From assembly GCF_024256385.1 (NCBI RefSeq), contig NZ_JAMLFW010000001.1, positions 248,001 to 312,000 of the forward strand: a DNA stretch of 64,000 nt. Direction: 5' to 3'. A program made the translations under genes and the position numbers. Of the stretch, positions 1-64,000 are shown one piece after another. Within the stretch, counting starts at the first letter, position 1, and each line of letters starts with the position of its first letter. The stretch comes from Anatilimnocola floriformis. GTDB lineage: Bacteria; Planctomycetota; Planctomycetia; Pirellulales; Pirellulaceae. The notes beneath the pieces are model-generated. The model was given only the letters and a program-made list of their open reading frames with translations, made no database searches and had not been told where the DNA came from.

Positions 1-2140
1 ACTTTTGAATCTCTTGCTCGGCAGGCGACATACGATTGCGCGATTCGAGCAGACCACGACGGCGGCGAGTCAGTTCGCCCCAACGACGAGCGTTGAAGAC
101 GATCGGATCGGCATCGTTGACATTGGCATAACCAGCGTCATCCACATCTTGCAGCTGCTGGCGGAAGGCTTCTTCCTTGTTGCGACGAGTCGATTCGCTT
201 TGAGCGATGCCGACAGCGAGCGCACCCTTTTCGATCAGCGAAACCGTAACCGGATCGTTCGGAGCGAGCTCCTTCGCCTGTTTGGCGATCACGAGGGCTT
301 CGGCGTAACGGCGATCGTCCATCAGCTTGTTGAACTGCTCGACCAGGCTGGCCAGCTTGTCCTGCATTTCGTAGGTCAGCTCTTGTTCGCGAGCGCGACC
401 AGCGAGCACGGCCCGATTCTTCTCGGCGTTCTCGATGCTCGACTTGTTGTTGTCGATGTACGTTTGCAATTCCGAGGCCCGGCGATCGACCAGGGTCAAC
501 AGATTCTTGCGAGCGTTGGTATCGATTTCAGCACTGACCACGCGTTCGCGGAAAGCCTTGATCTTGGCGAGCGCGGCCTTCGGATCTTTTTGCGCGATCT
601 GTTCGGCAGCCTTCGTTTCGTTCGAGAATTCCCGTTGCAACCGCTGACGAGCCACTTCCTGTTGCGAACCAGCCGCTTCTAGCGAGGGCGAGGTCTGCTG
701 CGGTTGAATCGGCGAGGCCGGACCATCGGGCCGCGGCAACGGCTGAGCCGGAGCATTGGCAGCCCGGAGGAAAGTCAGCTTGTCCTTGAGCGCGGCTCGC
801 AACTCCGGATCGAGTTGATCGGCCGACTTCCAGGCTTCAGTGAATTTCCGCATGGCGGTGTCGCGATCTTGAGCTTCGAGGGCTTTCACACCTTCGTCGT
901 ACAGCCGCATCGGATGCGAGCCGCCGATCGCTTCGGGGTTCTGACGCATCAGGTTGGCCGAGACGGCCGCAGCTGGCTGAATCCGCGAGGGCTCCGCATT
1001 GCCTTGGTTGAAAACGCCAGGCTGCACGGGGAACTTCGGATCACCGGGGCCTTGAATGCCGCCGGCAGCTTGCACACCTTGATTGCGATAGATGGCCTTG
1101 TCGACTTCGAGCATGACTTGCCACGGACGAGTTTCGTTCTGAGCAAACATGCTGTCTGGCACTCGCAAGCCATCGGCTTGCTTGGCCAGTTGCGAAGCCT
1201 TGTTCAAATCACCCTTGTCGAGGGCCATGCGAGCTTCGGCGACCAGTCGCAGAGCTTCGGCCTTCTTCTCAGGAGTATTGGTCGGAGCCGGCGTGAACGG
1301 CGGCGTCGGCAAGCGCTGTGGCGCTTCGTCCGGACGACCCGCTTCGCGAGCGGCAGGCATATTCATGCCAGCGAATTGGTCGGCCGTGCCGGGCATGCCA
1401 GGCTGAGGACCAGCCGGAGCACTCGGGGCCGGGCCAAAGCTCGGTGGGTTGAAAGCCACCGGCGGCGCGTTCGACATTTCGGGGTTACGGGCCAGCGGAT
1501 TGGCTTCCTGCGGCAACGCATACGGATTAGGAGCGCCAGTCGCTTGCCCATTGGCAAAGCCCGGTGGGCCCGCACCGTTCGGCAACAGCGGCACACCTTG
1601 CTGATCCTTAGCCGCCATCTCGGTGGGGCTCATCACAAAGGGGGCCGTTGGATTGTTTTGCGGCATCGAGCCGTTGGTGATCTTATCGACCGTGTTCTCG
1701 CGAGCATTGCGAGCGGCGAAAGGATCAGCTGGTGGCTGCGACGGCGGAGCCGGCTGCTTGTCGCCAGGCTGCATGAACGCCGGGAAGAGCGAGCTTGGCT
1801 TGGCGATGCCGCCCTTGCCCTTGGCTCGTTCTTCGGCGGCCAGCTTCTTGAGCACGGCCGGCGTATCGGCAAACTTGTCCCACACCGGGTCGTATTTCAC
1901 GCCCAGCTTTTCGGCTTCCACGATCAAGCCATCGGCCCGATCGAATTGGCCATCTTTAAGGGCCTTCCGCGCCTGCCGCAGCAGGTCATCGGATTGGCGA
2001 CGGGGATCAGCTGCTGGCGCTTGGCCAACAGCATCCGCCGCAATGATCCAAGCCACTGCCGTGGGCGTGGCCGCCTGACTCGACGCAACGAGCAAGGTCG
2101 ACAATACGACGATGCTCGGCAACACGACGCTCGCTTTCAA
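1..2140 (-). CDS. Secretin-like (type II/III secretion) protein, N-terminal part, truncated by window edge
   Basis: About 713 codons are open on the minus strand and continue past base 1, so the C-terminus is not seen. The start is a TTG at 2140-2138, preceded by TTTAGGAGAA as ribosome-binding site and followed by a signal-peptide-like N-terminus (KASVVLPSIVVLSTLLVASS). A Pro/Gln/Ala-rich low-complexity stretch follows, with two short TPR-like helical segments (e.g. ARMALDKGDLNKASQLAKQA and YAEALVIAKQAKELAPNDP), then the region ending WGELTRRRRGLLES. From memory of planctomycete GspD/PilQ-like secretins, this order (leader, disordered region, helical repeats, WxELTxRR segment) precedes the secretin domain. 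The secretin domain itself would lie outside the window, so the call is an inference. Long plus-strand ORFs over this region are shadows. Confidence 0.6.
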   Translation of the reverse strand, partial: MKASVVLPSIVVLSTLLVASSQAATPTAVAWIIAADAVGQAPAADPRRQSDDLLRQARKALKDGQFDRADGLIVEAEKLGVKYDPVWDKFADTPAVLKKLAAEERAKGKGGIAKPSSLFPAFMQPGDKQPAPPSQPPADPFAARNARENTVDKITNGSMPQNNPTAPFVMSPTEMAAKDQQGVPLLPNGAGPPGFANGQATGAPNPYALPQEANPLARNPEMSNAPPVAFNPPSFGPAPSAPAGPQPGMPGTADQFAGMNMPAAREAGRPDEAPQRLPTPPFTPAPTNTPEKKAEALRLVAEARMALDKGDLNKASQLAKQADGLRVPDSMFAQNETRPWQVMLEVDKAIYRNQGVQAAGGIQGPGDPKFPVQPGVFNQGNAEPSRIQPAAAVSANLMRQNPEAIGGSHPMRLYDEGVKALEAQDRDTAMRKFTEAWKSADQLDPELRAALKDKLTFLRAANAPAQPLPRPDGPASPIQPQQTSPSLEAAGSQQEVARQRLQREFSNETKAAEQIAQKDPKAALAKIKAFRERVVSAEIDTNARKNLLTLVDRRASELQTYIDNNKSSIENAEKNRAVLAGRAREQELTYEMQDKLASLVEQFNKLMDDRRYAEALVIAKQAKELAPNDPVTVSLIEKGALAVGIAQSESTRRNKEEAFRQQLQDVDDAGYANVNDADPIVFNARRWGELTRRRRGLLESRNRMSPAEQEIQK

Positions 2141-2711
2141 AGCGCTTCTCCTAAAACGAGAACAACCGCACGCGCCAAGCTGCGACCACAGTGAACACTG
2201 CAGTCGCGGTGACCTGTCCGCTGGAGTTCGGCGCCGAGGCTCGCAAGTTTGCGAACCATAGCGGCCGGACTCGAACGGACGTTGTCTGCTGGCATCCAGG
2301 GAAATTCCTGGCCGTCCAACTCGACGATCCCACTCGACGAGAACCAACCTGGGTAGACGAGAGGCGGGTAATTACTGGTAATCGCCCCCGACCGTCAAGA
2401 GCGAAAAGGCGAACAATTTTCGCCCCGCACCAGAAGATTTCCGCCGCCGACCGAGACAGTTCGTCGCGGCGGGGAGTAATTAGCGGAGGAGAAGCTTTTG
2501 CGACAGATGAATTGCTCTCACTGTTGTCAAATGGCGAGGTTGCGCTCGCAGCCGCACGGCTCATGGCACTGCGTGTGGTGGGGCTAACGACAAGTGACAA
2601 TCTGTCGCAGCACTTCTAACCAATTTGTAAACCGTTCCAAAGCTCTCGCCGCCCGCTATTGCATTAGAAAGGAAGGAGGTGGTTTAAGTCTCAGGCAGGC
2701 GGAGTGCGGTG
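2141..2711. other. Intergenic region between divergent genes
   Basis: This 571-nt stretch separates the divergent secretin-like and ClC genes and must carry both promoters. Two opposed ORFs cross it, but neither has recognisable motifs or a convincing ribosome-binding site. A strong Shine-Dalgarno-like AAGGAGGTGG at about 2673-2682 is followed within 7 nt by an in-frame stop and lies 30 nt from the ClC start, so it does not serve that gene. I see no tRNA, repeat or clear terminator. Confidence 0.4.
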
Positions 2712-4544
2712 ATGGCCAACAAGGCGAAACAGGCGAAGAAGACGAATCAGCACCAATCAAATAACGGCGAGGCCGCTCAAGAACCGCCGGTGCGGCTCGT
2801 CGTCGATGCCCGACTGATGCAACTTTGCTGCTGGGCCGTGGGCCTGGGAATCACTGCGGCCATCGCTGCGCAAATCCTGTTGCTGTTGATTGCCTTCTTC
2901 ACCAACCTCGCCTTCTTCCAGCGATTCTCGTTCATCACCGTGTCGCCCGCAGACAATCAGATGGGTTGGTGGGTGCTCGTGCCACCAATCATCGGCGCGT
3001 TCATCATCGGCTTGATGGCGCGATATGGCTCGTCAGCGATTCGCGGCCACGGCATTCCGGAAGCCATGGAACAAGTGCTCACGAACGAAAGTCGCATTCC
3101 CGCCCGCATGACCTGGCTCAAGCCATTGTCGGCGGCGATCTCGATCGGAACCGGTGGCCCGTTTGGATCCGAAGGGCCGATCATCGCAACCGGCAGCGCG
3201 CTCGGTTCGTTGCTGGGCCAATTGATTCGCACGACGGCCGGCGAACGCAAAACGTTGCTCGCCGCAGGAGCCGCGGCGGGCATGGCAGCGACCTTTGGCG
3301 CTCCAGTTTCTGCAGTTCTTTTAGCGATTGAATTACTGCTGTTCGAATTCCGGCCGCGCTCACTCATTCCTGTGGCGCTTGCCAGTGTAACAGCGGCTGC
3401 CGTGCGCATCGGTATCGAAGGGGCCGACCCGGTCTTTCCAATGCCCGACTTGGCCACACCGACTGCTGTTGCGATTCTCGTCTACGTGGCGATCGGCGCA
3501 CTGATGGGTGTGATGGCTGCGGCGATCACGAAGATTACCTACGCCATCGAGGATGCTTTCGAACATTTGCCGATCCATTGGATGTGGTGGCCCATGATCG
3601 GCGCGCTGGCGATTGGCGGCGTTGGTTACTTCGCGCCGCGCACGCTCGGCGTGGGTTATGCGAATATCAGCGACGCGCTCAATGGTAACTTCGCCATGCA
3701 AGCCGCGATCTTTCTGGTCGGCATGAAATTCATCAGTTGGTCGGTCTCACTCGGCAGCGGCACTTCGGGCGGAACACTCGCGCCGCTCTTCACCGTCGGA
3801 GCGGGACTCGGTCTTGTCATCGGCCAGTTCCTCAACTCAATCTTTCCCGCCGCGGGCATCGACCCGCGCGTGGCAGCGCTCGTCGGCATGGCGGCGCTCT
3901 TTGCGGGGGCTTCGCGAGCCTTGCTCGCTTCCGCGGTCTTTGCTTTCGAGACCACACTGCAGCCGCTCGGTTTGCTGCCGCTGCTCGGCGGTTGCGGCAT
4001 GTCGTATTTGCTTGCGTCACTCCTCTGCCGCAATTCGCTCCTCACCGAAAAGATCGCCCGTCGCGGCGTGCATGCTCCGGTCGAATACCTGACTGACCAT
4101 CTCGACCAGGTCGCAGTCGGCTCGATCGCCAGCAAGCAAGTGGTGACGTTGCGCGCTCAACAAACACTGGCCGAAGTGCGGAAGTGGCTCGATAGCGATC
4201 CCGAACACAGCCAGCATCAGGGATATCCCGTTGTCGACGAGCGTATGCGACTCATCGGCGTCCTCACGCGCCGCAATTTGCTCGCTGCGACCGAAGCCGC
4301 CGATACTCCGCTGCGAAACCTCGTGACTCGTTTTCCGATTTACGTCTACGACACGTCCACAGCACGCGATGCCGCCGATCACATGGTTCGCCACGACGTC
4401 GGCCGCTTGCCGGTCGTCAGCCGCGCGAATCCCAAACTGCTCGTGGGCATCGTCACTCGCAGCGATATTCTCTCGGTTTACGAACGCCGCCTGCGCGAAA
4501 CCGAATCGATCCATCCGCGCGAACATTGGCAACGCTCGGCGTGA
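2712..4544 (+). CDS. ClC-family chloride channel/transporter with C-terminal CBS pair
   Basis: A 610-residue inner-membrane anion channel or H+/anion antiporter. After a charged N-terminus the protein has the ClC helices. It carries HGIPE at 113-117, GSEGP at about 152-156 with the external gating Glu at 154, and a GTSGG-containing loop near 350. Two CBS motifs follow at about 470-600 (VGSIASKQVVTLRAQQTL; DAADHMVRHDVGRLPVV), usual nucleotide-binding regulators. The ATG at 2712 sits 7 nt after GGAG (2701-2704); an in-frame GTG at 2709 is too close. Relative to E. coli ClcA, the pair E202-E203 reads E207-L208, so the internal proton glutamate appears to be Leu. That would favour passive conduction, but transport mode cannot be read with certainty. 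It converges on the next gene with a 4-nt gap. Confidence 0.9.
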   Translation: MANKAKQAKKTNQHQSNNGEAAQEPPVRLVVDARLMQLCCWAVGLGITAAIAAQILLLLIAFFTNLAFFQRFSFITVSPADNQMGWWVLVPPIIGAFIIGLMARYGSSAIRGHGIPEAMEQVLTNESRIPARMTWLKPLSAAISIGTGGPFGSEGPIIATGSALGSLLGQLIRTTAGERKTLLAAGAAAGMAATFGAPVSAVLLAIELLLFEFRPRSLIPVALASVTAAAVRIGIEGADPVFPMPDLATPTAVAILVYVAIGALMGVMAAAITKITYAIEDAFEHLPIHWMWWPMIGALAIGGVGYFAPRTLGVGYANISDALNGNFAMQAAIFLVGMKFISWSVSLGSGTSGGTLAPLFTVGAGLGLVIGQFLNSIFPAAGIDPRVAALVGMAALFAGASRALLASAVFAFETTLQPLGLLPLLGGCGMSYLLASLLCRNSLLTEKIARRGVHAPVEYLTDHLDQVAVGSIASKQVVTLRAQQTLAEVRKWLDSDPEHSQHQGYPVVDERMRLIGVLTRRNLLAATEAADTPLRNLVTRFPIYVYDTSTARDAADHMVRHDVGRLPVVSRANPKLLVGIVTRSDILSVYERRLRETESIHPREHWQRSA

Positions 4545-4548
4545 GCTT

Positions 4549-6774
4549 TTACTCTCTTGCGTTTTTCAGCTGCTCAAGGATCCAGGCCGCTGGCGATGTA
4601 GAGCCGACGGCCTGCTCGCCAACGAGCCGGTTCCAAGCGTCGACGGTTTCGGTCAAGCGAACCGTTCGGGGCTGCACGAAGTCACCTTCGTAACGTCGCG
4701 GCAACGGCACGGCATCGTGCGGCAACAGCACGAGTTGGTGATCGAGCGCCGAGCCCAACGACTCGAGGCCGCCGCGCACGAACACAGGCAGCTTGGGATT
4801 TTGCCCGGCGACCAAAAACGCCACACGCTGCGGCAGTGGATCGGCGCCGGCTGGCAACTGGCCATCGTCATCGCGCGGCACGTGAAACTTGGCTTCCGTC
4901 GCATTCGGCGGAACGAGGCTGTCGCTCCACAAAACGAATTTGGAATCTCGATTGCTGCTGCGTAGCCAGTCGTACACTGAGCACGCATCCATGGCTTGCA
5001 GATGAGCCAGTTCCAGGCCATGCATCGCGAGCGTCGAGCTGCGTCCGGTGTTACTGCTTCGCCGGCCGATATCGCTACCGCTGCCGGTCAGGCCGGAACT
5101 ATATAAATCGGGCAGCGCCACACTCACGCCTGCCTGGAGCAGCTCACCGATCATCGCAGCTCGCTGACGGACGAACGATTGCTTACTCGCGCGTGTGAGG
5201 ACGATAACAAACGGCCGTTGCTTAGTAACGACGTTTGGCTCGAGCAGCAAAATCGGAATCAGTTGAGTTTCACTCCCGAGCAGCAACGTATGCGCGGTCG
5301 CGGCAGCAACTCTTGTTGTCTCGCTCTGCCAGCTTTTTTCCAAAGCGGCTCCTTCGATCAATTCGTCATTGAAATTCTTCGCGGCAACTTTCTCCCACTG
5401 CGTTTGCACTGGCGTGTGCAAAGCGACCGGCGTTAGCTTGTTCTTCATTTCGTCGGTCCAGCAGCGCAGTTCGCTCGCGTCTCGTCGTTCGGATTTTTCT
5501 TCACCGCCGGGCAACTGAATATCGAACCACTTCGCCAGCGCGACATGGATTTGCTGGCGATGTGTTTTGCCGATGTGCGTGCAATGGCTGCCCGGAGGAT
5601 CTTTCGACGTGAGCGTGCCATGGCCATGCGCGAAGGAGAGATGCGCGGGCTGGTCGTACCAGGAGTAGATCTTTTCGAACCGCTGCCAGACGGGATCGTG
5701 CTCGCGGTCCCACGAAAACTCATGGCCATAAATGAGTCGCCGCGGCGCGATGCTGCCGACGATGACCCACGGCAGAAAGCCGTCGCGATAGGAGCACGCG
5801 AGATTGCGAGTCGATTCCCAACCGCCGCTGCCGCCGTAGTCGAAGTTGACTCCTTCGGGCAACGGAAATTTCGTTTCGGGCTGCGGCCCGCCGAAATTGA
5901 ACGGCGCGGCGCAGGTAATCCGTTCATCGAGCGCAGCCGCCACCCCGCACGGATCACCGCCGCCGGCGACAGCGCCGAGGAGGATGATCTTTTCCTTGTC
6001 GATTCCTTTTAACTCATGCAGCAAGCTCACGCCGCTCATCAGATCGAGGGCCAGGCAACCCATCAGGCTTTCGCCGATGAGGTTGAGTTGCTGATTGACG
6101 TCGTAACGGAAGTAATAGTCCTGCCGACTGACTTGAAACGGCTTGTCGTAATCGTCCTTCGACTTGAACGGATGCTGCCGCCGCTCGCCATGGCCCAAGT
6201 GATCAGGCACGAGCACATAGCAACCCGCGCGGGCCCACAGCGTGCCCATGTCCTGCAGTTCGCCGTTCTCCTTCGGCGTGTGATGAGCATGGCTGATGAT
6301 GATGCCCGGCATTTTTTCGCGAGGCGGATCCGGCATGTACAAATTGGCCGAGATCCACAAGCCATACGAGCTGCGGTAGAGCAATTTATCGATGCGATAG
6401 CCGTCGCCTGGAATCGTGCCGCTGAGTTCAACATTGCCGATGACCTGCGGCGGTTTCCAGTCGTCTTTGCGGAACGACAGGCCCAGCGACTCGCGCAGGA
6501 GTTTCAATTTGGTGTTGCGAAATGCTTCCCATTCCTCGCGCGTCTTGATCTTTTCCCACGCCGCCGTGCTCTTTGCGTTCCCCTCGTCACGCCGGCGTTT
6601 TAAATCGTTGGGGACGTAGTCGCGAAGCTTTTGTTTGAGCTCGGGCGGGATTTCGGCAGGAGAGAAATTTGAAAGAGCATCGGTGAGGGATTTTGGAGAA
6701 GCTTCGTCGGCGCGCAGTGTGCTGACTGTGGCAAGGATCGTCGCAATGACACAGAGGCGGATGCAGATGATCAT
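4549..6774 (-). CDS. Secreted alpha/beta-hydrolase (acetylxylan-esterase-like) lacking the nucleophile Ser
   Basis: A 741-residue exported protein. I chose the ATG at 6774: GAGGATTCG precedes it and a signal peptide follows (MIICIRLCVIATILATVSTL). The first half has the alpha/beta-hydrolase core: GIIISHAHHTPKENGE (157-172), VLVPDHLGHGERR (187-199) and the nucleophile-elbow region at about 266-274. Family members normally show G-x-S-x-G there, but this protein reads G-A-V-A-G-G-G-D, with Ala270 at the expected Ser. A His-rich loop (FAHGHGT) could supply the catalytic His position. The second half looks like another hydrolase-fold or carbohydrate-related region without motifs I recognise. Substrate is unknown; a carbohydrate esterase role is inferred from family only, and activity is doubtful. 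Confidence 0.75.
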   Translation of the reverse strand: MIICIRLCVIATILATVSTLRADEASPKSLTDALSNFSPAEIPPELKQKLRDYVPNDLKRRRDEGNAKSTAAWEKIKTREEWEAFRNTKLKLLRESLGLSFRKDDWKPPQVIGNVELSGTIPGDGYRIDKLLYRSSYGLWISANLYMPDPPREKMPGIIISHAHHTPKENGELQDMGTLWARAGCYVLVPDHLGHGERRQHPFKSKDDYDKPFQVSRQDYYFRYDVNQQLNLIGESLMGCLALDLMSGVSLLHELKGIDKEKIILLGAVAGGGDPCGVAAALDERITCAAPFNFGGPQPETKFPLPEGVNFDYGGSGGWESTRNLACSYRDGFLPWVIVGSIAPRRLIYGHEFSWDREHDPVWQRFEKIYSWYDQPAHLSFAHGHGTLTSKDPPGSHCTHIGKTHRQQIHVALAKWFDIQLPGGEEKSERRDASELRCWTDEMKNKLTPVALHTPVQTQWEKVAAKNFNDELIEGAALEKSWQSETTRVAAATAHTLLLGSETQLIPILLLEPNVVTKQRPFVIVLTRASKQSFVRQRAAMIGELLQAGVSVALPDLYSSGLTGSGSDIGRRSSNTGRSSTLAMHGLELAHLQAMDACSVYDWLRSSNRDSKFVLWSDSLVPPNATEAKFHVPRDDDGQLPAGADPLPQRVAFLVAGQNPKLPVFVRGGLESLGSALDHQLVLLPHDAVPLPRRYEGDFVQPRTVRLTETVDAWNRLVGEQAVGSTSPAAWILEQLKNARE

Positions 6775-6822
6775 CGAATCCTCGGTTGGGATATCTGTTG
6801 GCAGGAGTTGCCCGCGGGGTCG

Positions 6823-6866
6823 CCCCCTCACCCCAGCCCTCTCCCCGGAGTACCGGGGCGAGGGAG
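6823..6866 (-). repeat. Dispersed palindromic repeat A, copy 1
   Basis: On the minus strand this reads CTCCCTCGCCCCGGTACTCC followed by GGGGAGAGGGCTGGGGTGAG. The CCCTC-GCCCCGG / CCGGGG-AGAGGG arms form a hairpin. The same element occurs at 41203-41246 and 49628-49672. It lies just upstream of the hydrolase gene, in the gap before polX. Confidence 0.85.
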
Positions 6867-6945
6867 CAAATCACTATAGTAGAGGTCAGCTGCGACCTGC
6901 CAACCAATTCTCATTCACGCCATTCCCAAACGATTTGTCATTCCG

Positions 6946-8682
6946 ATGACCAATGCCCAGATTGCTGATGCGTTCGACATGATTGCCGATCTGCTTGAGT
7001 TTCAAGCCGCGAATCCGTTTCGGGTGCGGGCGTATCGGAATAGTGCGCGGACGATTCGCGATTACTCCGAGCCGTTGTCGTCGGTTGTCGCGACGGACAA
7101 GAGCAAGCTGACCGAGATTGATGGCATTGGGGACGATCTGGCGCTGAAGATTGTCACGCTGGTGGAGACGGGCGATGTGCCGATGCTCGCCGAGTTGCGC
7201 GAGCAAGTGCCGCAAAGCGTGCTCGCCCTGTTGCGGATTCCGGGCGTCGGGCCGAAGAAAGCCGCGGCGCTGCACAAGCAACTCGGCATCGCCACGCTCG
7301 ATCAACTGCGGGCCGCCTGCGAAGAGCACAAGGTGCGCGATTTGAAGGGCTTTGGCGATAAGACCGAGCAGCTGATTCTCGCCGGCATCACCCTGCCTGC
7401 GACGGCGAGCCTGCGGATGTTGTGGGCCGAAGCCGACGCGCTCGCGCAGTCGCTGCGCGAGCATTTTCAAAATTGCCCCGGCGTGCAGCAGTTCGAATTC
7501 GGCGGCAGTTATCGCCGCGGCAAAGAGACGGTCGGCGATCTCGATATTTTGATTGTCGCCGCCAGTCCCGATGAGGCGATGAATCGTCTGGCGTCATTCG
7601 AACAGACCAAAGACGTCATCGCCCGCGGCGACACGAAGATGAGCATTCGGACGCACGCGGGTTTTCAAGTCGATTTGCGGGTCGTTCCCGAAGAATCGTT
7701 CGGCGCCGCGCTGCAGTACTTCACCGGCAGCAAGGAGCACAATGTGATCGTCCGCGGCCGTGCAAAGGCCAAGGGTTTGAAGATCAATGAGTGGGGCGTG
7801 TTCAAAATCGACGGCGAAAAGGAAACGTACGTCGCCGGCAAAACCGAAGCCGATGTGTACGCGACGCTTGGCTTGCCTGATTTTCCGCCCGAATTGCGCG
7901 AAGCCCGCAAGGAATTTGAATGGGCTGAAAATGATTCACTGCCGGAGCTGATCACCGTCGACGATATCCGCGGCGATCTGCACATGCATACGCACGCGAC
8001 TGACGGCAGTGCTTCGATCGAAGAGATGGCCGCGGCTGCGCGGGCGCGGGGTTTGTCTTATATCGTGATCACCGACCACTCGCAGCGGGTCTCGATGGCG
8101 AATGGGTTGACACCGGAACGGGCCCTCGCGCAGTGGAAAGAAATCGACCGCATCAACAAAGATCAGCCGACCGGCTTTCGGATTCTAAAGGGGATCGAAT
8201 GCGATATTCTGGAAAAAGGTGGGATGGATCTGCCCGATGACGTGCTTGCCGAAGCCGATTGGGTGATCGCCAGCATTCACTACGGCCAGAAGCAACCGCG
8301 CGAGCAAATCACCGATCGCATGCTGGGCGCGATCGCGAATCCGCACGTCAGCCAGATCGCGCACCCAACGGGCCGCTTGCTGAATCGTCGCGATGCCTAT
8401 GAGATCGATCTCGATGCGGTCTTCGCCGCCGCCAAGCAACACGGCAAACTCCTCGAGCTCAATGCCAACCCGATGCGTCTCGATCTCAGCGATGCGAATC
8501 TCATCAAAGCAAAGCAGCTGGGCATTCCGATTGTCATCAACACCGATGCCCACAGCCCTGAAGGCTTCAACGTGCTTCGTTTCGGCATTCTGCAAGCCCG
8601 CCGCGCGGGGCTGACAAAGGCTGATGTGGGGAATACGAAGACGTGGTTGCAGTTGAAGAAGTTGGTGGGGAAGAAGGCTTAG
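6946..8682 (+). CDS. polX: DNA polymerase/3'-5' exonuclease PolX
   Basis: At 578 residues this is full length for bacterial family-X polymerase, which fills short gaps in base-excision and end-joining repair. The N-terminal 8-kDa/HhH region is at 1-150 (GIGDDLALKI at 60-69; IPGVGPKKAAALH at 98-110). The nucleotidyltransferase palm has GGSYRRGKETVGDLDILI at 186-203, with metal Asp198 and Asp200 and a third Asp near 243 (QVDLRV). The C-terminal PHP phosphoesterase domain starts at about 340 with GDLHMHTH (343-350) and continues with VITDHS and later His/Asp motifs, so the exonuclease metal site looks intact. The ribosome-binding site is weak. It is transcribed divergently from the hydrolase; the downstream DUF1559 gene is probably separate. 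Confidence 0.95.
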   Translation: MTNAQIADAFDMIADLLEFQAANPFRVRAYRNSARTIRDYSEPLSSVVATDKSKLTEIDGIGDDLALKIVTLVETGDVPMLAELREQVPQSVLALLRIPGVGPKKAAALHKQLGIATLDQLRAACEEHKVRDLKGFGDKTEQLILAGITLPATASLRMLWAEADALAQSLREHFQNCPGVQQFEFGGSYRRGKETVGDLDILIVAASPDEAMNRLASFEQTKDVIARGDTKMSIRTHAGFQVDLRVVPEESFGAALQYFTGSKEHNVIVRGRAKAKGLKINEWGVFKIDGEKETYVAGKTEADVYATLGLPDFPPELREARKEFEWAENDSLPELITVDDIRGDLHMHTHATDGSASIEEMAAAARARGLSYIVITDHSQRVSMANGLTPERALAQWKEIDRINKDQPTGFRILKGIECDILEKGGMDLPDDVLAEADWVIASIHYGQKQPREQITDRMLGAIANPHVSQIAHPTGRLLNRRDAYEIDLDAVFAAAKQHGKLLELNANPMRLDLSDANLIKAKQLGIPIVINTDAHSPEGFNVLRFGILQARRAGLTKADVGNTKTWLQLKKLVGKKA

Positions 8683-8799
8683 GTAGTTTTCAGCCCCGAT
8701 CTGCGATTTGTAACCGAAATCCGCTTTCCGCCCGGCAACCGGGTGTGTTATCCTCCCCTCATCTGCTCCCTCCCACCTCTCGCCAGATCGAGGTCGTTC

Positions 8800-9732
8800 A
8801 TGCCCAGGCGTGCAACCGGTTTCACTCTCGTGGAACTGCTCGTGGTGATCGCGATTATCGGAGTGCTGGTTGCGCTCTTGCTCCCTGCTGTGCAGTCGGC
8901 CCGCGAAGCCGCTCGGCGGTCGTCGTGTCAGAACAATCTGCGGCAGATCGCGCTCGCGGTGCATAACTATGAAAGCACGCTGAAATGTCTGCCGCCGGGC
9001 AGCACTGGCGGTTGGACTGGCTCGCAAATGGCTGCGGGCTGGTGCGATCCTTCCATTGGCTGTGGAACACCTTGGGGGCACTTCGGCTGGTCGGCAGTTA
9101 TTTTGCCGTACATGGAAAATCAGCCGTTGTACGAAGCGATCAACTTCAACGTGCCGGCCTTCACGACCTTCGCTCGCAACAACGGCACGACGTACACCAA
9201 CCAAGGAAACGTGGCTAATAAGCTGGCGCACACCAGCATGCCGAAGACGTTCGTGTGCCCGAGTGCATTCCGCGTAAAACCGGTGAATGAGTTCAAGGAC
9301 TACGGCATGAATAGCGGTACAGGCGCGTGCTGTCCTGAACGCACGCAGGCGAACATGGATGGCATCGGCTTTTTGAACAGCAACCTCCGCCTGGCCGAAG
9401 TGAAAGATGGCACGAGCAACACCTTTCTCTTCATCGAATTTGCCCACTTCGGCAATCACAGTTGGACGAACTACAAGGAAGGGACGAACCAGTTCTTTTG
9501 GATCGACCACACCTCGCAAGGCTATGTGAACTCGAACGAACAGGACGGCACGCCGACGCCGCCGAATAGCACGTTCTATAACCATCGCGGCTCGCACAGC
9601 GCTCATCCCGAGTTAGTGCAAGCAGCGATGGTCGATGGCCGCGTGGTGGTCGTGACCGATCACGTCGATTTTCAGATCTATCGCTCGACGTTCACCCGCG
9701 ACGGCGAAGAACCCCGAGGCGGCAACTTCTAA
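8800..9732 (+). CDS. DUF1559 family type II pseudopilin-like protein
   Basis: A 310-residue protein of the planctomycete DUF1559 family. It starts with a type IV pilin-like leader: short basic MPRRATG, then [20 protein letters not shown] with Glu5 after the presumed prepilin peptidase site (G-F). The ATG at 8800 has GAGG 6 nt upstream and places the leader at the N-terminus. The family motifs [20 protein letters not shown], a D-G-T-S-N-T motif ([12 protein letters not shown]) and a late [11 protein letters not shown] segment are present. The proteins are thought to be envelope or pseudopilus components; their role is not established. Its stop overlaps the next ATG by 1 nt, a translationally coupled pair. 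Confidence 0.9.
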
Positions 9733-10154
9733 TGCGTTTTCAGCTCCTCATGTTGCTGTTAGCCGTAACCTGCATTGGTTGCGGTCGGTCCGACGTCGTG
9801 CCGGTGAGCGGCACGGTGGTGCGCGGCGGTCAGCCGGTGCCGAATGTTGTGGTCTGGTTCACCCCCGCCGAGGGGCGACCCAGTTGGGCGCTGACCGATA
9901 GCAACGGCCATTTCGAGCTGGAATACAACCGCGAGCACAAAGGCGCCAAAGTCGGCAAGCACGTGGTGACGGTCAAATACGACGCCAGGCCCGCCGATCC
10001 AGTCGAGGAGCAACTCATTCTGACGGGTAAAAAGGCGAGGCCGGTGCGGCCGCCAGGGATGGACGAAATCCTGGCCAAGTACGGCCCTGGCGTGTCGCAA
10101 CTGCAGATCGACGTATCACGCGCGGTAAAAGATCTCGAAGTGAAAGTTGACTGA
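9732..10154 (+). CDS. Small lipoprotein with carboxypeptidase-regulatory-like beta domain
   Basis: A 140-residue predicted lipoprotein: the leader [17 protein letters not shown] ends in a lipobox (lipidated Cys17). The body begins VPVSGTVVRGGQPVPNVVVWF and continues WALTDSNGHFEL, the pattern of a transthyretin-like/carboxypeptidase regulatory beta-sandwich. Such lipoproteins commonly follow DUF1559 genes in planctomycetes. The ATG shares its A with the stop of the DUF1559 gene, so co-translation is likely. Molecular role is unknown; a surface partner of the pseudopilin-like protein is an inference from linkage. Confidence 0.85.
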   Translation: MRFQLLMLLLAVTCIGCGRSDVVPVSGTVVRGGQPVPNVVVWFTPAEGRPSWALTDSNGHFELEYNREHKGAKVGKHVVTVKYDARPADPVEEQLILTGKKARPVRPPGMDEILAKYGPGVSQLQIDVSRAVKDLEVKVD

Positions 10155-10156
10155 GC

Positions 10157-10190
10157 GATTGCAGATTGAGCAACAACTCAATCTGCAATC
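10157..10190 (+). repeat. Inverted repeat B (GATTGCAGATTGAG arms), possible bidirectional terminator
   Basis: A perfect 14-bp inverted repeat, GATTGCAGATTGAG at 10157-10170 and CTCAATCTGCAATC at 10177-10190, with a 6-nt loop. It lies between two convergent genes. A related arm (GATCTGCCATCTGCAATC) follows directly to about 10210. The same sequence family recurs at 19721-19812. Confidence 0.8.
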
Positions 10191-10214
10191 TTCGATCTGC
10201 CATCTGCAATCAAT

Positions 10215-10760
10215 TTACTTCTTGCGGACCAGCTTCATCGTGCCGCACATTTCCTTGGCCGGCGCGCCGTCTTCCCAGCCGTTCCCTTCGATTTCGATGT
10301 GATCGGCATCGACGATCTTCAGCTTCGCGCCGTGCATGTGCTTGTCTTTCTTCACGTCGAGATTGCCGCCGCCGGCAAAGTCGAAGTTGATCTGGTCAGC
10401 CGGCGACTTGGGATCGGCTTTCATGCGAGGCTGATTGCCGATCACGCAGTAGTGCGTCATCACCAGATCGTTGCCGTCGACGGTGTAGACCGAGAGCATT
10501 TCCATCGGCTCGCCCGGAAAGATCGTTTCCTGCAGCGCACTGCCGCCGGCGGTGACCTTCATGACCGAGACCACCTTATCGGTCGGCTTGCCGTCTTTGT
10601 CGGCTTCGACCCAGGTGCCGACCAGCTTCTTCAGCTTTTCGAACTGCGCGTTCGAGGTCGTAGCCGCGGCGTGCTTGTGCCCCTCATGCTTGTCCTCGGC
10701 CCGCACCGAAACCGCGACCGCCGCGGCCAGCAAACCACCCACCAAAATTTGACGCAACAT
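10215..10760 (-). CDS. Secreted DUF1579-like protein of unknown function
   Basis: A 181-residue exported protein. The ATG at 10760 follows AGGAG with good spacing and starts a signal peptide (MLRQILVGGLLAAAVAVSVRA); the GTG 9 nt upstream is less likely. A His-rich segment (EDKHEGHKHAAA) follows, then FEKLKKLVGTWVEADKDGKP. That resembles the start of lipocalin-like DUF1579/heme-binding beta-barrel proteins, which open with F..L..L.G.W. The rest (PGEPMEMLSVYTVDGNDLVMTHYC) fits a small beta-barrel. The His cluster might bind metal (inference). Convergent with the preceding lipoprotein gene. Confidence 0.65.
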   Translation of the reverse strand: MLRQILVGGLLAAAVAVSVRAEDKHEGHKHAAATTSNAQFEKLKKLVGTWVEADKDGKPTDKVVSVMKVTAGGSALQETIFPGEPMEMLSVYTVDGNDLVMTHYCVIGNQPRMKADPKSPADQINFDFAGGGNLDVKKDKHMHGAKLKIVDADHIEIEGNGWEDGAPAKEMCGTMKLVRKK

Positions 10761-11056
10761 GTTGCCCACTCCTGCTTATCGAAAAATGAAAGAACTCTTC
10801 CCCCACCTACCAGTCGAACGACGGCAAGGTGGATCGACAAGATGGCCGAAGAATTTTCGAAATTCCTGCGAGCTTGCGGCGCAGGTAAGATCGCCACGTT
10901 TTGAGCTTTGTGCTCAGCAAGTGGCTCCGGTGGCTGCTGGCACGTTTTTTGAAAACGCGGCACGTCAATTGTCGATATCAAACGGACAGAGTCCCGGAGG
11001 GGCTTGCGACTGCATCAGGAGGATTGCTGCCATCCTACTGAACTGCCGTCCTGCCT

Positions 11057-12730
11057 ATGCTCGGTCCTGCCAACAGAGTATTTGCCCTTCTCCTATTGGG
11101 AAGCGGGTTCATTCTGTCTGGCTGTGTATCGCCGCGCGCGTTGACTCGCTGCGAAACGGTGCAACTCTTCACAGCCAATGCCGACGCGGTTGCCGTTCGT
11201 CCTCTTTCGCAATTCGTCGCCGAGCCTGCTGGTGACGGTCCTGTCGAAGCCTGCTTCTGGGAATGTGCCCGCCAATGGCAACAGTTGCCCGCTGCGGATG
11301 AGTCCGTGGGACGGGCCGTCGAGGCGAACTGCGAATCGTACAACGCCGCGGTGTGGCAGCTCTTCGCAACGGCCTGCCGCCAAGGGCGAATCAATCCAGT
11401 TCACGGGTTGGCAGTGCGGTGCGGAACAAAATCGTTCACAATCCCGATCGATTATTGTGGCTTCCCCTGGCAGCCGGATGACTTTGTCCGGATTCATCTG
11501 CCACCCACCGGAACCGATCCGTTGCTGCAACGGCGATATGAGTGCGCTGGCGTGGGTTGTCCGCTCGTGGTCGAGCGCGTGCGCCGCGAATGCAATCCGC
11601 TGGAAGCAAAATTCTTTCCCGAGAAGTCTTTCTTCGCGGCGACCTTGGTTCTGGAGTTTGAAGGCCCTGCTGCGAATGCCAAGCTGACGTTTTATGATCC
11701 GCTCAGCGTTCGCACTACCAAAACTGGACAGCCGCTCGCAAAGGATCTCACCGCGCCTCTGGCGATGACCTTGGAAGCGGCGCCGCGAACTTATTTCGCC
11801 GGCTTCATCGAGCCGGGCGGCGCGACGAACCAGCCGCGCTTGACCATGCTCGAGCCCTATCAGCCTGGAAAAACTCCGCTGGTGTTGATTCATGGTTTGT
11901 TCTCCGATCCGCAAAGTTGGGCGGACATGATCAACGACCTGCGGGCCGCGCCGGGATTTTCGCAGCGGCATCAGATTTGGGTTTTTCGCTACCCGACAGG
12001 CCGCGGCTTTCTGCAATCGGCGACGGCGCTGCGCACCGAAATGCGAGCGCTGGTGGCCGCGCTCGATCCTACGAAGAGCGATCCCGCCCTGCATCACATC
12101 GTGCTCGTGGGCCACAGCATGGGCGGGCTGATCGCCAAATTGCAAGTGACTCACTCTGCCGAACTGGTTTGGAACGAGCTCGCGAACCAGCCGCTCGAGA
12201 CCATCGCCACGTCGGAACAAGCCCGCGGCTTCTTGGCCGAGAACTGCTACTTCGATCCGTCGCCGAATGTCGACCGGGTTATTTTCATCGCCACGCCGCA
12301 CGCTGGCTCGGTGACATCGAGCGGCTTGGTCGGGCGTGGGGCTTCGATGCTCGTGGAAACAGCCCCCACGCAAGCAGCCATGCACCAACAACTCATCGAC
12401 GACAACCCCGGCACATTTAACCCGCAGTTCACCCGCCGGCTTCCCACGAGTATCGACATGCTCGAGCCGCAATCGCCGCTGCTCGACGTGATGCGACAGA
12501 TGCGCGTCAACCCATGCGTGAAGCTACACAATGTGATCGGCGCCGCAGTGCCATTGTCGCTCGATGGTCCGTCCGATGGCGTGGTCTCGGTGCGCAGCGC
12601 CAAGCATCCCGGTTGTCAAAGCGTCATCGCGTTCAACGCCATGCACTCGAAGGTGCACCGCGACCTGCGTACAAGCTGTGAAGTGCTGCGAATCCTGAAT
12701 ACAACTACGGCGCAGCAGCCGTTGCCGTGA
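11057..12730 (+). CDS. Lipoprotein with alpha/beta-hydrolase (lipase/PGAP1-like) domain
   Basis: A 557-residue predicted lipoprotein with a leader ending FILSGC (Cys23). The N-terminal half up to about residue 260 has no motif I recognise. The C-terminal half is a lipase-type alpha/beta-hydrolase: LVLIHGLFSDPQSWADM marks the oxyanion strand, and VLVGHSMGGLIAKLQV carries the nucleophile Ser354 in G-H-S-M-G. A late DGVVSVRSAKHPG segment and AMHSKVHRD supply plausible Asp and His. It is likely an outer-membrane or periplasmic lipase/esterase; the substrate is unknown. Its last 26 nt overlap the end of the convergent lipoprotein gene. Confidence 0.8.
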   Translation: MLGPANRVFALLLLGSGFILSGCVSPRALTRCETVQLFTANADAVAVRPLSQFVAEPAGDGPVEACFWECARQWQQLPAADESVGRAVEANCESYNAAVWQLFATACRQGRINPVHGLAVRCGTKSFTIPIDYCGFPWQPDDFVRIHLPPTGTDPLLQRRYECAGVGCPLVVERVRRECNPLEAKFFPEKSFFAATLVLEFEGPAANAKLTFYDPLSVRTTKTGQPLAKDLTAPLAMTLEAAPRTYFAGFIEPGGATNQPRLTMLEPYQPGKTPLVLIHGLFSDPQSWADMINDLRAAPGFSQRHQIWVFRYPTGRGFLQSATALRTEMRALVAALDPTKSDPALHHIVLVGHSMGGLIAKLQVTHSAELVWNELANQPLETIATSEQARGFLAENCYFDPSPNVDRVIFIATPHAGSVTSSGLVGRGASMLVETAPTQAAMHQQLIDDNPGTFNPQFTRRLPTSIDMLEPQSPLLDVMRQMRVNPCVKLHNVIGAAVPLSLDGPSDGVVSVRSAKHPGCQSVIAFNAMHSKVHRDLRTSCEVLRILNTTTAQQPLP

Positions 12731-13199
12731 ATAGCGGTAGGTCGATGAGATTCTGGCCCGCTTTGATTTCTGCGCTCAATCCACTGGCCCCCAGCTGCTG
12801 GTATTTTTCGGGAACAAGCTTCGGCTGCGACGCCGCGGATTTTGCCAGTTGCTTGAAATACTCGTCGGGAGCGGGCACGCCGACCGCAGGCCTATTCGGC
12901 GCAGTGCTCGCGCTCGTCGCGGCAGGCTGACTCACGGTGACTTGATTCAGGCCGAGGTACGCGCCGTCATTTTCGGCGATCGTCGTCAACGCGAATTTGC
13001 CGTCGGCGTCTGTTTGTCCGAACGACCATTTGGGCGAACCTTCGCGCATGAAGCACACCGTCGCGCCGGCCAGCGGTTGACCGTCGAGCGTTACGCGGCC
13101 GGTGACCGGCGCCAGCGGAGCGCCTTTGCTGCCGCAGCCCAAGACGCCGACGACGATCAACGTTGCCAAAGCCAGAGCGATACCGGAAATGCGATTCAT
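12705..13199 (-). CDS. Small lipoprotein, carboxypeptidase-regulatory-like
   Basis: A 164-residue lipoprotein; the ATG at 13199 gives the leader MNRISGIALALATLIVVGVLG with lipidated Cys22. The body APVTGRVTLDGQPLAGATVC and SFGQTDADGKFALTT is the same transthyretin-like beta domain as the protein at 9732-10154. The far C-terminus PEKYQQLGASGLSAEIKAGQN is typical of planctomycete members. It directly follows the DUF1559 gene at 13220-14155 (20-nt gap), mirroring the pair at 8.8-10.2 kb, so this DUF1559-lipoprotein module occurs twice in 5 kb. Ends of this gene and the convergent lipase-like gene overlap. Confidence 0.85.
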   Translation of the reverse strand: MNRISGIALALATLIVVGVLGCGSKGAPLAPVTGRVTLDGQPLAGATVCFMREGSPKWSFGQTDADGKFALTTIAENDGAYLGLNQVTVSQPAATSASTAPNRPAVGVPAPDEYFKQLAKSAASQPKLVPEKYQQLGASGLSAEIKAGQNLIDLPLFTATAAAP

Positions 13200-13219
13200 G
13201 CGAACCTTGTCGGCGATTC

Positions 13220-14155
13220 TCAGTAGGCGGTGACGACCTGGCCATCGCTGCGACAGCCTAGTCGTTGGTAGTTGAGGTATTCGATGCTGTCGTTCAGAAA
13301 GTGCACCGAGCCGTCGGCGAACACAAATTGAACTCCCCCCGGGTGCTGCGATTTGAAGCCCATGTCGGTACTCCAGTTCGACCAACCGTTGCACCCAGAA
13401 CCGGTGTTACCCGGCCCTTCGTTGGGACAGGTGGGATAGTTCAACGGCGCCGCGGTGCTCACAAACCATTGCTGCCCGTTCCACCACGGCAGTTGAAGGT
13501 GCGTGCTGCAACCCGGTCGGACTTCGCCCATCGCAATCACATTCGAAGTGCCGTCGGTGATTTCCTTGAGCGCGGCCGCCCACGGATAGCGCGAGAAGAG
13601 CCCAGAGATTTGCGTGCTGTCGGTCGCGTTGCCATCCGCCGAGGGGCCGGTGCCGAAAACATTTCCTGGATAGATCGAACAGTTCGGAGTGTTCCGCTGC
13701 TGCGAGCCTTGGCTGGGAGCGTAGGTGACCACTGCTGAGCCCGTCGAATTGAGCGGGCGCGACGTATCGGTGGGACAACGGAACAACGGGAGCACCATCT
13801 TTTTCAAGACGGCATCGGCATCGATCTGCGCGACCACGTCCCCCTGCATATCCAGCTTGTCGTAGAAATTGTTCCCTTCGCAAAACTGCAGCAGCTTGAC
13901 GTGCATCGGACCTTTGCGATTGGCAGCCGCGGGGTACCACGCCGAATTCAGCGGCAAGCGTTCGTGGACGTCGTGATAGTTGTGCAGCGCGAGCCCAAAT
14001 TGCTTCAGGTTGTTCGCGCACTTGATCCGCCGAGCGGCTTCGCGAGCCGCCTGCACGGCTGGCAGCAAGAGGGCGACCAACACTCCGATGATCGCGATCA
14101 CGACCAACAATTCGACGAGCGTGAAAGCCGGTTTCTTACCAGATCGGTGCTGCAT
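13220..14155 (-). CDS. DUF1559 family type II pseudopilin-like protein
   Basis: A 311-residue DUF1559 protein. The ATG at 14155 gives a prepilin-like start: MQHRSGKKPA, then [40 protein letters not shown] and LHNYHDVHERLP follow, then the Asp-Gly-Thr-Ser-Asn motif (EITDGTSNVIAMGEV) and a C-terminal HPGGVQFVFADGSVHF signature. Envelope or pseudopilus role is inferred from the family. It heads a two-gene unit with the lipoprotein at 12705-13199. Confidence 0.9.
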   Translation of the reverse strand: MQHRSGKKPAFTLVELLVVIAIIGVLVALLLPAVQAAREAARRIKCANNLKQFGLALHNYHDVHERLPLNSAWYPAAANRKGPMHVKLLQFCEGNNFYDKLDMQGDVVAQIDADAVLKKMVLPLFRCPTDTSRPLNSTGSAVVTYAPSQGSQQRNTPNCSIYPGNVFGTGPSADGNATDSTQISGLFSRYPWAAALKEITDGTSNVIAMGEVRPGCSTHLQLPWWNGQQWFVSTAAPLNYPTCPNEGPGNTGSGCNGWSNWSTDMGFKSQHPGGVQFVFADGSVHFLNDSIEYLNYQRLGCRSDGQVVTAY

Positions 14156-14252
14156 CTCAATGAATCCCCAGGCACGCAGAGAACGTCGAAAACGTCCGCG
14201 GAGAGAGCAGACTGCAGAGGTGCGATCAGATTGATCGGGCGGGATTGATTTG

Positions 14253-14654
14253 TCAAGCCTCAGTCGCGGGCTTGCTGCCAGCGTCATGCGAACTTCCACT
14301 TCGCACAAAGCGAATGCTGTTGCCATCCGCATCCTTGACGTACATCTCGCGATTACCCCAGGTCTGGTCGGTCGGTTCGAGAGCGATCGGCACACCCCTC
14401 GCGACGAATTCCGCATGCAGAGCGTCGACATCGGTGACGAGAAAATTGATCACACCACCGGCCACGCCATCGCCGGAGAAAGATGATAAGTGCAGCACGA
14501 CTCCATCGCGAACCAAGCCCAGGTAACAGGGATCGGCTCGCAACTCATCAGGGCGATAAGCGAACGTCTGCCGAAATCCGAGACCAGCGCAGTAAAACTG
14601 CTCGGCAGCAATCGAGCTCGACACGTGCAGCACGGGGATCGCTAACTTCAGCAT
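14253..14654 (-). CDS. Glyoxalase/bleomycin-resistance (VOC) superfamily protein
   Basis: A 133-residue single VOC domain: AIPVLHVSSSIAAEQFYCA at the start, GLGFRQTFAYR, then GVINFLVTDVDALHAEFVARG and REMYVKDADGNSIRFV. This is the paired beta-alpha-beta-beta-beta pattern of the glyoxalase/bleomycin-resistance/dioxygenase fold. Substrate cannot be assigned. Its ATG overlaps the 3' end of the upstream frameshifted gene by a few nucleotides (14648-14654), so the two were probably co-transcribed. Confidence 0.85.
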   Translation of the reverse strand: MLKLAIPVLHVSSSIAAEQFYCAGLGFRQTFAYRPDELRADPCYLGLVRDGVVLHLSSFSGDGVAGGVINFLVTDVDALHAEFVARGVPIALEPTDQTWGNREMYVKDADGNSIRFVRSGSSHDAGSKPATEA

Positions 14655-15234
14655 TCAGTGCCTCGGTTTACCTTTCTGCGCGCCGCAACAATTCTCGCCA
14701 CCCGCCCCCGGTTCCAGCGCTGCGTGATCAGCGGATAGAAATGAACCAAGAGCGTGATGATCGCAAAAGTGAACCCAACTCTCGCGTGACCAGTCGCTGC
14801 GTATCCGAGCGCCAAAGCGAGTGTGATGACGCCCCCAACCAGATGCGCGCCTTCGGCAAAGTTCACTGCCGGAGCAAGTTCTCGAGATCCGCCTGGCGAG
14901 TCATCCTCACGGCAGGGTTGAGCCAAGCAAGTGGTGTCTTTCGCAATAACCAGCGAAACGCCTCGACACCGGCGTAGCGATAGATTCCCCCTTCACGCTC
15001 CCACCAGGCAAAACGAAATCGCCAGGGATCCAGCCGCAGCAAAAAACTTTGCGTGGCGAGCCCGACGAACCCACCGATCACCCAAGTCAGCGAGAAAGCA
15101 AAAATAACCGGATGCCTGTCGACATCGGGCACTGCGACAACCATCCCCACCATTGCCAGGATGGATAAAACGCCCGCCGTCAACAACCACCTGGCGTGCG
15201 ATCTGGAATCGATCGTCGTACGCCAAGCGTTCAT
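14648..15234 (-). pseudogene. CrtO-like (diaponeurosporenoate acyltransferase family) membrane protein, split by frameshift
   Basis: Two overlapping minus-strand ORFs (15234-14863 and 14926-14648) look like halves of one protein of about 195 residues. The first has two membrane segments (LLTAGVLSILAMVGMVV; VIFAFSLTWVIGGFVGL), then WWEREGGIYRYAGVEAFRWL and a stop. The second frame has NFAEGAHLVGGV, another membrane helix and LLVHFYPLITQRWNRGRVAR. ERE...YR.AGV..F, AE..H and YP...QR.NR are features I associate with CrtO-type acyltransferases. Supplying one A before TGA near 14865 (CAG-ATG-AAC) joins the halves as ...LLRQ-M-NFAEGAH. So a 1-bp deletion or sequencing error is likely. The family call is by eye. 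Confidence 0.55.
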
Positions 15235-15276
15235 GTTTCGTTGGCTTCTAAAGAGGGAGTCACCGCTACAACGCTG

Positions 15277-15507
15277 CTATTGAGCAGTGTAATCGGTCCT
15301 CTCCTTTTCGATCACCGATACGCCATTTACTGCCTCCAGGCTTTCCAGGGCCGTGGCTGGCGCCTTGCCACTGAGCACACCGATATCATCTAGAGTCTCG
15401 GTGAGAACAAAGCCCTTCGCCTTGAGCTTGGTGGCCACGGCGGACAACTTGCTCTTGTGCGAATCTTCGACCAGGACATTGATATTAATCAAACTAGGCT
15501 TGGCCAT
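15277..15507 (-). CDS. Small I9-inhibitor-like / protease-prosegment-like protein
   Basis: A 76-residue protein: ININVLVEDSHKSKLSAVAT, KLKAKGFVLTETLDDIGVLS, then GVSVIEKERTDYTAQ. This beta-alpha-beta-beta-alpha-beta pattern resembles the ferredoxin-like fold of subtilisin propeptides (inhibitor I9) and small proteins often mislabelled ketohydroxyglutarate aldolase. The ATG at 15507 has AGGAG 8 nt upstream. It lies 78 nt downstream of the subtilase gene on the same strand, so a role as intermolecular chaperone or inhibitor of that protease is likely (inference). It is far too short to be an aldolase. Confidence 0.65.
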   Translation of the reverse strand: MAKPSLININVLVEDSHKSKLSAVATKLKAKGFVLTETLDDIGVLSGKAPATALESLEAVNGVSVIEKERTDYTAQ

Positions 15508-15585
15508 GGATTGGTCTCCTTATACGACCAATCCTATCATACCGCGCCGAGAATGAACGTGCTGGCCGGCGTTACAACAGTCACA

Positions 15586-17064
15586 CTAGAATTGCGGCGC
15601 CTGAACGAGCCCGACACCCACATCGCGAGACGAAATCGACAGTCGCCGAGCATTGCTCAGCAGCAGTTGCCATAGCGCGAGCGCGGGAGTGTTCGGACGA
15701 GCTTCCAGCCACATCGCCGCGATTCCCGCGACGTGAGGCGTCGCCATGCTGGTGCCCGAAATCGTGTGATAACGAGCAGGCCAGGGTCGGCCACCACCGG
15801 CGGGTTGCACGTTCGCGGGAAACGGCGTCGGTACCGAGGAGAAGACGGCGCCACCGGGACCCGCCAGATCGACGCCACCGCCACCACTTACTGGGTTGAT
15901 CGTGCCGTTGGAAAACGCGGACACTGCCAAATTGGAATCGAGCGAAGCAACTGCCATGATCGATGGACAGTTGGCTGGCCGACCGACGGGCCGCGGCGGG
16001 TTCAGCCGCAGGCCGGTCGATAAACTGCGACTATCGTTTCCTGCCGCCGCAATAATCAACGTCCCCGGGTTCGAGTTCAGCGCGCGCTGGGCGATGTTCT
16101 CATACAAGGGCGAAAAGCTCTCACCAGGCTGCACGGGTGAACCAAGCGACATGGAGATGATGCGGCAGTTGTTCGCGATGGCCCAGTTGATGCCAGCGAG
16201 AATGCCGTTATCTGCACCCGATCCTTGATTGCTCAAGACCTTGCCGACAAAAATCGAACCGCCAAAAGAGCAGCCGTAGCGGCGCACGCCTCCTGCCGGT
16301 TGTTGGGGCCCGAGCGCCGTGCCGATGCAATGGGTCCCGTGCCCGTTGAAGTCGTCCACCGCCTGGCCGGAAATAAAGGATCTACTGGTGACGCTTCGGC
16401 CTACAAAGTCGGGATGATCGAGATCAAACCCAGTATCGAGCACCGCAACGCGAATGTTTCGGCCGGCAAATCGCGAGGTATTCACGCGTGTAGCCTGCAG
16501 GCCCCAGGTGAATTGGGCGTTGTCGGCCGCTTGAATGGACGCCTCGAGTTCCGAGATCGCATCTGTCGGCTGCTGCGATCGCAGCTGATCGTAAAGATGA
16601 TTCACCGCATCCCGATATCCCTTTAAATACTCAAAGGGAAACGCTGGCTCATTTAACGCATACATGATGCGCTCGGGTTCGACCGCAAGAATGTCGTTAT
16701 TGCCTTCATCATCAGCCGCAGCGCGCAGATCGCCGGCCTGACGCGGATCAACGTCGACTACCGCGACCTTGATTTCATCCAGGTACAAAATATCTGCCTG
16801 ATCGGCCTGCTCCATATCGACCGCGCTGTTGGCAAAGCTCGACGCGCTGCACACATCCGAAGCACCGCAGGCCGACTTGATGGCTTCCGTAGCCTTCTTT
16901 TCGCTCACATCTGCGCGGAGTAGCACCAGGTATTTCCCCGTATATTCCCCTGCCGTCGCATCGCCCACCATCGAGGAATCGGAGCCCTCTGGGGGAAGAA
17001 CTGGCGCCGCCGGCGGCGGATTGCCCTGGGGACGAGTACGTCCACGACCACGAGTCTTAGCCAT
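15586..17064 (-). CDS. S8 family serine peptidase (subtilase) without signal peptide
   Basis: A 492-residue subtilase. The ATG at 17064 follows GAGGAGA; an upstream in-frame TTG is less likely. The N-terminus (MAKTRGRGRTRPQGN) is basic and Pro-rich, with no signal peptide. Residues about 40-135 may be an embedded prosegment (GKYLVLLRADVSEKKATEAI). The catalytic domain has Asp210 (AVLDTGFDLDHPDF), His245 (NGHGTHCIGT), oxyanion Asn343 (AAAGND) and Ser439 (GTSMATPHVAG), so the triad is complete. It extends into the Ser-containing C-terminal lobe and ends shortly after, without a sorting domain. Lack of a leader suggests cytoplasmic action or non-classical export. The small I9-like gene follows. 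Confidence 0.9.
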   Translation of the reverse strand: MAKTRGRGRTRPQGNPPPAAPVLPPEGSDSSMVGDATAGEYTGKYLVLLRADVSEKKATEAIKSACGASDVCSASSFANSAVDMEQADQADILYLDEIKVAVVDVDPRQAGDLRAAADDEGNNDILAVEPERIMYALNEPAFPFEYLKGYRDAVNHLYDQLRSQQPTDAISELEASIQAADNAQFTWGLQATRVNTSRFAGRNIRVAVLDTGFDLDHPDFVGRSVTSRSFISGQAVDDFNGHGTHCIGTALGPQQPAGGVRRYGCSFGGSIFVGKVLSNQGSGADNGILAGINWAIANNCRIISMSLGSPVQPGESFSPLYENIAQRALNSNPGTLIIAAAGNDSRSLSTGLRLNPPRPVGRPANCPSIMAVASLDSNLAVSAFSNGTINPVSGGGGVDLAGPGGAVFSSVPTPFPANVQPAGGGRPWPARYHTISGTSMATPHVAGIAAMWLEARPNTPALALWQLLLSNARRLSISSRDVGVGLVQAPQF

Positions 17065-17497
17065 CAGCAAATCTCCTCAAATGAAGCCTGCCAAGTTGGA
17101 GCAAAACTGCCAAACATGCCTGAAGAATGCCAATTCCCTTTAGCCAGGTACTCCCGACTTATTGCCGTCTAATGCCCCACCAATCCGTGGTGATAGCCGC
17201 CGCATTGTATGTAGTGTCAATGAGCGGTCAACTAATACTGAAAAATTAACAGATGACTAACATTGCATTTTGTTATACGTCTCAACATGAATCGGTGACA
17301 AAACATGTCATATTGCTATTAGATACTTGGTCTTCTTAAATACGCGTAGCGAAGACTGGCTGTGCCGGGAGTCGAACAGCGGCTCGTGCTTCGTCCATAC
17401 ATTTATTAGACGCACTACGCCGGACAACTTTGGTCAACCGCGCATCGCATTTCGCTTCTGTCACGACCTTGCGTGATCTTGCGTTCGGCGCAACCTC
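17065..17497. other. AT-rich intergenic gap with a tRNA-3'-end-like fragment
   Basis: This 433-nt gap is visibly lower in G+C than its surroundings (especially 17200-17345). It must hold the subtilase promoter (minus strand). At 17357-17376 the minus strand reads TTCGACTCCCGGCACAGCCA, which resembles positions 54-73 of a tRNA. No 5' half of a tRNA is present around it. A short palindrome, TGACA-AAACA-TGTCA, lies at 17296-17310. No ORF is supported here. Confidence 0.4.
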
Positions 17498-18067
17498 TTA
17501 CGTATAGCGAAACGTAGGGTACATCTTCTTCAGCGCCTGACCGTGGGCTTTCATTTCGGCGGTCGTTGGTAGGCGAATGGCTGCTGCTCGCACTTCACCA
17601 TCGGCCATGCGGTCGTAGCCCCAGAAGATCGCTACGAGGTGGTGGACGTGTTTGTCGGTCACTTCGGTGAGCGCCAGAATGAATTGCGTCCATACTCGCC
17701 CTTTGTCCGGCTTCGGATTCTGGGGTTCGTCCGAAAATCCGGGCCCACTCCCATTTTTCAGATCGTCTGCGGTCCAATAGAAGGGCAGAAGGTCGTCGGC
17801 TTTGCAGGTGCCCGGCATCGTGGGCAGATCAAACTTGTGCAGGCTGGGCGTGCCATAGCCGAATGGGTCCACAATCGTTTGCTGCTTGCAAACCTTGGCG
17901 AAGACATTGTTGCTCGTGAACGTCTGCACCCACTGAATCTGCTTGCCGGCGACGACGGGCACATTGTGCTCGACGTTGATCTTCATGCCGGTCTTCGTTC
18001 TCTCATAACGCGTGACCTGAATCTGCTTCCCCTTGTGATCCCCTTTCGCGATTTTGAAAGTGCGCAC
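17498..18067 (-). CDS. Hypothetical protein
   Basis: A 189-residue protein with no signal peptide or membrane helix. It starts MRTFKIAKGDHKGKQIQVTR and is rich in beta-prone and aromatic segments (KQIQWVQTFTSNNVF; PFYWTADDL; HHLVAIFWGYD). The C-terminal part (VRAAAIRLPTTAEMKAHGQA) is helical. I do not recognise the family. It stands alone between the AT-rich gap and the divergent zinc-ribbon gene. The plus-strand ORF over it is less protein-like. Confidence 0.6.
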   Translation of the reverse strand: MRTFKIAKGDHKGKQIQVTRYERTKTGMKINVEHNVPVVAGKQIQWVQTFTSNNVFAKVCKQQTIVDPFGYGTPSLHKFDLPTMPGTCKADDLLPFYWTADDLKNGSGPGFSDEPQNPKPDKGRVWTQFILALTEVTDKHVHHLVAIFWGYDRMADGEVRAAAIRLPTTAEMKAHGQALKKMYPTFRYT

Positions 18068-18239
18068 GACGACACTCCTCTCACCAAAGAATGCGGAGAA
18101 ACAGCTAGCCCAGGGGCACCGGTCTACCTAGCGCAGAAAGCTGGGAAATGTTACATCCGGCCGGCGAAATGGTACGATCTTTACCGGCCAGGCGGCCTGC
18201 AAAGCCATTTCCTCCACCTCGCGCCATCGGACCTCTCTC

Positions 18240-18725
18240 ATGCTCAATCGTCCGCAACACTCCAAAGCCGCGCCGAATTACTTCTTCGAGTGTGGCCGTT
18301 GTCGCCGACCACAACATGTCGGCCCGCAGCAAGCAGGCAGTAAGCTCGACTGTCCTTGCGGCGTAACCAACGTCGTGCCGTCGATCATTCATCTGCAGAA
18401 ATTGGAGCCCGGCACATGCCCCGCATTTGCTCCTTCGCAAACCAGCCCACCCCCAGTAGCGACTGCGTCTCAGGCGGCCTATCCGCAGCCAGTTCCGACA
18501 ACGCCTCGCTGCCCGTTCTGTTCACAGCCGATGCATGCGGGCCGGATTCTCGGCGATCGCTATCAATTGAAGTGGCTTTACGCCAATAGTCCCACGTTGC
18601 TAGGCATCTGGGCCGTCGGCGGAATCCCAATCGGCCACGGCGGGTTCATGCAGTTCAACCGCCCGCACGTCTGGGGCTGGCGATGCGCTGGGTGCGCCAA
18701 GATCATCGTCGACGAGCGGGCCTAG
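18240..18725 (+). CDS. Zinc-ribbon protein with DUF6487-like C-terminal domain
   Basis: A 161-residue protein with two Cys-rich modules. The N-terminal one is FECGRCRRPQHV...KLDCPCG (C-x2-C...C-x-C). The C-terminal one is CPFCSQPMHAGRI, then GWRCAGCAKIIVDE, a split zinc ribbon (C-x2-C...C-x2-C) enclosing a hydrophobic stretch. The second resembles small PF20097/DUF6487 zinc ribbons, recognised by eye. A Pro/Gln/Ala linker separates the modules. Function unknown; such proteins may be structural or regulatory. It converges on the FliN-like gene. Confidence 0.65.
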   Translation: MLNRPQHSKAAPNYFFECGRCRRPQHVGPQQAGSKLDCPCGVTNVVPSIIHLQKLEPGTCPAFAPSQTSPPPVATASQAAYPQPVPTTPRCPFCSQPMHAGRILGDRYQLKWLYANSPTLLGIWAVGGIPIGHGGFMQFNRPHVWGWRCAGCAKIIVDERA

Positions 18726-18738
18726 TTAAGTGCCTGAC

Positions 18739-19650
18739 CTACCCACGCCGGCCGCGTACCGACCAGAATCGTTCATCTGGCATCACCATTGACGTGATCC
18801 TCACGCCGAACTTCTCGCCGACTTTTACGGCTTCGCCAACCGCGAATGAGTTGTCGCCGACAGCCAGCGACAACGGCTGTTCGCACGATTGATCAAACTG
18901 AATGATCGAGCCCGGGCCGATCTCGAGAATCCGGCCGACAGGCAAATTCGTCGTCGCCAGCGAAGCGACCACCGCGACTTGAATCTTCAGCAAGCTCCGC
19001 GTGAACGGCGGCAACGATGGAATGCCGTCTTCAAATTCCTGCGGGGCCGGCGCCGCTGAAAAGCGCGCACCAATCGTCGGTGTCGGCGCGACTGAAGTCG
19101 GTTCGTATGCGGCTGCTGGCGGCGGAGCAGCCGCAGCAACGGGTGTCGGAGCCGCCGTCAGCAAAGCACCGTCGGCCACCCCGAGCAGGATCGCTTGCAG
19201 CGTGACTTCGCCATGCTTGATCGTGAGCGGCAACACATCGACGCCGCCTGCCGGCTGACAGCGGAGCAGCGCTTCCTGCAGATTTTCGATCCGCACGACA
19301 GCTTCGCTCGTCGGCATCAGATCGGCGGGGAGCGCGATCATGCCGAGCTCTTGCGCGAGCGTAGCTAATCGACTCTTTGCCGAAGCATCGGGCGTGGCCA
19401 ACCACTCGGGAAAGGCACTCGTTGGATCGGCCACGAGTAACGCAATCGCGCCGCTCGCCTGACCCAGAATCACCGCTAGGCCGGCTGCGTTCCATTCATC
19501 GCGCGAGACCTGCGTCAGCACATCGGCAGGTTCGCCGAACGAAAACTCTGCCGCCGTGATAGCAAAGGCCCGCTGCCAGGCTTCGGCAGCTTCGCTGGCT
19601 CCCTGTTTGAAGGTGGAGACAATCTCGGGAGTAATGCTAGGCGCAGTCAT
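18739..19650 (-). CDS. FliM/FliN (SpoA) family flagellar motor switch-like protein
   Basis: A 303-residue protein; the ATG at 19650 starts MTAPSITPEIVSTFKQGASE. The N-terminal and middle parts are an alpha/beta CheC/FliY-like region (residues 1-130), followed by an Ala/Pro-rich linker (about 145-195). The C-terminal SpoA domain at about 220-300 has LLKIQVAVVASLATTNLPVG and ILEIGPGSIIQFDQSCEQPL, then FGVRITSM. SpoA domains build the flagellar C-ring and the type III secretion sorting platform. No other flagellar gene is nearby. An upstream extension of this ORF is antisense shadow of the thioredoxin-like gene and is excluded. Confidence 0.8.
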   Translation of the reverse strand: MTAPSITPEIVSTFKQGASEAAEAWQRAFAITAAEFSFGEPADVLTQVSRDEWNAAGLAVILGQASGAIALLVADPTSAFPEWLATPDASAKSRLATLAQELGMIALPADLMPTSEAVVRIENLQEALLRCQPAGGVDVLPLTIKHGEVTLQAILLGVADGALLTAAPTPVAAAAPPPAAAYEPTSVAPTPTIGARFSAAPAPQEFEDGIPSLPPFTRSLLKIQVAVVASLATTNLPVGRILEIGPGSIIQFDQSCEQPLSLAVGDNSFAVGEAVKVGEKFGVRITSMVMPDERFWSVRGRRG

Positions 19651-19720
19651 GTCTGCAATATCGGCCAATTCGCCGCCAAACTTCGCCCTGCCCGCAAAGT
19701 CTTCCCAATTGCAGACCAAC

Positions 19721-19812
19721 GAATTGCAGATGGCAGATTTCAGATTGCAGATTGAAAGACGATAGCATCCACTCCTCCTCAATTTGCAATCTGCCATCTC
19801 AAATCTGCAATC
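19721..19812. repeat. Inverted repeat B, second copy
   Basis: Left arm about 19721-19755 (GAATTGCAGATGGCAGATTT, CAGATTGCAGATTGA) and right arm about 19780-19812 (CAATTTGCAATCTGCCATCT, CAAATCTGCAATC) are near reverse complements. They share the GATTGCAGATT / AATCTGCAATC core with the element at 10157-10210. It sits between the divergent FliN-like and thioredoxin/YHS genes. Confidence 0.8.
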
Positions 19813-19968
19813 ACTCCTCGCTAGCAGCCACCCCTGGCCAAACTTATCGCGTTTTTCCCCGCAAGCGGTTTTGCGGGTGTATTCGTTAAGGTCAACTTGC
19901 CGAAGAAAAGGATGCGACGCGGGCAGTTCGCGCCCGTTCGTCGTCTTTTCCTCGCGAAGGTTGCGACT

Positions 19969-21399
19969 ATGGCCGTCCGAACATTGCTCACTCGGGGATT
20001 CCTGTTCGCTTGCACGCTGCTGGCGATGTCGGCCAGGTTGTCGGCCGAAGATCAGATCCCCTGGGCCGAAGACTTCGCCATCGCTTGCCAACAAGCGGGC
20101 GCGCAGGGCAAGCTGGTACTGCTGCACTTCTATTCCGACGACTGCCCGCCTTGCGTGCGCGTCGAGAAGAATGTCTTCAGCCAACCCGAAGTCGGCGCCG
20201 CCATCGGTCGCACTTGCGTGCCGGTGAAAGTGCATGCTCGCAAAACGCCGGCGCTCGTCGCCAAGTATCGCGTGCAGGCCTGGCCGACCGACGTCTTCGT
20301 CACGCCGGCAGGTTTGGAATTGACCCGCACCGTCAGCCCGCAATCGCCGACCGATTACATCTCGATGGTCAACACCGTCGCCATCAGCACCGGCGCCGGC
20401 GTGGGCAAATCGAATAACAACGGCACGATCACGCAAGTCAGCGGACAGACCGCGACCAATTACATGGCCGCCGGCGCCGCTCAAACCGCTCAGCAAATGC
20501 AAGCGACCGGACAGCAGCTGCAATCCGGGGCCCAGCAAGCTCAGGCATCCGCTCAACAAGCAGCCCAGCAACAATGGCTGAACGCTCAAGCGCAAGCCAA
20601 TCAATACGCAGCCCAAGCCAACCAGTATGCGGCGGGTGCTCAAGCTCAGGCCGGTCAATATGTGGCCGGCGCTCAGGCCCAGGCCAGTCAATACGCTGCC
20701 AGCGCTCAAACCCAAGCGAGCCAATACGCTGCCAGCGCTCAACAAGCGGGGCAGCAGTTCTCGCAAAACACTCAACAACAAACCCAAGCCGCCGCCGATC
20801 AAGCCAAGGAAGTGATCAACCGCTACTCGCAGCCGTACGCACAAGCGGCCGCCGCGGGTGGCTGGCAACCGCCGGGCTTCGCTGCTCCTGCTGCTGCACC
20901 AGCGGCTGCTGTAGCTGCCGCAGCCGCTCCGCAGTTCGCACAGGCCAGCGCTCCGCCGCAGAATCCACAACCAGCAGCTCAACCGCAACCGCCAGCCGGT
21001 GGTGCGAACGTCGCGCTGGCTTCGGGAACTTATCCCGTAGCGATGGAAGGTTTCTGCCCGGTCACGCTTGCCGTCGAACGGAAGTGGAAGAAGGGTCAGC
21101 CGCAGTTTGGTGCTGTGCATCGTCGCCGGACCTTTCTCTTTACCTCAGCTGCCGAACAACAAAAGTTCCTCGCCGAGCCCGATCGCTACAGCCCCGTCAT
21201 GGTCGGCTACGATCCGGTCAAGTTCATGCAGACCGGCGAGCTCGTCGATGGCCGAGCCACCTACAGCCTGACCTATCGCAAGCAGGTCTACCTCTTCAAC
21301 GACGACACTTCGCTCAAGTCGTTCTGGCAGAACCCTGGCCAATTCACCGAAGGCCTCCGCCAAGCCATGACGCAGGCCGAAAGCAAAACGCTGCGATAG
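19969..21399 (+). CDS. Exported thioredoxin-fold protein with Gln/Ala hendecad repeats and C-terminal YHS-like region
   Basis: A 476-residue exported protein. The ATG at 19969 (GAAGG upstream) gives a signal peptide (FLFACTLLAMSARLSAED). Residues 30-145 form a thioredoxin fold with CPPC at 59-62 (FYSDDCPPCVRVEKNVF) and AWPTDVFV. A Gln/Ala/Tyr-rich helical region of about 165-310 follows. It contains four tandem 11-residue repeats of type QAxxQYxAxAQ, encoded by 33-bp units at 20614-20745. The C-terminus has two YHS-like metal-site segments: MEGFCPVTLAVERKW...GAVHRRRTFLF and YSPVMVGYDPVKF...YRKQVYLF. It may be a periplasmic disulfide or metal-handling protein on a long rod-like spacer. Domain order is seen; function is inferred. 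Confidence 0.75.
   Translation: MAVRTLLTRGFLFACTLLAMSARLSAEDQIPWAEDFAIACQQAGAQGKLVLLHFYSDDCPPCVRVEKNVFSQPEVGAAIGRTCVPVKVHARKTPALVAKYRVQAWPTDVFVTPAGLELTRTVSPQSPTDYISMVNTVAISTGAGVGKSNNNGTITQVSGQTATNYMAAGAAQTAQQMQATGQQLQSGAQQAQASAQQAAQQQWLNAQAQANQYAAQANQYAAGAQAQAGQYVAGAQAQASQYAASAQTQASQYAASAQQAGQQFSQNTQQQTQAAADQAKEVINRYSQPYAQAAAAGGWQPPGFAAPAAAPAAAVAAAAAPQFAQASAPPQNPQPAAQPQPPAGGANVALASGTYPVAMEGFCPVTLAVERKWKKGQPQFGAVHRRRTFLFTSAAEQQKFLAEPDRYSPVMVGYDPVKFMQTGELVDGRATYSLTYRKQVYLFNDDTSLKSFWQNPGQFTEGLRQAMTQAESKTLR
20614..20745 (+). repeat. Four tandem 33-bp coding repeats
   Basis: Four 33-bp units in frame, beginning CAAGCCAACCAGTATG, CAGGCCGGTCAATATG, CAGGCCAGTCAATACG and CAAGCGAGCCAATACG. They encode an 11-residue period (hendecad) with Tyr at a fixed position, expected to favour a right-handed or straight coiled coil. 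Confidence 0.85.
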
Positions 21400-21406
21400 T
21401 GCACAC

Positions 21407-21429
21407 AAGCCCGACGCGCCAGCGAGGGA
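21407..21429 (+). repeat. Single arm of dispersed repeat C (AGCCCGACGCG core)
   Basis: AAGCCCGACGCGCCAGCGAG lies 7 nt after the stop of the thioredoxin/YHS gene. The same core forms the outer arms of the composite element at 26595-26775. A diverged version is at 22588-22734. Confidence 0.6.
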
Positions 21430-21447
21430 ACCATCGCCGGGCGGCTG

Positions 21448-22551
21448 CTACTGCTTCTTCGGCGGGTGGATCGGGCCCCAACTATATTGCCCGCCGCCCG
21501 GCCGTTCTGGTGGCGGATCGAAGTCCCACTCACTGCGTCCCCGCAACTGATTGTTGCGGCGGCGGGTCGTGAGTTCTTCGAACGTTTCGCTGCGAGGATT
21601 GCCCTTCTCGTCGAAATACACGCCTTGCACAGCATACTTGTCATAGTGCGGATAGTCCTTGAAGGGCTGCGCCGGCCGACTCGCACTACTGTCTTTTAAC
21701 AACACCTTTTCACGAGTTCTGTTCGCACTAACCTCTTGTTGTTTCTCACCTTGCGCCGAATCGAACTCTTTTTCGCACAACACTTTCTCACTGTTTACAA
21801 CAGTTTCACCACTGTCTCCACCATAAGACGCGTCTCCCTCGTAGGCCGAACCATTGGTTCGTCCCTGAGGCGGGTACTCGCTCAAAGCAACTCCTGGCAA
21901 GTCACTCGCCTCCTCCAGCGGCCTAATTACCACGCCCCGTTGCTTCAATTCCTCGGCCCAGGCTCCGGGAATCCCTTCATCGCCGGGCGTATCGAACAAG
22001 CCAATGAAGACGCGACGTTTGACTTCACGATAGGCCTCGACCGGTGTTATCGGCAGCGCCTCAGGAACGCGCCCCGTGACCGACACATCGACGTTGCCGT
22101 GCCGATCAAAGCCCTCGAACTCAATGAGCCGCTCGGCAGCCAGCAGCACGTTCTTAAAAAGACGGCTGTCGCCGCTTTGTGTCACGGCGTGGGTTTCGGC
22201 GACGACCTCGCCCTTGATCGTCCGATTCTTGCGCACGATCTTCGGCTGTTGCGAACCTTGCCAGGCCGCGACCGCTTCGTTGAGCAGATGCTCGAGCAGC
22301 ATCCGATGAGCTCGCCCGGCCTGCCGCAATCGCTCGACCCGATTGAGCTCCTGAAAACCCTCTGGCACGGGCAACGATAACCACACCTCGACCCGCTTCA
22401 CGATCGCGCTGACCCGTTGCTGCGTCAGGCCGTATTCCTGCCCGACTGCAACTTGATTCCTCCGCTGAATCTTCACCGCGTTGTAGATCAGACGATCCCG
22501 TTCCCGCACTCGGATCGGTTTGAGCGGATCCTTCGGCTTTTTCTCAGACAT
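21448..22551 (-). CDS. Hypothetical protein with N-terminal HTH-like segment
   Basis: A 367-residue protein, ATG at 22551 with AAGGAGAG upstream. Residues 15-75 (RERDRLIYNAVKIQRRNQVA then VGQEYGLTQQRVSAIVKRVE) have a helix-turn-helix pattern like homeodomain-like or sigma-region-4 folds. The middle (75-200) is helical with a basic patch (KIVRKNRTIKGEV), and the C-terminal 150 residues are low-complexity, charged and Pro-rich, ending ERPGGGQYSWGPIHPPKKQ. An HTH followed by a helical region resembles phage terminase small subunits or transposase-associated proteins in layout only. No mobile-element genes are adjacent. Function not assigned. Confidence 0.55.
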   Translation of the reverse strand: MSEKKPKDPLKPIRVRERDRLIYNAVKIQRRNQVAVGQEYGLTQQRVSAIVKRVEVWLSLPVPEGFQELNRVERLRQAGRAHRMLLEHLLNEAVAAWQGSQQPKIVRKNRTIKGEVVAETHAVTQSGDSRLFKNVLLAAERLIEFEGFDRHGNVDVSVTGRVPEALPITPVEAYREVKRRVFIGLFDTPGDEGIPGAWAEELKQRGVVIRPLEEASDLPGVALSEYPPQGRTNGSAYEGDASYGGDSGETVVNSEKVLCEKEFDSAQGEKQQEVSANRTREKVLLKDSSASRPAQPFKDYPHYDKYAVQGVYFDEKGNPRSETFEELTTRRRNNQLRGRSEWDFDPPPERPGGGQYSWGPIHPPKKQ

Positions 22552-22587
22552 GGCGACTCTCCTTCGAAAAAAAGAAACACCCGTTTC

Positions 22588-22734
22588 AGGAAGTCCGAGC
22601 CGTAAGGCGAAGGTTTGGGCGAGTCGACACGGTTGTTGGCAACGTGCGGCAGCACTACGGAGTTGGTGCTACGGCACGTTGCCAGACCGAATGTCCTCGC
22701 GCCCATCTCCTTCGCCACACGGCTCGGGCTTCCT
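22588..22734. repeat. Composite nested palindrome (repeat C/D), copy 1
   Basis: Outer arms 22588-22613 and 22709-22734 (AGGAAGTCCGAGCCGTAAGG versus the reverse complement of CACGGCTCGGGCTTCCT) match at 23 of 26 positions. Inner arms 22638-22655 (GGCAACGTGCGGCAGCAC) and 22666-22683 (GTGCTACGGCACGTTGCC) match at 16 of 18. The same two-layer design occurs at 26595-26775. Confidence 0.75.
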
Positions 22735-22998
22735 GGTTGCATCGCTCACTGTTTTTCGCCGCAGGGCCTCATGCCAAAAGATCTAATCTCCGCCTTCACT
22801 GGCCTAATTACCGCCACTCGCCCACCAAGCACTGGCGAAAGGACGCCAGTGGCACACCGGACTTGGCTCCAGCTAGATAGTGTACGTATGTTTATTAAAT
22901 AAGTCAAGAGATGCTGCGATTGTTTGTTCGACTGAATCGCGAATAAGAAATAACTTGTGTTGCTACTTGAGATAATTCGTTCACAACGACATTGGCCA

Positions 22999-23041
22999 AA
23001 AAAAGAAAGGCCACCGACGGGAAGTCCCGTCGATGGCCTTG
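22999..23041 (-). terminator. Rho-independent terminator of the MFS transporter gene
   Basis: On the minus strand, AAGGCCATCGACGGGA pairs with TCCCGTCGGTGGCCTT across a 2-nt loop (one mismatch), followed by TCTTTTTTT. It lies 70 nt after the stop of the minus-strand MFS gene. Confidence 0.85.
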
Positions 23042-23050
23042 GAGTTCGAA

Positions 23051-23075
23051 GCCGGAGGCTAGCGCCTGGCGGCTG
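23051..23075. repeat. Small hairpin repeat
   Basis: AGCCGGAGGC-TAGC-GCCTGGCGGCT forms an imperfect hairpin between the MFS stop codon and its terminator. I recall similar hairpins as dispersed repeats in planctomycete genomes. Confidence 0.5.
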
Positions 23076-23110
23076 ATTGCGTCATTCGAAACGCAGGCAT
23101 GGACGAAGCC

Positions 23111-24799
23111 TTAGGCTTCGGCAATGCCCGTGGGTTGCTCGTGAATCTTGATCGCTTTGTATCCGCCGATCGACTTGAAGTAGATCAACAGAATCAAGTA
23201 AATCCCCGCCATAGTTGCTGGGATCAGGCTGTCGGTCCGGAGCGTGCGACGATCGCCTTCGATGTCGGCAGCGGCCACCTTCTTTTGCTCATCGGTCGCC
23301 GTGGGCTTGTCCGCGATCTTCGGATCCTTGGCGGCCTCTTTTTCCTTGTTCACTGCTTCTTTCGCAGCGCCCAACAACTTGCCATCGAGACCGGTTGCCT
23401 TCGGGAACACGAGGAACGCGCTGGGCTTCTCGGCTTTGTACTTTTCAAACAAGGCCGGATCGACCTTGGCGACTTCTTCGCCCGAGTAACGATCCTTGAA
23501 GTAACCGAGCCCCTTCGAGCCCACCAGACCAGCCGACATCATGCCGATGCCGCCCATGATGCTGATCGCCACAGCGCCCGAACGCGGAAAGCGATCGCTG
23601 GCGACCGCGAGCATCGTCGGCCAAAAGAACGTCTTGCCAATGCCGTACACCGTCAAGGCGAGCAACGCCATCACGAACGAGGTCGTCATGCTAGTTAGGT
23701 TGAGGCCGATGCAGCCCAGGATTGCACAGACCAGCAGAATCGCGATCGGCGACATCTTGAGATTCTTCTCGATGAATTCCGAGCAGAACCTCAAGAAGAA
23801 CATCACCGAGGAAGTGAACACGAACAAAATCTTGCCTTCGCTGGACGACAGGATGTTGCCCGTGATGTTTTGAATCCAGCCATCGGTGCCGAGTTCAACC
23901 GCGCCCACCAACGCATGCGTGATGAACAGCACGAAGAGGAGGAACGAGCCGATCGAGAACTTGGTGATCACACCGATCAGAATCAGCAGCACGCCGCCGA
24001 TCGCATAGCCGAGATACATCGGGATTGCCGATTCTTTGTCGGCGAAGAACGGCTTGAAGAAATCGCCAAAGAAGAGTGCGATCAAATAGCAAACGACCAA
24101 GCCGCCGAGGATACCGACGTCTTTGAACATTTCGCCCAGGCTGAGACCTTTTTCCGAAGCTTCCGATTTCGGAAATTTCTGGCCAATGAACATGATGCCG
24201 TAGAGGGCGGTCGGAATGAGATACAGCGCGAGCTGATACTTCCAGTGGATCTTGAACATGTCGTCGAGCACCCAGCCGAGCGCGCTGCCAAGAACCAGAC
24301 CGGCCGGCCAGCTGGCGTGCAAGATATTGAGGTAGTGCGTGCGGTTGTTCGGGAACAGCGTGGCCACGAGCGGATTAGCCACGGCTTCGAGCGTGCCGTT
24401 CGCGATGGCGAACAGAAACATGCCGATGGTGAGATAGAGGCTCGCGCTATTCTTGGCGGCTTCGAGGGCTACCTTGTCGAGCGAAGCGACATTTTCAGGA
24501 GCCATCGCGGCGAAGGTCACGACTGCAGAGGCGATGTGAAATAGGAAAGCGGCGGCAACCAGCCAGCCGTAACCCACCTTATCGACGACCACACCGCCGA
24601 TGATGATGCCGAAGCAAAATCCCGTGAAACCGGCAGCGCCGATCGCACCGAGTTCGGTGGCAGTGAAACCAAACTCACTCCCCCAGTTATCAAAAATGCC
24701 GCCGCGAATCGCGAATCCCACGCCGGCGGCGAGGATGGCCATGAAACCGGCCCACAACAGGCGATAGGCGTTGGGGGCCACTACATCGGACGATTTCAT
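23111..24799 (-). CDS. MFS transporter, sugar permease-like
   Basis: A 562-residue polytopic membrane protein. The ATG at 24799 has GGAG 9 nt upstream; an upstream in-frame GTG is too close to it. About 12 helices are visible, from [20 protein letters not shown] to [34 protein letters not shown] after the second helix resembles the MFS loop 2-3 motif. The layout resembles FucP-like sugar permeases. A cytoplasmic insertion of about 90 charged residues ([19 protein letters not shown]) precedes the last helix, unusual for the family. Substrate unknown; the neighbouring sulfatase suggests use of sulfated glycans (weak inference). A terminator follows. Confidence 0.8.
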
Positions 24800-25042
24800 G
24801 CGCACTAGCTCCAGGAGAGGATTTCGACGCCATGTTCATTCACAGCGCCTGCTTTTCAGCGAAATCAAGCAAGCTCGCCAATATAACTAGCCCTGCTGGC
24901 AAAGCAATGTTGAATGACGGAAACTTCGCCCACAGCGGGCGATAGCGGCGATTCTGGCGGCGACCAGCGCTCGTTGACCGTGCCGATCAGGCAATCAATA
25001 CTGGCCGTTCCCCATCACTCTCGCGCCACCATCAAGTGCCCT

Positions 25043-26578
25043 ATGCCCGCCTTTCGAAGTCGTGATCTCTCGCTGCTCGCCATCGCCTTTGCTTTGCTGA
25101 CGAATCACCTGGGCCACTGCCAGGAAAAGCCTGCCACCCGGCCGCCGAACATCGTGGTGATCATCGCGGATGATCTCGGCTATGGCGATGTTTCCTGCAA
25201 TGGCGCGACGGAGATTCAAACGCCGAATATCGATCGGCTGGCTGCGGAGGGGCAGCGGTTCACGAGTGGCTATTGCTCGGCGTCGACTTGCACGCCCACA
25301 CGTTATTCACTGCTGACCGGCACGGCTGCCTTTCGCGTGAAAGGGACCGGCGTAGCGCCGCCCAATGGCGCGGCGCTCATTCGTCCCGGCACGGAAACAC
25401 TGCCGTCGATCTTGAAACGGGCTGGCTATGCGACGGCCGTGATCGGCAAGTGGCACCTCGGGCTCGGTGATAAGGCACCCGATTGGAATGGCGAGCTCAA
25501 GCCTGGGCCGCTTGAGATTGGTTTCGATCACTGCTTCCTGATGCCGACGACCAACGATCGCGTGCCGCAAATCTTTGTCGAGGATCATCGCGTCCGCAAT
25601 CTCGATCCCAAGGATCCCCTCTGGGTCGGCGACGCCAAGCTCGCCGAAGATCATCCGACTGGGCAATCGCATCGCGACACGCTGCGGATGAATTGGGCGC
25701 AGGGGCACAACGGCACGATTCACAACGGCATTAGCCGCATCGGCTATTACACCGGCGGTATGAAGGCCCGCTTTCGCGACGAGGACCTTGGCGATGAATG
25801 GGTCAAGCAAGCCGACGCCTGGATGGAGCAGCAGCGCGACAAGCCGTTCTTTTTGTACTTTGCCTCGCACGACATTCACGTGCCGCGGATGCCGCATGAA
25901 CGCTTTCAAGGGAAGTCGAAGCTCGGCTTTCGCGGCGATTCGATTTTAGAATTTGACTGGTGCGTGGGCGAAGTTGTGAAAAGCCTCGATCGCCTCGGCC
26001 TGACGGAAAACACGCTCGTCATTCTCTGCAGCGACAACGGCCCGGTGCTGAACGACGGCTACGTCGACGGCTCGGTCGAGAAAATCGGCGATCACAAACC
26101 GGCAGGCCCTTACAGCGGCGGCAAGTACAGCGTGCTCGAAGGTGGCACACGGATTCCCTTCATCACGCGCTGGAAGGGCCGCATTCCGGCCGGCGTGAGC
26201 GAGCAGATGGTCTGTACGATCGACTTCGCTGCCAGCCTCGCCGAACTCACCAAAGAAAAAATCGCCGACGACGGTTGCCTCGACAGTTTGAACGTCCTTG
26301 GCGCCCTCCTCGGCGAACCCGGCGCGAAAGGGCGCGACTATCTACTGCAACAAGACAACAGCGGCAACAACTTCGGCCTGCGCGCCGGCGATTGGAAACT
26401 GAGTCGCACAAAGGCCGGCATGGGAAAACAAAAAGCCCAGGGCGAAAACGTCTACAAGCTCTTCGATCTGAAAAAAGATCCCGCCGAGAAAACAAATGTC
26501 GCGGCGGAGCATCCCGAGGAAGCGAAGAAGCTACAGGCGTTGATGGAGAAGGTGATTGCGGATGGGCGAAGTCGGTAA
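25043..26578 (+). CDS. Secreted arylsulfatase-type sulfatase
   Basis: A 511-residue sulfatase. The ATG at 25043 gives a signal peptide (SLLAIAFALLTNHLGHC). The metal site begins NIVVIIADDLGYGD (Asp43, Asp44). The maturation signature is STCTPTRYSLLTGT, where Cys83 in C-T-P-T-R would become formylglycine, so an anaerobic or FGE-type maturase elsewhere is needed. GKWHLGLG and the later SDNGPV motif supply further active-site residues. Full length for a type I sulfatase. Planctomycetes carry many for sulfated algal polysaccharides. The exact substrate cannot be read. It is divergent from the MFS transporter gene (about 240 nt between starts). Confidence 0.92.
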   Translation: MPAFRSRDLSLLAIAFALLTNHLGHCQEKPATRPPNIVVIIADDLGYGDVSCNGATEIQTPNIDRLAAEGQRFTSGYCSASTCTPTRYSLLTGTAAFRVKGTGVAPPNGAALIRPGTETLPSILKRAGYATAVIGKWHLGLGDKAPDWNGELKPGPLEIGFDHCFLMPTTNDRVPQIFVEDHRVRNLDPKDPLWVGDAKLAEDHPTGQSHRDTLRMNWAQGHNGTIHNGISRIGYYTGGMKARFRDEDLGDEWVKQADAWMEQQRDKPFFLYFASHDIHVPRMPHERFQGKSKLGFRGDSILEFDWCVGEVVKSLDRLGLTENTLVILCSDNGPVLNDGYVDGSVEKIGDHKPAGPYSGGKYSVLEGGTRIPFITRWKGRIPAGVSEQMVCTIDFAASLAELTKEKIADDGCLDSLNVLGALLGEPGAKGRDYLLQQDNSGNNFGLRAGDWKLSRTKAGMGKQKAQGENVYKLFDLKKDPAEKTNVAAEHPEEAKKLQALMEKVIADGRSR

Positions 26579-26594
26579 CGCCCGCGAATTGCAC

Positions 26595-26775
26595 AGGTAG
26601 CCCGACGCGTGAGCGGAAGGGGGAGCAGCGAGCGAACCTGGCCATCAGCAACGTGCGTTAGCACCATAACGGTGATGCGTAGCCCAAATCTAAACCACTT
26701 CCTTTGGTGCTGCCGCACGTTGGTGAATCATGTGACCACTTGCAGGGCCCCTTCCGCTTACGCGTCGGGCTTCCT
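26595..26775. repeat. Composite nested palindrome (repeat C/D), copy 2
   Basis: Outer arms 26595-26622 (AGGTAGCCCGACGCGTGAGC...) and 26748-26775 match at 26 of 28 positions as inverted repeats. Inner arms 26648-26665 (GCAACGTGCGTTAGCACC) and 26706-26723 (GGTGCTGCCGCACGTTGG) match at 15 of 18. The right outer arm encodes the last residues (RKPDA-stop) of the CYTH protein, so the repeat is fused to a gene end. Confidence 0.8.
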
Positions 26776-27318
26776 GTTCAGCAGCAGCATTTCGAGATAC
26801 CCACGCCGTTCGGTTTGCGTGAGGTTCAACCGCGCGGCGAGTGCGAGGATGGCGTCGCGGGCGGCGGCGAGGGTGTTTTCTTCGGCTTGGATTTCCAGTT
26901 CCACGAAGCTGCCGACTTCGGCGACTTCATCGAGACAAACTTCGACGGACCAGGCTTGCCAGGTGAACGTTCCCTTGGTGCGGATCTTGCGCACTTCGGC
27001 GACGCGGCGGAAGCTGAGCGTTTCGAGGAGTTCGCCGAAGTGAGCGAGGCCATCCTTGCCGGCGGCAATCGGAAGTTCGATTTCGCGGCGGGTTTTGGTG
27101 GCGGCGTCGAGCTTCGGGCCTTTGTAGGTGATGACGTTGTCACTGCCCATTTGTCGCAGACGAAGGGCTTCGTCGGTTTGCACGAAGTCGCGGGCTGGGT
27201 GATTGAAGTAACAATCGACTTGCTCTTCCGGCGCATGCCAGGCAATGTCGAAGGCGGCGAGCTCGCGCTGCAATGCAGCGGCGTCGGTGAGATGGAATTT
27301 CAGTTCGACTTCTAGCAT
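26758..27318 (-). CDS. CYTH-domain protein (class IV adenylate cyclase/CyaB-like)
   Basis: A 186-residue CYTH protein; the ATG at 27318 begins MLEVELKFHL, the E-x-E-x-K signature that binds triphosphate and metal. Further charged positions (RLRQ, TYKGPK, RREIEL, WSVEVCLDEV, FVELEIQAEE) follow the CYTH tunnel pattern. Members act as CyaB cyclases, tripolyphosphatases or thiamine triphosphatases. The gene follows the thiE stop by only 5 nt, so thiamine triphosphatase-like activity is a reasonable guess, while the CyaB name is generic. The final codons come from dispersed repeat C. Confidence 0.8.
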   Translation of the reverse strand: MLEVELKFHLTDAAALQRELAAFDIAWHAPEEQVDCYFNHPARDFVQTDEALRLRQMGSDNVITYKGPKLDAATKTRREIELPIAAGKDGLAHFGELLETLSFRRVAEVRKIRTKGTFTWQAWSVEVCLDEVAEVGSFVELEIQAEENTLAAARDAILALAARLNLTQTERRGYLEMLLLNRKPDA

Positions 27319-27323
27319 GGCTA

Positions 27324-28376
27324 CTAGCACAGCCTCGCGTGAAATTGCCGGGCGACTTCGCCAGGGTTTGCTGCCGAAGTGATCGCGCTGCTGACGGCCA
27401 CGCGCGCGAGCCCTGCTGCTTGGACTTCGGCAAGATTCTCCAACGTCACACCGCCGATGGCAAATGCCGGCAGGGTGATTTCGGCGGCCACCTGCTGCAG
27501 GAAAGGAACGCCGGGAAATTCGTCGAACGATTTGGTGCGCGAAGGAAACGTCGGCCCACAGCCGAGGTAATCGGCTCCGGCGAGCACGGCAGCGCGGGCT
27601 TGTTCGATGTTGTGGGTCGATACGCCGATCTGCAACTGCGGGCCGACGAGTTGCCGGACCTGCGCGACGCTGAGTTCCTCTTGGCCGACATGCACGCCAT
27701 CGGCGCGAGCGAGCAGCGCCAGATCGGGCCGATCGTTCATGATGAACAGCGGCTTGGTTTCGATCTTCGCCCCGTCGATCAAGCCGCGAAGAACGATGCC
27801 ACGAGCCAGCAGCGTGCGATCATCGAGATTCTTGTCGCGCAGCTGCAGCACGTTCACGCCAGCGAAAATTAGATCGCTGACTAACTCTGCAAATTCGGTT
27901 TCATTCGCACAGCCATCGATCAACACATACAGCCGGCGATTCTGCCAGACTTCGCTGCTGCGTTGATTCACCGCGCAGGCTTTGGCGAGCGTGTACGACT
28001 GGTAACGAATCTGCTCAAACTCTCCGCCGCTGCCGAGCAACTTGGCAAACTCTTCGATCACGCGCAGGGCCTGCGTCACGCGCTGCCAATTGGCGGCGAC
28101 GAGTCCGGCGGCGGAGACTCGTTGAGTTTCCTGCGGTGTGGTGATCGTCGTACCGACATCGCCGAGGGTATCGCGGGCGAAAACTCGTTCACCGCGCGGA
28201 TCGAGCGTTTGAATTGCCGTCGTCAGGTCGTGACGTAACCGCTTGCAGCCGCCGGCGAGGAATTCGTCGTTCAGAATGAAGCGCGCGTGATCTTCGACGA
28301 CGCGCAGCCCTTCGACCGCGCGATTGAAATTGGCGTCGATCGTGCGCAGAGCAGCGGCTTGTTCGGCGGGCAACAT
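27324..28376 (-). CDS. thiE: Thiamine phosphate synthase with N-terminal ThiD2-like domain
   Basis: A 350-residue bifunctional-looking protein. The N-terminal domain (about 1-135), with RTIDANFNRAVEGLRVVEDH and ALRVIEEFAKLL, matches the ThiD2-like domain found fused to ThiE. The C-terminal domain (about 146-350) is a ThiE TIM barrel that condenses HMP-PP with thiazole phosphate. It has LQLRDKNLDD, FIMNDRPDLALLARADGVHV (phosphate and Asn/Asp site), LGCGPTFPSRTK and FAIGGV. Start ATG 28376 overlaps the rph stop codon by 1 nt (TAATG), so translation is coupled. The longer ORF upstream of this ATG is antisense shadow of rph. Confidence 0.9.
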   Translation of the reverse strand: MLPAEQAAALRTIDANFNRAVEGLRVVEDHARFILNDEFLAGGCKRLRHDLTTAIQTLDPRGERVFARDTLGDVGTTITTPQETQRVSAAGLVAANWQRVTQALRVIEEFAKLLGSGGEFEQIRYQSYTLAKACAVNQRSSEVWQNRRLYVLIDGCANETEFAELVSDLIFAGVNVLQLRDKNLDDRTLLARGIVLRGLIDGAKIETKPLFIMNDRPDLALLARADGVHVGQEELSVAQVRQLVGPQLQIGVSTHNIEQARAAVLAGADYLGCGPTFPSRTKSFDEFPGVPFLQQVAAEITLPAFAIGGVTLENLAEVQAAGLARVAVSSAITSAANPGEVARQFHARLC

Positions 28377-29092
28377 TAAAAGGGCCAAGTTTTGGCGAGA
28401 GCTTTCTTTTGAATTTCCGTCAGCTCGGTGATCCCCTTCCGCGAGAGCTTGAGCAGCGCGGCGAGTTCGTCGTCGCCAAAGGTGGCTTCTTCGCCGGTCC
28501 CTTGAATCTCGACAAAGCGGCCACGGCCCGTCATCACGACGTTCATATCGACATCGGCGTCGACATCTTGAACATATTCGAGATCGAGCGTTGGTTTGCC
28601 ATCGACAATGCCCACGCTGATTGCGGCCACGCTGTCGCTGAGGGGATATTTCGCCGGATCGGGCAATTCTTTTCGAATGGAATGGATCGCATCGACGAGT
28701 GCTATGAGCGCACCGGTGATGCTCGCCGTGCGCGTGCCGCCGTCGGCTTGCAGGACGTCGCAGTCGACCCAAATCGATCGTTCGCCGAGGGCTTTGAGAT
28801 CGACAACCGCTCGCAGACTGCGGCCGATGAGTCGTTGAATTTCCGTGGTGCGGCCGTCGACCTTGGCACGATCACGGCCTTTGCGCGGGCTGGTGCTGCC
28901 GGGGAGCATGTTGTATTCCGACGTGATCCAGCCCTTGCCTTTGCCGGCCATCCAATCGGGGACTTTGTTATCGATGCTCGCGGTGCAGAGGACGACGGTC
29001 TCGCCGGCTTGATAAAGAACGCTGCCTGGCGTGGCGCGAGTGTAACCCCGTTTGATTTTGACGGGACGAAGTTCGTTAGGTTTGCGTGTCAT
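28376..29092 (-). CDS. rph: Ribonuclease PH
   Basis: 238 residues, normal length for RNase PH, which trims tRNA 3' ends phosphorolytically. It has NELRPVKIKRGYTRATPGSV, GKGKGWITSEYNMLPGSTSP, RKGRDRAKVDGRTTEIQRLI, RSLRAVVDL and WVDCDVLQADGGTRTASITG, the characteristic block series. It heads the rph-thiE-CYTH unit, each junction 5 nt or less. No start ambiguity: MTRKPNELRP is a typical N-terminus. Confidence 0.97.
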   Translation of the reverse strand: MTRKPNELRPVKIKRGYTRATPGSVLYQAGETVVLCTASIDNKVPDWMAGKGKGWITSEYNMLPGSTSPRKGRDRAKVDGRTTEIQRLIGRSLRAVVDLKALGERSIWVDCDVLQADGGTRTASITGALIALVDAIHSIRKELPDPAKYPLSDSVAAISVGIVDGKPTLDLEYVQDVDADVDMNVVMTGRGRFVEIQGTGEEATFGDDELAALLKLSRKGITELTEIQKKALAKTWPF

Positions 29093-29291
29093 GGGGCTAT
29101 CGTGGCGGAATCGGCGATTGGCCTCAAGGGGTTGGCTGCCTTCGCGTTGGTCAATTTGTCGTGGTCAGATCATTACAATCTGATCGGAGCGATCTTTCTC
29201 CCCGGCGTGCGGTAGCCCATCCCTGCATTTGTGGATAGAATTCCGCGCAACGGAACGACAGAGAAAATCAGCGAGGAATTGTCCTTCACCC

Positions 29292-29930
29292 ATGAGTTCG
29301 CAGGACAACGAAGAGAGCTTCGGCAACGATTCGGTGCTGGTTCACCTCCTGCAGCAGGCCAGCACCGGCGACAAGCCTGCCCTGGAGCAATTGTTTCAGC
29401 GGTTGTATCCCTACATGCTGCTGTGTGCTCGCAACGAACTCGATTCCGATCTGCGGGCGCAGGTCCGCGAGTCGGATCTGGTGCAGCAATCGCTGCTCGA
29501 AGCGCACCAGGATTTTCCCAAGTTTGAAGGGCGCGATGTCCACACGCTCATCAAGTGGATTGAGACCATTCTGAAGTCGAACGTCGCCGATCTGCGCCGT
29601 CGCTACGATGCTCGCAAGCGACAGGGCGTGGAGCCCGCTGTCTCGCTCGACGACAGCCAGTCGAGTTTTGCTCAACAGGTGAAGCAGAATTTGTTCGATT
29701 CAGGCCCTGGCGAAGTTGGTGCGTCGAGTACGGCCGACAGCGCTCTGGAACAAGCCTTGGCGCGCTTGACCGAAGATCATCGCGAAGTGATTCTGCTTCG
29801 GCATCGAGATAAACTGTCGTTTGCCGAAATCGGCGAGCGGACCAATCGCTCAGCCGATGCGGCCCGCATGTGCTGGACGCGGGCCGTCAAACGGCTACAG
29901 TCGGAGTTGACCGGCGAACCGGACGAATAG
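29292..29930 (+). CDS. ECF-type sigma-70 family sigma factor
   Basis: A 212-residue sigma factor; ATG 29292 was preferred to the upstream in-frame GTG-like starts because the family begins just before the region 2 helices. Region 2 includes LEQLFQRLYPYMLLCARNEL, ESDLVQQSLLEAHQDFPKFE and the aromatic WIETILKSNVADLRRRYDA. Region 4 is LARLTEDHREVILLRHRDKL and FAEIGERTNRSADAARMCWT. This planctomycete ECF type is commonly adjacent to a large Ser/Thr kinase, as here (kinase starts 24 nt later). Kinase-controlled activity of the sigma factor is a plausible but unproven mode. Confidence 0.92.
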   Translation: MSSQDNEESFGNDSVLVHLLQQASTGDKPALEQLFQRLYPYMLLCARNELDSDLRAQVRESDLVQQSLLEAHQDFPKFEGRDVHTLIKWIETILKSNVADLRRRYDARKRQGVEPAVSLDDSQSSFAQQVKQNLFDSGPGEVGASSTADSALEQALARLTEDHREVILLRHRDKLSFAEIGERTNRSADAARMCWTRAVKRLQSELTGEPDE

Positions 29931-29954
29931 TACTTTCGTTGCAGGCCCAAACTC

Positions 29955-32900
29955 GTGGATGATTCTGCCAATCCGAACCGAGAAAGCGCTGCGCGCGGCG
30001 ATGCACCGCCACCGAGCGCTCCTGAGCCGTCGCGCGATGCGGAAATCGCCGACGAGTCGCTACTGGCCGATCCTAAGTTTGCCGATTGCCTGGCTCGGCT
30101 CGAAGCGCGTTGGCCGGCGCCGAAGGTAAAAGCGCCGTTGCTGACTCTGCAGCGGTTGGGCCGATATGAGATTCGCCGCGAACTGGGCCGCGGCCGGTTT
30201 GGCGTGGTGTTTCTGGCCTGGGATCCGACGCTCAAGCGGCAGGTGGCGCTGAAGGTGCCGCAGTTCGATGCTGCCATTGATCCTGAATTGCGGGAACGAT
30301 TTCGCGGCGAGGCCCTCTCGGTCAGTCAGCTGCAACATCCGGGCATTGTCGCGTTGTATGACGTCGGCCAGCACGCGGGTGTCGACTACATCGCGATGGC
30401 CTTCGTCGAAGGGATGACTCTCGGCGATCGTTTGCAGGAAGGGCCGTTGCCGCCCAATGAAGCAGCACAGTTGATTGTGCAATTGGCCCGCGCGGTGCAT
30501 CACGCGCACGAGCATGATGTAATTCATCGCGATCTGAAACCGAACAACGTGCTGCTCGATAAAGCAGGCCAGCCGCATGTCACCGACTTTGGTCTGGCGC
30601 GACGACTCTCGGATTCCACCATGCGGGCCACGCACACCGGCCAGGTGCTCGGCACGCCGGCGTACATGTCGCCCGAACAAGCGACGGGCCAAAGCGAGAT
30701 CGGCCCGACCAGCGACGTCTATTCGCTCGGTGTCATTCTCTACGAAACGATCACCGGCCGGCCGCCGTTTCAAGCGGCGACGTTTGCCGAAGCGGTCGAG
30801 TTCATTTTGAATCGCGATCCACTGCCGCCGAGCAAACTCAATCCGAAGTTGCCGCGCGAGCTCGATGCCATCACCTTCAAAAGCCTCGAGAAACGTCCGC
30901 CGAACCGTTACGCCTCGGCGCAAGAACTAGCCGACGATTTGCAATGTTTTCTCGAAGGCAAACCGATCCGCGCGCGGACGCAAGGCTTTGCGCAGAAGGC
31001 GGTGCGCTGGACTTGGAAGCATCCATCGCAGGCCCTGCTGTTAGTTGCGATGCTGGTGCTGGTTGGTGTGCTGCTGATGACGACCGCCGTCTACAACCGC
31101 TGGCAGCACGCCGATGCGCTCGCCGCCGAACGCCAGACCTCGGCGGAGACGCAGCGTTACTTTGCCACGGTAAATCAGGCCCGCAACGTGATCACGCGGC
31201 GGCAACCAGGCTGGAGTGAGCAAGGACTGAAAGAACTGCAGCAAGCCGCCGCCATCGCGCGGCCGATTAACGATCGCAGCGAACTGCGCCAGTTGGTGGC
31301 CGATTGCTTGACTGGTTTTGATTTGCAGAAAGAAGAATCGGTGGTGGCCGGTATGGTGATCGGCCGCTTGGCGAACAGTGCCGATGGTTCGCTGCTGGCC
31401 GTGGGTGAGCTCAAAGGGAACACGAGTTTTCGCGTGGTTGTCTACGACACGAAGACCCGCAAGCCGGCGCAGAGTTTTACGATTCTCAACAGCGCCGTGC
31501 TGCGTGCACTTAGGGGCGAAGGGAAATGGCAGGATGGCGTGCGGGAGTTTGCCTTCAGCAGCGACAACCGCTACCTCGCCGTGGGCCTGCGCTTTGGTCT
31601 CGTTTACTGCTTCGACTTGCAAAACCCTCAAGAGCTGCCGCGGCAATTGACGGTGAGCAAGGAACGTGAACTCGATCGGATGGCATTCTCGGCTGACGGG
31701 CAAAGTCTGTTTGCTCATACCAGAGATGAGGAGTTTATCCATTGGAAGGATTGGCGGAACGATGCGAAATACGAGAGCCCTCTGAACTTCAAACCGCGCA
31801 GTTTTGCAGTCGCCAATTTCAGCAACGATTTGTTTGTCTCAGGTTTCTCTGCTGCCGACTTTCGCATGATGAGTCAATCGCTCGCGCGGCGGCCTTACAT
31901 TTCGCCGTTTGCCATCATGCCCCGCGGCGCGGATGGCCGCCTGGAGACCGATGGCAGTGGTTCGCTGCTGGCGGCGCGGACCGATTTTGGTTTGCAAGTG
32001 TATGACACGTTGGGGGGCGGCCATGTGCGCCGCTTGCAAGACGATACGGTGGGTGACGAATCGCCGGGACACGATTTGAAGTTTTCACGCGACGGCCGCT
32101 TGCTGACCACTTTTCATGATCGAGGTGTGGCCCGATTTTTCGACGTTTCGCAAGGCCGACAAGTGTTGCGGCTCGATCTGCCTCGCAATGACTTACAGGA
32201 TTTTTCGGTAGACCCGCACAAACGCTGGTTGGTGACGGCCAACCTAGATCAGCTTGATTTTTGGAGCCTTCGTCAGCAGCGGATCTATCAGCAGTTGGTC
32301 AGCCCGGCCGAAGAGGTCGATGCGGTTTCGTTTTCGCCCGACGCCAAGATGCTGGCTTGTGTGACGACGCGCGGCACGAACGCCTCGCCCCGTTGCAACA
32401 CGCTGTACCTCTTTCAAAACGAAACTGGCGAACTCGTTGCCGAGCGGCGGAGCGGTGTCGAGCACATGAACTGGAGCCGCGAAGAAGCCCGCGTGGCGTG
32501 GAGCCAATCGGGCGAGCAAATCTACGTCGGCACGCTGTTTGGAACGCACCTTTACGGCCAAAAAAATGGGACGTGGATCAACAGCGGCATTATCTCGATT
32601 AATGGTCCCGCGGCGGACGTGCGCTTCGAGGTTCAGCCAGTGTCGGAAGGTGAAGAAGCGAAAGCGATCGTCAACGAGTTGGATAATCCACTCGCGCCGG
32701 CGAGAAAAATCCTGCAAGTCACCCCGCAGGGACAAAAGCTGAAATTGAAGTGCCGAGTGAACCCAGCGATCAAACTATCGAAGCAACTGCCGATGGTGGT
32801 GATCTCGCTCAGGATCGATGCTGAGCAAACTTGGAACGCGCCGCTGCTGGTGAAGCCCATCATGCCGAAGTCAGAAACGCAGCGCGCTCCACCCTGGACC

Positions 32901-33728
32901 TGGCGGCAGGGCAAGGATTTCCAAAGCTGGTGCGTGCATCTTCCCTACGAAACGACCGAGGTGGGTGAGTTTGAACTCCAGTTCGAACCGCAAGCTGGTT
33001 TGCGCTCGTTCGAGATCGAGCGAATCGACTTGTCGGTTCTTAACCCGTCGCCGGAAAAGAAAACGAATCTGCAGTTCATGACGCAGCTGTCGACCGGCGG
33101 CGCCGATCAACGGATCTGGGCTGTCTTCGACGAGGAAGTTGGTTCGTGGTCGTGGCCGATCGGCAAACGGCTGACGGCCTGGCACAACTCGAATCATCAG
33201 GTGACTGGAGCGGGAAATATTCGGACGCTGCAAGCCGGTCGCACCGGCACGCTCGTCGGCACGCGCGACGGTTGGATCCATTGGCTCGATCCTGTGGAAG
33301 GAACGTCGCGCGGATCGTGGGCGGGGCCTGGCAGCGAAGTGATTTCGGCTGCGTTGTGCGAACAAGCTAAAGTGGCTCTGATCGGCTGCGAGACCGGCCT
33401 GGTTCGTTGCCTGGCGCTACCAAGCGGCGAAACGCAATTCGATTTCGCCGCCGACGACACCGCCGTACTTGCCCTTGCAGCCACTCCCGATGCCAAGACA
33501 ATCGCGACGGCCAGCAACAATCGCATGGTCACGATTTGGCGACGCTCGGCGACCACGGGGCGCTACGGACTCTTCTGCCGCTTGCCCGCTTCGGCCAGCC
33601 CTGCCAAAGCCATCAATCTGTCGGCTGATGGAAAGTTTGTCGCCGTGATCGGCCGCATCCATGGAGCTCTGGAGCTGTGGAACCTGTCGGCCCTCGAAAC
33701 CGAACTGCAGCGGCTTGGTATTGAGTGA
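29955..33728 (+). CDS. Membrane Ser/Thr protein kinase with C-terminal WD40/beta-propeller region
   Basis: A 1257-residue Hanks-type kinase, GTG start. The kinase domain is at about 70-335: glycine loop GRGRFG (79-84), Lys100 (VALKVP), HRDLKPNN with catalytic Asp193 and Asn198, DFGLA with Asp211, and the GTPAYMSPEQ P+1 segment. All catalytic residues are intact. A single transmembrane helix at about 358-380 (ALLLVAMLVLVGVLLMTTAV) follows. The long extracytoplasmic part has WD40-like repeats (e.g. DFWSLRQQ, VTIWRRSA, ELWNLSALE) likely forming one or two propellers as a sensor or protein-binding surface. It is co-transcribed with the ECF sigma gene. Ligand unknown. Confidence 0.92.
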   Translation: MDDSANPNRESAARGDAPPPSAPEPSRDAEIADESLLADPKFADCLARLEARWPAPKVKAPLLTLQRLGRYEIRRELGRGRFGVVFLAWDPTLKRQVALKVPQFDAAIDPELRERFRGEALSVSQLQHPGIVALYDVGQHAGVDYIAMAFVEGMTLGDRLQEGPLPPNEAAQLIVQLARAVHHAHEHDVIHRDLKPNNVLLDKAGQPHVTDFGLARRLSDSTMRATHTGQVLGTPAYMSPEQATGQSEIGPTSDVYSLGVILYETITGRPPFQAATFAEAVEFILNRDPLPPSKLNPKLPRELDAITFKSLEKRPPNRYASAQELADDLQCFLEGKPIRARTQGFAQKAVRWTWKHPSQALLLVAMLVLVGVLLMTTAVYNRWQHADALAAERQTSAETQRYFATVNQARNVITRRQPGWSEQGLKELQQAAAIARPINDRSELRQLVADCLTGFDLQKEESVVAGMVIGRLANSADGSLLAVGELKGNTSFRVVVYDTKTRKPAQSFTILNSAVLRALRGEGKWQDGVREFAFSSDNRYLAVGLRFGLVYCFDLQNPQELPRQLTVSKERELDRMAFSADGQSLFAHTRDEEFIHWKDWRNDAKYESPLNFKPRSFAVANFSNDLFVSGFSAADFRMMSQSLARRPYISPFAIMPRGADGRLETDGSGSLLAARTDFGLQVYDTLGGGHVRRLQDDTVGDESPGHDLKFSRDGRLLTTFHDRGVARFFDVSQGRQVLRLDLPRNDLQDFSVDPHKRWLVTANLDQLDFWSLRQQRIYQQLVSPAEEVDAVSFSPDAKMLACVTTRGTNASPRCNTLYLFQNETGELVAERRSGVEHMNWSREEARVAWSQSGEQIYVGTLFGTHLYGQKNGTWINSGIISINGPAADVRFEVQPVSEGEEAKAIVNELDNPLAPARKILQVTPQGQKLKLKCRVNPAIKLSKQLPMVVISLRIDAEQTWNAPLLVKPIMPKSETQRAPPWTWRQGKDFQSWCVHLPYETTEVGEFELQFEPQAGLRSFEIERIDLSVLNPSPEKKTNLQFMTQLSTGGADQRIWAVFDEEVGSWSWPIGKRLTAWHNSNHQVTGAGNIRTLQAGRTGTLVGTRDGWIHWLDPVEGTSRGSWAGPGSEVISAALCEQAKVALIGCETGLVRCLALPSGETQFDFAADDTAVLALAATPDAKTIATASNNRMVTIWRRSATTGRYGLFCRLPASASPAKAINLSADGKFVAVIGRIHGALELWNLSALETELQRLGIE

Positions 33729-33784
33729 GCCGTATCGAGTGAGCCGGCGCGTTCGTGCTAAGATGACCCGCGTCACTCACTGCC

Positions 33785-35203
33785 ATGGACGTTCTTTCGA
33801 GCAACAGGGCCCGGAACATGCCCCTCCGTAATATTGCTGTCATCTTTCTCGCCATGATCGGCGCCCTGGTTTGCTATCGCACGGCCAGCCGCAATCGCCA
33901 CGTCGGTACGCTGGCCCAGGCCATGAATCTGGTCGTTGAGCATTACGTCGACGAGGTCGACGATCGTCAGCTCTTCGAAGGGGCGATGGTTGGAATGATC
34001 GATAAGCTCGACAGCAACTCGAAATACACGCCCCCCGAAGATCTGCCGCAGTTTCAAGAAGCCATCGATCAGGAATTTCCGGGCATCGGCATCATCGTGG
34101 AGTTCGACAACGAAGCGAAGCGGCTGCGAATCAAAAGCCCGATTCCGAAATTGCCTGCCTTTCGCGCAGGGCTCAAACGCGGCGACATCATTTTGCAGAT
34201 CGACGGCCACGATACCGAAAACAAATCGCTGCCCGAATGCACCAAGCTCATTCGTGGTCCGGAGGGGAGCAAAGTGAAGTTGCAGGTTCGCCGCAAGAGT
34301 GAGAAAGAGCCGCTATCGTTCGATGTGGTGCGCGAAAAGATTCCGATCGAATCGGTGAAGGGGGATCGCCACAACGCGGCCGGCGAATGGATCTATACGC
34401 TGCAGGATCATCCGCGACTTGGCTACATCCGGATCATCACATTCGGTGAACGAACCGTCGATGAGTTGAAAGCGGCCCTCGAAAAGTTCGGCCCTGGCGC
34501 GCAGCAGATTGATGGCTTGATTCTCGACCTGCGCGGCAACCCGGGTGGATTGCTAACGGCCGGCGTTGGCGTGTGCGATGCGTTTCTTGACGAAGGTTTG
34601 ATCGTCAGTACGCGCGGCCGCGGCAAAGTCGAACTCGAAGCGCATAAGGCACACGGCGATCTCTCGGTGCCGAAATCGCTGCCGATTGTCGTGCTCGTCG
34701 ACAGCTATTCAGCGAGTGCCAGCGAGATTGTCGCGGCCTGCCTGCAAGATCATCAGCGGGCAACGATCATCGGCCAGCGCACCTACGGCAAAGGGACCGT
34801 GCAAAAGGTCTACATGCTGGAAGGAAACAAGTCGGCGCTGCGGCTGACCTTTGCCACCTATTGGCGGCCAAATAACAAGGACATTCACAAGCGCAAAGGC
34901 GCGAAGGACAGCGACGACTGGGGCGTGCGGCCTGATGCGGGGCAGGAAGTGGTCATCTCGAAAGAACTGCGCGAGCAACTACTCGAAGCGAGGTTGAATC
35001 GTGATCTCGACGTGATCGACGGTGTCTCCGAACCACCGACAAAAACCGAAACGCCGAAGGACGGCAATGGCGAAAAGCCGCCGGCGATTCCGGTTCCCGA
35101 AGCGGATCCCGATGAGATCAATCCCGCGGATGTCGCGAAGCCGATCCCGGTCGATCCGCAGTTGAAGCGCGCAGTGGAATTCTTGCTCGTAAAAAAGAGT
35201 TAG
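33785..35203 (+). CDS. S41 family C-terminal processing peptidase (CtpA/Prc-like) with PDZ domain
   Basis: A 472-residue membrane-anchored protease. The N-terminus has a signal-anchor (NIAVIFLAMIGALVC, about 17-31). The start is uncertain: ATG 33785 or ATG 33818, neither with a strong ribosome-binding site. A PDZ domain spans about 92-185 (AGLKRGDIILQIDGHDT). The S41 core has LDLRGNPGGLLTAGV and the catalytic dyad Ser311 (VDSYSASASE) and Lys336 (GQRTYGKGTVQ). The spacing of 25 between them matches Prc. The C-terminal tail of about 60 residues is Pro/Glu-rich. It probably degrades or processes periplasmic proteins by C-terminal recognition. Confidence 0.93.
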   Translation: MDVLSSNRARNMPLRNIAVIFLAMIGALVCYRTASRNRHVGTLAQAMNLVVEHYVDEVDDRQLFEGAMVGMIDKLDSNSKYTPPEDLPQFQEAIDQEFPGIGIIVEFDNEAKRLRIKSPIPKLPAFRAGLKRGDIILQIDGHDTENKSLPECTKLIRGPEGSKVKLQVRRKSEKEPLSFDVVREKIPIESVKGDRHNAAGEWIYTLQDHPRLGYIRIITFGERTVDELKAALEKFGPGAQQIDGLILDLRGNPGGLLTAGVGVCDAFLDEGLIVSTRGRGKVELEAHKAHGDLSVPKSLPIVVLVDSYSASASEIVAACLQDHQRATIIGQRTYGKGTVQKVYMLEGNKSALRLTFATYWRPNNKDIHKRKGAKDSDDWGVRPDAGQEVVISKELREQLLEARLNRDLDVIDGVSEPPTKTETPKDGNGEKPPAIPVPEADPDEINPADVAKPIPVDPQLKRAVEFLLVKKS

Positions 35204-35245
35204 AATCTGCACTAATCATCCGAGCAGCAACTTTGCAGCATCACT

Positions 35246-36133
35246 ATGTCGACCGTTCGTTCCGCGAAACGCACTGCGAAGCCCGTAGTTGCGCCCAACT
35301 CGATCCATTGCGGCGATGCGCTGCAGATCCTGCGAACCTGGCCGGCCGAGCGAATCGATACGGTGGTTACCAGCCCGCCCTACTATCAGCAGCGTGATTA
35401 CCACGGCAAAGCCGAGCAGGTCGGTCAGGAAGATTCACCGGCTGAGTACGTCACGCGGCTGCAAAATATTTTTGGCGAAGTGCGCCGCTGTTTGAAATCA
35501 ACGGGCTCGCTCTGGCTGGTAATCGGCGATAAGTACGACCGCGACGGCGCGCAGTTGGGATTGCCGTGGCGAGTGGCGCTGGCGCTCGTCGATGAAGGCT
35601 GGAAGCTGCGGAGCGACTGTATCTGGCACAAGCCGAACGCGATGCCCTCGAGCACGAAGACGCGGCCGACGACCGATCACGAATACATTTTCTTTCTCAC
35701 CAAATCGGCTGACTATTTTTACAACGCCGACGCCATTCGCGAGCCGCACGTCACCTTCAGTGAAAACAGCAAAATGAAAGGTGGCCGCAACCACTTCGGC
35801 AAGCGCGGCGGCACGCCTGAAGCGGGTAAAAACGGCGGCGATACTAACCTGCACAACGGCAGGTGGGATCAGGCCTTTCATCCGCTCGGCAGAAACAAGC
35901 GGACCGTGTGGTCGATTCCGCTGTCGAAGTTCCGCGGCGCTCACTTCGCGGTTTTTCCGGAGAAGCTCGTGCAAACCTGCCTGCTCGCCAGTTGTCCGCC
36001 GAAAGGACTCGTGCTCGATCCCTTCCTCGGCAGCGGCACCACGGCAGTCGTGGCGCAGCAACTGGGGCATTCGTATCTGGGGATCGATGTGGCAGCGGAG
36101 TATTGCGAGATTGCTCGCGACAGAGTCACTTGA
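35246..36133 (+). CDS. Orphan DNA methyltransferase, beta-class (N4-cytosine/N6-adenine)
   Basis: A 295-residue DNA methyltransferase. Motif IV TSPPYYQ is at 42-48 near the N-terminus, and the SAM-binding FxGxG block LDPFLGSGTTAVVA is at 257-270 near the C-terminus, followed by YLGIDVAAEYCEIARDR. This order (motif IV before motif I) defines the beta class, and TSPPY is commonest in N4-cytosine enzymes, though N6-adenine members exist. RAALALVDEGW-type and IWHKPNAMPSS segments are present. There is no partner restriction enzyme or specificity subunit nearby, so it looks orphan. Converges on the Lys-rich gene with a 2-nt gap. Confidence 0.9.
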   Translation: MSTVRSAKRTAKPVVAPNSIHCGDALQILRTWPAERIDTVVTSPPYYQQRDYHGKAEQVGQEDSPAEYVTRLQNIFGEVRRCLKSTGSLWLVIGDKYDRDGAQLGLPWRVALALVDEGWKLRSDCIWHKPNAMPSSTKTRPTTDHEYIFFLTKSADYFYNADAIREPHVTFSENSKMKGGRNHFGKRGGTPEAGKNGGDTNLHNGRWDQAFHPLGRNKRTVWSIPLSKFRGAHFAVFPEKLVQTCLLASCPPKGLVLDPFLGSGTTAVVAQQLGHSYLGIDVAAEYCEIARDRVT

Positions 36134-36135
36134 AA

Positions 36136-36867
36136 TCACTTCAAGCGAATCCCCTCGCCTAGCCACTGATTCATGTTCTCTTGACACTTCTTCGCGGCCG
36201 CACCTGATTTGTCATCACCAAATCGGGCTTGCAACTGGTCGCCGAGATCGTTCACTTTGGCCAGCGCGGCCTCGAATTCAGCCTGCACCGCTTTGCTGGC
36301 TGGTTTGAATTTCTTCCAGCGGCGGTGGTCTTCGTCAAACTGCGCATCCCATGCTTTGAATACGAGGTTGTATTGATGGTTCTCAGCGTCTTCATCGTAG
36401 GCCGCCAAGTCCTCGGGCAGTGGCTCGCGACGGCCGAAGTTCGGAATGGGCGAACGAATACCCGTCCAGGCCATTTCCCGATGCGGTGAGAAGCGGATCA
36501 CCACCAAGCCTGGTTGCCATTCTGCACACCAGTAGAGCTCCTGCTCGAACAGAACGTAGCTGAACCGAGCGAGAGTTCGCAAAATGATCACCGGCCCGGT
36601 CATGTACTCTTCGTCGCTCAAGGGTCGCAAGGTCGGGATGACTCGATCACACAGATAAGAGGCGTCGGCAGTTGCCAATGGCGCGGCGTGCATTACTTCT
36701 TTCCCGTTATCTTCGTCATCGGCAACGAAGATAAGATATTGCACGGCTACTCGCTTGTTGACCTTCGTTTGTACAGCCTTTTTGTTTGGAACTAGCGGGC
36801 TTTTTTTCGCGGCACGCTTAGTGGCCTTCTTGGCGACATTTTTCCGCGGCGTCTTTTTCTTGGCCAT
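36136..36867 (-). CDS. Hypothetical protein with Lys-rich histone H1-like N-terminal tail
   Basis: A 243-residue protein. The first 39 residues (MAKKKTPRKNVAKKATKRAA...) are Lys/Ala/Arg-rich like bacterial histone H1-like tails, suggesting DNA or RNA binding. The rest begins VAVQYLIFVADDEDNGKEVM and includes an alpha/beta region with LYWCAEWQPGLVVIRFSPHR and a helical C-terminus rich in charged residues (FEAALAKVNDLGDQL). I do not recognise the globular part. The ATG lies 9 nt after the dus stop with AAGGA overlapping that stop, so it is probably co-transcribed with dus. Confidence 0.6.
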   Translation of the reverse strand: MAKKKTPRKNVAKKATKRAAKKSPLVPNKKAVQTKVNKRVAVQYLIFVADDEDNGKEVMHAAPLATADASYLCDRVIPTLRPLSDEEYMTGPVIILRTLARFSYVLFEQELYWCAEWQPGLVVIRFSPHREMAWTGIRSPIPNFGRREPLPEDLAAYDEDAENHQYNLVFKAWDAQFDEDHRRWKKFKPASKAVQAEFEAALAKVNDLGDQLQARFGDDKSGAAAKKCQENMNQWLGEGIRLK

Positions 36868-36876
36868 ATTTATTCC

Positions 36877-37935
36877 TTAGGCACACTCTGTCGTCGAACG
36901 ATGCACAGCAGGATCGGGATAGCAGCCCGGCAGATCTTCGGCGTACCACTTTTGCAGCACGCCGTCCCATTCGGACAGATCTTTGATGCGCGCGAACGAT
37001 TCGCGGACGAGCAGATGCTGCGGATGCGAAGCCGCGAACTTGATGCCGAACTTGCGCATCTGCGGGCCGCAGCGCTCCGCGCCGTAGAGTTCCTGGGCCA
37101 GGAGAAAATGCTCGCGGAGAACATCGCGCTGTTCATAGAGCGATGGCGGCGGCGGCAACGGTTGGCCGGCAGCGAGGGCTCGGCATTGTGAGAAAATCCA
37201 CGGGTTGCCGATGCAGCCGCGGGCGATCGTCACGCCGTCGACGCTGGTGGTGCGAATCATGTTCAGGCAATCTTCAGCTGTAAAGAGATCGCCGCTGCCG
37301 ATGATCGTGCGCGTCGGGTACTGCTTCTTCACTTCGGTGAGAAACTCCCAGCGACTGGGGCCGACGTAGCGCTGCTTCACGGTGCGGCCATGCACGGTGA
37401 TGGCGTCGATGCCCATCTGCCACGCGCCTTCCATGATCGTGAAAAAGTTGTCGCGGCTTTCCTGCGTGTCGTCGAGGCCGCGGCGCATTTTGATCGTGAC
37501 AGGAATATTCGCGGGAACCGATTCGCGCGTGCGCCGAACAATTTCGAGCGCGACCGACGGCTGACTGAGATGAAATCCGCCGCGACAACGGCCGAGGACT
37601 TTTTTCACCGGACAACCGAAGTTGATATCGATCACATCGAAGCCCGCCGCGGCTAATCGGGCGGCCCCTTGGGCGAATTGCTCCGGCTCGGCCCCCATCA
37701 ACTGTCCAGCGACGGGGCGTTCTTCATCGGTCAGGTAGAGAAAGTGTTTGTTGCGAGCCCGGTCTTTGAACGTGACCAGAAACTGATCGAGCAACACTTC
37801 GCAGAGCGTGTACGACGCCCCATGCCGCCGCGCGATCAGCCGCATCGGCCAATCGCTGTATCCCGACAGGGCGGCCTGGACAAATGGCGAGCCGATTTGC
37901 AGGTGACCAATGCGAAGCTGAGGGAGGGGCGACAT
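36877..37935 (-). CDS. dus: tRNA-dihydrouridine synthase
   Basis: A 352-residue Dus flavoenzyme reducing uridines in tRNA D-loops. ATG 37935 gives MSPLPQLRIGHLQIGSPFVQ, typical family N-terminus; the longer ORF is not needed. AALSGYSDWPMRLIARRHGA is followed by QLMGAEPEQFAQGAARLA, DVIDINFGCPVKKV (active-site Cys108) and VTIKMRRGLDD. FMN-binding ITVHGRTVKQRY, GSGDLF and ARGCIGNPW are present. The exact subfamily (DusA, B or C) is not clear. An operon with the downstream Lys-rich gene is likely. Confidence 0.92.
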   Translation of the reverse strand: MSPLPQLRIGHLQIGSPFVQAALSGYSDWPMRLIARRHGASYTLCEVLLDQFLVTFKDRARNKHFLYLTDEERPVAGQLMGAEPEQFAQGAARLAAAGFDVIDINFGCPVKKVLGRCRGGFHLSQPSVALEIVRRTRESVPANIPVTIKMRRGLDDTQESRDNFFTIMEGAWQMGIDAITVHGRTVKQRYVGPSRWEFLTEVKKQYPTRTIIGSGDLFTAEDCLNMIRTTSVDGVTIARGCIGNPWIFSQCRALAAGQPLPPPPSLYEQRDVLREHFLLAQELYGAERCGPQMRKFGIKFAASHPQHLLVRESFARIKDLSEWDGVLQKWYAEDLPGCYPDPAVHRSTTECA

Positions 37936-38424
37936 GGCGAGCAAAGTTCCAACAACGGGGCGAATCTCTCCCCCGCATCCTACCGCAGGGCGGCAAATTC
38001 GTCGCGGCAGGGCTGAATCCGGAGTTCCCGCCACGCGAGGCAAATCGCTAGCAACTGGCGTAATTTCGGGTGCCGCGGCGGCGGATCGCCAGGATTACTA
38101 TCTCGTAAGCTATTTAGCGGAAATGAGTTGCGCAGTCGCTTGGCCTTGCCGCCGTAGGTGGGCTCTGCGAGGTTCCACCCCAAATCCTGCACTTGCCGCC
38201 GAACCCCCCAGACTGCCGCCGACGCCTTTACCCCGTCGCGATTTCGGCAAACAATACGGTTGGCGGTTTTTGCGGATTGCGCAAAGTTTTGCTGACACTA
38301 CGTAGTTTTAGGATGGACTGCCGAAGATCGGTCTGCCGAAAAGCTGAAGTGACATTTCAGGAAAAGAAATCGCCTTGCTGCTGCAGGCTCGCAGCCGGGC
38401 CGAGATTGAGAAAGAGAGTTGCTA
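37936..38424. other. Intergenic region between divergent dus and aceE
   Basis: This 489-nt gap must carry promoters for dus (minus) and aceE (plus). I see no RNA gene, repeat or convincing terminator. A Pro/Ala-poor run with CCGCCG-rich segments near 38195-38225 and a TACGTA palindrome near 38301 are visible; neither can be assigned a role. Confidence 0.3.
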
Positions 38425-41154
38425 ATGTCAGACGTACAAGACATTCCTGTTGATGATGCTGCCGCAGGCACTCACAACCAATCGCCGGTGCAGGATCTCG
38501 ATCCCGCCGAAACTCAGGAATGGCTTGATTCGCTGAACTACGTTCTGCAAAGCAAAGGCGGCGAGCGGGTGAAATACCTGCTGTCGGTCCTCGAAGAGCG
38601 AGCCCGCGAGCAAGGGGTCGATCTGCCTATCGATCTCGACACTCCTTATATCAATACGATTCCCGCCTCGGCCCAGCCGCGGTATCCCGGCAATCGCGAA
38701 ATCGAACGCCGCATCAAGAGCATCGTCCGCTGGAATGCGATGGCGATGGTCGTGAAGGCGAACAAGAACTTCGACGGCGTGGGTGGGCACATCTCCACGT
38801 TTGCGTCGAGCGCGACCTTGTACGAAGTGGCCTTCAACCACTTCTTCAAAGGCCGTGGCGAAGATGGCTACAGCAGTGACCAGATTTATTTTCAGGGGCA
38901 CGCTTCGCCGGGCATGTACTCGCGGGCCTTCCTCGAAGGCCGTTTGAGCGAAGAGAATCTGAATCACTTCCGCCGCGAGTTGCGCGAGACGCCCGGGTTG
39001 TCGTCGTATCCACATCCGTGGTTGATGCCGGAGTTCTGGGAATTCCCCACGGTGTCGATGGGCCTCGGCCCGATCATGTCGATCTATCAAGCCCGCTTCA
39101 ACTATTACCTGCAAGATCGCGGCATCAAGCCGATCAACGGTCGCAAGGTGTGGGCCTTCCTCGGTGACGGCGAATGCGACGAACCCGAGTCGCTCGGCGC
39201 GATCACGCTGGCCGGCCGCGAAAAGCTCGAAAATCTGGTCTTCGTCATCAACTGCAATCTGCAACGGCTCGATGGTCCGGTGCGCGGCAACGGCAAGATC
39301 ATTCAAGAGCTCGAAGGGCTGTTCCGTGGCGCCGGCTGGAATGTGATCAAAGTCGTCTGGGGCGAAGACTGGGATCCGCTACTGGAAAAAGATGAATCGG
39401 GCTTGCTCGCGAAACGAATGGCAGAGGTAGTCGACGGTCAGTATCAAAAGTACGTCGTCATGCCGGGCTCGTACACGCGTGAGCACTTCTTCGGCAAGTA
39501 TCCCGAGTTGCTCAAGCTGGTCGAGAACTACTCCGACGAAAAGCTCGCCAAGCTCCGCCGCGGCGGTCACGATCCGGAGAAGGTTTACGCGGCCTACAAA
39601 GCGGCCATGGACTGCAAAGGCAAGCCGACCGTCATTCTCGCGAAGACGATCAAGGGCTATGGTCTCGGCGAAGCGGGCGAAGGCCGCAACGTCGCGCACA
39701 ACAACAAGAAGATGAACGAAGCGGAGTTGCTCGAGTTCCGCACGCGGTTTGGCATTCCGATTTCGGATGCGGAAGTGGCCAAGACGCCGTTCTACAAGCC
39801 GCCAGAAGATTCTCAGGAAATGCGTTATCTGCGCGAACGTCGCGCAGCGCTCGGCGGCAGCGTGCCGAGCCGGCCGAAGGTCGCGCCGACGATTCAAACA
39901 CCGCAGTTCTCGGATTCCACGTTCAACGAGTTCAAAGTCGGCACCGGCGACAAGGAAGCCTCGACCACGATGGCCTTCGTGTCGTTGCTCCGCAAGCTGG
40001 TCCGCGACAAGCAGATCGGCAAGTATGTCGTGCCGATTGTTCCCGATGAATCGCGGACGTTCGGCATGGAAGGCATGTTCAACGAGATCGGCATCTACTC
40101 GCACGTCGGTCAGCTGTACGAGCCGGTCGATTCGGGCATTCTCGCCAAATACAAAGAGGCGACGAACGGCCAGATTCTGGAAGAAGGAATCACCGAAGCG
40201 GGCTCGATCAGCAGCTTCTGCGCGGCGGGCACTGCCTATGCTTCGCATGGCGTGAACATGATTCCGTTCTACATCTACTACTCGATGTTCGGCTTCCAGC
40301 GCGTCGGCGATTCGATCTGGTGCGCTCAGGACATGCGGGCCAAGGGCTTCTTGCTCGGCGGCACTGCGGGTCGCACGACGCTCAATGGCGAAGGCCTGCA
40401 GCATCAAGATGGTCACAGCTTGCTGAACGCGATCGCATTCCCGAACGTGCGGGCCTACGACCCGGCGTACAACTACGAGATCGCGGCGATCATTCTCGAC
40501 GGCATGCGGCGGATGTATCAGGACGGCGAGACGGCCATCTATTACCTGATGGTCGGCAACGAGAACTACGCGCATCCGCCGATGCCGGAAGGTGTCGAAG
40601 ACGGCATCATTCGCGGCATGTACAAGTTCAAGACCAAGGAAGTGCCGGGCGCCAAGCTTAAGGTGAACCTCTTCGGCGGTGGCGCTATCCTTCGTCATGT
40701 GCTGAAGGCGCAGGACCTCCTCGCCGAGAAGTACGGCATTAGCAGCAACGTGTGGAGCGTCACCAGCTACACGCAGTTGCGGCGCGATGCTCACTCCTGC
40801 GAGCATTGGAACATGCTGCATCCCGATCAGCCGCGGCGGACTTCGTATGTCGAAGAAGTTCTCGCGCCGGAAAAGGGAAGCCTGTTCGTCGCTGCGTCGG
40901 ATTATGTCCGGGCAGTGCAAGAACAGATCGCCGCTTGGATTCCTGGCGATTACTACGCCCTCGGCACCGACGGCATGGGCCGCAGCGAAACCCGAGAAGC
41001 CCTGCGTCGGCACTTCGAGGTCGATGCCGAATGCGTCACCCTCGCCACGCTGTATCGCTTGGGCCTCCGCGGCGACCTCGACAAGAGCGTGGCGGCTCAA
41101 GCCATTAAGGACCTCGGGATCAACCCCGAGAAGATCGATCCGTACTTTGCGTAA
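38425..41154 (+). CDS. aceE: Pyruvate dehydrogenase E1 component, homodimeric type
   Basis: A 909-residue homodimeric E1 that decarboxylates pyruvate with thiamine diphosphate and passes the acetyl group to E2. ATG 38425 (GAGAG upstream) was preferred to the TTG 6 nt before. The TPP/Mg motif is GDGECDEPESLGAITLAGRE, followed by FVINCNLQRLDGPVRGNGKI. WNAMAMVVKANK near the N-terminus and GRTTLNGEGLQHQDGHSLLN are E1 signatures; the C-terminal GTDGMGRSETREALRRHFEV domain is complete. aceF follows after 150 nt containing repeat A. No E3 (lpd) gene is in the window. Confidence 0.96.
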   Translation: MSDVQDIPVDDAAAGTHNQSPVQDLDPAETQEWLDSLNYVLQSKGGERVKYLLSVLEERAREQGVDLPIDLDTPYINTIPASAQPRYPGNREIERRIKSIVRWNAMAMVVKANKNFDGVGGHISTFASSATLYEVAFNHFFKGRGEDGYSSDQIYFQGHASPGMYSRAFLEGRLSEENLNHFRRELRETPGLSSYPHPWLMPEFWEFPTVSMGLGPIMSIYQARFNYYLQDRGIKPINGRKVWAFLGDGECDEPESLGAITLAGREKLENLVFVINCNLQRLDGPVRGNGKIIQELEGLFRGAGWNVIKVVWGEDWDPLLEKDESGLLAKRMAEVVDGQYQKYVVMPGSYTREHFFGKYPELLKLVENYSDEKLAKLRRGGHDPEKVYAAYKAAMDCKGKPTVILAKTIKGYGLGEAGEGRNVAHNNKKMNEAELLEFRTRFGIPISDAEVAKTPFYKPPEDSQEMRYLRERRAALGGSVPSRPKVAPTIQTPQFSDSTFNEFKVGTGDKEASTTMAFVSLLRKLVRDKQIGKYVVPIVPDESRTFGMEGMFNEIGIYSHVGQLYEPVDSGILAKYKEATNGQILEEGITEAGSISSFCAAGTAYASHGVNMIPFYIYYSMFGFQRVGDSIWCAQDMRAKGFLLGGTAGRTTLNGEGLQHQDGHSLLNAIAFPNVRAYDPAYNYEIAAIILDGMRRMYQDGETAIYYLMVGNENYAHPPMPEGVEDGIIRGMYKFKTKEVPGAKLKVNLFGGGAILRHVLKAQDLLAEKYGISSNVWSVTSYTQLRRDAHSCEHWNMLHPDQPRRTSYVEEVLAPEKGSLFVAASDYVRAVQEQIAAWIPGDYYALGTDGMGRSETREALRRHFEVDAECVTLATLYRLGLRGDLDKSVAAQAIKDLGINPEKIDPYFA

Positions 41155-41202
41155 GTAGGGATGAAGGGTTGAAGCGAGGAAGGGATGAAACTCCTCGCAT
41201 TA

Positions 41203-41246
41203 CTCCCTCGCCCCGGTACGCCGGGGAGAGGGTTGGGGTGAGGGGC
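41203..41246 (+). repeat. Dispersed palindromic repeat A, copy 2
   Basis: CTCCCTCGCCCCGGTACGCC followed by GGGGAGAGGGTTGGGGTGAG, a hairpin-forming element in the aceE-aceF gap. Same orientation as the copy at 49628-49672 and opposite to that at 6823-6866. It could modulate read-through between aceE and aceF. Confidence 0.85.
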
Positions 41247-41304
41247 CTGAGCCGCACCAAGACTTAGCTAATCAATCGAATCGAAGAATAGAAGCGAAAC
41301 AATC

Positions 41305-42669
41305 ATGGCCATCGAAGTCAAACTCCCCAATCTCGGCGAAGGTGTGGAATCGGGAGATATCGTTGACATCCTCGTCAGCGAGGGAGACACCATCGCCAAG
41401 GATCAGGCGATCATCGATATCGAAACCGGCAAAGCGACCATGCAAGTGCCGAGTGATTTCGCCGGCAAGGTCGTGAAGGTACACATCAAGAAGGGCCAAA
41501 CCGTGAAGAACGGTGCGGTCCTGCTCACGCTCGAAGGCGCCGCCGCTGGTGCCTCAGCCGCGCCAGCCAAGCCGGCTCCTGCTGCTGAAGCGCCGAAGGC
41601 TGCTCCGGCGCCAGCCAAGCCAGCGCCGCAACCTGCCGCTCCGGCTCCCCAGCCAGCCGCGGCGAAACCAGCGCCCGTTGCTCCTGCTCCCGTGAAGGCC
41701 GTTCCAGCGCCGCAGCCGGTTGCTCAAGCGCCGGTCGCCACCATCGCTCCCGCCGAAGAAGCAGCTGAGTATGGCGATGTCGCCGCGGGGCCGGCTGTTC
41801 GTCGCTTTGCTCGCGAAGTGGGCGTCGATCTGTCGCGCGTCACCGGCAGTGGTCCGGGCGGTCGCATTTCGCGCGAAGATGTTCTCGCCGTGGTCCGCGC
41901 TCAAAGCCAAGGCGTGGGTGTGAACAGTAGCAAGACTGACGCCGGCTCGAGCGCTCGCGACAACTACGGGCCGATCCATGTCGAGAAGATGACCAAGATC
42001 CGCAAGGTCATCGCGGCCCAGATGCACAAGTCGTGGACGACTTGCCCGCGGGTTACCAATTTCGACGATGCCGACGTGACCGAGCTGGAAAAGATCCGCG
42101 TCAGCAGCAAGGACGACTACGCTCGCAAGGGAATCAAGCTCACGAGCCTGCCGTTCGTGGTGAAGGCCGTCGCCATGGCCCTCAAGTCGCATCCCACGAT
42201 CAACGCTTCGATCGACGAAGATGGCGAGCACATCATCTTCAAGGACTACGTCAACGTCGGCATCGCGGTCGACACTGACCGGGGCCTGATGGTCCCCAGC
42301 CTGCGTCATCCCGACACCATGTCGATTCCCGATGTCGCGCGGGCCCTGGGAACAATCAGCGAGAACGTCCGCGACGGCAAGATTACGGCTGCCGACATGC
42401 AGGGGAGCACGTTCACCATCAGCAACCTCGGCGCGATCGGCGGTACTTACAGCACGCCGATCATCAACGTGCCGGAAGTAGCCATCCTGCTGGTTGGTCG
42501 GGCTCGCAAGATGCCGGTCGTCGTCAACGACGAAATCGTCATCCGCTTGATGATGCCGCTGAGCATTTCGTACGATCATCGCCTCGTCGACGGCGGCGCT
42601 GCGGCGCGGTTCCTCAACGACGTGATCGATTATCTGAAGAGCCCCAGCCGGTTGCTGCTCGCTCCGTAG
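41305..42669 (+). CDS. aceF: Dihydrolipoamide acetyltransferase (pyruvate dehydrogenase E2)
   Basis: A 454-residue E2 with a single lipoyl domain (1-80, lipoyl Lys43 in DIETGKATMQV) and an Ala/Pro-rich swinging linker (about 85-155). A peripheral-subunit binding domain (about 163-205, AVRRFAREVGVDLSRVTGSG) and the catalytic domain (about 230-454) follow. The active-site SYDHRLVDGG is at 422-431 with His425 and Asp429. It is shorter than E. coli AceF, which has three lipoyl domains. The neighbouring aceE makes the pyruvate assignment safer than other 2-oxoacid complexes. Confidence 0.95.
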   Translation: MAIEVKLPNLGEGVESGDIVDILVSEGDTIAKDQAIIDIETGKATMQVPSDFAGKVVKVHIKKGQTVKNGAVLLTLEGAAAGASAAPAKPAPAAEAPKAAPAPAKPAPQPAAPAPQPAAAKPAPVAPAPVKAVPAPQPVAQAPVATIAPAEEAAEYGDVAAGPAVRRFAREVGVDLSRVTGSGPGGRISREDVLAVVRAQSQGVGVNSSKTDAGSSARDNYGPIHVEKMTKIRKVIAAQMHKSWTTCPRVTNFDDADVTELEKIRVSSKDDYARKGIKLTSLPFVVKAVAMALKSHPTINASIDEDGEHIIFKDYVNVGIAVDTDRGLMVPSLRHPDTMSIPDVARALGTISENVRDGKITAADMQGSTFTISNLGAIGGTYSTPIINVPEVAILLVGRARKMPVVVNDEIVIRLMMPLSISYDHRLVDGGAAARFLNDVIDYLKSPSRLLLAP

Positions 42670-42672
42670 CGT

Positions 42673-43286
42673 TTACGCTTCGCCATCGTGCAGCAAGTAC
42701 GCCAGCGCGATGAAGTCGTACAGCGCGTGCGCGATGATCGCCGGCAGCAAACTGCCGCTGACGAGCATCAGCAGCCCAAAGTAAGCGCCGGCGAGTGTCG
42801 CCAGCGCGAAGTAAGTGTTGCTCAGATAGTGGCACAATCCGAACAAGACCGACGCGATCAATAAGCTGCCGACCAGTGCGAACGAGTTCGGCAGCAGCGC
42901 GGCCAGGCCCGCTTGAATCAAGCCGCGGAAGAGCACCTCTTCGCCAATTCCCGCCGCGAGCGCAACGATGAGGAGTTGCCACAGGGCGGCGCCTCGCAAT
43001 AACTTCTGTAGCAGCTCACGGACCTGATCTTTCAGATCAGCGAGTGCCTCCATTGCTCGAAATCGACCAGCAGAATGGCCACGGCTGGTCCGGTGGCGGC
43101 AACTCCCCAAAGTACGTCGCGGCAGAGCGCGCTCGCGTCGTAATCGGTCCGCCACAGACCGTGCCACGGATCAAAACCTACCAGCCAACCAATGACCATC
43201 GCCACAGCAGCGAGTCCACCCTCGAGCACTAGCGCAAGGCTCACAAAGCGAGCCGGCGACGGATTGGCATCTTCAGCAGGGAGCAC
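42673..43286 (-). pseudogene. CPBP family intramembrane glutamic endopeptidase, split by frameshift
   Basis: Two minus-strand ORFs (43286-43032 and 43167-42673) overlap and look like one protein of about 200 residues. The first (GTG 43286) has SLALVLEGGLAAVAMVIGWL and a second helix ending ILLVDFEQWRHSLI-stop. The second frame continues LADLKDQVRELLQKLL, LALAAGIGEEVLFRGLIQAG (the E-E-x3-R CPBP active site), VLFGLCHYLSN and AHALYDF. The first frame reaches the second by adding one base near 43032-43040, so a 1-bp deletion or sequence error is likely. An alternative ATG at 43053 would make the C-terminal part alone. If restored, it is a membrane protease (CAAX/bacteriocin-maturation family). 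It is the last gene of the six-gene minus-strand block. Confidence 0.65.
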
Positions 43287-43343
43287 GTTGGACTCAGGCG
43301 TTCAAAAAGACGCGTGCTTTCGCGGAGCGAAAGCCGACAGTGG

Positions 43344-44147
43344 TTACTTGCGGAGCACGATACACCGCTTGTGGCCGCAGCCATAGACCGAGCACGAGCC
43401 GAAGTACTGCCAGCAATCGAGATGGTGCGGCGTTTTACATTTCTGGCACTGCACCACGTTTTCAGTAAGTGGATCGCCGCAGACCTGGCATTCTGTATCG
43501 TGCAAGGAAATCGTAGGCCGCACTTGCCCTTCGACGAACTCAATGCCGTCGCTCAGCGGTTTTTGAATGAGCCGGATCAGCTTGAAGCAACAGCGGGCAA
43601 ATTCCGACAGCTGCAGCTCGCTGGTGAAGTGCTCGTGCTTGGTGACTCGCAGTGTGCCGCCACCTAACTGCAAGTGCAGATCGTGGTGGGGCTGCGTGCC
43701 GCAGCAGACCAGCGCCATGATCGCGTAACGAACGTCTTGACGCAGAAACTCGCGGATCTCGCGCTCGTTACTCCCTTGAATGATGAACGCCGCATCGAAC
43801 TCCGGCACGCCGATCTCGATGTCCTGCATGCCGAAGTATTTGCCGATGTTCTGGGCAATTCCCTGCGGCCGCAGTTCCATCCGCAGCCGAATGTCGAACA
43901 GCGACATGGTGAGATGCGTGTAAACATCGTCGCCGTCGTTCGAATAGCTGAGAGTCGTGGGCGTGTCGCCCAGCTGAAACGTCACCTGCGGGAAATCCCA
44001 GGCCCCGCCGCGCTTGATGCGGCCCCGCCAGATTGAGGCAAAACGATTCAGGTCGCTGTTATGCGATGAATACGCGATGCCGGCGATGATCACCATGATC
44101 ACGCCGATAGCGAACAGCACGACTGCAAATTCAACACCGCTCTCCAT
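43344..44147 (-). CDS. Membrane-anchored prokaryotic RING-finger protein, paralogue 3
   Basis: A 267-residue protein; the ATG at 44147 lies 1 nt after the stop of the previous gene (TAG-C-ATG), so translation is coupled. One N-terminal membrane helix (FAVVLFAIGVIMVIIAGIAY, 7-26) is followed by about 190 residues of mixed alpha/beta. The C-terminal treble-clef/RING is C220-x2-C223-x10-C234-x2-C237-x3-H241-H242-x2-C245-x6-C252-x4-C257 (PHHLDCWQYFGSCSVYGCG). This matches the prokaryotic RING family 1 pattern. RING domains bind metal and proteins; a ubiquitin-ligase-like role cannot be inferred. Closest relatives in the window are the next two genes upstream. Confidence 0.8.
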   Translation of the reverse strand: MESGVEFAVVLFAIGVIMVIIAGIAYSSHNSDLNRFASIWRGRIKRGGAWDFPQVTFQLGDTPTTLSYSNDGDDVYTHLTMSLFDIRLRMELRPQGIAQNIGKYFGMQDIEIGVPEFDAAFIIQGSNEREIREFLRQDVRYAIMALVCCGTQPHHDLHLQLGGGTLRVTKHEHFTSELQLSEFARCCFKLIRLIQKPLSDGIEFVEGQVRPTISLHDTECQVCGDPLTENVVQCQKCKTPHHLDCWQYFGSCSVYGCGHKRCIVLRK

Positions 44148-44148
44148 G

Positions 44149-44958
44149 CTATGCTCGCCTGGCTTCGGTGTAACGATGCTGCCCACAACCGTAGACCGCG
44201 CACGATTCGAAATAATTCCAGCAATCGAGATGGTGCGGCGTTTTGCAGCTCAAACAAAAGACGATCTTTCCCTCGAGCGGATGGCCACAGACCTGGCATT
44301 CGGTCTCTTGCACCCGCGGCAGCGGCGAAGACGAGACGAACTCGATCCCGGTGTTGCGCGAATAGGCGAGCGCTTCGAACACTTCGGAGAACAGGGTGAT
44401 GAACTCGTTCAGCTCACCCACGCTCTGAAAACCACGATGCTTTGTCACCCGCAGCACGCCGCCGGAAATCGTCAGGTGCAGATCGTTTGAGACCAGCGTG
44501 GAAAAACGAGCGAGCTTCAGGATCGCCACTTGCGACTGCGGATTCAGATACTCGATGATCCGCTCCGGTTGATTGCCGTTGATGATGAAGGCATCGTCGA
44601 ACTCGCGCGCGCCGATTTCCAGGTCATACATGCCCAGCAATTTCTTCAACTGCTGAATCACGTCCTGCACATACAGCTCAAGTCGCAGTTGCTTGTCGGG
44701 AAAATGAACCGACAAGTGTGTATTGCGGCTGTTTTTGCCGCGCTTCGAATAACTGAGCCGAGCATAGGCGTCGCCGATTTGCATCACGAGACCGTCGTAA
44801 CCAAAGAAGCCGCCCAGCTCGACGTAGCCCTTCCAACGCTTGGCGACTTGCTCGAGCACGCCTTTATTGACGGCGCTCGAAATCGACGCGATGGCGACGA
44901 AGATGCCAATAATCACCAGGAAGGCGATGAAGCATAAAGGAAACGCATCACGGGCCAC
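44149..44958 (-). CDS. Membrane-anchored prokaryotic RING-finger protein, paralogue 2
   Basis: A 269-residue paralogue with a GTG start (GGGAG 6 nt upstream). A membrane helix at 9-28 (CFIAFLVIIGIFVAIASISS) is followed by a region with the same layout as paralogue 3: KRWKGYVELGGFFGYDG, LSYSKRGKNSRNTHLSV, LRVTKHRGF and TGIEFV. The RING ligands are C221, C224, C235, C238, H242, H243, C246, C253 and C258, in identical spacing. Between the helix and the RING all three share W.G...RGG or GY...GG, LSYS, LRVTKH and GIEFV-type strings, so the intervening domain is homologous too. Confidence 0.8.
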   Translation of the reverse strand: MARDAFPLCFIAFLVIIGIFVAIASISSAVNKGVLEQVAKRWKGYVELGGFFGYDGLVMQIGDAYARLSYSKRGKNSRNTHLSVHFPDKQLRLELYVQDVIQQLKKLLGMYDLEIGAREFDDAFIINGNQPERIIEYLNPQSQVAILKLARFSTLVSNDLHLTISGGVLRVTKHRGFQSVGELNEFITLFSEVFEALAYSRNTGIEFVSSSPLPRVQETECQVCGHPLEGKIVFCLSCKTPHHLDCWNYFESCAVYGCGQHRYTEARRA

Positions 44959-45050
44959 GGCAAGCTCCCAAATCTCCCTTCAGCAGCGAAAGGACGTTTT
45001 ATGGTATTCGATTTTCGCCAGATGTTCTTTTGCGAAAACCGAAATCCCCC

Positions 45051-45941
45051 TTAACGCGGCTTGCTGGGCCGACCAGGCGGCAGTTCTTGCGATGGCTCGG
45101 GGGGCGCGTGATTTCCTGCCGTAGGAAAAGCCCGGCGGGGGAGCAGATAGATCGTCTCGCGACAGCCATACGTCGCGCAGCCGCCGGCATATTCCCAGCA
45201 ATCACGATGGTGCGGCGTCTGACAGCGACGGCAGATGACAATCTCGGCCGACATTTCTTCGCCGCAGATCCGGCAGTTGGCGTGATCGATGATCTGCGGC
45301 TGATCACCGTTTACGAAGTCGATTCCCTCAGTCTTCGTCAGCTGCAGCTGATCGTACAGACCGAGCGTCGTTTCGACGAACTGCTCCAGATCATTGGCCC
45401 GCGACGATTCCCACACCTTACGCACCACCAGCCAGCCGGGATAAATCAGCACCAGCGTCTCGGCCGGTTCCGGCGAGCGGCTGATGCGCTCGAGTTGCAC
45501 GCGCACGCCCGAGCTGAGGAGCAGGCGCGACTCTTCTCCTTCGTCGGCCCACACATTCCAGCGCAGGCGGAAATCGTCCCAATCGAATTCGAGTTCGTGC
45601 AGTCCGCGCAGATCGATGGCAATCTGCCGTCGTGAGACGCGCGGCACGAGGGCCATGTGCAGCGAAACGTCGGACCACTGCACGATCATCTCGAGGCACT
45701 TGCGACCCGACGTCCCCGGCAAGCTGTAAACCGACAGCCGCGAATAAGTCGTGCCGTAAGGAAGACGTAGCGAGGGATTGCTGAACCAACCGCCGCGACT
45801 CAGCACGCCGCCGAACCGCTGAGCGACCGCGGCCAGCGCGCTATTCCAGCGCTCGAATCGGGCCGCCGTTTGACTGAAGACGCCAAACAGTGCCAGCACG
45901 ACGATAGCAGCAAACAGCATGAAAACGCCAACACATTCCAT
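45051..45941 (-). CDS. Membrane-anchored prokaryotic RING-finger protein, paralogue 1 (divergent)
   Basis: A 296-residue protein with weak ribosome-binding site at ATG 45941. Membrane helix at 5-23 (GVFMLFAAIVVLALFGVFS). The middle domain is recognisable (FGGVLSRGGWF, TTYSRLSVYS, WLVVRKVWES, EGIDFV) though more divergent. The RING has C223, C226, C237, C240, H244, H245, C248, C255 and C260 with the same spacing as the other two (TPHHRDCWEYAGGCATYGC). A Pro-rich tail of about 30 residues (PEPSQELPPGRPSKPR) follows the RING, absent in the others, and could bind a partner. The gene starts 69 nt after the second DUF1559 gene. Confidence 0.8.
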   Translation of the reverse strand: MECVGVFMLFAAIVVLALFGVFSQTAARFERWNSALAAVAQRFGGVLSRGGWFSNPSLRLPYGTTYSRLSVYSLPGTSGRKCLEMIVQWSDVSLHMALVPRVSRRQIAIDLRGLHELEFDWDDFRLRWNVWADEGEESRLLLSSGVRVQLERISRSPEPAETLVLIYPGWLVVRKVWESSRANDLEQFVETTLGLYDQLQLTKTEGIDFVNGDQPQIIDHANCRICGEEMSAEIVICRRCQTPHHRDCWEYAGGCATYGCRETIYLLPRRAFPTAGNHAPPEPSQELPPGRPSKPR

Positions 45942-46010
45942 GCATCCATTGTTGGCGTCGGCGCGGAAACTTGCCAGTGCAGTAACCCGGCGAGTTCTGC
46001 GCCTTGCTGG

Positions 46011-46895
46011 CTAGGGAAGATTCACGATCTCACCGCCGCCTTTCGTGGTGATTGCCCTCATGTTCTGTTGAAAGTCTTGCAGCGCCATGAAGCGCACGCT
46101 GCCGTCGGCAAACAGAATTTGAACTTCGTTGGGCTCAGCCGTCGGCGGTGGCATGCCCAGGTCGACATTCCATTCGACGGGCTCCGCCCAGTTGGAGGGA
46201 CCACGACTCGTGCCGACCATGATGATCGTGTTGCTCAAGCCGTCAGTCACACTCGAAAACTTGACTGCTTTGCTCCCTTCAAACATCGTGCCGACCCCCG
46301 TCACGAAGACATAATCGCTCCGTTGCAGCGAACCCGATTTGTTGTTGGGGTCTTGAAAGGTCTTGATGATCGTATCGGTGACGGCCAGATTCTCCGGCGC
46401 ATCCCAAGCCTTCGATTTGTCGAATTGTTGAAAGAGCGCCGCTTGGTCCATGTAAGGCAACAGCAGCACGCGACCGCTGTAAAGTGGCTTGCCATCGGCA
46501 TCGGTGACTACGGCCGGCGGAAAGCTGCCGTGCACATCGTGATAGTTGTGCAGCGCCAAGCCGAGTTGCTTCATATTATTCTGCGAAATCATTTGATCTC
46601 GTCTGCCTCCCATCTGCGACCGGCCAATAAAGAGAACAGAGGCCACGCCGCCACAGCAGAGGAGAATACAGCCCATCACGATCGCCAGAATGACGAGGAG
46701 CGTGGAGCCGCCGCCGGACTTGCTCCCGCCAGTCGGCGCGTACATTGGCGTCTGCATGGTCGCGGGCGCTGCAAAACTCGCTTTGGGAATGGTGATCTGC
46801 TGGCCGCAGCCGGCGCACGCGCCGCTCTGGCCCGCGAACTGATCGGCAACAACCGTCTGTTTGCCACAATGAGGACAGCGAAATTCGATCGTCAT
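46011..46895 (-). CDS. Zinc-ribbon/TM DUF1559 protein, second of pair
   Basis: A 294-residue protein. An N-terminal zinc ribbon has C7-x2-C10 and C27-x2-C30 (FRCPHCGKQTVVADQFAG...ACAGCGQ), facing the cytoplasm before a single membrane helix at about 64-92 (LLVILAIVMGCILLCCGGVA). DUF1559 features follow: SQNNMKQLGLALHNYHDVHG, DGLSNTIIMVG and LFADGSVRF. It differs from the secreted DUF1559 proteins at 8.8 and 13.2 kb in having the zinc ribbon instead of a pilin leader. The ATG is 3 nt after the stop of its paralogue (TAA-ACC-ATG), so the two are coupled. Confidence 0.85.
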   Translation of the reverse strand: MTIEFRCPHCGKQTVVADQFAGQSGACAGCGQQITIPKASFAAPATMQTPMYAPTGGSKSGGGSTLLVILAIVMGCILLCCGGVASVLFIGRSQMGGRRDQMISQNNMKQLGLALHNYHDVHGSFPPAVVTDADGKPLYSGRVLLLPYMDQAALFQQFDKSKAWDAPENLAVTDTIIKTFQDPNNKSGSLQRSDYVFVTGVGTMFEGSKAVKFSSVTDGLSNTIIMVGTSRGPSNWAEPVEWNVDLGMPPPTAEPNEVQILFADGSVRFMALQDFQQNMRAITTKGGGEIVNLP

Positions 46896-46898
46896 GGT

Positions 46899-47768
46899 TT
46901 AATATCCTAAGTCAGGCATACTTCGGTCGTCAGCTCGTTGCATCAGTTGTTGCAGCGCCATTTGCATTAAGTGCGTGCGAATCGCGCGCACGCTGCCATC
47001 GGCAAAGGCAGTGAGCACTACCTGCGGATGATTACCCGGCGGCAGCACGCCGCTGTCGGCATTCCAGTCGACGGGCTCTGCCCAATTCTGCGGGCCCGTC
47101 GCGGTTTGAATCACCATGATCGTGTTGCTCGTGCCATCGGTGATGCTGGCAAAGTTGGTTGTTTTGCTACCCTCAAAAATCGTCCCCGTTCCGGTCACGA
47201 AGACATAGTCGCTCCGAGGTGCAGCCGGTCCGCCCGGATGGGCCGGATCTTGAAACGTCTTGATGATGGTCGCGGTGATCGCTTGATTCTCAGGGCTGTC
47301 CCAAGCTTTGTTTTTGTCGAAGGCTTGGTACACCGCGTTTTGATCGAGGAACGGCAGCAGCAGGACTCGGCCGCTATATAGCGGTTGGCCATCGGTATCG
47401 GTGACGACGGCCGGCGGGAGGGAGTTATACGTATCGTGGTAGTTATGCAGCGCAAGAGCGATTTGCTTGAGGTTATTCAGCGACTTCGTTTGCTGTGCAG
47501 AAATACGAGACTGGGAAATCACAGGAAAAAACAACAGGCCGGCGCCACCGAGGCAAATCACACCGAGCACCGCAACCGTGGCGAGAATAACAAGCAGCGC
47601 TGCGGTTCCTGAACTGCTCTTGGTCGACGGTCCCGCCGGGTAGCTGCTCGCGGTGAGTGGAATGGTCACCGATTTTCCACAGGCTGAGCACGGACCGGTT
47701 TGCCCTGCGAATTGATCGGCAACGACGGTTTGCTTGCCGCAATGCGGGCAGGAAAAATTGATCGGCAC
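46899..47768 (-). CDS. Zinc-ribbon/TM DUF1559 protein, first of pair
   Basis: A 289-residue paralogue of the next gene, GTG start with AAGGA 7 nt upstream. Zinc ribbon C7, C10, C27, C30 (FSCPHCGKQTVVADQFAG...PCSACGK), membrane helix at about 54-80 (AALLVILATVAVLGVICLGG), then DUF1559 features (SLNNLKQIALALHNYHDTYN; DGTSNTIMVIQ; TAFADGSVRAI). It leads the minus-strand block that continues through the second DUF1559 gene, the three RING genes and the CPBP gene. It is divergent from the EEP-family gene at 47865, with 96 nt between starts holding both promoters. Confidence 0.85.
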   Translation of the reverse strand: MPINFSCPHCGKQTVVADQFAGQTGPCSACGKSVTIPLTASSYPAGPSTKSSSGTAALLVILATVAVLGVICLGGAGLLFFPVISQSRISAQQTKSLNNLKQIALALHNYHDTYNSLPPAVVTDTDGQPLYSGRVLLLPFLDQNAVYQAFDKNKAWDSPENQAITATIIKTFQDPAHPGGPAAPRSDYVFVTGTGTIFEGSKTTNFASITDGTSNTIMVIQTATGPQNWAEPVDWNADSGVLPPGNHPQVVLTAFADGSVRAIRTHLMQMALQQLMQRADDRSMPDLGY

Positions 47769-47864
47769 GGTTCATTCCTTGCAGCAAAGCATCAGGTCTG
47801 GCGGTGGATTATAAAAGGTGCAACGCCACGTTGCACGCTCCACCCGCACCCTCCGCGATACGTC

Positions 47865-48740
47865 ATGTCACGATTCTTACTTATGTTCGCCGCTCTCGCT
47901 TTGGCCGCTACTTCACCACTGGCTGCTCAGCCCGCCGCCGAGAACACATCGCTGCAGGTGATGACTTGGAACATTCGTTACGACAACGCCAATGACGGCG
48001 TCGATCGCTGGCGCAATCGCCGCGACTGGGTGGCGGAAATCATTCTGCGCGAGAAAGTGGATCTCGCCGGCTTTCAAGAGGTGCTGGCCGGGCAATTTCA
48101 CGATCTGCAAGAACGGCTGCCGGAATTTGCTTCCTACGGCGCGGGCCGCAACGACGGCAAACAGCAGGGAGAAATGTCGCCGATCTTTTATCGTAAGGAA
48201 CGCTTCGAACTCCTCGATAAAGGAACATTCTGGCTGTCGACGACTCCGGAAGAAATCGGCAGCAAAGGTTGGGATGCAGCGCTGCCGCGAATCGCCAGCT
48301 GGCTGAAGTTGCAGGACCGGCAAACCAAGGAATCGCTGACCGTGCTCAACACGCACTTCGATCATCAGGGAACGAAAGCCCGCCGTGCCAGCGCTGAGTT
48401 GATCGTCAAACAAGTCCGCGAAAAATTTGCGACGCTGCCGCTAATTTTCATCGGCGATCTCAACAGCTTGCCCGATTCGGCCGCTTATGAAACGCTCGCC
48501 GCGAAAGGGACCGATGATCTGCCGCTGCTGCGCGATGCCTACGTCGCGGCCAAGAGCAAAGAAGGTCCCGACTCGACTTGGAACGGTTTCAAGAAGATCG
48601 TGCCGGGAAGCCGAATCGATTATTTGTTTGCGACTCGGCAATGGGACATCGAAAAACTTAGCACGCTCACCGATCAGCGCGACGGCAGGTTCCCGTCGGA
48701 TCACCTGCCGATTGTTTGTCGCCTGTCGTTGCGGAAGTGA
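47865..48740 (+). CDS. Secreted endonuclease/exonuclease/phosphatase (EEP) family hydrolase
   Basis: A 291-residue exported protein; ATG 47865 gives a signal peptide (MSRFLLMFAALALAATSPLA). EEP motifs: VMTWNIRYDN (Asn36), AGFQEVL (Glu72), LNTHFDHQG, IFIGDLNS and PSDHLPIVC (terminal Asp-His). All metal and catalytic positions of the DNase I/exonuclease III/sphingomyelinase fold are present. Secreted members usually hydrolyse phosphodiesters such as lipids or nucleic acids. The exact substrate is not evident. Three palindromes follow the stop. Confidence 0.88.
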   Translation: MSRFLLMFAALALAATSPLAAQPAAENTSLQVMTWNIRYDNANDGVDRWRNRRDWVAEIILREKVDLAGFQEVLAGQFHDLQERLPEFASYGAGRNDGKQQGEMSPIFYRKERFELLDKGTFWLSTTPEEIGSKGWDAALPRIASWLKLQDRQTKESLTVLNTHFDHQGTKARRASAELIVKQVREKFATLPLIFIGDLNSLPDSAAYETLAAKGTDDLPLLRDAYVAAKSKEGPDSTWNGFKKIVPGSRIDYLFATRQWDIEKLSTLTDQRDGRFPSDHLPIVCRLSLRK

Positions 48741-48777
48741 ATAGTGCGTTTTGTGTAGATCGAATTTTCAGCTGACT

Positions 48778-48984
48778 CCACCGAGCTTGCTCGGTGGTGA
48801 AACGATTCTGCACCAGCCACGCACTTTTTGTTTACGTTGCCCCCACCGAGCTTGCTCGGTGGAGCATGTGATTGCCGCCGCCGCGAAATCATCCGCTCTA
48901 CCGACCGAGGTCGGCCGGGGCGAAAGGCGCACGCAAGCTACGCTCTAGTGCAAAGTCATTAGCTCCACCGAGCAAGCTCGGTGG
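48778..48984. repeat. Three copies of a 20-bp palindrome (repeat E)
   Basis: CCACCGAGCTTGCTCGGTGG at 48778-48797 and 48843-48862, and its reverse complement CCACCGAGCAAGCTCGGTGG at 48965-48984. Each is a 9-bp inverted repeat around a 2-nt centre. They lie in the 254-nt gap between convergent genes. A related CCGAC-CGAG-GTCGG motif is at 48901-48914. No gene is supported in this gap. Confidence 0.85.
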
Positions 48985-48994
48985 GGACCGCATA

Positions 48995-49591
48995 CTAACC
49001 AGATACGCCGGTAGAACTGAAATAGGCTGGTTCGCTGCCGGCCTTCCATTTGATGTTGCAGCCGATGCTCGGGATCTGCTTCTCTGGTGCGGGTTTACCG
49101 GCCAACAGTGCATCGAGCGCGGCGCGCAGGTCGCGACCGTCAGCAACATCGCCCGCCTTGGGACGCGAAGGATCGAGTTGGCCGCGGTAGTACAACTTTT
49201 GTTCTTTGTCGAAGAGGAAAAAGTCGGGCGTGCAAGCGGCGTGATATTCCTTGGCCACGTCTTGGTCTTCGTCGAACAAGTACGGAAACGGATAGCCCCG
49301 CTGCTCGGCTTCATGCACCATCTGCTCGGGCGAATCCTCCGGGTGTTTCGACGTATCGTTCGAATTGATGCCAACCACGGCGATGCCGCGCGGCATGTAA
49401 TCCATGGCCAGGCGGGCAAGTTCTGGCGCAACGTGCTTCACGAAGGGGCAGTGATTGCACATGAAAATTACGAGCAAACCCGGCTGACCTTTAAAATCGG
49501 CGAGCGACACCGTCTGACCATCGACATTGATGAGCGAAAAATCCGGAGCCGGTGTGCCGAGCTCCCGCATCGTGCTAGCAGTTTTAACCAT
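48995..49591 (-). CDS. Redoxin/thioredoxin-fold protein (AhpC-TSA type)
   Basis: A 198-residue protein beginning with ELGTPAPDFSLINVDGQTVS, a peroxiredoxin-like N-terminus, then FMCNHCPFVKHVAPELARLA with C45-x2-C48. GIAVVGINSNDTSKHPED, YLFDEDQDVAKEYHAACTPD and FDKEQKLYYRGQLD follow. No leader sequence is evident, so it is likely cytoplasmic. CNHC in place of CPxC is typical of a planctomycete redoxin group. Role probably thiol-disulfide reduction or peroxide reduction. A repeat A copy lies upstream. Confidence 0.88.
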   Translation of the reverse strand: MVKTASTMRELGTPAPDFSLINVDGQTVSLADFKGQPGLLVIFMCNHCPFVKHVAPELARLAMDYMPRGIAVVGINSNDTSKHPEDSPEQMVHEAEQRGYPFPYLFDEDQDVAKEYHAACTPDFFLFDKEQKLYYRGQLDPSRPKAGDVADGRDLRAALDALLAGKPAPEKQIPSIGCNIKWKAGSEPAYFSSTGVSG

Positions 49592-49627
49592 TGGTAAATC
49601 TCCTTGGTGTTGTTCGTATATGAATTA

Positions 49628-49672
49628 CTCCCTCTCCTCGGTACTCCGGGGAGAGGGCCGGGGTGAGGGGCC
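49628..49672 (+). repeat. Dispersed palindromic repeat A, copy 3
   Basis: CTCCCTCTCCTCGGTACTCC followed by GGGGAGAGGGCCGGGGTGAG, upstream of the redoxin gene start. Same orientation as the copy at 41203-41246. Confidence 0.85.
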
Positions 49673-49857
49673 AGATCTGCAAAGGCTGCAACCGCCTCGA
49701 TCTCAGTCTGTTTTAGCAAATTCCCCAGCCCACCTGTTTCGGCTCCGTGCTAGCAACCCACCCGAGCGAATCAGCAGAAAGTTCACCTTCTTGATGTGAG
49801 CCCGTTTGCTTAATATCTGGCTCTGAAACCAAAATCTGCTCGATCAAGGAGGATCGA

Positions 49858-51807
49858 TTGAAGGCCCCTTCGACTATCACCGCGCATTTGTTTCAGGTCG
49901 TCGCGCTGGCGGCGATCGTGATGCTAACCAATCTCGGCGGGCCGCGGCTGTGGGATGACGATGAACCGCGCAATAGCGGCTGCGCGCGCGAAATGTTCCT
50001 CCGCAACGACTGGATCGTGCCGACCTTCAATGCTGAGCTGCGCACGCACAAGCCGATTCTGCTGTATTGGTGCATGCTCGTTTCGTATCACATCGGCGGC
50101 GCGAATGAATTCACCGCGCGCCTCCCTTCGGCGCTCGCGGCGATCGGCACCGTGGTGCTGACCTATGCGATGGGCCGACGCTTGTTCAATCCGCGGGCTG
50201 GTTTCTGGGCTGCGACGGCGCTGGCTTGCAGCGTTTCGTTTGCAATGGTCAGCCGGGCCGCGACTCCCGACGGCGTGTTGATTTTCACGAGCACACTGGC
50301 CGTCGCGCTCTTCGTCTTCGGCACATTCGCGCGGCGAAAGTCCGTGACGGGCGATGTACTCGATGCCGATCAACCGGCGCCGCTGCAGCGGGCTGCTGGG
50401 CATTGGTTTCCGCAGCGACCGACGCTCGTGTTGATGATGTACGCCGCCATGGGCCTCGCCGTGTTGGCAAAGGGGCCCGTTGGTCTTGTGCTGCCGACGG
50501 CGGTGATCGGGATGTTCTTGCTCATTCAACGTTTGCCCGCGCTGCAGACCGATCTCGATTCGAATGATTCGTCGGGTGAGTTGCGGCAGATGGTGCTGCC
50601 CGCCTGGCTGCACAATGCAGCTCGGCCACTCAATCCGTTGCATTTTCTCGGCACCTGTTGGTACATGTGGCCGCTGGCGGCGATCGTTACGGTGGTGCTC
50701 ATCGCCGGTCCCTGGTACGCAGCCGTCGGCGTGCAGACCGACGGCGAATGGCTGCGGGGCTTTTTCTTTGAACACAACGTTGAGCGGGCGCTGTCGGCGA
50801 AAGAAAATCATCACGGCTTCATCGGGTTCTATCCGGTGATGCTGATCGCGGGGTTCTTTCCGTTTTCAATTTTCGCGCTGCCGGTCATCATCGAAACGAC
50901 GCGGCGATTGATGGGCAAAGACGCCTGGCAGCCTGGCTACTTGCTGGCTGTATGTTGGATCGGCGTGTACCTGTGTTTGTTCAGTGTGGCTCGCACGAAG
51001 CTGCTCAATTACATCCTGCCGTGCTTTCCAGCCGCGGCGCTGCTCGTCGGCGCGTTCCTCGATCGCTGGCTGGCGGGCAAGTTGTTGATCGCGCGCTGGT
51101 GGCCTGCCGTTTCATTCGCGGTGCTGATGCTCATCGGCGGGTTTCTCGCGGTGGGTGTGTATGCGGTGGCGAATGAATTTTTGCCAGGCGATGAATTTCT
51201 CGCGCTGATTGGACTGTTGCCTGCCGTGGCGGGCCTCATCGCGCTCGGGCGGCAGATGTTCAATTTCGATCGGCGCTGGACGGCTGGCATCATGGCGACC
51301 TGCTTCGCCGCGATGACCACGCTCATCTTCGCCGTCGGCGCGCAGCGGGTTGACGCTCATCGTGAAGATCAAAAAATCGTCAGCGCGATTCTGGCCCGCG
51401 AAGCCAACCCGAAGCTCGCGACGTTCCACATCTTGGAACCGAGTTGGGTTTATTACGGCAAGCAATCGATCACCGAGTTGCCCAAGCCTGAGAAGCGGAT
51501 CAAAACGTCGAACGTGCCCGTGGTGATGGCCAAGATGTTCGATAACAAACAGGCCCTCACGTTCCTCAGCAAGGATCCGACTGCTTACTTGATCACCACG
51601 CGCACGCAGTACGAGAAACTGCAGCCGCATCTGCCCGCCGATCTGAAGATCATTACCGAACAGCCGCTGTTCGAATCACAATTCAAGATGGACCTGAGCA
51701 AACTCTTCAGCGGCAACTTCAAAAAGGCGCCGCAGCAACTCGTCGTCATCGGGCGAGAGAAGGCGAATGTGATTGCGAACACGCCGGCAGTGGAAACAAA
51801 GAGGTAG
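49858..51807 (+). CDS. GT39 (PMT_2-like) membrane glycosyltransferase
   Basis: A 649-residue polytopic glycosyltransferase, TTG start with AGGAGG 6 nt upstream. The luminal loop after the first helix has LWDDDEPRNSGCAREMFLRN (Asp33-Glu36, catalytic Asp) and THKPILLYW, typical of ArnT/PMT-type enzymes using polyprenyl-phosphate sugars. About 11-12 helices follow, then a periplasmic region (about 500-640) ending with a soluble domain. It could glycosylate proteins, lipid A or other envelope polymers. The acceptor is unknown. Confidence 0.88.
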   Translation: MKAPSTITAHLFQVVALAAIVMLTNLGGPRLWDDDEPRNSGCAREMFLRNDWIVPTFNAELRTHKPILLYWCMLVSYHIGGANEFTARLPSALAAIGTVVLTYAMGRRLFNPRAGFWAATALACSVSFAMVSRAATPDGVLIFTSTLAVALFVFGTFARRKSVTGDVLDADQPAPLQRAAGHWFPQRPTLVLMMYAAMGLAVLAKGPVGLVLPTAVIGMFLLIQRLPALQTDLDSNDSSGELRQMVLPAWLHNAARPLNPLHFLGTCWYMWPLAAIVTVVLIAGPWYAAVGVQTDGEWLRGFFFEHNVERALSAKENHHGFIGFYPVMLIAGFFPFSIFALPVIIETTRRLMGKDAWQPGYLLAVCWIGVYLCLFSVARTKLLNYILPCFPAAALLVGAFLDRWLAGKLLIARWWPAVSFAVLMLIGGFLAVGVYAVANEFLPGDEFLALIGLLPAVAGLIALGRQMFNFDRRWTAGIMATCFAAMTTLIFAVGAQRVDAHREDQKIVSAILAREANPKLATFHILEPSWVYYGKQSITELPKPEKRIKTSNVPVVMAKMFDNKQALTFLSKDPTAYLITTRTQYEKLQPHLPADLKIITEQPLFESQFKMDLSKLFSGNFKKAPQQLVVIGREKANVIANTPAVETKR

Positions 51808-51836
51808 CGAGTCAAAAGATCGCGCGGAGAGAGGAA

Positions 51837-52136
51837 ATGAAAATCTCACTGCGCTGGTTCTTGATTCTCATCGCCCTCACTGGGCCTGCGATTGCGGTTT
51901 TTCATTCGTGCAATCGCGGGACGATTACTGAACAGCAAGACCGGCAAATTCAGATTGGGATGAAGCAAGCCGAAGTGCTCGCGGCTTGCGGACCACCAGC
52001 AACAACTTGGAACCCCGGTCGTGGCGGTGTTGTGTGGGAATACCATCTGAGTAAATGGAGGCCCACTGCGTTTCTGAACCCCATTTGTGTTGAATTCAAT
52101 GCCGAAGGCGTTGTTGTGAACACCTGGGTTCAGTGA
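51837..52136 (+). CDS. Small BamE/SmpA-like envelope protein
   Basis: A 99-residue protein with an N-terminal membrane segment (WFLILIALTGPAIAVFHSC; Cys25 may be a lipidation site but the lipobox is poor). The rest has IQIGMKQAEVLAACGPPATT and VWEYHLSKW, the G-M-x-x-x-E-V-x-x-x-x-G-P-P pattern of the SmpA/OmlA fold. Starts 29 nt after the glycosyltransferase stop (ATG 51837, GAGAGGAA upstream), likely in the same transcript. Confidence 0.65.
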   Translation: MKISLRWFLILIALTGPAIAVFHSCNRGTITEQQDRQIQIGMKQAEVLAACGPPATTWNPGRGGVVWEYHLSKWRPTAFLNPICVEFNAEGVVVNTWVQ

Positions 52137-52172
52137 GAGTATGCACGGAGAAAGAACTAATCCCGCGTGCCT

Positions 52173-52673
52173 CTATTCCACGTGCTCGAGTTCCTGACCA
52201 AAACGTTCGATCGCTTGTTCAGGATTGAGATTGAAGAGCGCCCGGCCGGTGGTGCTCCAGGCTTCGCCATCGAGATGAAAGATGGCCGTGGCTGCGCGGA
52301 GGTTACTGACGTTCGGGTTGTCTTCCATCCCGCCGCCGATAACGGCTTCGAAACTGATGGTCACGCCGACCAGAGCGCGGAGGCGGCCGGTGTTGCGATC
52401 GCGGGCGAAGGAGACTTCGTCATCGAAATCGCAATCGACCCACTGCAAGCCGCGCGGGCTGCCGCTTTGTCCGGCGAGCGTGAGGAAGTGCGCCTCGAGC
52501 CATTCGCGTCGCAAATGAAATTGCTTGCGCGCGTGCTCGAGGTTGACCTCAGGTTTGCGCTTCGGCTGCCAGGGCGAAATCCGGCTGCCAGCAAAGCGCC
52601 AGACGAGCAGTCCGACGACCACGATTGTGCCAGTAGCGATTACGCCCAGATCGAGCCAGAAATTTCCGAACAT
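52173..52673 (-). CDS. Membrane-anchored hypothetical protein
   Basis: A 166-residue protein; the ATG at 52673 precedes one membrane helix (LDLGVIATGTIVVVGLLVWR). The rest is a small alpha/beta domain with HARKQFHLRREWLEAHFLTL, LQWVDCDFDDEVSFARDRNT and LRAATAIFHLDGEAWSTTGR. No family recognised. Convergent with the BamE-like gene. Confidence 0.6.
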   Translation of the reverse strand: MFGNFWLDLGVIATGTIVVVGLLVWRFAGSRISPWQPKRKPEVNLEHARKQFHLRREWLEAHFLTLAGQSGSPRGLQWVDCDFDDEVSFARDRNTGRLRALVGVTISFEAVIGGGMEDNPNVSNLRAATAIFHLDGEAWSTTGRALFNLNPEQAIERFGQELEHVE

Positions 52674-52790
52674 ATCCCACGTGCCCCGTCGGCGTCGCAC
52701 GCCGCAACCAACCCGCTCTCAAACCCGCGACCGCATTTTACAGCAACTCGGCAGTCGACGGCAAATTAATTGAGAGGAAGAGGAGAGGCG

Positions 52791-52920
52791 GGGCTGGGGA
52801 CTAGGAACTGGGGGCTGGGGAAAAGACACGGAAACGTTTCCGCCTCGAGCTGGATCAGCACCATTCGGTTCTTCTTCGTTCTGCCTTCTGCCTTACCCAG
52901 TCCCTAGCCCCCGCTCCCCC
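52791..52920. repeat. Imperfect inverted repeat with central 14-bp palindrome
   Basis: G-rich arm 52791-52820 (GGGCTGGGGACTAGGAACTG...) and C-rich arm about 52895-52920 (ACCCAGTCCCTAGCCCCCGC...) are imperfect inverted repeats. Between them, 52829-52842 is the perfect palindrome CGGAAACGTTTCCG, whose GAAACGTTTC core resembles LacI-family operators. CTGCCTTCTGCCTT nearby is a short direct repeat. Confidence 0.6.
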
Positions 52921-53044
52921 ATCAACTTTTCTGGATGGATTCCATTGACTTCGCCCATTTTCTCTCAGACAATGTGCGTCCTGTGCCGATAATACCGGTT
53001 GAATGAACTTTGCCTTCCAACTTCCCCCTCTGGAGTGCTCTCAA

Positions 53045-53488
53045 ATGAAGTCTCGCATGTTGATTGGTTTGGGTCTCGCGTTCGTGGCCGTGGCTTCGCT
53101 GATCGCCGCTGAAGGTGTGAAGCTCGAAGGCGTGAAGTGCGTCGTGGCCGGCTCGAAGGCCGCCAGCGAAAAGAACGCCGTCGATTACAAGGGTGGCAAG
53201 GTTTACTTCTGCTGCCAGAACTGCCCGAAGGAATTTGAGAAGAATACCGCCAAATACGCCGCCAAGGCCAATGCTCAGCTGGTTGCCACCGGCCAAGCCA
53301 AGCAAGAGAAGTGCCCGCTGAGCGGCGGCCCGCTCGATGCGGCGACCAAGATCAGCGTCGATGGCGCTGACGTTTGCTTCTGCTGCGAAAAATGCCAGGG
53401 CAAGGCCAAGGAATCGAAGGATCAAGTTGAACTCCTGTTCAACGACAAGGCCTTTGAAAAGGCCGGCTTCAAGGTCAGCAGCAAGTAG
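53045..53488 (+). CDS. Exported protein with two TRASH/YHS-like metal-binding domains
   Basis: A 147-residue exported protein. ATG 53045 (GGAG upstream) gives a signal peptide (MKSRMLIGLGLAFVAVASLI). Two similar Cys modules follow: C32...C56-C57-x2-C60 (VKCVVAG...VYFCCQNC) and C90...C111-x-C113-C114-x2-C117 (EKCPLSG...VCFCCEKC). The pattern C...(F)CC..C is that of TRASH/YHS-type metal-binding domains. Probably binds copper or other metals in the periplasm. A terminator follows. Confidence 0.8.
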   Translation: MKSRMLIGLGLAFVAVASLIAAEGVKLEGVKCVVAGSKAASEKNAVDYKGGKVYFCCQNCPKEFEKNTAKYAAKANAQLVATGQAKQEKCPLSGGPLDAATKISVDGADVCFCCEKCQGKAKESKDQVELLFNDKAFEKAGFKVSSK

Positions 53489-53532
53489 TCTGAAGATTTG
53501 CCAGCACTGCTGGCGAGCCGAAAAATAACGAG

Positions 53533-53560
53533 AGGTCGCTTCGCAAGAGGCGACCTTTTT
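53533..53560 (+). terminator. Rho-independent terminator
   Basis: AGGTCGC at 53533-53539 pairs with GCGACCT at 53550-53556 across TTCGCAAGAG, followed by a T-run (TTTTT). It closes the transcript of the TRASH-like gene. Confidence 0.85.
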
Positions 53561-53740
53561 CGTCTCTGGACCGACCTGTTCCGTTCAGGTATGGTCCGGC
53601 GGATTCAATCAATCCGGCAGGCGGCGGAAACCGAAGCGAAGTGAATGCCCGTCAAGGATGACTGGCGCGTCCCCTGTTGCGAACCGTCGAATGCGACGCG
53701 AGCAACCATTCAGAACATCAGAGGCAAGGAGGCCTGTCCG

Positions 53741-53971
53741 ATGCAACTCAATCTGTTTTCGTGGATTCGTGAAGGCGTGCGTCAGAGTGTGCTGCTGGGC
53801 GTTTCCGACGCCGTTGAAGCCCTTGGCGAACCGACCCACGATCCGCACTTCCACCAGAACCTCGGTAAGCTCATCGAGCAAGCGCCCGCCGAAGAACGCG
53901 CCCCGCTCGCCGATGGCAAGCGCAAGCGCCTGGGGCGCTCGCTGAAAGATTTTGACGGCGCGACGAGCTAG
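53741..53971 (+). CDS. Small hypothetical protein
   Basis: 76 residues, ATG 53741 with AAGGAGG 8 nt upstream, a very strong ribosome-binding site. LNLFSWIREGVRQSVLLGVS is amphipathic, then DAVEALGEPTHDPHFHQNLG and a Lys/Arg-rich C-terminus (GKRKRLGRSLKDF). No family I can name. Its stop overlaps the dps stop by 3 bases on opposite strands (CTAG shared). Confidence 0.65.
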   Translation: MQLNLFSWIREGVRQSVLLGVSDAVEALGEPTHDPHFHQNLGKLIEQAPAEERAPLADGKRKRLGRSLKDFDGATS

Positions 53972-54501
53972 TCCTGCACGTGCGCTTCGACGAACCACAG
54001 GTATTGGTCGACTTTGCGGCTGATGCCGGTGAAGAGATCGGCCGTCCCTTTGTCTTCGAGTTCGTCGGCCTCATCAATGCCCTGTCGAACGAGCTTGCCG
54101 TAGGCGGCGAGCTCGTCGGCGAGGGAGTTGACGTGGGTCTTCCAATCGACGGCCTTCGTCGGGTGGTCGCCAATTTCACTCTTACCAAGGGCCGACACAC
54201 TGCCGTCGGCCAAGCCGCCGAGGGCGGTTACTCGTTCGGCGATTTCGTCGACGAATTCTTCCGTCGCGGCGTGTACTTCGTCGAATAGCTTGTGCAGGGC
54301 GATGAAGTTCAGCCCCTTCACATTCCAGTGAGCTTGCTTGGCGTTCAGCCCCAGCTTGATGCTGTCTCGCAGCCGTTCGTTGAGGAGCGTGCAGAGCTTG
54401 GTGCGTTTGGCTTTGGGAATGTCGTTGCGGCTTTCGATCATCGACGTGTCTCCGTTGGCAGATTGTTTCGCCGGCGCAGCGGCGCGAGTTGCGGTGGCCA
54501 T
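53968..54501 (-). CDS. dps: Dps/ferritin-like DNA-protection protein
   Basis: A 177-residue Dps mini-ferritin that oxidises and stores iron and binds DNA under stress. The ferroxidase ligands match E. coli Dps spacing: His58, His70, Asp74, Asp85 and Glu89 (KQAHWNVKGLNFIALHKLFD...EEFVDEIAERV), all conserved. The N-terminal tail (MATATRAAAPAKQS) is flexible and slightly basic, as in DNA-binding Dps. It lies in a cluster with the PRC-barrel and DUF1328 genes, consistent with a stress role. Confidence 0.95.
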   Translation of the reverse strand: MATATRAAAPAKQSANGDTSMIESRNDIPKAKRTKLCTLLNERLRDSIKLGLNAKQAHWNVKGLNFIALHKLFDEVHAATEEFVDEIAERVTALGGLADGSVSALGKSEIGDHPTKAVDWKTHVNSLADELAAYGKLVRQGIDEADELEDKGTADLFTGISRKVDQYLWFVEAHVQD

Positions 54502-54810
54502 GATTTGATTCCTGGAAGGTGGGAACTAGGGGAGTGAGTGCGAGCTTATTGTAGCGCGCGCAAAGAAAAAGACGACCTCCCGCGAAATTGCTCTCGCTGG
54601 GAAACCGTCTTCTTCATTTTCAGTGAGGTTCGTAGCTGGAGTTGGGGCGGTTGCACCGTGGCGATGCTGTGTTCGAGAGGCCTGCGGGGGTCGGTCGGCG
54701 TCTCAATTCACTTACCCGAAGGTTTACCGCGCTTTCATGTGGAGTGACCTGGCCGCAACGGATACGAATTCACTGGTTGTGTTCGATCGACTGACTGGTA
54801 AAGCCACAGA
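54502..54810. other. Intergenic region between dps and PRC-barrel gene
   Basis: This 309-nt gap holds the likely dps promoter (minus strand) and a terminator at 54563-54613. A short plus-strand ORF is not convincing. No other element seen. Confidence 0.4.
54563..54613 (-). terminator. Terminator of the PRC-barrel gene (minus strand)
   Basis: On the minus strand AAGACGGTTTCCCAGCG pairs imperfectly with CGCGGGAGGTCGTCTT, followed by TTTC. Long stem with mismatches, at a distance of about 200 nt from the gene end, so it is a likely but not certain terminator. Confidence 0.5.
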
Positions 54811-55323
54811 CTACTGACGCGGCAACGTGGTCGGTGTCTTGACTTCAGTTTGCCAGTACGCGTCGATCTTCTTGTTCATCTCCGGATCGGCGAAGTCGGG
54901 CCACTTGTCCGATGCAAAGCCGTTGGCATTGTCCAAGTATTCCTTGGTGACGTTCAGCTCGACGTAGTGCGAACTCGAGCCGGCGTCGTGCTTCACCTTC
55001 AGCGAGCGCCACGGCACGGCGAAGTACTTGTTGTTGAAGCCGAGGAAACCGCCGAACGAGATCGCGGCATAGCGGACGTGGCCACGTTCGTCGATCACCA
55101 GATCTTCGATCTTGCCGAGGTCCTGATTCTTCGAATTCTTGACACTCATCCCGACCAGCTTGCTGCTGCGGAAGGTGGCACCTGAGTAGTCGGCGGCGCC
55201 AACGACGCGGCCGGCGGGGGTATCAACCTTCACGCCACCTTCGTTCACATCGACGCGAACTTGGGCGGAGGCGGTGAGTGCCAGAGCCGGCACCAAAGCG
55301 ACTGCAATCCATAAACTGCGCAT
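54811..55323 (-). CDS. Exported PRC-barrel domain protein
   Basis: A 170-residue exported protein with a signal peptide (MRSLWIAVALVPALALTASA). The PRC barrel is at about 53-115: SSKLVGMSVKNSKNQDLGKI, EDLVIDERGHVRYAAISFGG and YFAVPWRSL. PRC-barrel proteins in envelopes are often linked to general stress. The gap from the DUF1328 stop (55372) to this ATG is 48 nt, so the two are probably one transcript and the sigma-54 promoter at 55624-55640 could serve both. Confidence 0.85.
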   Translation of the reverse strand: MRSLWIAVALVPALALTASAQVRVDVNEGGVKVDTPAGRVVGAADYSGATFRSSKLVGMSVKNSKNQDLGKIEDLVIDERGHVRYAAISFGGFLGFNNKYFAVPWRSLKVKHDAGSSSHYVELNVTKEYLDNANGFASDKWPDFADPEMNKKIDAYWQTEVKTPTTLPRQ

Positions 55324-55371
55324 TTCAAACTCCTAACGTTGAACGATGCATAGACAAAGTGTGCGATGTGG

Positions 55372-55542
55372 TTAGGCGATGGGTCGGCGTACGCCGCCAG
55401 TGATCGCACCAACCAAAAACAGCACGAGGAAGACGACGAAGAGAACCTTGCCAATCCAGGCGAGATCGCCTGCGATGCCAAAGAAACCAAATGCCGCGGC
55501 GACAAGCGCCAAAATCAAAAAGGTCAAAGCCCATTGCAACAT
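55372..55542 (-). CDS. DUF1328-family small membrane protein
   Basis: A 56-residue protein with two helices: [20 protein letters not shown] and [23 protein letters not shown] 55542 with GAGGAG upstream. DUF1328/YtjA-like proteins are stress-linked inner-membrane proteins. A sigma-54-type promoter lies at 55624-55640 upstream. Probably cotranscribed with the PRC-barrel gene. Confidence 0.85.
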
Positions 55543-55623
55543 GACAAGTCTCCTCTGTTCAAAAATGTGTTTCGCGAGCCGCTCGCGGTGTTGTTTTCGA
55601 TCCGTCAGATGCAGTCCGTACAA

Positions 55624-55640
55624 AGCAAACAAGGTGCCAG
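55624..55640 (-). promoter_or_regulatory. Sigma-54 (-24/-12) promoter of the DUF1328 gene
   Basis: Minus-strand CTGGCAC-CTTGT-TTGCT has exact GG-N10-GC spacing and matches the consensus TGGCAC-N5-TTGCW at every position. A start of transcription about 12 nt after GC gives a leader of about 70 nt before ATG 55542. Confidence 0.8.
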
Positions 55641-55796
55641 AGGCGCAAAATGATTTGGCGATTAACCGCAAGTGAACCGGAGCCAACGGTTTGCGAATAA
55701 GAACGAAGTCCAGTAAAACAGAAGCAACCAAAAGCTGCCCATTTGGTTACCTCCGTTCTGTCCGCGCACCACTCCCAGTGGACGAAAAACTGCCAA

Positions 55797-55823
55797 GTGC
55801 TTGATTTTCTGCGAATCAAGCAC
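55797..55823. promoter_or_regulatory. Candidate activator binding site (inverted repeat)
   Basis: GTGCTTGATT at 55797-55806 and AATCAAGCAC at 55814-55823 form a perfect 10-bp inverted repeat around a 7-nt centre. It lies about 35 nt upstream of the plus promoter -24 element and about 160 nt upstream of the minus one, positions used by sigma-54 activators. Binding by the adjacent NtrC-type protein is an inference. Confidence 0.55.
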
Positions 55824-55856
55824 GCCAATGATCTGTCAGGTTGGCGCATCGTTACA

Positions 55857-55873
55857 CTGGCAAAGTTTTTGCA
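55857..55873 (+). promoter_or_regulatory. Sigma-54 (-24/-12) promoter of the NtrC-type gene
   Basis: CTGGCAAAGTTTTTGCA has GG-N10-GC spacing and a TTGCA -12 element; -24 reads TGGCAA. A start about 12 nt after GC would give a leader of about 57 nt before ATG 55941. Confidence 0.65.
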
Positions 55874-55940
55874 ATACTGCTGCCCGAAACTCACTTGTCT
55901 GCCACTTTGAAGCCCTTTACCGGTCAGGAACCTGTCCGCC

Positions 55941-57401
55941 ATGCCCAGTCTGCTTGTCATCGATGACGATCGCGCGGTTGTCCACTTCATCAAAGCCGCC
56001 TTTAAGAATGCGGAAATCGAAGTGCTCGCTGCAGCCACCGCCGATGAAGGCTTGAAGCTGCTCCGCTCCGGAAAACCGGACGCGGTTTTGCTCGATATTC
56101 TGCTGCCACAGACAACGGGCCTGAAACTGTTCGAGACGATCCGCGAGATCGACGCCAGCGTGCCGGTGATCTTCATTACCGCCTCGGGTGAGAGCGACAC
56201 CGCCATCGAAGCCGTGAAGCTCGGCGCCTTCGACTTTCTGCTCAAGCCGCTCGACGTCGCCAAGGTGAAGCACCTGATCGACCAGGCCTTGGAAATTCGC
56301 CGGCTGACCTCGACCCCGGTCGAAGTGCCGGAAATGTCGACCGCCGCCAAGGGCGACCAGGCCCTGATTGGGCGCAGCCCGCAGATGCTCGAGGTCTATA
56401 AAGCCATCGGCCGCGTGGCCCCGCAAACCGTCACGGTGCTGATCCGCGGCGAAAGCGGCACGGGCAAGGAACTCATCGCCCGGGCCATTTACCAGCACAG
56501 CCTACGAAAAGGAAAGCCGTTCCTCGCGGTCAACTGCGCCGCTTTGCCCGATGCGCTGCTGGAGAGCGAACTTTTCGGCCATGAAAAGGGTTCGTTCACC
56601 GGCGCCGATCATCGCCGCATCGGCAAATTCGAACAATGCAACGGCGGCACCATTTTTCTCGACGAAGTGGGCGATATGGCGCCGCTGGTGCAGGCCAAAC
56701 TGCTTCGTTTGCTGCAGGAACAGCGCTTTGAGCGCGTCGGCGGCAACGAGACGATTCAGACCGACGTGCGGATCATCACCGCGACCAACCGCAACCTGGA
56801 AGCGATGACCGAAGCGGGGACGTTTCGCCCCGACCTTTATTACCGCTTGAACGGTTTCGCCATTAAGTTGCCGCCGCTGCGTGATCGGGGCGACGACCTG
56901 TTGTTGCTGATCGAGTCGTTTTTGTTCCGCTTCTCGCGTGAACTCAACAAGCCGTTGCAGCGAGTCTCGCCCGATGCGTTGAAGATTCTCCTCGAACACA
57001 ATTGGCCGGGTAATATCCGCGAGTTGCAGAGCGTCATTCGCAAAGCGCTGCTGAACCTCACGGGGCCGATTTTGGTTCCCGATTTTCTGCCGGAAGAAGT
57101 TCGCGAGCCGAGGCGCGACGAATCCGCTGCTGGTGGCGGCGATGTCGGTGAAGGCCGCGATCTCGGCCGCTTCCTCGATGGTCGCTTAGCGGCCAATTCG
57201 GAGGATATTTATGCCGAAGCGATCGACTTTATGAATCGCTATGTGGTAACTCGCGTGCTGAAGACGGCCGGCGGCAATCAGTCGCGTGCGGCCAAGATGC
57301 TGGGAATTACCCGCGGCAGCCTGCGTAGTAAAACGCAGACGATTGGCTTGAAGATCGACCAAGTGGTCTCACAAGATGAATCGGGCGACGAGGACGAATA
57401 A
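55941..57401 (+). CDS. NtrC-type sigma-54-dependent response regulator
   Basis: A 486-residue sigma-54 activator. REC domain 1-120: acidic pocket Asp8-Asp10, phospho-acceptor Asp52 (VLLDILLP), Lys102. AAA+ domain about 140-385: Walker A GESGTGKE at 170-177, the sigma-54 contact loop GSFTGA (217-222; usual GAFTGA), and Walker B GTIFLDEVGD at 236-245. C-terminal Fis-type HTH (GNQSRAAKMLGITRGSLRSK). No sensor kinase is adjacent, so it is an orphan regulator. Three sigma-54-like promoters surround it, including its own, so it likely activates itself and the neighbouring DUF1328 and DUF3309 genes (inference). Confidence 0.95.
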   Translation: MPSLLVIDDDRAVVHFIKAAFKNAEIEVLAAATADEGLKLLRSGKPDAVLLDILLPQTTGLKLFETIREIDASVPVIFITASGESDTAIEAVKLGAFDFLLKPLDVAKVKHLIDQALEIRRLTSTPVEVPEMSTAAKGDQALIGRSPQMLEVYKAIGRVAPQTVTVLIRGESGTGKELIARAIYQHSLRKGKPFLAVNCAALPDALLESELFGHEKGSFTGADHRRIGKFEQCNGGTIFLDEVGDMAPLVQAKLLRLLQEQRFERVGGNETIQTDVRIITATNRNLEAMTEAGTFRPDLYYRLNGFAIKLPPLRDRGDDLLLLIESFLFRFSRELNKPLQRVSPDALKILLEHNWPGNIRELQSVIRKALLNLTGPILVPDFLPEEVREPRRDESAAGGGDVGEGRDLGRFLDGRLAANSEDIYAEAIDFMNRYVVTRVLKTAGGNQSRAAKMLGITRGSLRSKTQTIGLKIDQVVSQDESGDEDE

Positions 57402-57414
57402 GACGTAGCCCATC

Positions 57415-57440
57415 GGCCGGAACAGCTCACCGTTCCGGCC
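57415..57440 (+). terminator. Hairpin terminator after the NtrC-type gene
   Basis: GGCCGGAAC at 57415-57423 and GTTCCGGCC at 57432-57440 form a perfect 9-bp stem with an 8-nt loop. No strong T-run follows on either strand, so termination efficiency is uncertain. It lies between the convergent NtrC-type and DUF3309 genes. Confidence 0.6.
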
Positions 57441-57453
57441 TGAACTGCTGCGG

Positions 57454-57615
57454 TTATATCCTGCCTAGCAGTAGCAAGATCACGAGAATGACCAAAATCA
57501 GGCCAATGCCACCGCTTGGGCCGTATCCCCAATTGCGGCTGTGCGGCCATGCTGGCGCAGAGCCGAGCAGCATCATGATCACGAGGATCAACAGAATTAG
57601 TCCAAGAATCGACAT
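57454..57615 (-). CDS. DUF3309-family small membrane protein
   Basis: A 53-residue protein: MSILGLILLILVIMMLLGSA, a short loop (PAWPHSRNWGYGPSGG) and IGLILVILVILLLLGRI. This is the DUF3309 pattern. ATG 57615, GAGG 8 nt upstream. A sigma-54 promoter lies at 57671-57686. Role unknown; the shared promoter type suggests it belongs with DUF1328 in an envelope-stress set. Confidence 0.8.
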   Translation of the reverse strand: MSILGLILLILVIMMLLGSAPAWPHSRNWGYGPSGGIGLILVILVILLLLGRI

Positions 57616-57670
57616 GGTATCGCCCTCATCGTTTCGATCGTCAGAGATGTGAATCAGCGAAGCGGCGTTC

Positions 57671-57686
57671 GCAACTGGAGTGCCAG
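57671..57686 (-). promoter_or_regulatory. Sigma-54 (-24/-12) promoter of the DUF3309 gene
   Basis: Minus-strand CTGGCAC-TCCAG-TTGC has GG-N10-GC spacing and an exact TGGCAC. Predicted leader is about 45 nt to ATG 57615. A weaker copy in tandem, CTGGCATGCAATGTGC (57691-57706), also has N10 spacing. Confidence 0.75.
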
Positions 57687-57814
57687 AGAAGCACATTGCA
57701 TGCCAGAGCACATTCACGCAGCTTGAGAGCGAGCTTGGCCGATAACGAAATGGCAGTTGCGTGAACTCAGTGACTTGTGGATGGGTCGACTGTGATCCTC
57801 CTATGAATAATGCG

Positions 57815-57838
57815 AAAAAACCAGTTTTACCAACTGGT
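57815..57838 (-). terminator. Terminator-like hairpin on the minus strand
   Basis: On the minus strand ACCAGTT-GGTAA-AACTGGT is followed by TTTTTT. No minus-strand gene lies between here and infB (plus, 58128), so it terminates no annotated gene. Confidence 0.5.
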
Positions 57839-58127
57839 CAACCTGTGCGGATTCGGATACATTAACGGATCACTCCCAAATCTGCGGATAGCCCGAGGTG
57901 CGGCTTTAGGCTGGCGTCGTGTGCTGTTTTGCTGGCGGTGAAAGGGTATCTGTAACGGCCAATCACGGGCTATCGCTTGCAGTTCCCGTTTCATTGCTTG
58001 GACTTAGGCAGTCCCGCTGCGAGAGTGGCGAGGTTGTCGAGGAGATGCGTTCTATGATTTGACCTGCGGAACCGCCGACTTGGCGTGTACGAATGACACA
58101 CGCGCCAATTGGCCTGAGGAGGGCAAT

Positions 58128-61100
58128 GTGCCCACACGGATTTACGCCTTAGCTAAAGATTTGAAGCTGGACAGTAAAGAACTGGTGGATCTCTGTACCA
58201 AAGCAGGGATTCCTGGCAAAGGTTCGGCGCTGGCCAGTCTGGAAGACGACGAAGTTATCAAGCTCAAGGCCTATCTGGACGGCCCGTCGGCCAAACGAGC
58301 GGCCCCGGCCTCAGCAGCACCCGCAGTCAATGTGAAGGCGATGTTGTCGGCTCCTGTGGCTGCGACTGCCCTCACGCCGCCGCCGCCAACGCGGCCTGGC
58401 GTCAATCGCCCTCGCCCGGCTGCTCCAGCCGAGGCTCCCGATTTCTCGGATACTGCGGTCGCCGTTGCCGAGCCGCCCGTCGTGGTGGCCGAAGCCAAGC
58501 CGACAGCCCCTCCTGCGCCCGCTCCGGTTGCAAAAGCACCGGCCCCGGCCAAGACAAAGGCCGCCGAACCCGTGCCGGTGGAGGTTGCCGAACCGGTTGT
58601 CGTGCAGCCTGCTGCTCCGGCTCCCGTCGCGCATGTTCCGGCCGTTGAAGCTCCAGTCGTTCCTCCTGCCCCGGTTGCTCCCGTAGCTCCGGTCAGCAAG
58701 GCGCCTGCCGCTCCGGCTGCACCCGAAGTTCCGCCAGTTGTTCCTCCGGCGGCTCCGGCTCCGTCGCCGTCGAGTCCCCACGGCAAGACTTTTTCCACGC
58801 CCGCTCCTACGACTCCTTCGACTGCTCCCCACGCGCCCGTTCGTGGCGACTTGCTCGCACCGGGTCGGCGCACTGCCATTCGAGTGCTTGGTGGCGGCGG
58901 CAAAAAGAAAGAAGGAGCCGAAGGGGAAGGTTCCAAGCCTCTCGCCAAGCCCGGCGAAAAACGAGGTCCCGCGATTCGCGTGGCCTCCATGCCTGAGGTC
59001 AAGCAACCGGTGGCTCCGGTCAAGTCGGCGGAACCGGCGGCTCAAAAGCCGATCATGCGGATTCCGACCGAAGCCCTCAAGGGAAGCGACGCCAACAAGA
59101 AGGGTGCCGCTCCTCTCAAGGATGCCGCCAAGCGTGCTCACGATGAACGCACGAAGCGCGAACAACTAGATACCCGCGCTAAGGGCAGCGCCCTGCCGAT
59201 GCCTGCCGATACGTCTGGTCCGGGCAAGGGTGGCAAGGGCAAGGGGAAGTTTGGCGAAGGCGAAGGTTTGGGCGATATCGCCGCCGTTCGTGCCAAGCGT
59301 CAACAAGACCGTTCGAAGGGGAAGGTGCGTGTCGGTGGCGATGACGATGATTCGCCACGCTTCCGCCGTACCCTGGTCCGCAACAAAAAGCATGGGCCAA
59401 CTGCTCCTCGCAAGGAAAAGATCGAATTGGTCCTGCCCTGCACCGTTCGCGAGTTCTGCGAACAAACGGGCGTGGGCGCTGGTTCCGTGCTCAAGGTGCT
59501 CCTCAGCAACAAGATTCCCGCCAATATCAACGGCGTGATTCCGGAGCAGTTCGTCGAACTGCTCGCCGCCGAGTTGAATCTCGATATCACCGTCAAGCAG
59601 CCGCCAACTCCCGAAGAATTGCTCGAGCAAGAGTTTGCCACCGAGGACGATGCGGACAGCCTGCAACCGCGGCCGCCGATCGTCACCGTGCTTGGTCACG
59701 TCGACCATGGTAAGACGTCGCTGCTCGATCGGATCATTGGCATCAACGTGGTCTCGGGCGAAGCCGGTGGTATTACGCAGCACATTCGCGCGTATTCCAT
59801 TCCTACGCCCGATGGTCGTCGCGTGGCCTTCGTCGATACGCCTGGTCACGAAGCATTCACCGAAATGCGTGCTCGTGGAGCCAACGTCACCGATATTGCG
59901 GTGCTCGTGGTAGCCGCCGACGACGGTGTCATGCCGCAAACCGAAGAAGCCATCAGCCACGTCAAGGCTGCCAATGTGCCAATCGTCGTGGCGATGAATA
60001 AGATTGATCTCCCTGGCGCCAATCCTGAGCGCGTGTTGCAACAGCTGGCTACGGCGGGCTTGTTGCCGAGCGAATGGGGTGGCGATGTCGAAGTCATTCG
60101 CACCAGCGCCATCACCGGCGAAGGTATCGATGACCTGCTGCAAACGCTGCTCGTCACGGCAGAACTGCACGAATACAAAGCCAATCCCACGCGCGCCGCG
60201 ATGGGTATGTGCATGGAAGCCGAACAAGAACCAGGGCGCGGCGTAATTGCCAAGCTGATGGTGCAGAACGGCACGCTGCGTGACGGCGACGTCATTGTCT
60301 GCGGCGCCGCTCATGGCCGCGTCAAGGCGATGTACGACACCCTCAAGCCGCGCGAACAAGTCGAAGAAGCCGGCCCGAGTACGCCAGTGAACGTCACCGG
60401 TCTCGATATTGCTCCTGCCGCTGGCGACAAGTTCTATGTCCTCTCCGACATTGCTCAAGCTCGTGAATTGGCCGAACGGAGCGCTGCTTCGGCTCGCAAG
60501 TTCTCGCTGGGCGATGGCGCCACGGTGAAGATCACGTTCGAAGAGTTCTCGAAGCGGCTCGCCGAAGGTAAGTTGCACGACTCGGCCGATGTGGCCACGC
60601 TCAACCTCATTATTCGCGCCGACGTTCGCGGCTCGATCGAAGCCATTCTCAAGGAACTCGGCAAGTTCGAGCATCCTGAGGTGAAGATCAAGGTGCTGCA
60701 GGCTTCGGTAGGCGGCGTTACCGTCGCCGACGTCACCTTGGCTCACGCCTCCGATGCCGTCATCGTCGGTTTCAATGTCATTCCCGATGAAACGGCCCGC
60801 GTTCTGGCTGATGACCGTGGCGTGCAGATTCGCCGGTACGACATCATTTACAAGCTCACCGACGATATCAAGGCGATCCTCGAAGGGAAGCTCAAGCCCG
60901 AAGAACGCGTCGTCGAACTCGGTCGAGCACTCGTCAAGCAAGCCTTTTCGATCAGCCGCGTCGGCACGGTCGCTGGTTGCCAGGTCATTCAAGGGACCAT
61001 CGAACGTGGTGCCCGCGTCCGCGTGAACCGCGAGAATCGGACCATTGGCGATTACGGCATCGACACGCTGAAGCGAGAAAAGGACGACGTCAAGGAAGTC

Positions 61101-61205
61101 AGCCGCGGCATGGAATGCGGTATCAAGTTGCAGAACTTCAACGACATCAAGGAAGGGGACGTCCTCGAAGCTTATCGCATCGAAGAAGTCGCCCGCACGT
61201 TGTAG
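58128..61205 (+). CDS. infB: Translation initiation factor IF-2
   Basis: A 1025-residue IF-2. GTG 58128, with AGGAGG 5-6 nt upstream, starts VPTRIYALAKDLKLDSKELV, the IF2-N domain. A very long Ala/Pro-rich region (about 60-270) and Lys/Gly-rich stretches follow before the second IF2-N (near 440-500). The GTPase is intact: G1 GHVDHGKT at 523-530, G2 GGITQHIRAY, G3 DTPGHE, G4 NKID and G5 SAITG. Domain IV and the fMet-tRNA binding C-terminus (SRVGTVAGCQVIQGTIERGA) are complete. The upstream TTG-based longer ORF is not needed. rbfA follows, but nusA is not upstream. Confidence 0.97.
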   Translation: MPTRIYALAKDLKLDSKELVDLCTKAGIPGKGSALASLEDDEVIKLKAYLDGPSAKRAAPASAAPAVNVKAMLSAPVAATALTPPPPTRPGVNRPRPAAPAEAPDFSDTAVAVAEPPVVVAEAKPTAPPAPAPVAKAPAPAKTKAAEPVPVEVAEPVVVQPAAPAPVAHVPAVEAPVVPPAPVAPVAPVSKAPAAPAAPEVPPVVPPAAPAPSPSSPHGKTFSTPAPTTPSTAPHAPVRGDLLAPGRRTAIRVLGGGGKKKEGAEGEGSKPLAKPGEKRGPAIRVASMPEVKQPVAPVKSAEPAAQKPIMRIPTEALKGSDANKKGAAPLKDAAKRAHDERTKREQLDTRAKGSALPMPADTSGPGKGGKGKGKFGEGEGLGDIAAVRAKRQQDRSKGKVRVGGDDDDSPRFRRTLVRNKKHGPTAPRKEKIELVLPCTVREFCEQTGVGAGSVLKVLLSNKIPANINGVIPEQFVELLAAELNLDITVKQPPTPEELLEQEFATEDDADSLQPRPPIVTVLGHVDHGKTSLLDRIIGINVVSGEAGGITQHIRAYSIPTPDGRRVAFVDTPGHEAFTEMRARGANVTDIAVLVVAADDGVMPQTEEAISHVKAANVPIVVAMNKIDLPGANPERVLQQLATAGLLPSEWGGDVEVIRTSAITGEGIDDLLQTLLVTAELHEYKANPTRAAMGMCMEAEQEPGRGVIAKLMVQNGTLRDGDVIVCGAAHGRVKAMYDTLKPREQVEEAGPSTPVNVTGLDIAPAAGDKFYVLSDIAQARELAERSAASARKFSLGDGATVKITFEEFSKRLAEGKLHDSADVATLNLIIRADVRGSIEAILKELGKFEHPEVKIKVLQASVGGVTVADVTLAHASDAVIVGFNVIPDETARVLADDRGVQIRRYDIIYKLTDDIKAILEGKLKPEERVVELGRALVKQAFSISRVGTVAGCQVIQGTIERGARVRVNRENRTIGDYGIDTLKREKDDVKEVSRGMECGIKLQNFNDIKEGDVLEAYRIEEVARTL

Positions 61206-61284
61206 TTATCCGCTTGTGTTTCGCGAAAAATGACACCGGCAAAGCGCTACGTCCGCGATGCCGGTGCACACTGAAGAACGTTCC

Positions 61285-61692
61285 ATGACTTCTCGCCGAT
61301 TACTCAAAGCCGCCGAAGCCTTTCGTAGCGTGGTCAGCATGGCCATTCTCACCGAAGTGCGCGATCCTCGTGTCAAACACGTCACCGTGATTGGTGTCGA
61401 GGTGGCGCCCGATATGAAATCGGCCAAGGTCCACGTCTCGATCATGGGGGACGAAAAGCAGCAGGGCCTGGCGCTGCGCGGCTTGCAGAACAGCGCTGGC
61501 TTTCTGCAGAGCGTGATCGCCGAAAAGGTCGATGCCCGCTACACGCCCAAATTGACCTTTGTCATGGACAAAGGGGTCAAGCACTCGCTGGAAGTCGCAC
61601 GCATTCTCAAGGAAGTGCTGCCGTCCGACGAAACGGCAGAGGACATTTCCGCCGAACCGCCCCCTGTTGATGCAGCCGAGGAAGGTAACTGA
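61285..61692 (+). CDS. rbfA: Ribosome-binding factor A
   Basis: A 135-residue RbfA, a 16S rRNA maturation factor. ATG 61285 gives MTSRRLLKAAEAFRSVVSMA; a further 9 residues upstream are possible. LTEVRDPRVKHVTVIGVEVA, PDMKSAKVHVSIMGDEKQQG and RYTPKLTFVMDKGVKHS are typical KH-type RbfA segments. The last 20 residues are acidic (PSDETAEDISAEPPPVDAAE). Follows infB at 79 nt. Confidence 0.95.
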   Translation: MTSRRLLKAAEAFRSVVSMAILTEVRDPRVKHVTVIGVEVAPDMKSAKVHVSIMGDEKQQGLALRGLQNSAGFLQSVIAEKVDARYTPKLTFVMDKGVKHSLEVARILKEVLPSDETAEDISAEPPPVDAAEEGN

Positions 61693-61745
61693 ATTCGCCA
61701 GAATTCAGACGTTCGCTCGGCATCCCTGAATTCTGGCGAATTCAG
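61689..61745. repeat. Perfect 20-bp inverted repeat (repeat F), likely transcript end of infB-rbfA
   Basis: CTGAATTCGCCAGAATTCAG at 61689-61708 and CTGAATTCTGGCGAATTCAG at 61726-61745 are exact reverse complements with a 17-nt spacer. The left arm overlaps the rbfA stop. Each arm is itself nearly palindromic. It may act as a terminator (no T-run). Confidence 0.85.
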
Positions 61746-61824
61746 CTACAGCCCACCTAAATAATCTGCGTTTCCGCAGCAACCTGTACCCACAGTAACA
61801 ACGAACCAACCACTTTTGATTGAT

Positions 61825-62853
61825 ATGGCTGAGGCAGGCATGACAGGTTCCAATCGCGCCGCGATTTTGAGCAAAGTCCACAAGGTTCTCAAGAAGTACT
61901 ACAAGCCCACCGTGCCGCCAGCCGAGCGCGGCGTGCTGGAACATCTGCTCTACGCCTGCTGTCTCGAAAATGCCCGCGTCGAAGCAGCCGACGAAGCCTT
62001 TGCCAAACTGAAAGAACTCTTCTTCGATTGGAACGAGGTCCGTGTCACCACGACCACCGAGTTGGCCGAAGTGATGACCAGCATTCCCGATGCTTCGGCC
62101 GCGGCCACACGCATCAAGAAGTCGCTGCAGTCGGTCTTCGAAGCGAGCTACACGTTCGACCTCGACCCGCTGCAAAAGCAGAACCTCGGCAAAGCCGAAA
62201 AAGATCTCGAAAAGGTCACCGGTTCCTCGGCGTTTGTTCGCGCGTACGTCGTGCAGCATGCTCTTGGCGGCCATTCGATTCCGGTCAACAACGGCGCGAT
62301 CGATGCCCTCTACGCCGTCGGCGTGATCAGCGACGGCGAAGCCGAAAAGGGGCTTGTCCCCGGTGCTGAGCGAGCCATTCCCAAGAACAAGGGAGTTGAG
62401 TTCGGCTCGCTGCTGCAGCAGTTCGGCGCCGACCTGGCCGCTTCGCCCGGTTCGAGCAAGCTCCGCGCGATCCTCGGCGAAATTGACAGCCACTACAAGG
62501 AAAAGCTCGAAAAGCGAATCGCCATCCGCGAAGCGTTCGCCAAGCTGCCGGTCGTGCGCGAGAAGAAGCCGTTCGAACTGCCTGTTCCCACTCCCAAGCC
62601 CAATCCCGCTGCCGAAGCCAAGGCCAAGGAAGCAGCTGCCAAAGCTGAGAAGGCCAAAGCCGCTGAAAAGGCCGGCGACAAAAGCAAGGATAAATCGTCT
62701 GCCAAACCTGCTGGCGGCAAAGCCGAAGCCCCCAAGCCGGTCAGCAAGGACAAGCCGAAAGACAAGCCCAGCGACAAGCCGAAGTCCGACGCGAGCAAGC
62801 CCGCCGGCAAGAAGCCGGAACCCAAAGGCCTCGCCAAGAAGAAGCCTCGCTAA
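61825..62853 (+). CDS. Degenerate endonuclease III-like (HhH-GPD fold) protein with Lys-rich tail
   Basis: A 342-residue protein; start is ATG 61825 or ATG 61840, which has GAGGCAGGC directly upstream. Residues 15-190 resemble the endonuclease III fold: VLEHLLYACCLENARVEAAD, a middle helical region and GSSAFVRAYVVQHALGGHSIPVNNGAIDAL. That last part aligns with the HhH plus active-site helix of Nth, where the catalytic Lys and Asp sit. Here the Lys site is hydrophobic and V-D reads V-N, so glycosylase activity is unlikely. After 250 the tail is Lys/Ala/Pro-rich (AKAKEAAAKAEKAKAAEKAG), histone H1-like. It may be a DNA-binding structural protein. The family call is by eye. Confidence 0.55.
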   Translation: MAEAGMTGSNRAAILSKVHKVLKKYYKPTVPPAERGVLEHLLYACCLENARVEAADEAFAKLKELFFDWNEVRVTTTTELAEVMTSIPDASAAATRIKKSLQSVFEASYTFDLDPLQKQNLGKAEKDLEKVTGSSAFVRAYVVQHALGGHSIPVNNGAIDALYAVGVISDGEAEKGLVPGAERAIPKNKGVEFGSLLQQFGADLAASPGSSKLRAILGEIDSHYKEKLEKRIAIREAFAKLPVVREKKPFELPVPTPKPNPAAEAKAKEAAAKAEKAKAAEKAGDKSKDKSSAKPAGGKAEAPKPVSKDKPKDKPSDKPKSDASKPAGKKPEPKGLAKKKPR

Positions 62854-62911
62854 GCGCGCGCGCTGAACATGGTCCGCACCGCGGTCCCTCCACCTGTCAT
62901 CGAGAGCAGCC

Positions 62912-63274
62912 ATGCCCGAATACAAACACCTGCAACTGTCGCCAGCTCAAGGCACGAGTGGCCCGGCCGTAGTAGTTCGCCTGATCGACAGCAAGCTCCT
63001 CAAGCCGGAGTTGATCTTCGCCTTGCGTGACGAGCTGCTCAGCGTCGTGGACGAGGGAAACAAGAAGCTGGTGCTCGACTTCGCTGCGGTCGAAAGCTTC
63101 TCCTCGGAAACGCTTAACTCGCTGCTGCTCTTGAGCGACAAGGTCACCAAGGCCGGCGGCCAACTGCGGCTGTGCAATATTCGGCCGCTCGTGCAGAGCG
63201 TCTTCGAGATCACGCGCTTGACGGCCAAGTTCACCATCAAGCCGACCGAAGCCGAAGCTCTGGCCGATCTGTAA
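62912..63274 (+). CDS. STAS-domain protein (anti-sigma factor antagonist-like)
   Basis: A 120-residue STAS domain: VVVRLIDSKLLKPELIFALR, DELLSVVDEGNKKLVLDFAA, VESFSSETLNSLLLLSDKVT and GGQLRLCNIRPLVQSVFEIT. These are the SpoIIAA/RsbV beta-alpha units. The usual D-S-[ST]-G-L phospho-loop reads S-S-E-T-L here, so control by phosphorylation may differ. Probably part of a partner-switching or stress/polarity pathway. The next gene is a second STAS protein. Confidence 0.85.
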   Translation: MPEYKHLQLSPAQGTSGPAVVVRLIDSKLLKPELIFALRDELLSVVDEGNKKLVLDFAAVESFSSETLNSLLLLSDKVTKAGGQLRLCNIRPLVQSVFEITRLTAKFTIKPTEAEALADL

Positions 63275-63474
63275 GCTTCCGCTGCCAGCCCTTGCATTGC
63301 ATTCACTCAGGGGCTGGAGTAATTTGACGCTTAGTTGCCGTGCCCAGGTGCTGGCAATCATTTTTGCAACCTTTTTCGGCCGTCTCATCCCGGCCTCTGT
63401 TTTTTGAACCATCGTCGCCCATCTGCCCCGTCCTCCTTCGTGGGGCGGCACTGGCGACCTGGGGAGCAGTCAGC

Positions 63475-63840
63475 ATGGCGGTTTATCGGCGAATTGAGTT
63501 GGCAAGTTTCAGCGGCACCACCGGCGAAGTGACTCTGGTCCGCTTCGTCGATCGCAAGATCATCGACGCCACCAACATCCAAGAGCTCGGCGACGAGCTC
63601 TTCAGCCTCGTCGAAAAAGACGCCAAGAAGCTGCTGGTGCTCAACTTTGCCAACGTCGAATTTCTCTCGTCGGCCGCGCTCAACAAGCTGATCATCCTCG
63701 AGAAGAAGGTCAAAGCTCACAGCGGCAAAATGCGTCTGTGCAATCTGCGGCCGGAGATTTATGAAGTCTTCGCCATCACCCGCTTGAATCAATTGTTCGA
63801 CATCAAGGGAACCGAAGGCGAAGCCTTGACCGGGTTGTAG
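63475..63840 (+). CDS. STAS-domain protein, second copy
   Basis: A 121-residue STAS protein, ATG 63475 with GGGGAG upstream; the 45 residues of ORF before it look non-coding. VTLVRFVDRKIIDATNIQEL, DAKKLLVLNFANVEFLSSAA and SGKMRLCNLRPEIYEVFAIT follow the same layout as the first STAS gene. The phospho-loop reads S-S-A-A-L. Paralogous or paired with the STAS protein 200 nt upstream. Confidence 0.85.
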   Translation: MAVYRRIELASFSGTTGEVTLVRFVDRKIIDATNIQELGDELFSLVEKDAKKLLVLNFANVEFLSSAALNKLIILEKKVKAHSGKMRLCNLRPEIYEVFAITRLNQLFDIKGTEGEALTGL

Positions 63841-63982
63841 TTTTTCACACTGCCGCCGAGCGCCGCTCCGGGCACCTGCTTTGCCGGTCGCGGTCGATCG
63901 CCCGGCAATCGTGGCGTTGCATTTGTCGTTCTGGGGCGGACGGGATGCCCGCCGTGCTTCTCTCCTCGCATACGGACGAGAC

Positions 63983-64000
63983 ATGCCACCGGACTGGAAT
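63983..64000 (+). CDS. Possible start of a gene running off the window
   Basis: ATG 63983 starts MPPDWN and reaches the window edge. It could be the next gene in the STAS cluster, but only six codons are visible and no strong ribosome-binding site is present. Confidence 0.25.

Follow-up and report, generated by a model that had tools for sequence, protein, structure and literature searches.

A three-gene array of membrane-anchored RING proteins in Anatilimnocola floriformis, probably the displaced end of a ubiquitin-like conjugation operon

The RING gene array

The analysed window, a stretch of 64,000 nucleotides from the planctomycete Anatilimnocola floriformis, contains three neighbouring genes encoding the proteins P0003, P0002 and P0001, with an Rce1-like protease gene downstream (Table 1). 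Each protein has a membrane helix near its N-terminus and a C-terminal C4HC3 RING, with an alpha/beta domain between them, and the three can be aligned over their full length, the other two being 42% and 28% identical to P0001. Their description as RING-finger membrane proteins in an earlier note is borne out by matches to Prok-RING_1 (PF14446) above the gathering cut-off of 29.1 bits in all three, by a single N-terminal hydrophobic helix in each and by the structure models. The same note read the locus as a tandem triplication, which holds insofar as three homologous genes lie on one strand; however, the array is not a simple triplication but is composed of two classes, in the order A + B + B.

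The coupled stop-start junction reported earlier exists between the second and third genes, which lie one base apart, whereas the first and second are separated by 92 bases. Coupling is confined to the second junction, from which equal expression of the whole array does not follow; this part of the earlier reading is not supported. For P0001, an alternative upstream GTG start is possible, moving the start to 44186. The extra proline-rich tail ascribed to one protein is real; it belongs to P0003, whose tail end recurs unchanged in a congener (G001). The N-terminal part of the Rce1-like gene lies in another frame (judged by eye), and in the congener an Rce1-like gene directly follows the class B gene.

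A PF14446 search of the 8.9 Mb genome (E 0.001) returned three matches, all in this array, and a full-length family profile found the same three only. Because the only matches in the genome all fall here, the array represents more than chance. A sigma-70 promoter scan of positions 42500-47900 found none versus 1.7 expected, and terminator-like sites in that region numbered 9 versus 5.5 expected. Rfam gave no match in 41000-48000, and NCBIfam no relevant match.

Table 1. Features of the RING gene array and its downstream neighbour (window positions)
Feature	Position	Strand	Evidence
RING protein class A, P0003, 296 aa, first gene of array	45051..45941	-	PF14446 46.2 bits; class A in tree; model pLDDT 89.1
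RING protein class B copy 1, P0002, 269 aa	44149..44958	-	PF14446 37.3 bits; class B in tree; model pLDDT 89.8
RING protein class B copy 2, P0001, from ATG	43344..44147	-	PF14446 39.0 bits; class B in tree
C4HC3 RING domain of P0003	45156..45281	-	PF14446 match
C4HC3 RING domain of P0002	44173..44304	-	PF14446 match, model, alignment
C4HC3 RING domain of P0001	43365..43499	-	PF14446 match
Hydrophobic membrane helix of P0003	45876..45932	-	Hydropathy and positive charges after helix; long helix in model
Hydrophobic membrane helix of P0002	44881..44937	-	Hydropathy; model
Hydrophobic membrane helix of P0001	44073..44129	-	Hydropathy
TtfA/CCDC47-like middle domain of P0003	45330..45812	-	VIA-align on model: 6t84 Z 14.2, 7tm3_4 Z 12.5
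TtfA/CCDC47-like middle domain of P0002	44344..44835	-	VIA-align on model: 6t84 Z 12.7, 7tm3_4 Z 10.3
Pro-rich C-terminal tail of P0003	45051..45134	-	Tail end identical in G001 orthologue; low confidence in model
Stop-start junction of both class B genes (TAG, one base, ATG)	44145..44151	-	Stop 44151-44149, ATG 44147
Rce1-like (CPBP) membrane protease gene, downstream of array	42673..43286	-	Sequence matches

The RING domain

Of 294 genomes across the phylum, 51 have a PF14446 match at E 0.001, and in 35 it exceeds the cut-off; within alignment A7 all 35 members match at E 0.1 or better. The eight metal ligands, in the order C4HC3 instead of the canonical C3HC4 and with a long spacer between the last two, are present in 30/30 rows of alignment A6, which took 30 of the 42 family proteins. 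The 12 dropped were L054, L081 and L082 (His replaced by Cys), L065 (ring cut), L064 (no ring), two pieces of L072, and the divergent L056, L057, L061 and both of L059. In A7, all 35 rows hold the seven ring cysteines, and His is replaced by Cys in L054, L081, L082 and L149. The ring was said earlier to be kept exactly among the three array proteins; this is true of the metal ligands and of a TPHH-x-D-CW core, but overall ring identity is 70% between P0001 and P0002 and 43-46% between either and P0003.

Two residues past the first Cys, between the first two ligands, every A6 row has Val (15) or Ile (15), and both this residue and the ligands are intact in all three array rings. We take this position to be the place of I30, the hydrophobic E2-contact residue of the archaeal small RING protein srfp. 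Changing I30 abolished the archaeal reaction (excerpt of PMC5654768). The residue right after the last ring Cys, the place of the Arg/Lys linchpin, is Arg in P0003 and Gly in both P0001 and P0002; among the A6 rows it is Gly in 19/30 and Arg in 4/30. Because the linchpin is not kept, the term E3-like is used here and not E3. In VIA-align comparisons, the P0002 ring model resembles BIRC7 from its complex with UbcH5b-Ub (Z 5.6) and the Prp19 U-box (Z 5.5, rmsd 1.7 over 49), and the P0003 ring model gave a single U-box row (Z 5.0, rmsd 4.6).

The membrane helix and the middle domain

In 42 of 44 rows, Lys and Arg are more numerous after the helix than before it; the ring is accordingly predicted to be cytoplasmic. 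The models of P0002 and P0003 place the middle domain closest to TtfA (6t84) and to a translocon subunit (7tm3_4), and for P0003 the membrane helix and middle domain align jointly with the latter over 191 residues (Z 12.5). We take 7tm3_4, 6w6l_7 and 9i78_4 to be the CCDC47-type subunit of the multipass translocon. Judged from VIA-align on these predicted models, the middle domain shares the TtfA/CCDC47 fold, at 8-9% identity to 6t84 over the aligned parts; a shared fold shows no function. Foldseek with the P0002 model returned nothing under E 0.001, with 6w6l_7 best at 1.0e-3. A PDB sequence search gave nothing significant for P0002 alone, and with the A7 profile the best match was a plant cellulose synthase RING (E 0.0016), with no TtfA or CCDC47 match at the sequence level. 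DUF3137 (PF11335) matches the middle domain weakly, with 12.7 bits in P0001 versus a cut-off of 26.1; 13 of the 35 A7 rows reach E 0.1 or better, the lowest value being 4.2e-6.

As the earlier note observed, the region between helix and ring diverges: middle-domain identity is 39% between P0001 and P0002 and 20-22% between either and P0003. The suggestion that the array may give different partners to one scaffold is compatible with these data, because divergence is greater in the middle domain than in the ring and, in the single genome pair compared, no other pathway component is less conserved than class B.

Two classes of RING proteins

In the phylogenetic tree, P0003 belongs to class A and P0002 and P0001 to class B, and the order of a class A gene followed by a class B gene recurs in other genera. 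The two RINGs of the nearest operonic relative (L037) are sisters of the class A genes (support 100/100) and of the class B genes (98/94) of A. floriformis and its congener. Constrained to a single clade for the five genes of these two genomes, the best tree was rejected (p-AU 0.028, 32 rows), in a test run after an initial 39-row tree had been inspected and with seven long-branched rows dropped. These rows (L056, L057, L058, both of L059, L060 and L061) were also left out of a later midpoint-rooted tree, in which one gene, the third of G033, sits on the class A side; support for the class B side is 61/94 in the AU-test tree versus 96/95 in the later one. On the evidence of these trees, the two classes are old. 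The earlier note named two outcomes that would refute its reading, rings from clades that are not related or middle domains without homology; neither occurred, and one family and one fold were found, though in two old classes.

The ubiquitin-like operon and its probable link to the array

In related genomes, the RING gene or genes come last in an operon of the order Ubl (YukD-type), E2, JAB, E1, JAB and an E2 without Cys. In L037 the order is E2a-JAB1-E1-JAB2-E2b-class A-class B, with a Ubl match just upstream (G519:C15:51462). A. floriformis itself has Ubl, E2a, JAB1, E1, JAB2 and E2b on one strand at C1:234978-240408, without a RING; they match YukD, UQ_con, JAB, ThiF, JAB and UQ_con, respectively, each above the Pfam cut-off. 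This operon lies 51 kb from the array on the same contig, and the corresponding distance in the congener is at least 1.86 Mb. No relatives of Ubl, E1, E2 or JAB (E 0.001) were found among the 458 ORFs of at least 50 aa in the window. Both genomes with a detached array retain the six-gene operon, with no further Prok-RING_1 match in A. floriformis and no further match to A1 in the congener.

Together with the window, 32 loci fetched around RING-profile matches gave 33, of which 31 hold a RING-family gene; among these, E2 genes occur in 16, JAB in 17, E1 in 16 and the Ubl family in 13. Two further loci (L062 and L063) represent a second operon type. The Cys and a W-V-P-S motif are kept in E2a (6/6 rows), and E2b has neither (5/5 rows). 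In place of Gly-Gly the Ubl tail has Ala-Gly, conserved near the end in 14/14 rows and followed by an extension in 5; the A. floriformis Ubl has 97 aa and one YukD match.

Among 241 genomes of the family, 75 have both RING and Ubl, 8 RING only, 3 Ubl only and 155 neither (Fisher p 6e-49, which overstates independence as the genomes are related); by genus, the counts are 37/4/0/27 (p 5e-15). The ring-region cut-off of E 1e-10 was picked after the match list was seen. Ubl is thus present in 75 of 83 RING genomes and lies within 10 kb in 55 of the 75, one of which (G021, second operon type) was counted via a weaker ring match (E 1.6e-9). Among 60 genomes, Ubl and E2 were each found in 23, and these are the same ones. 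Five genomes (G019, G373, G374, G375 and G022), assembled in 1 to about 30 contigs, have a divergent RING relative but no Ubl match.

By sequence comparison, the array proteins are orthologues of the RING genes that close the operon in relatives, and the array is probably its displaced end. Since the RINGs of A. floriformis and the congener are far from the operon, the pathway link rests here on orthology and co-occurrence. It is likely that P0001-P0003 form the E3-like part of a bacterial pathway that conjugates a ubiquitin-like protein.

Proposed mechanism and alternative explanations

From the predicted likeness of the middle domain to TtfA and CCDC47, E3-like ligases for membrane-associated substrates are proposed; ligase activity, substrates and Ubl conjugation are inferred. 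The C-terminal glycine of the YukD-type Ubl would be activated by E1 and the Ubl passed to the Cys-bearing E2a, after which the RING of one of P0001-P0003 would dock the charged E2a. The N-terminal helix would hold the middle domain at the inner membrane face, where it could present a membrane-associated substrate. The two JAB peptidases may mature the Ubl or remove the tag, and the Cys-less E2b may behave like a Ubc variant. Class A would be the constant ligase and the varying class B copies would widen the substrate range. The Pro-Ser of E2a is weak evidence for this scheme, because exchange of Pro-Ser in loop 7 of the archaeal E2 for AA did not impair the reaction, although exchange for AQ did (excerpt of PMC5654768). 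Bacillus YukD was found not to be conjugated (excerpt of PMC1779556).

An extended and rather doubtful form of this proposal is a counterpart of membrane-protein ubiquitylation, in which the CCDC47/TtfA-like domain would grip polytopic or nascent membrane proteins and the RING of the same chain add the YukD-type Ubl, with a constant class A ligase, class B ligases that evolve fast to serve variable clients, a membrane-anchored JAB removing the tag and a possible hand-over to the neighbouring Rce1-like protease.

The operon context and co-occurrence would also be explained if the array proteins were pathway members but not ligases, with the ring as a zinc adaptor holding E2a, E2b or JAB2 at the membrane. 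JAB2 itself looks membrane-anchored with a coiled coil (by eye), the linchpin residue is not conserved, and ZZ zinc domains are nearly equal to RINGs as neighbours of the P0002 ring (p62, Z 4.7-4.8; KCMF1, Z 5.2). The invariable Val or Ile at the presumed E2-contact place and the conserved Cys and W-V-P-S of E2a speak against such an adaptor, which we consider unlikely. The distance from the operon, as well as the five genomes with RING relatives but no Ubl match, could also mean that the detached copies have left the pathway for an unrelated membrane role; this seems quite improbable, as both genomes keep the operon and have no further candidate ring, and ligands and contact residue are intact in all three proteins.

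It would be very surprising if the zinc domain were a PHD-like peptide reader instead of an E2-binding RING. The C4HC3 spacing with C-x4-H-x2-C would suit a PHD finger, and weak PHD (PF00628) matches occur in the array proteins (19.3, 16.4 and 16.4 bits) and in 31/35 A7 rows at E 0.1 or better. However, these scores lie below the cut-off of 24 bits while PF14446 lies above its own, the P0002 ring model has RING and U-box domains as structural neighbours, and prokaryotic RINGs have been described as C4HC3 (excerpt of PMC11354881).

Comparison with known systems

Burroughs, Iyer and Aravind reportedly predicted in 2011 Ub-like operons with YukD-like Ubls in planctomycetes, actinobacteria and acidobacteria. 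Ub-like operons in Planctomycetes (excerpt of PMC4197634) and a prokaryotic RING-type E3 alongside JAB, E1, Ubl and E2 (excerpt of PMC7159879) have been reported, and the pathway described here shares this composition and phylum. It differs in having three RINGs of two classes 51 kb from the rest and may differ in the membrane helix and TtfA/CCDC47-like domain modelled for P0002 and P0003. It is therefore regarded as a variant of the known planctomycete operons, marked by its detachment, its two ligase classes and its membrane-partner domain, any of which may already have been described in print.

The Caldiarchaeum subterraneum cascade likewise combines E1, E2 and RING with a JAMM peptidase (Rpn11) and shares the hydrophobic E2-contact residue of the RING and the Pro-Ser in E2 loop 7; its srfp is a small RING shown against a RING-H2 consensus (excerpt of PMC5654768). 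The planctomycete rings, in contrast, are C4HC3, membrane-anchored and present in several copies, and a second, Cys-less E2 and a second JAB are added. Mycobacterial TtfA, the top-ranked fold for the middle domain, also has an N-terminal membrane helix and a cytoplasmic C-terminus; it is a partner of MmpL3, and the cited excerpt mentions no RING (PMC6593404).

With a CCDC47-type translocon subunit, the middle domain shares its fold, in joint alignment with the membrane helix. This subunit is eukaryotic, a partner of ribosome and translocon, and is not known to have a RING.

These comparisons assign a plausible job to three genes of unassigned function and suggest a planctomycete ubiquitin-like cascade equipped with a few diversifying membrane-bound ligases of its own. 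The A/B split, the Cys-less E2 and the middle-domain fold make RING-dependent tagging of bacterial membrane proteins testable, a question that bears on how ubiquitin signalling and membrane quality control arose in eukaryotes. Because the ligases sit away from the operon in this genus, annotation by neighbourhood only would miss the array.

The Bil system (BilABCD) also combines a bacterial Ubl, E1, E2 and JAB, but in a four-gene operon whose BilA has two Ub-like domains and which, in the cited excerpt, has no RING (PMC11354881). Identity with Bil was rejected: the present Ubl has a single YukD-type domain and is accompanied by RINGs, and in PADLOC BilC (18.4 bits) and BilD (32.7 bits) scored below the best generic JAB (32.2) and E1-E2 (63.2) models, respectively. 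A cobalamin adenosyltransferase gene adjoins the operon in seven loci (L054, L060, L073, L075, L079, L080 and L084), most of which also hold P-II and/or GlnD (names taken from L073), and on account of these neighbours a defence role is not favoured.

The RING array and its middle domain

Three genes for RING proteins lie in a row in the window and are listed in the table.

Coordinates of the RING genes in the window
Feature	Position	Strand	Remark
RING array	45941-43344	minus	three genes in row
P0003	45051-45941	minus	first gene
P0002	44149-44958	minus	second gene
P0001	43344-44147	minus	third gene, counted from ATG

Each protein carries a single hydrophobic helix near its N-terminus, followed by a middle domain of ~160 residues. 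The zinc domain at the C-terminus matches Prok-RING_1 (Pfam PF14446) above cut-off in all three. P0001 and P0002 share 42% identity, with P0003 being more distant from both. For the ring, identity is 70% between P0001 and P0002 and 43-46% between either and P0003; for the middle domain the respective values are 39% and 20-22%. A single base separates the stop of the P0002 gene from the ATG of the P0001 gene, and the gap between the P0003 and P0002 genes is 92 bases. A PF14446 search of the whole genome (8.93 Mb, 17 contigs) at E 0.001 yielded no fourth domain beyond the array.

The AlphaFold models of P0002 and P0003 (pLDDT 89.8 and 89.1) agree in showing a long N-terminal helix, an alpha/beta domain and the RING. 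In VIA-align comparisons of these models, the middle domain is nearest to TtfA (6t84), with Z 12.7 for P0002 and 14.2 for P0003, and also resembles one of the multipass-translocon subunits (7tm3_4; Z 10.3 for P0002, 12.5 for P0003), which we take to be CCDC47; type III secretion chaperones follow at Z about 8 and lower. The ring of the P0002 model is near the Prp19 U-box and BIRC7 as found in complex with E2-Ub; ZZ domains score almost as well. TtfA shares with the modelled P0002 and P0003 both an N-terminal helix and a similar middle-domain fold. As reported in one study, the N-terminal helix of TtfA is a membrane helix and its C-terminus is cytoplasmic, while its essential part is the first 205 residues and the protein is tied to MmpL3 (PMC6593404). 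Furthermore, in 42 of 44 rows the stretch after the helix holds more lysine and arginine than the one preceding it, and a cytoplasmic ring is therefore predicted from sequence.

The Ubl operon in related genomes

Around RING-profile matches, 32 loci were fetched from other genomes within the same family and order, and the genes called in them were clustered together with those of the window (33 loci in all). The RING family is present in 31 of the 33, and these 31 loci also contain the JAB (17), E2 (16), E1 (ThiF; 16) and small ubiquitin-like (Ubl; 13) families. The gene order, as in L071, L076 and others, is Ubl, E2a, JAB1, E1, JAB2 and E2b, followed by one to three RING genes. Pfam identifies the Ubl as YukD; all 14 aligned Ubl rows show Ala-Gly close to the end, and five of them extend further. 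A cysteine occupies the E2 active-site place in 6/6 rows of E2a and 0/5 rows of E2b, and JAB2 contains what look, by eye, like membrane helices together with a coiled coil. A short acidic-hydrophobic motif (like D-D-x-L/I-x-F/Y-I) is seen at the end of both E2 types (alignment A2, L131) and at the start of several E1 proteins (alignment A3), and may serve for docking, as a peptide motif.

The Ubl and E2 profiles match the identical 23 of 60 genomes, that of A. floriformis included. Among 241 genomes of the family, RING presence was defined as a ring-region match at E <=1e-10, a cut set after the list was seen; at E 0.001, 106 of the 241 match, weak and middle-domain-only matches included. By the ring-region definition 83 genomes have a RING and 78 a Ubl, with both found in 75, a RING without Ubl in 8 and a Ubl without RING in 3. 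Three of the 8 RING-only genomes are assemblies that are 73-85% complete (G389, G406, G453), and the other five (G019, G022, G373-G375) encode a divergent RING relative. In G019 this gene sits at the operon's place, between a transglutaminase-like gene and genes for NUDIX and cobalamin adenosyltransferase proteins, as if the remaining operon genes had disappeared or had yet to be acquired. The G019 loci (L057, L157) present a ligase-like RING gene outliving, or preceding, its pathway, in a genus without a Ubl match. As for the Ubl-only genomes, the RING match of G442 is cut by a contig end, G460 is 80% complete, and G395 is fragmented and 8% contaminated.

RING and Ubl lie within 10 kb of each other in 55 of the 75 genomes having both; in the other 20 they are far apart on one contig (3: A. 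floriformis, its congener G001, and G020) or on different contigs (17). The largest tandem RING cluster comprises one gene in 69 genomes, two in 11 and three in 3 (A. floriformis, G002 and G033).

Two classes of RING proteins

A midpoint-rooted tree of 48 RING proteins, with seven rows left out and very long branches on some later genes, has two sides separated by a branch with support 96/95. Side A holds all 13 first genes of arrays, 15 single genes and one later gene; side B holds 15 of the 16 later genes and 4 single genes. The window array reads A, B, B. P0001, P0002 and the class B gene of G001 form one clade in which the G001 gene groups more closely with P0002; the class B copy event therefore seems to predate the separation of the two genomes, and G001 may have lost one class B gene. 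A single clade of all five genes of both genomes is rejected (p-AU 0.028). Identity between the two genomes is 91% for Ubl, 89% for JAB1, 84% for E1, 76% for E2b, 75% for class A, 63% for E2a and 58% for JAB2; class B, at 49 or 40%, is the least conserved part of the pathway in this one genome pair.

In G002 (L073, 9806-11759), two class B genes have identical ring stretches; this pair arose by recent copying and does not group in the tree with the class B pair of the window. The class B gene of G017 (L072, 8636-9447) lies in two open frames and is thus frame-broken or misassembled.

Probable displacement of the array from the operon

Family-profile searches place the A. floriformis operon, Ubl-E2a-JAB1-E1-JAB2-E2b, at C1:234978-240408, all on one strand, with each of its six genes confirmed by Pfam. 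It lies outside the window, 51 kb from the RING array, and at its end no RING gene is found, an 88-residue protein standing in its place. In G001, operon and RING pair are 1.86 Mb apart if the single contig is circular, and otherwise 7.14 Mb. The compared stretches of both genomes have in common the operon genes, the RINGs and a gene for an Rce1-like protease. L037 (MAG, Planctomycetaceae bacterium isolate F1-120-MAGs210), the nearest relative with RINGs in the operon, has the uninterrupted order E2a-JAB1-E1-JAB2-E2b-class A-class B, and its two RINGs are sisters of those of A. floriformis and G001 in the tree. Most likely, therefore, the array moved away from the operon in the lineage to which these two genomes belong.

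The Rce1-like (CPBP) gene of the window (42673-43286) lies downstream of the array; its N-terminal part is, by eye, in a different frame from the remainder, so that either the gene itself is broken or the assembly misreads it. In its G001 counterpart (L066), which immediately follows the class B gene, the frame is uninterrupted. Just upstream of the array, on the same strand, lies a tandem pair of related genes (46011-47768), both starting with a zinc-ribbon-like stretch; the one scanned (46011-46895) matches DUF1559 (SBP_bac_10).

Possible function and known systems

Gene content, orthology, co-occurrence, the conserved ligands and the V/I position of the RING proteins are observed, and a role as E3-like ligases of the Ubl pathway is proposed. 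Ubl would be passed from E2a to substrates in a RING-dependent manner, and the middle domain would choose membrane-associated substrates. Two features speak against a canonical ligase: most rows lack the linchpin residue, and the ligands are ordered C4HC3. One review, however, names C4HC3 as the form taken by prokaryotic RINGs, the last ligand following a longer spacer, and describes bacterial RINGs as being without two pairs of ligands (PMC11354881); unlike in that description, these two pairs are not missing in the window RINGs. In addition, the YukD of Bacillus was found not to be conjugated (PMC1779556).

Operons of a related kind have been reported from planctomycetes (PMC4197634, citing Burroughs 2011), a RING-containing Ubl system is placed within conflict systems (PMC7159879) and an archaeal cascade has been reconstituted (PMC5654768); a 2014 survey, by contrast, found a complete Ub toolkit in no bacteria (PMC4327156). 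The literature searched, exclusive of Burroughs 2011, yielded no report of a detached array, fixed-order A and B classes, a TtfA/CCDC47-like domain on a RING protein or the conservation gradient.

A second planctomycete operon variant combines Ubl, E1, JAB and E2 with proteins having the RING in their N-terminal half (one in L062, two in L155, three each in L150 and L152). Nine planctomycete genomes (G077, G124, G177, G192, G207, G222, G235, G248, G271) each contain at least 17-21 scored Prok-RING_1 matches, far above A. floriformis.
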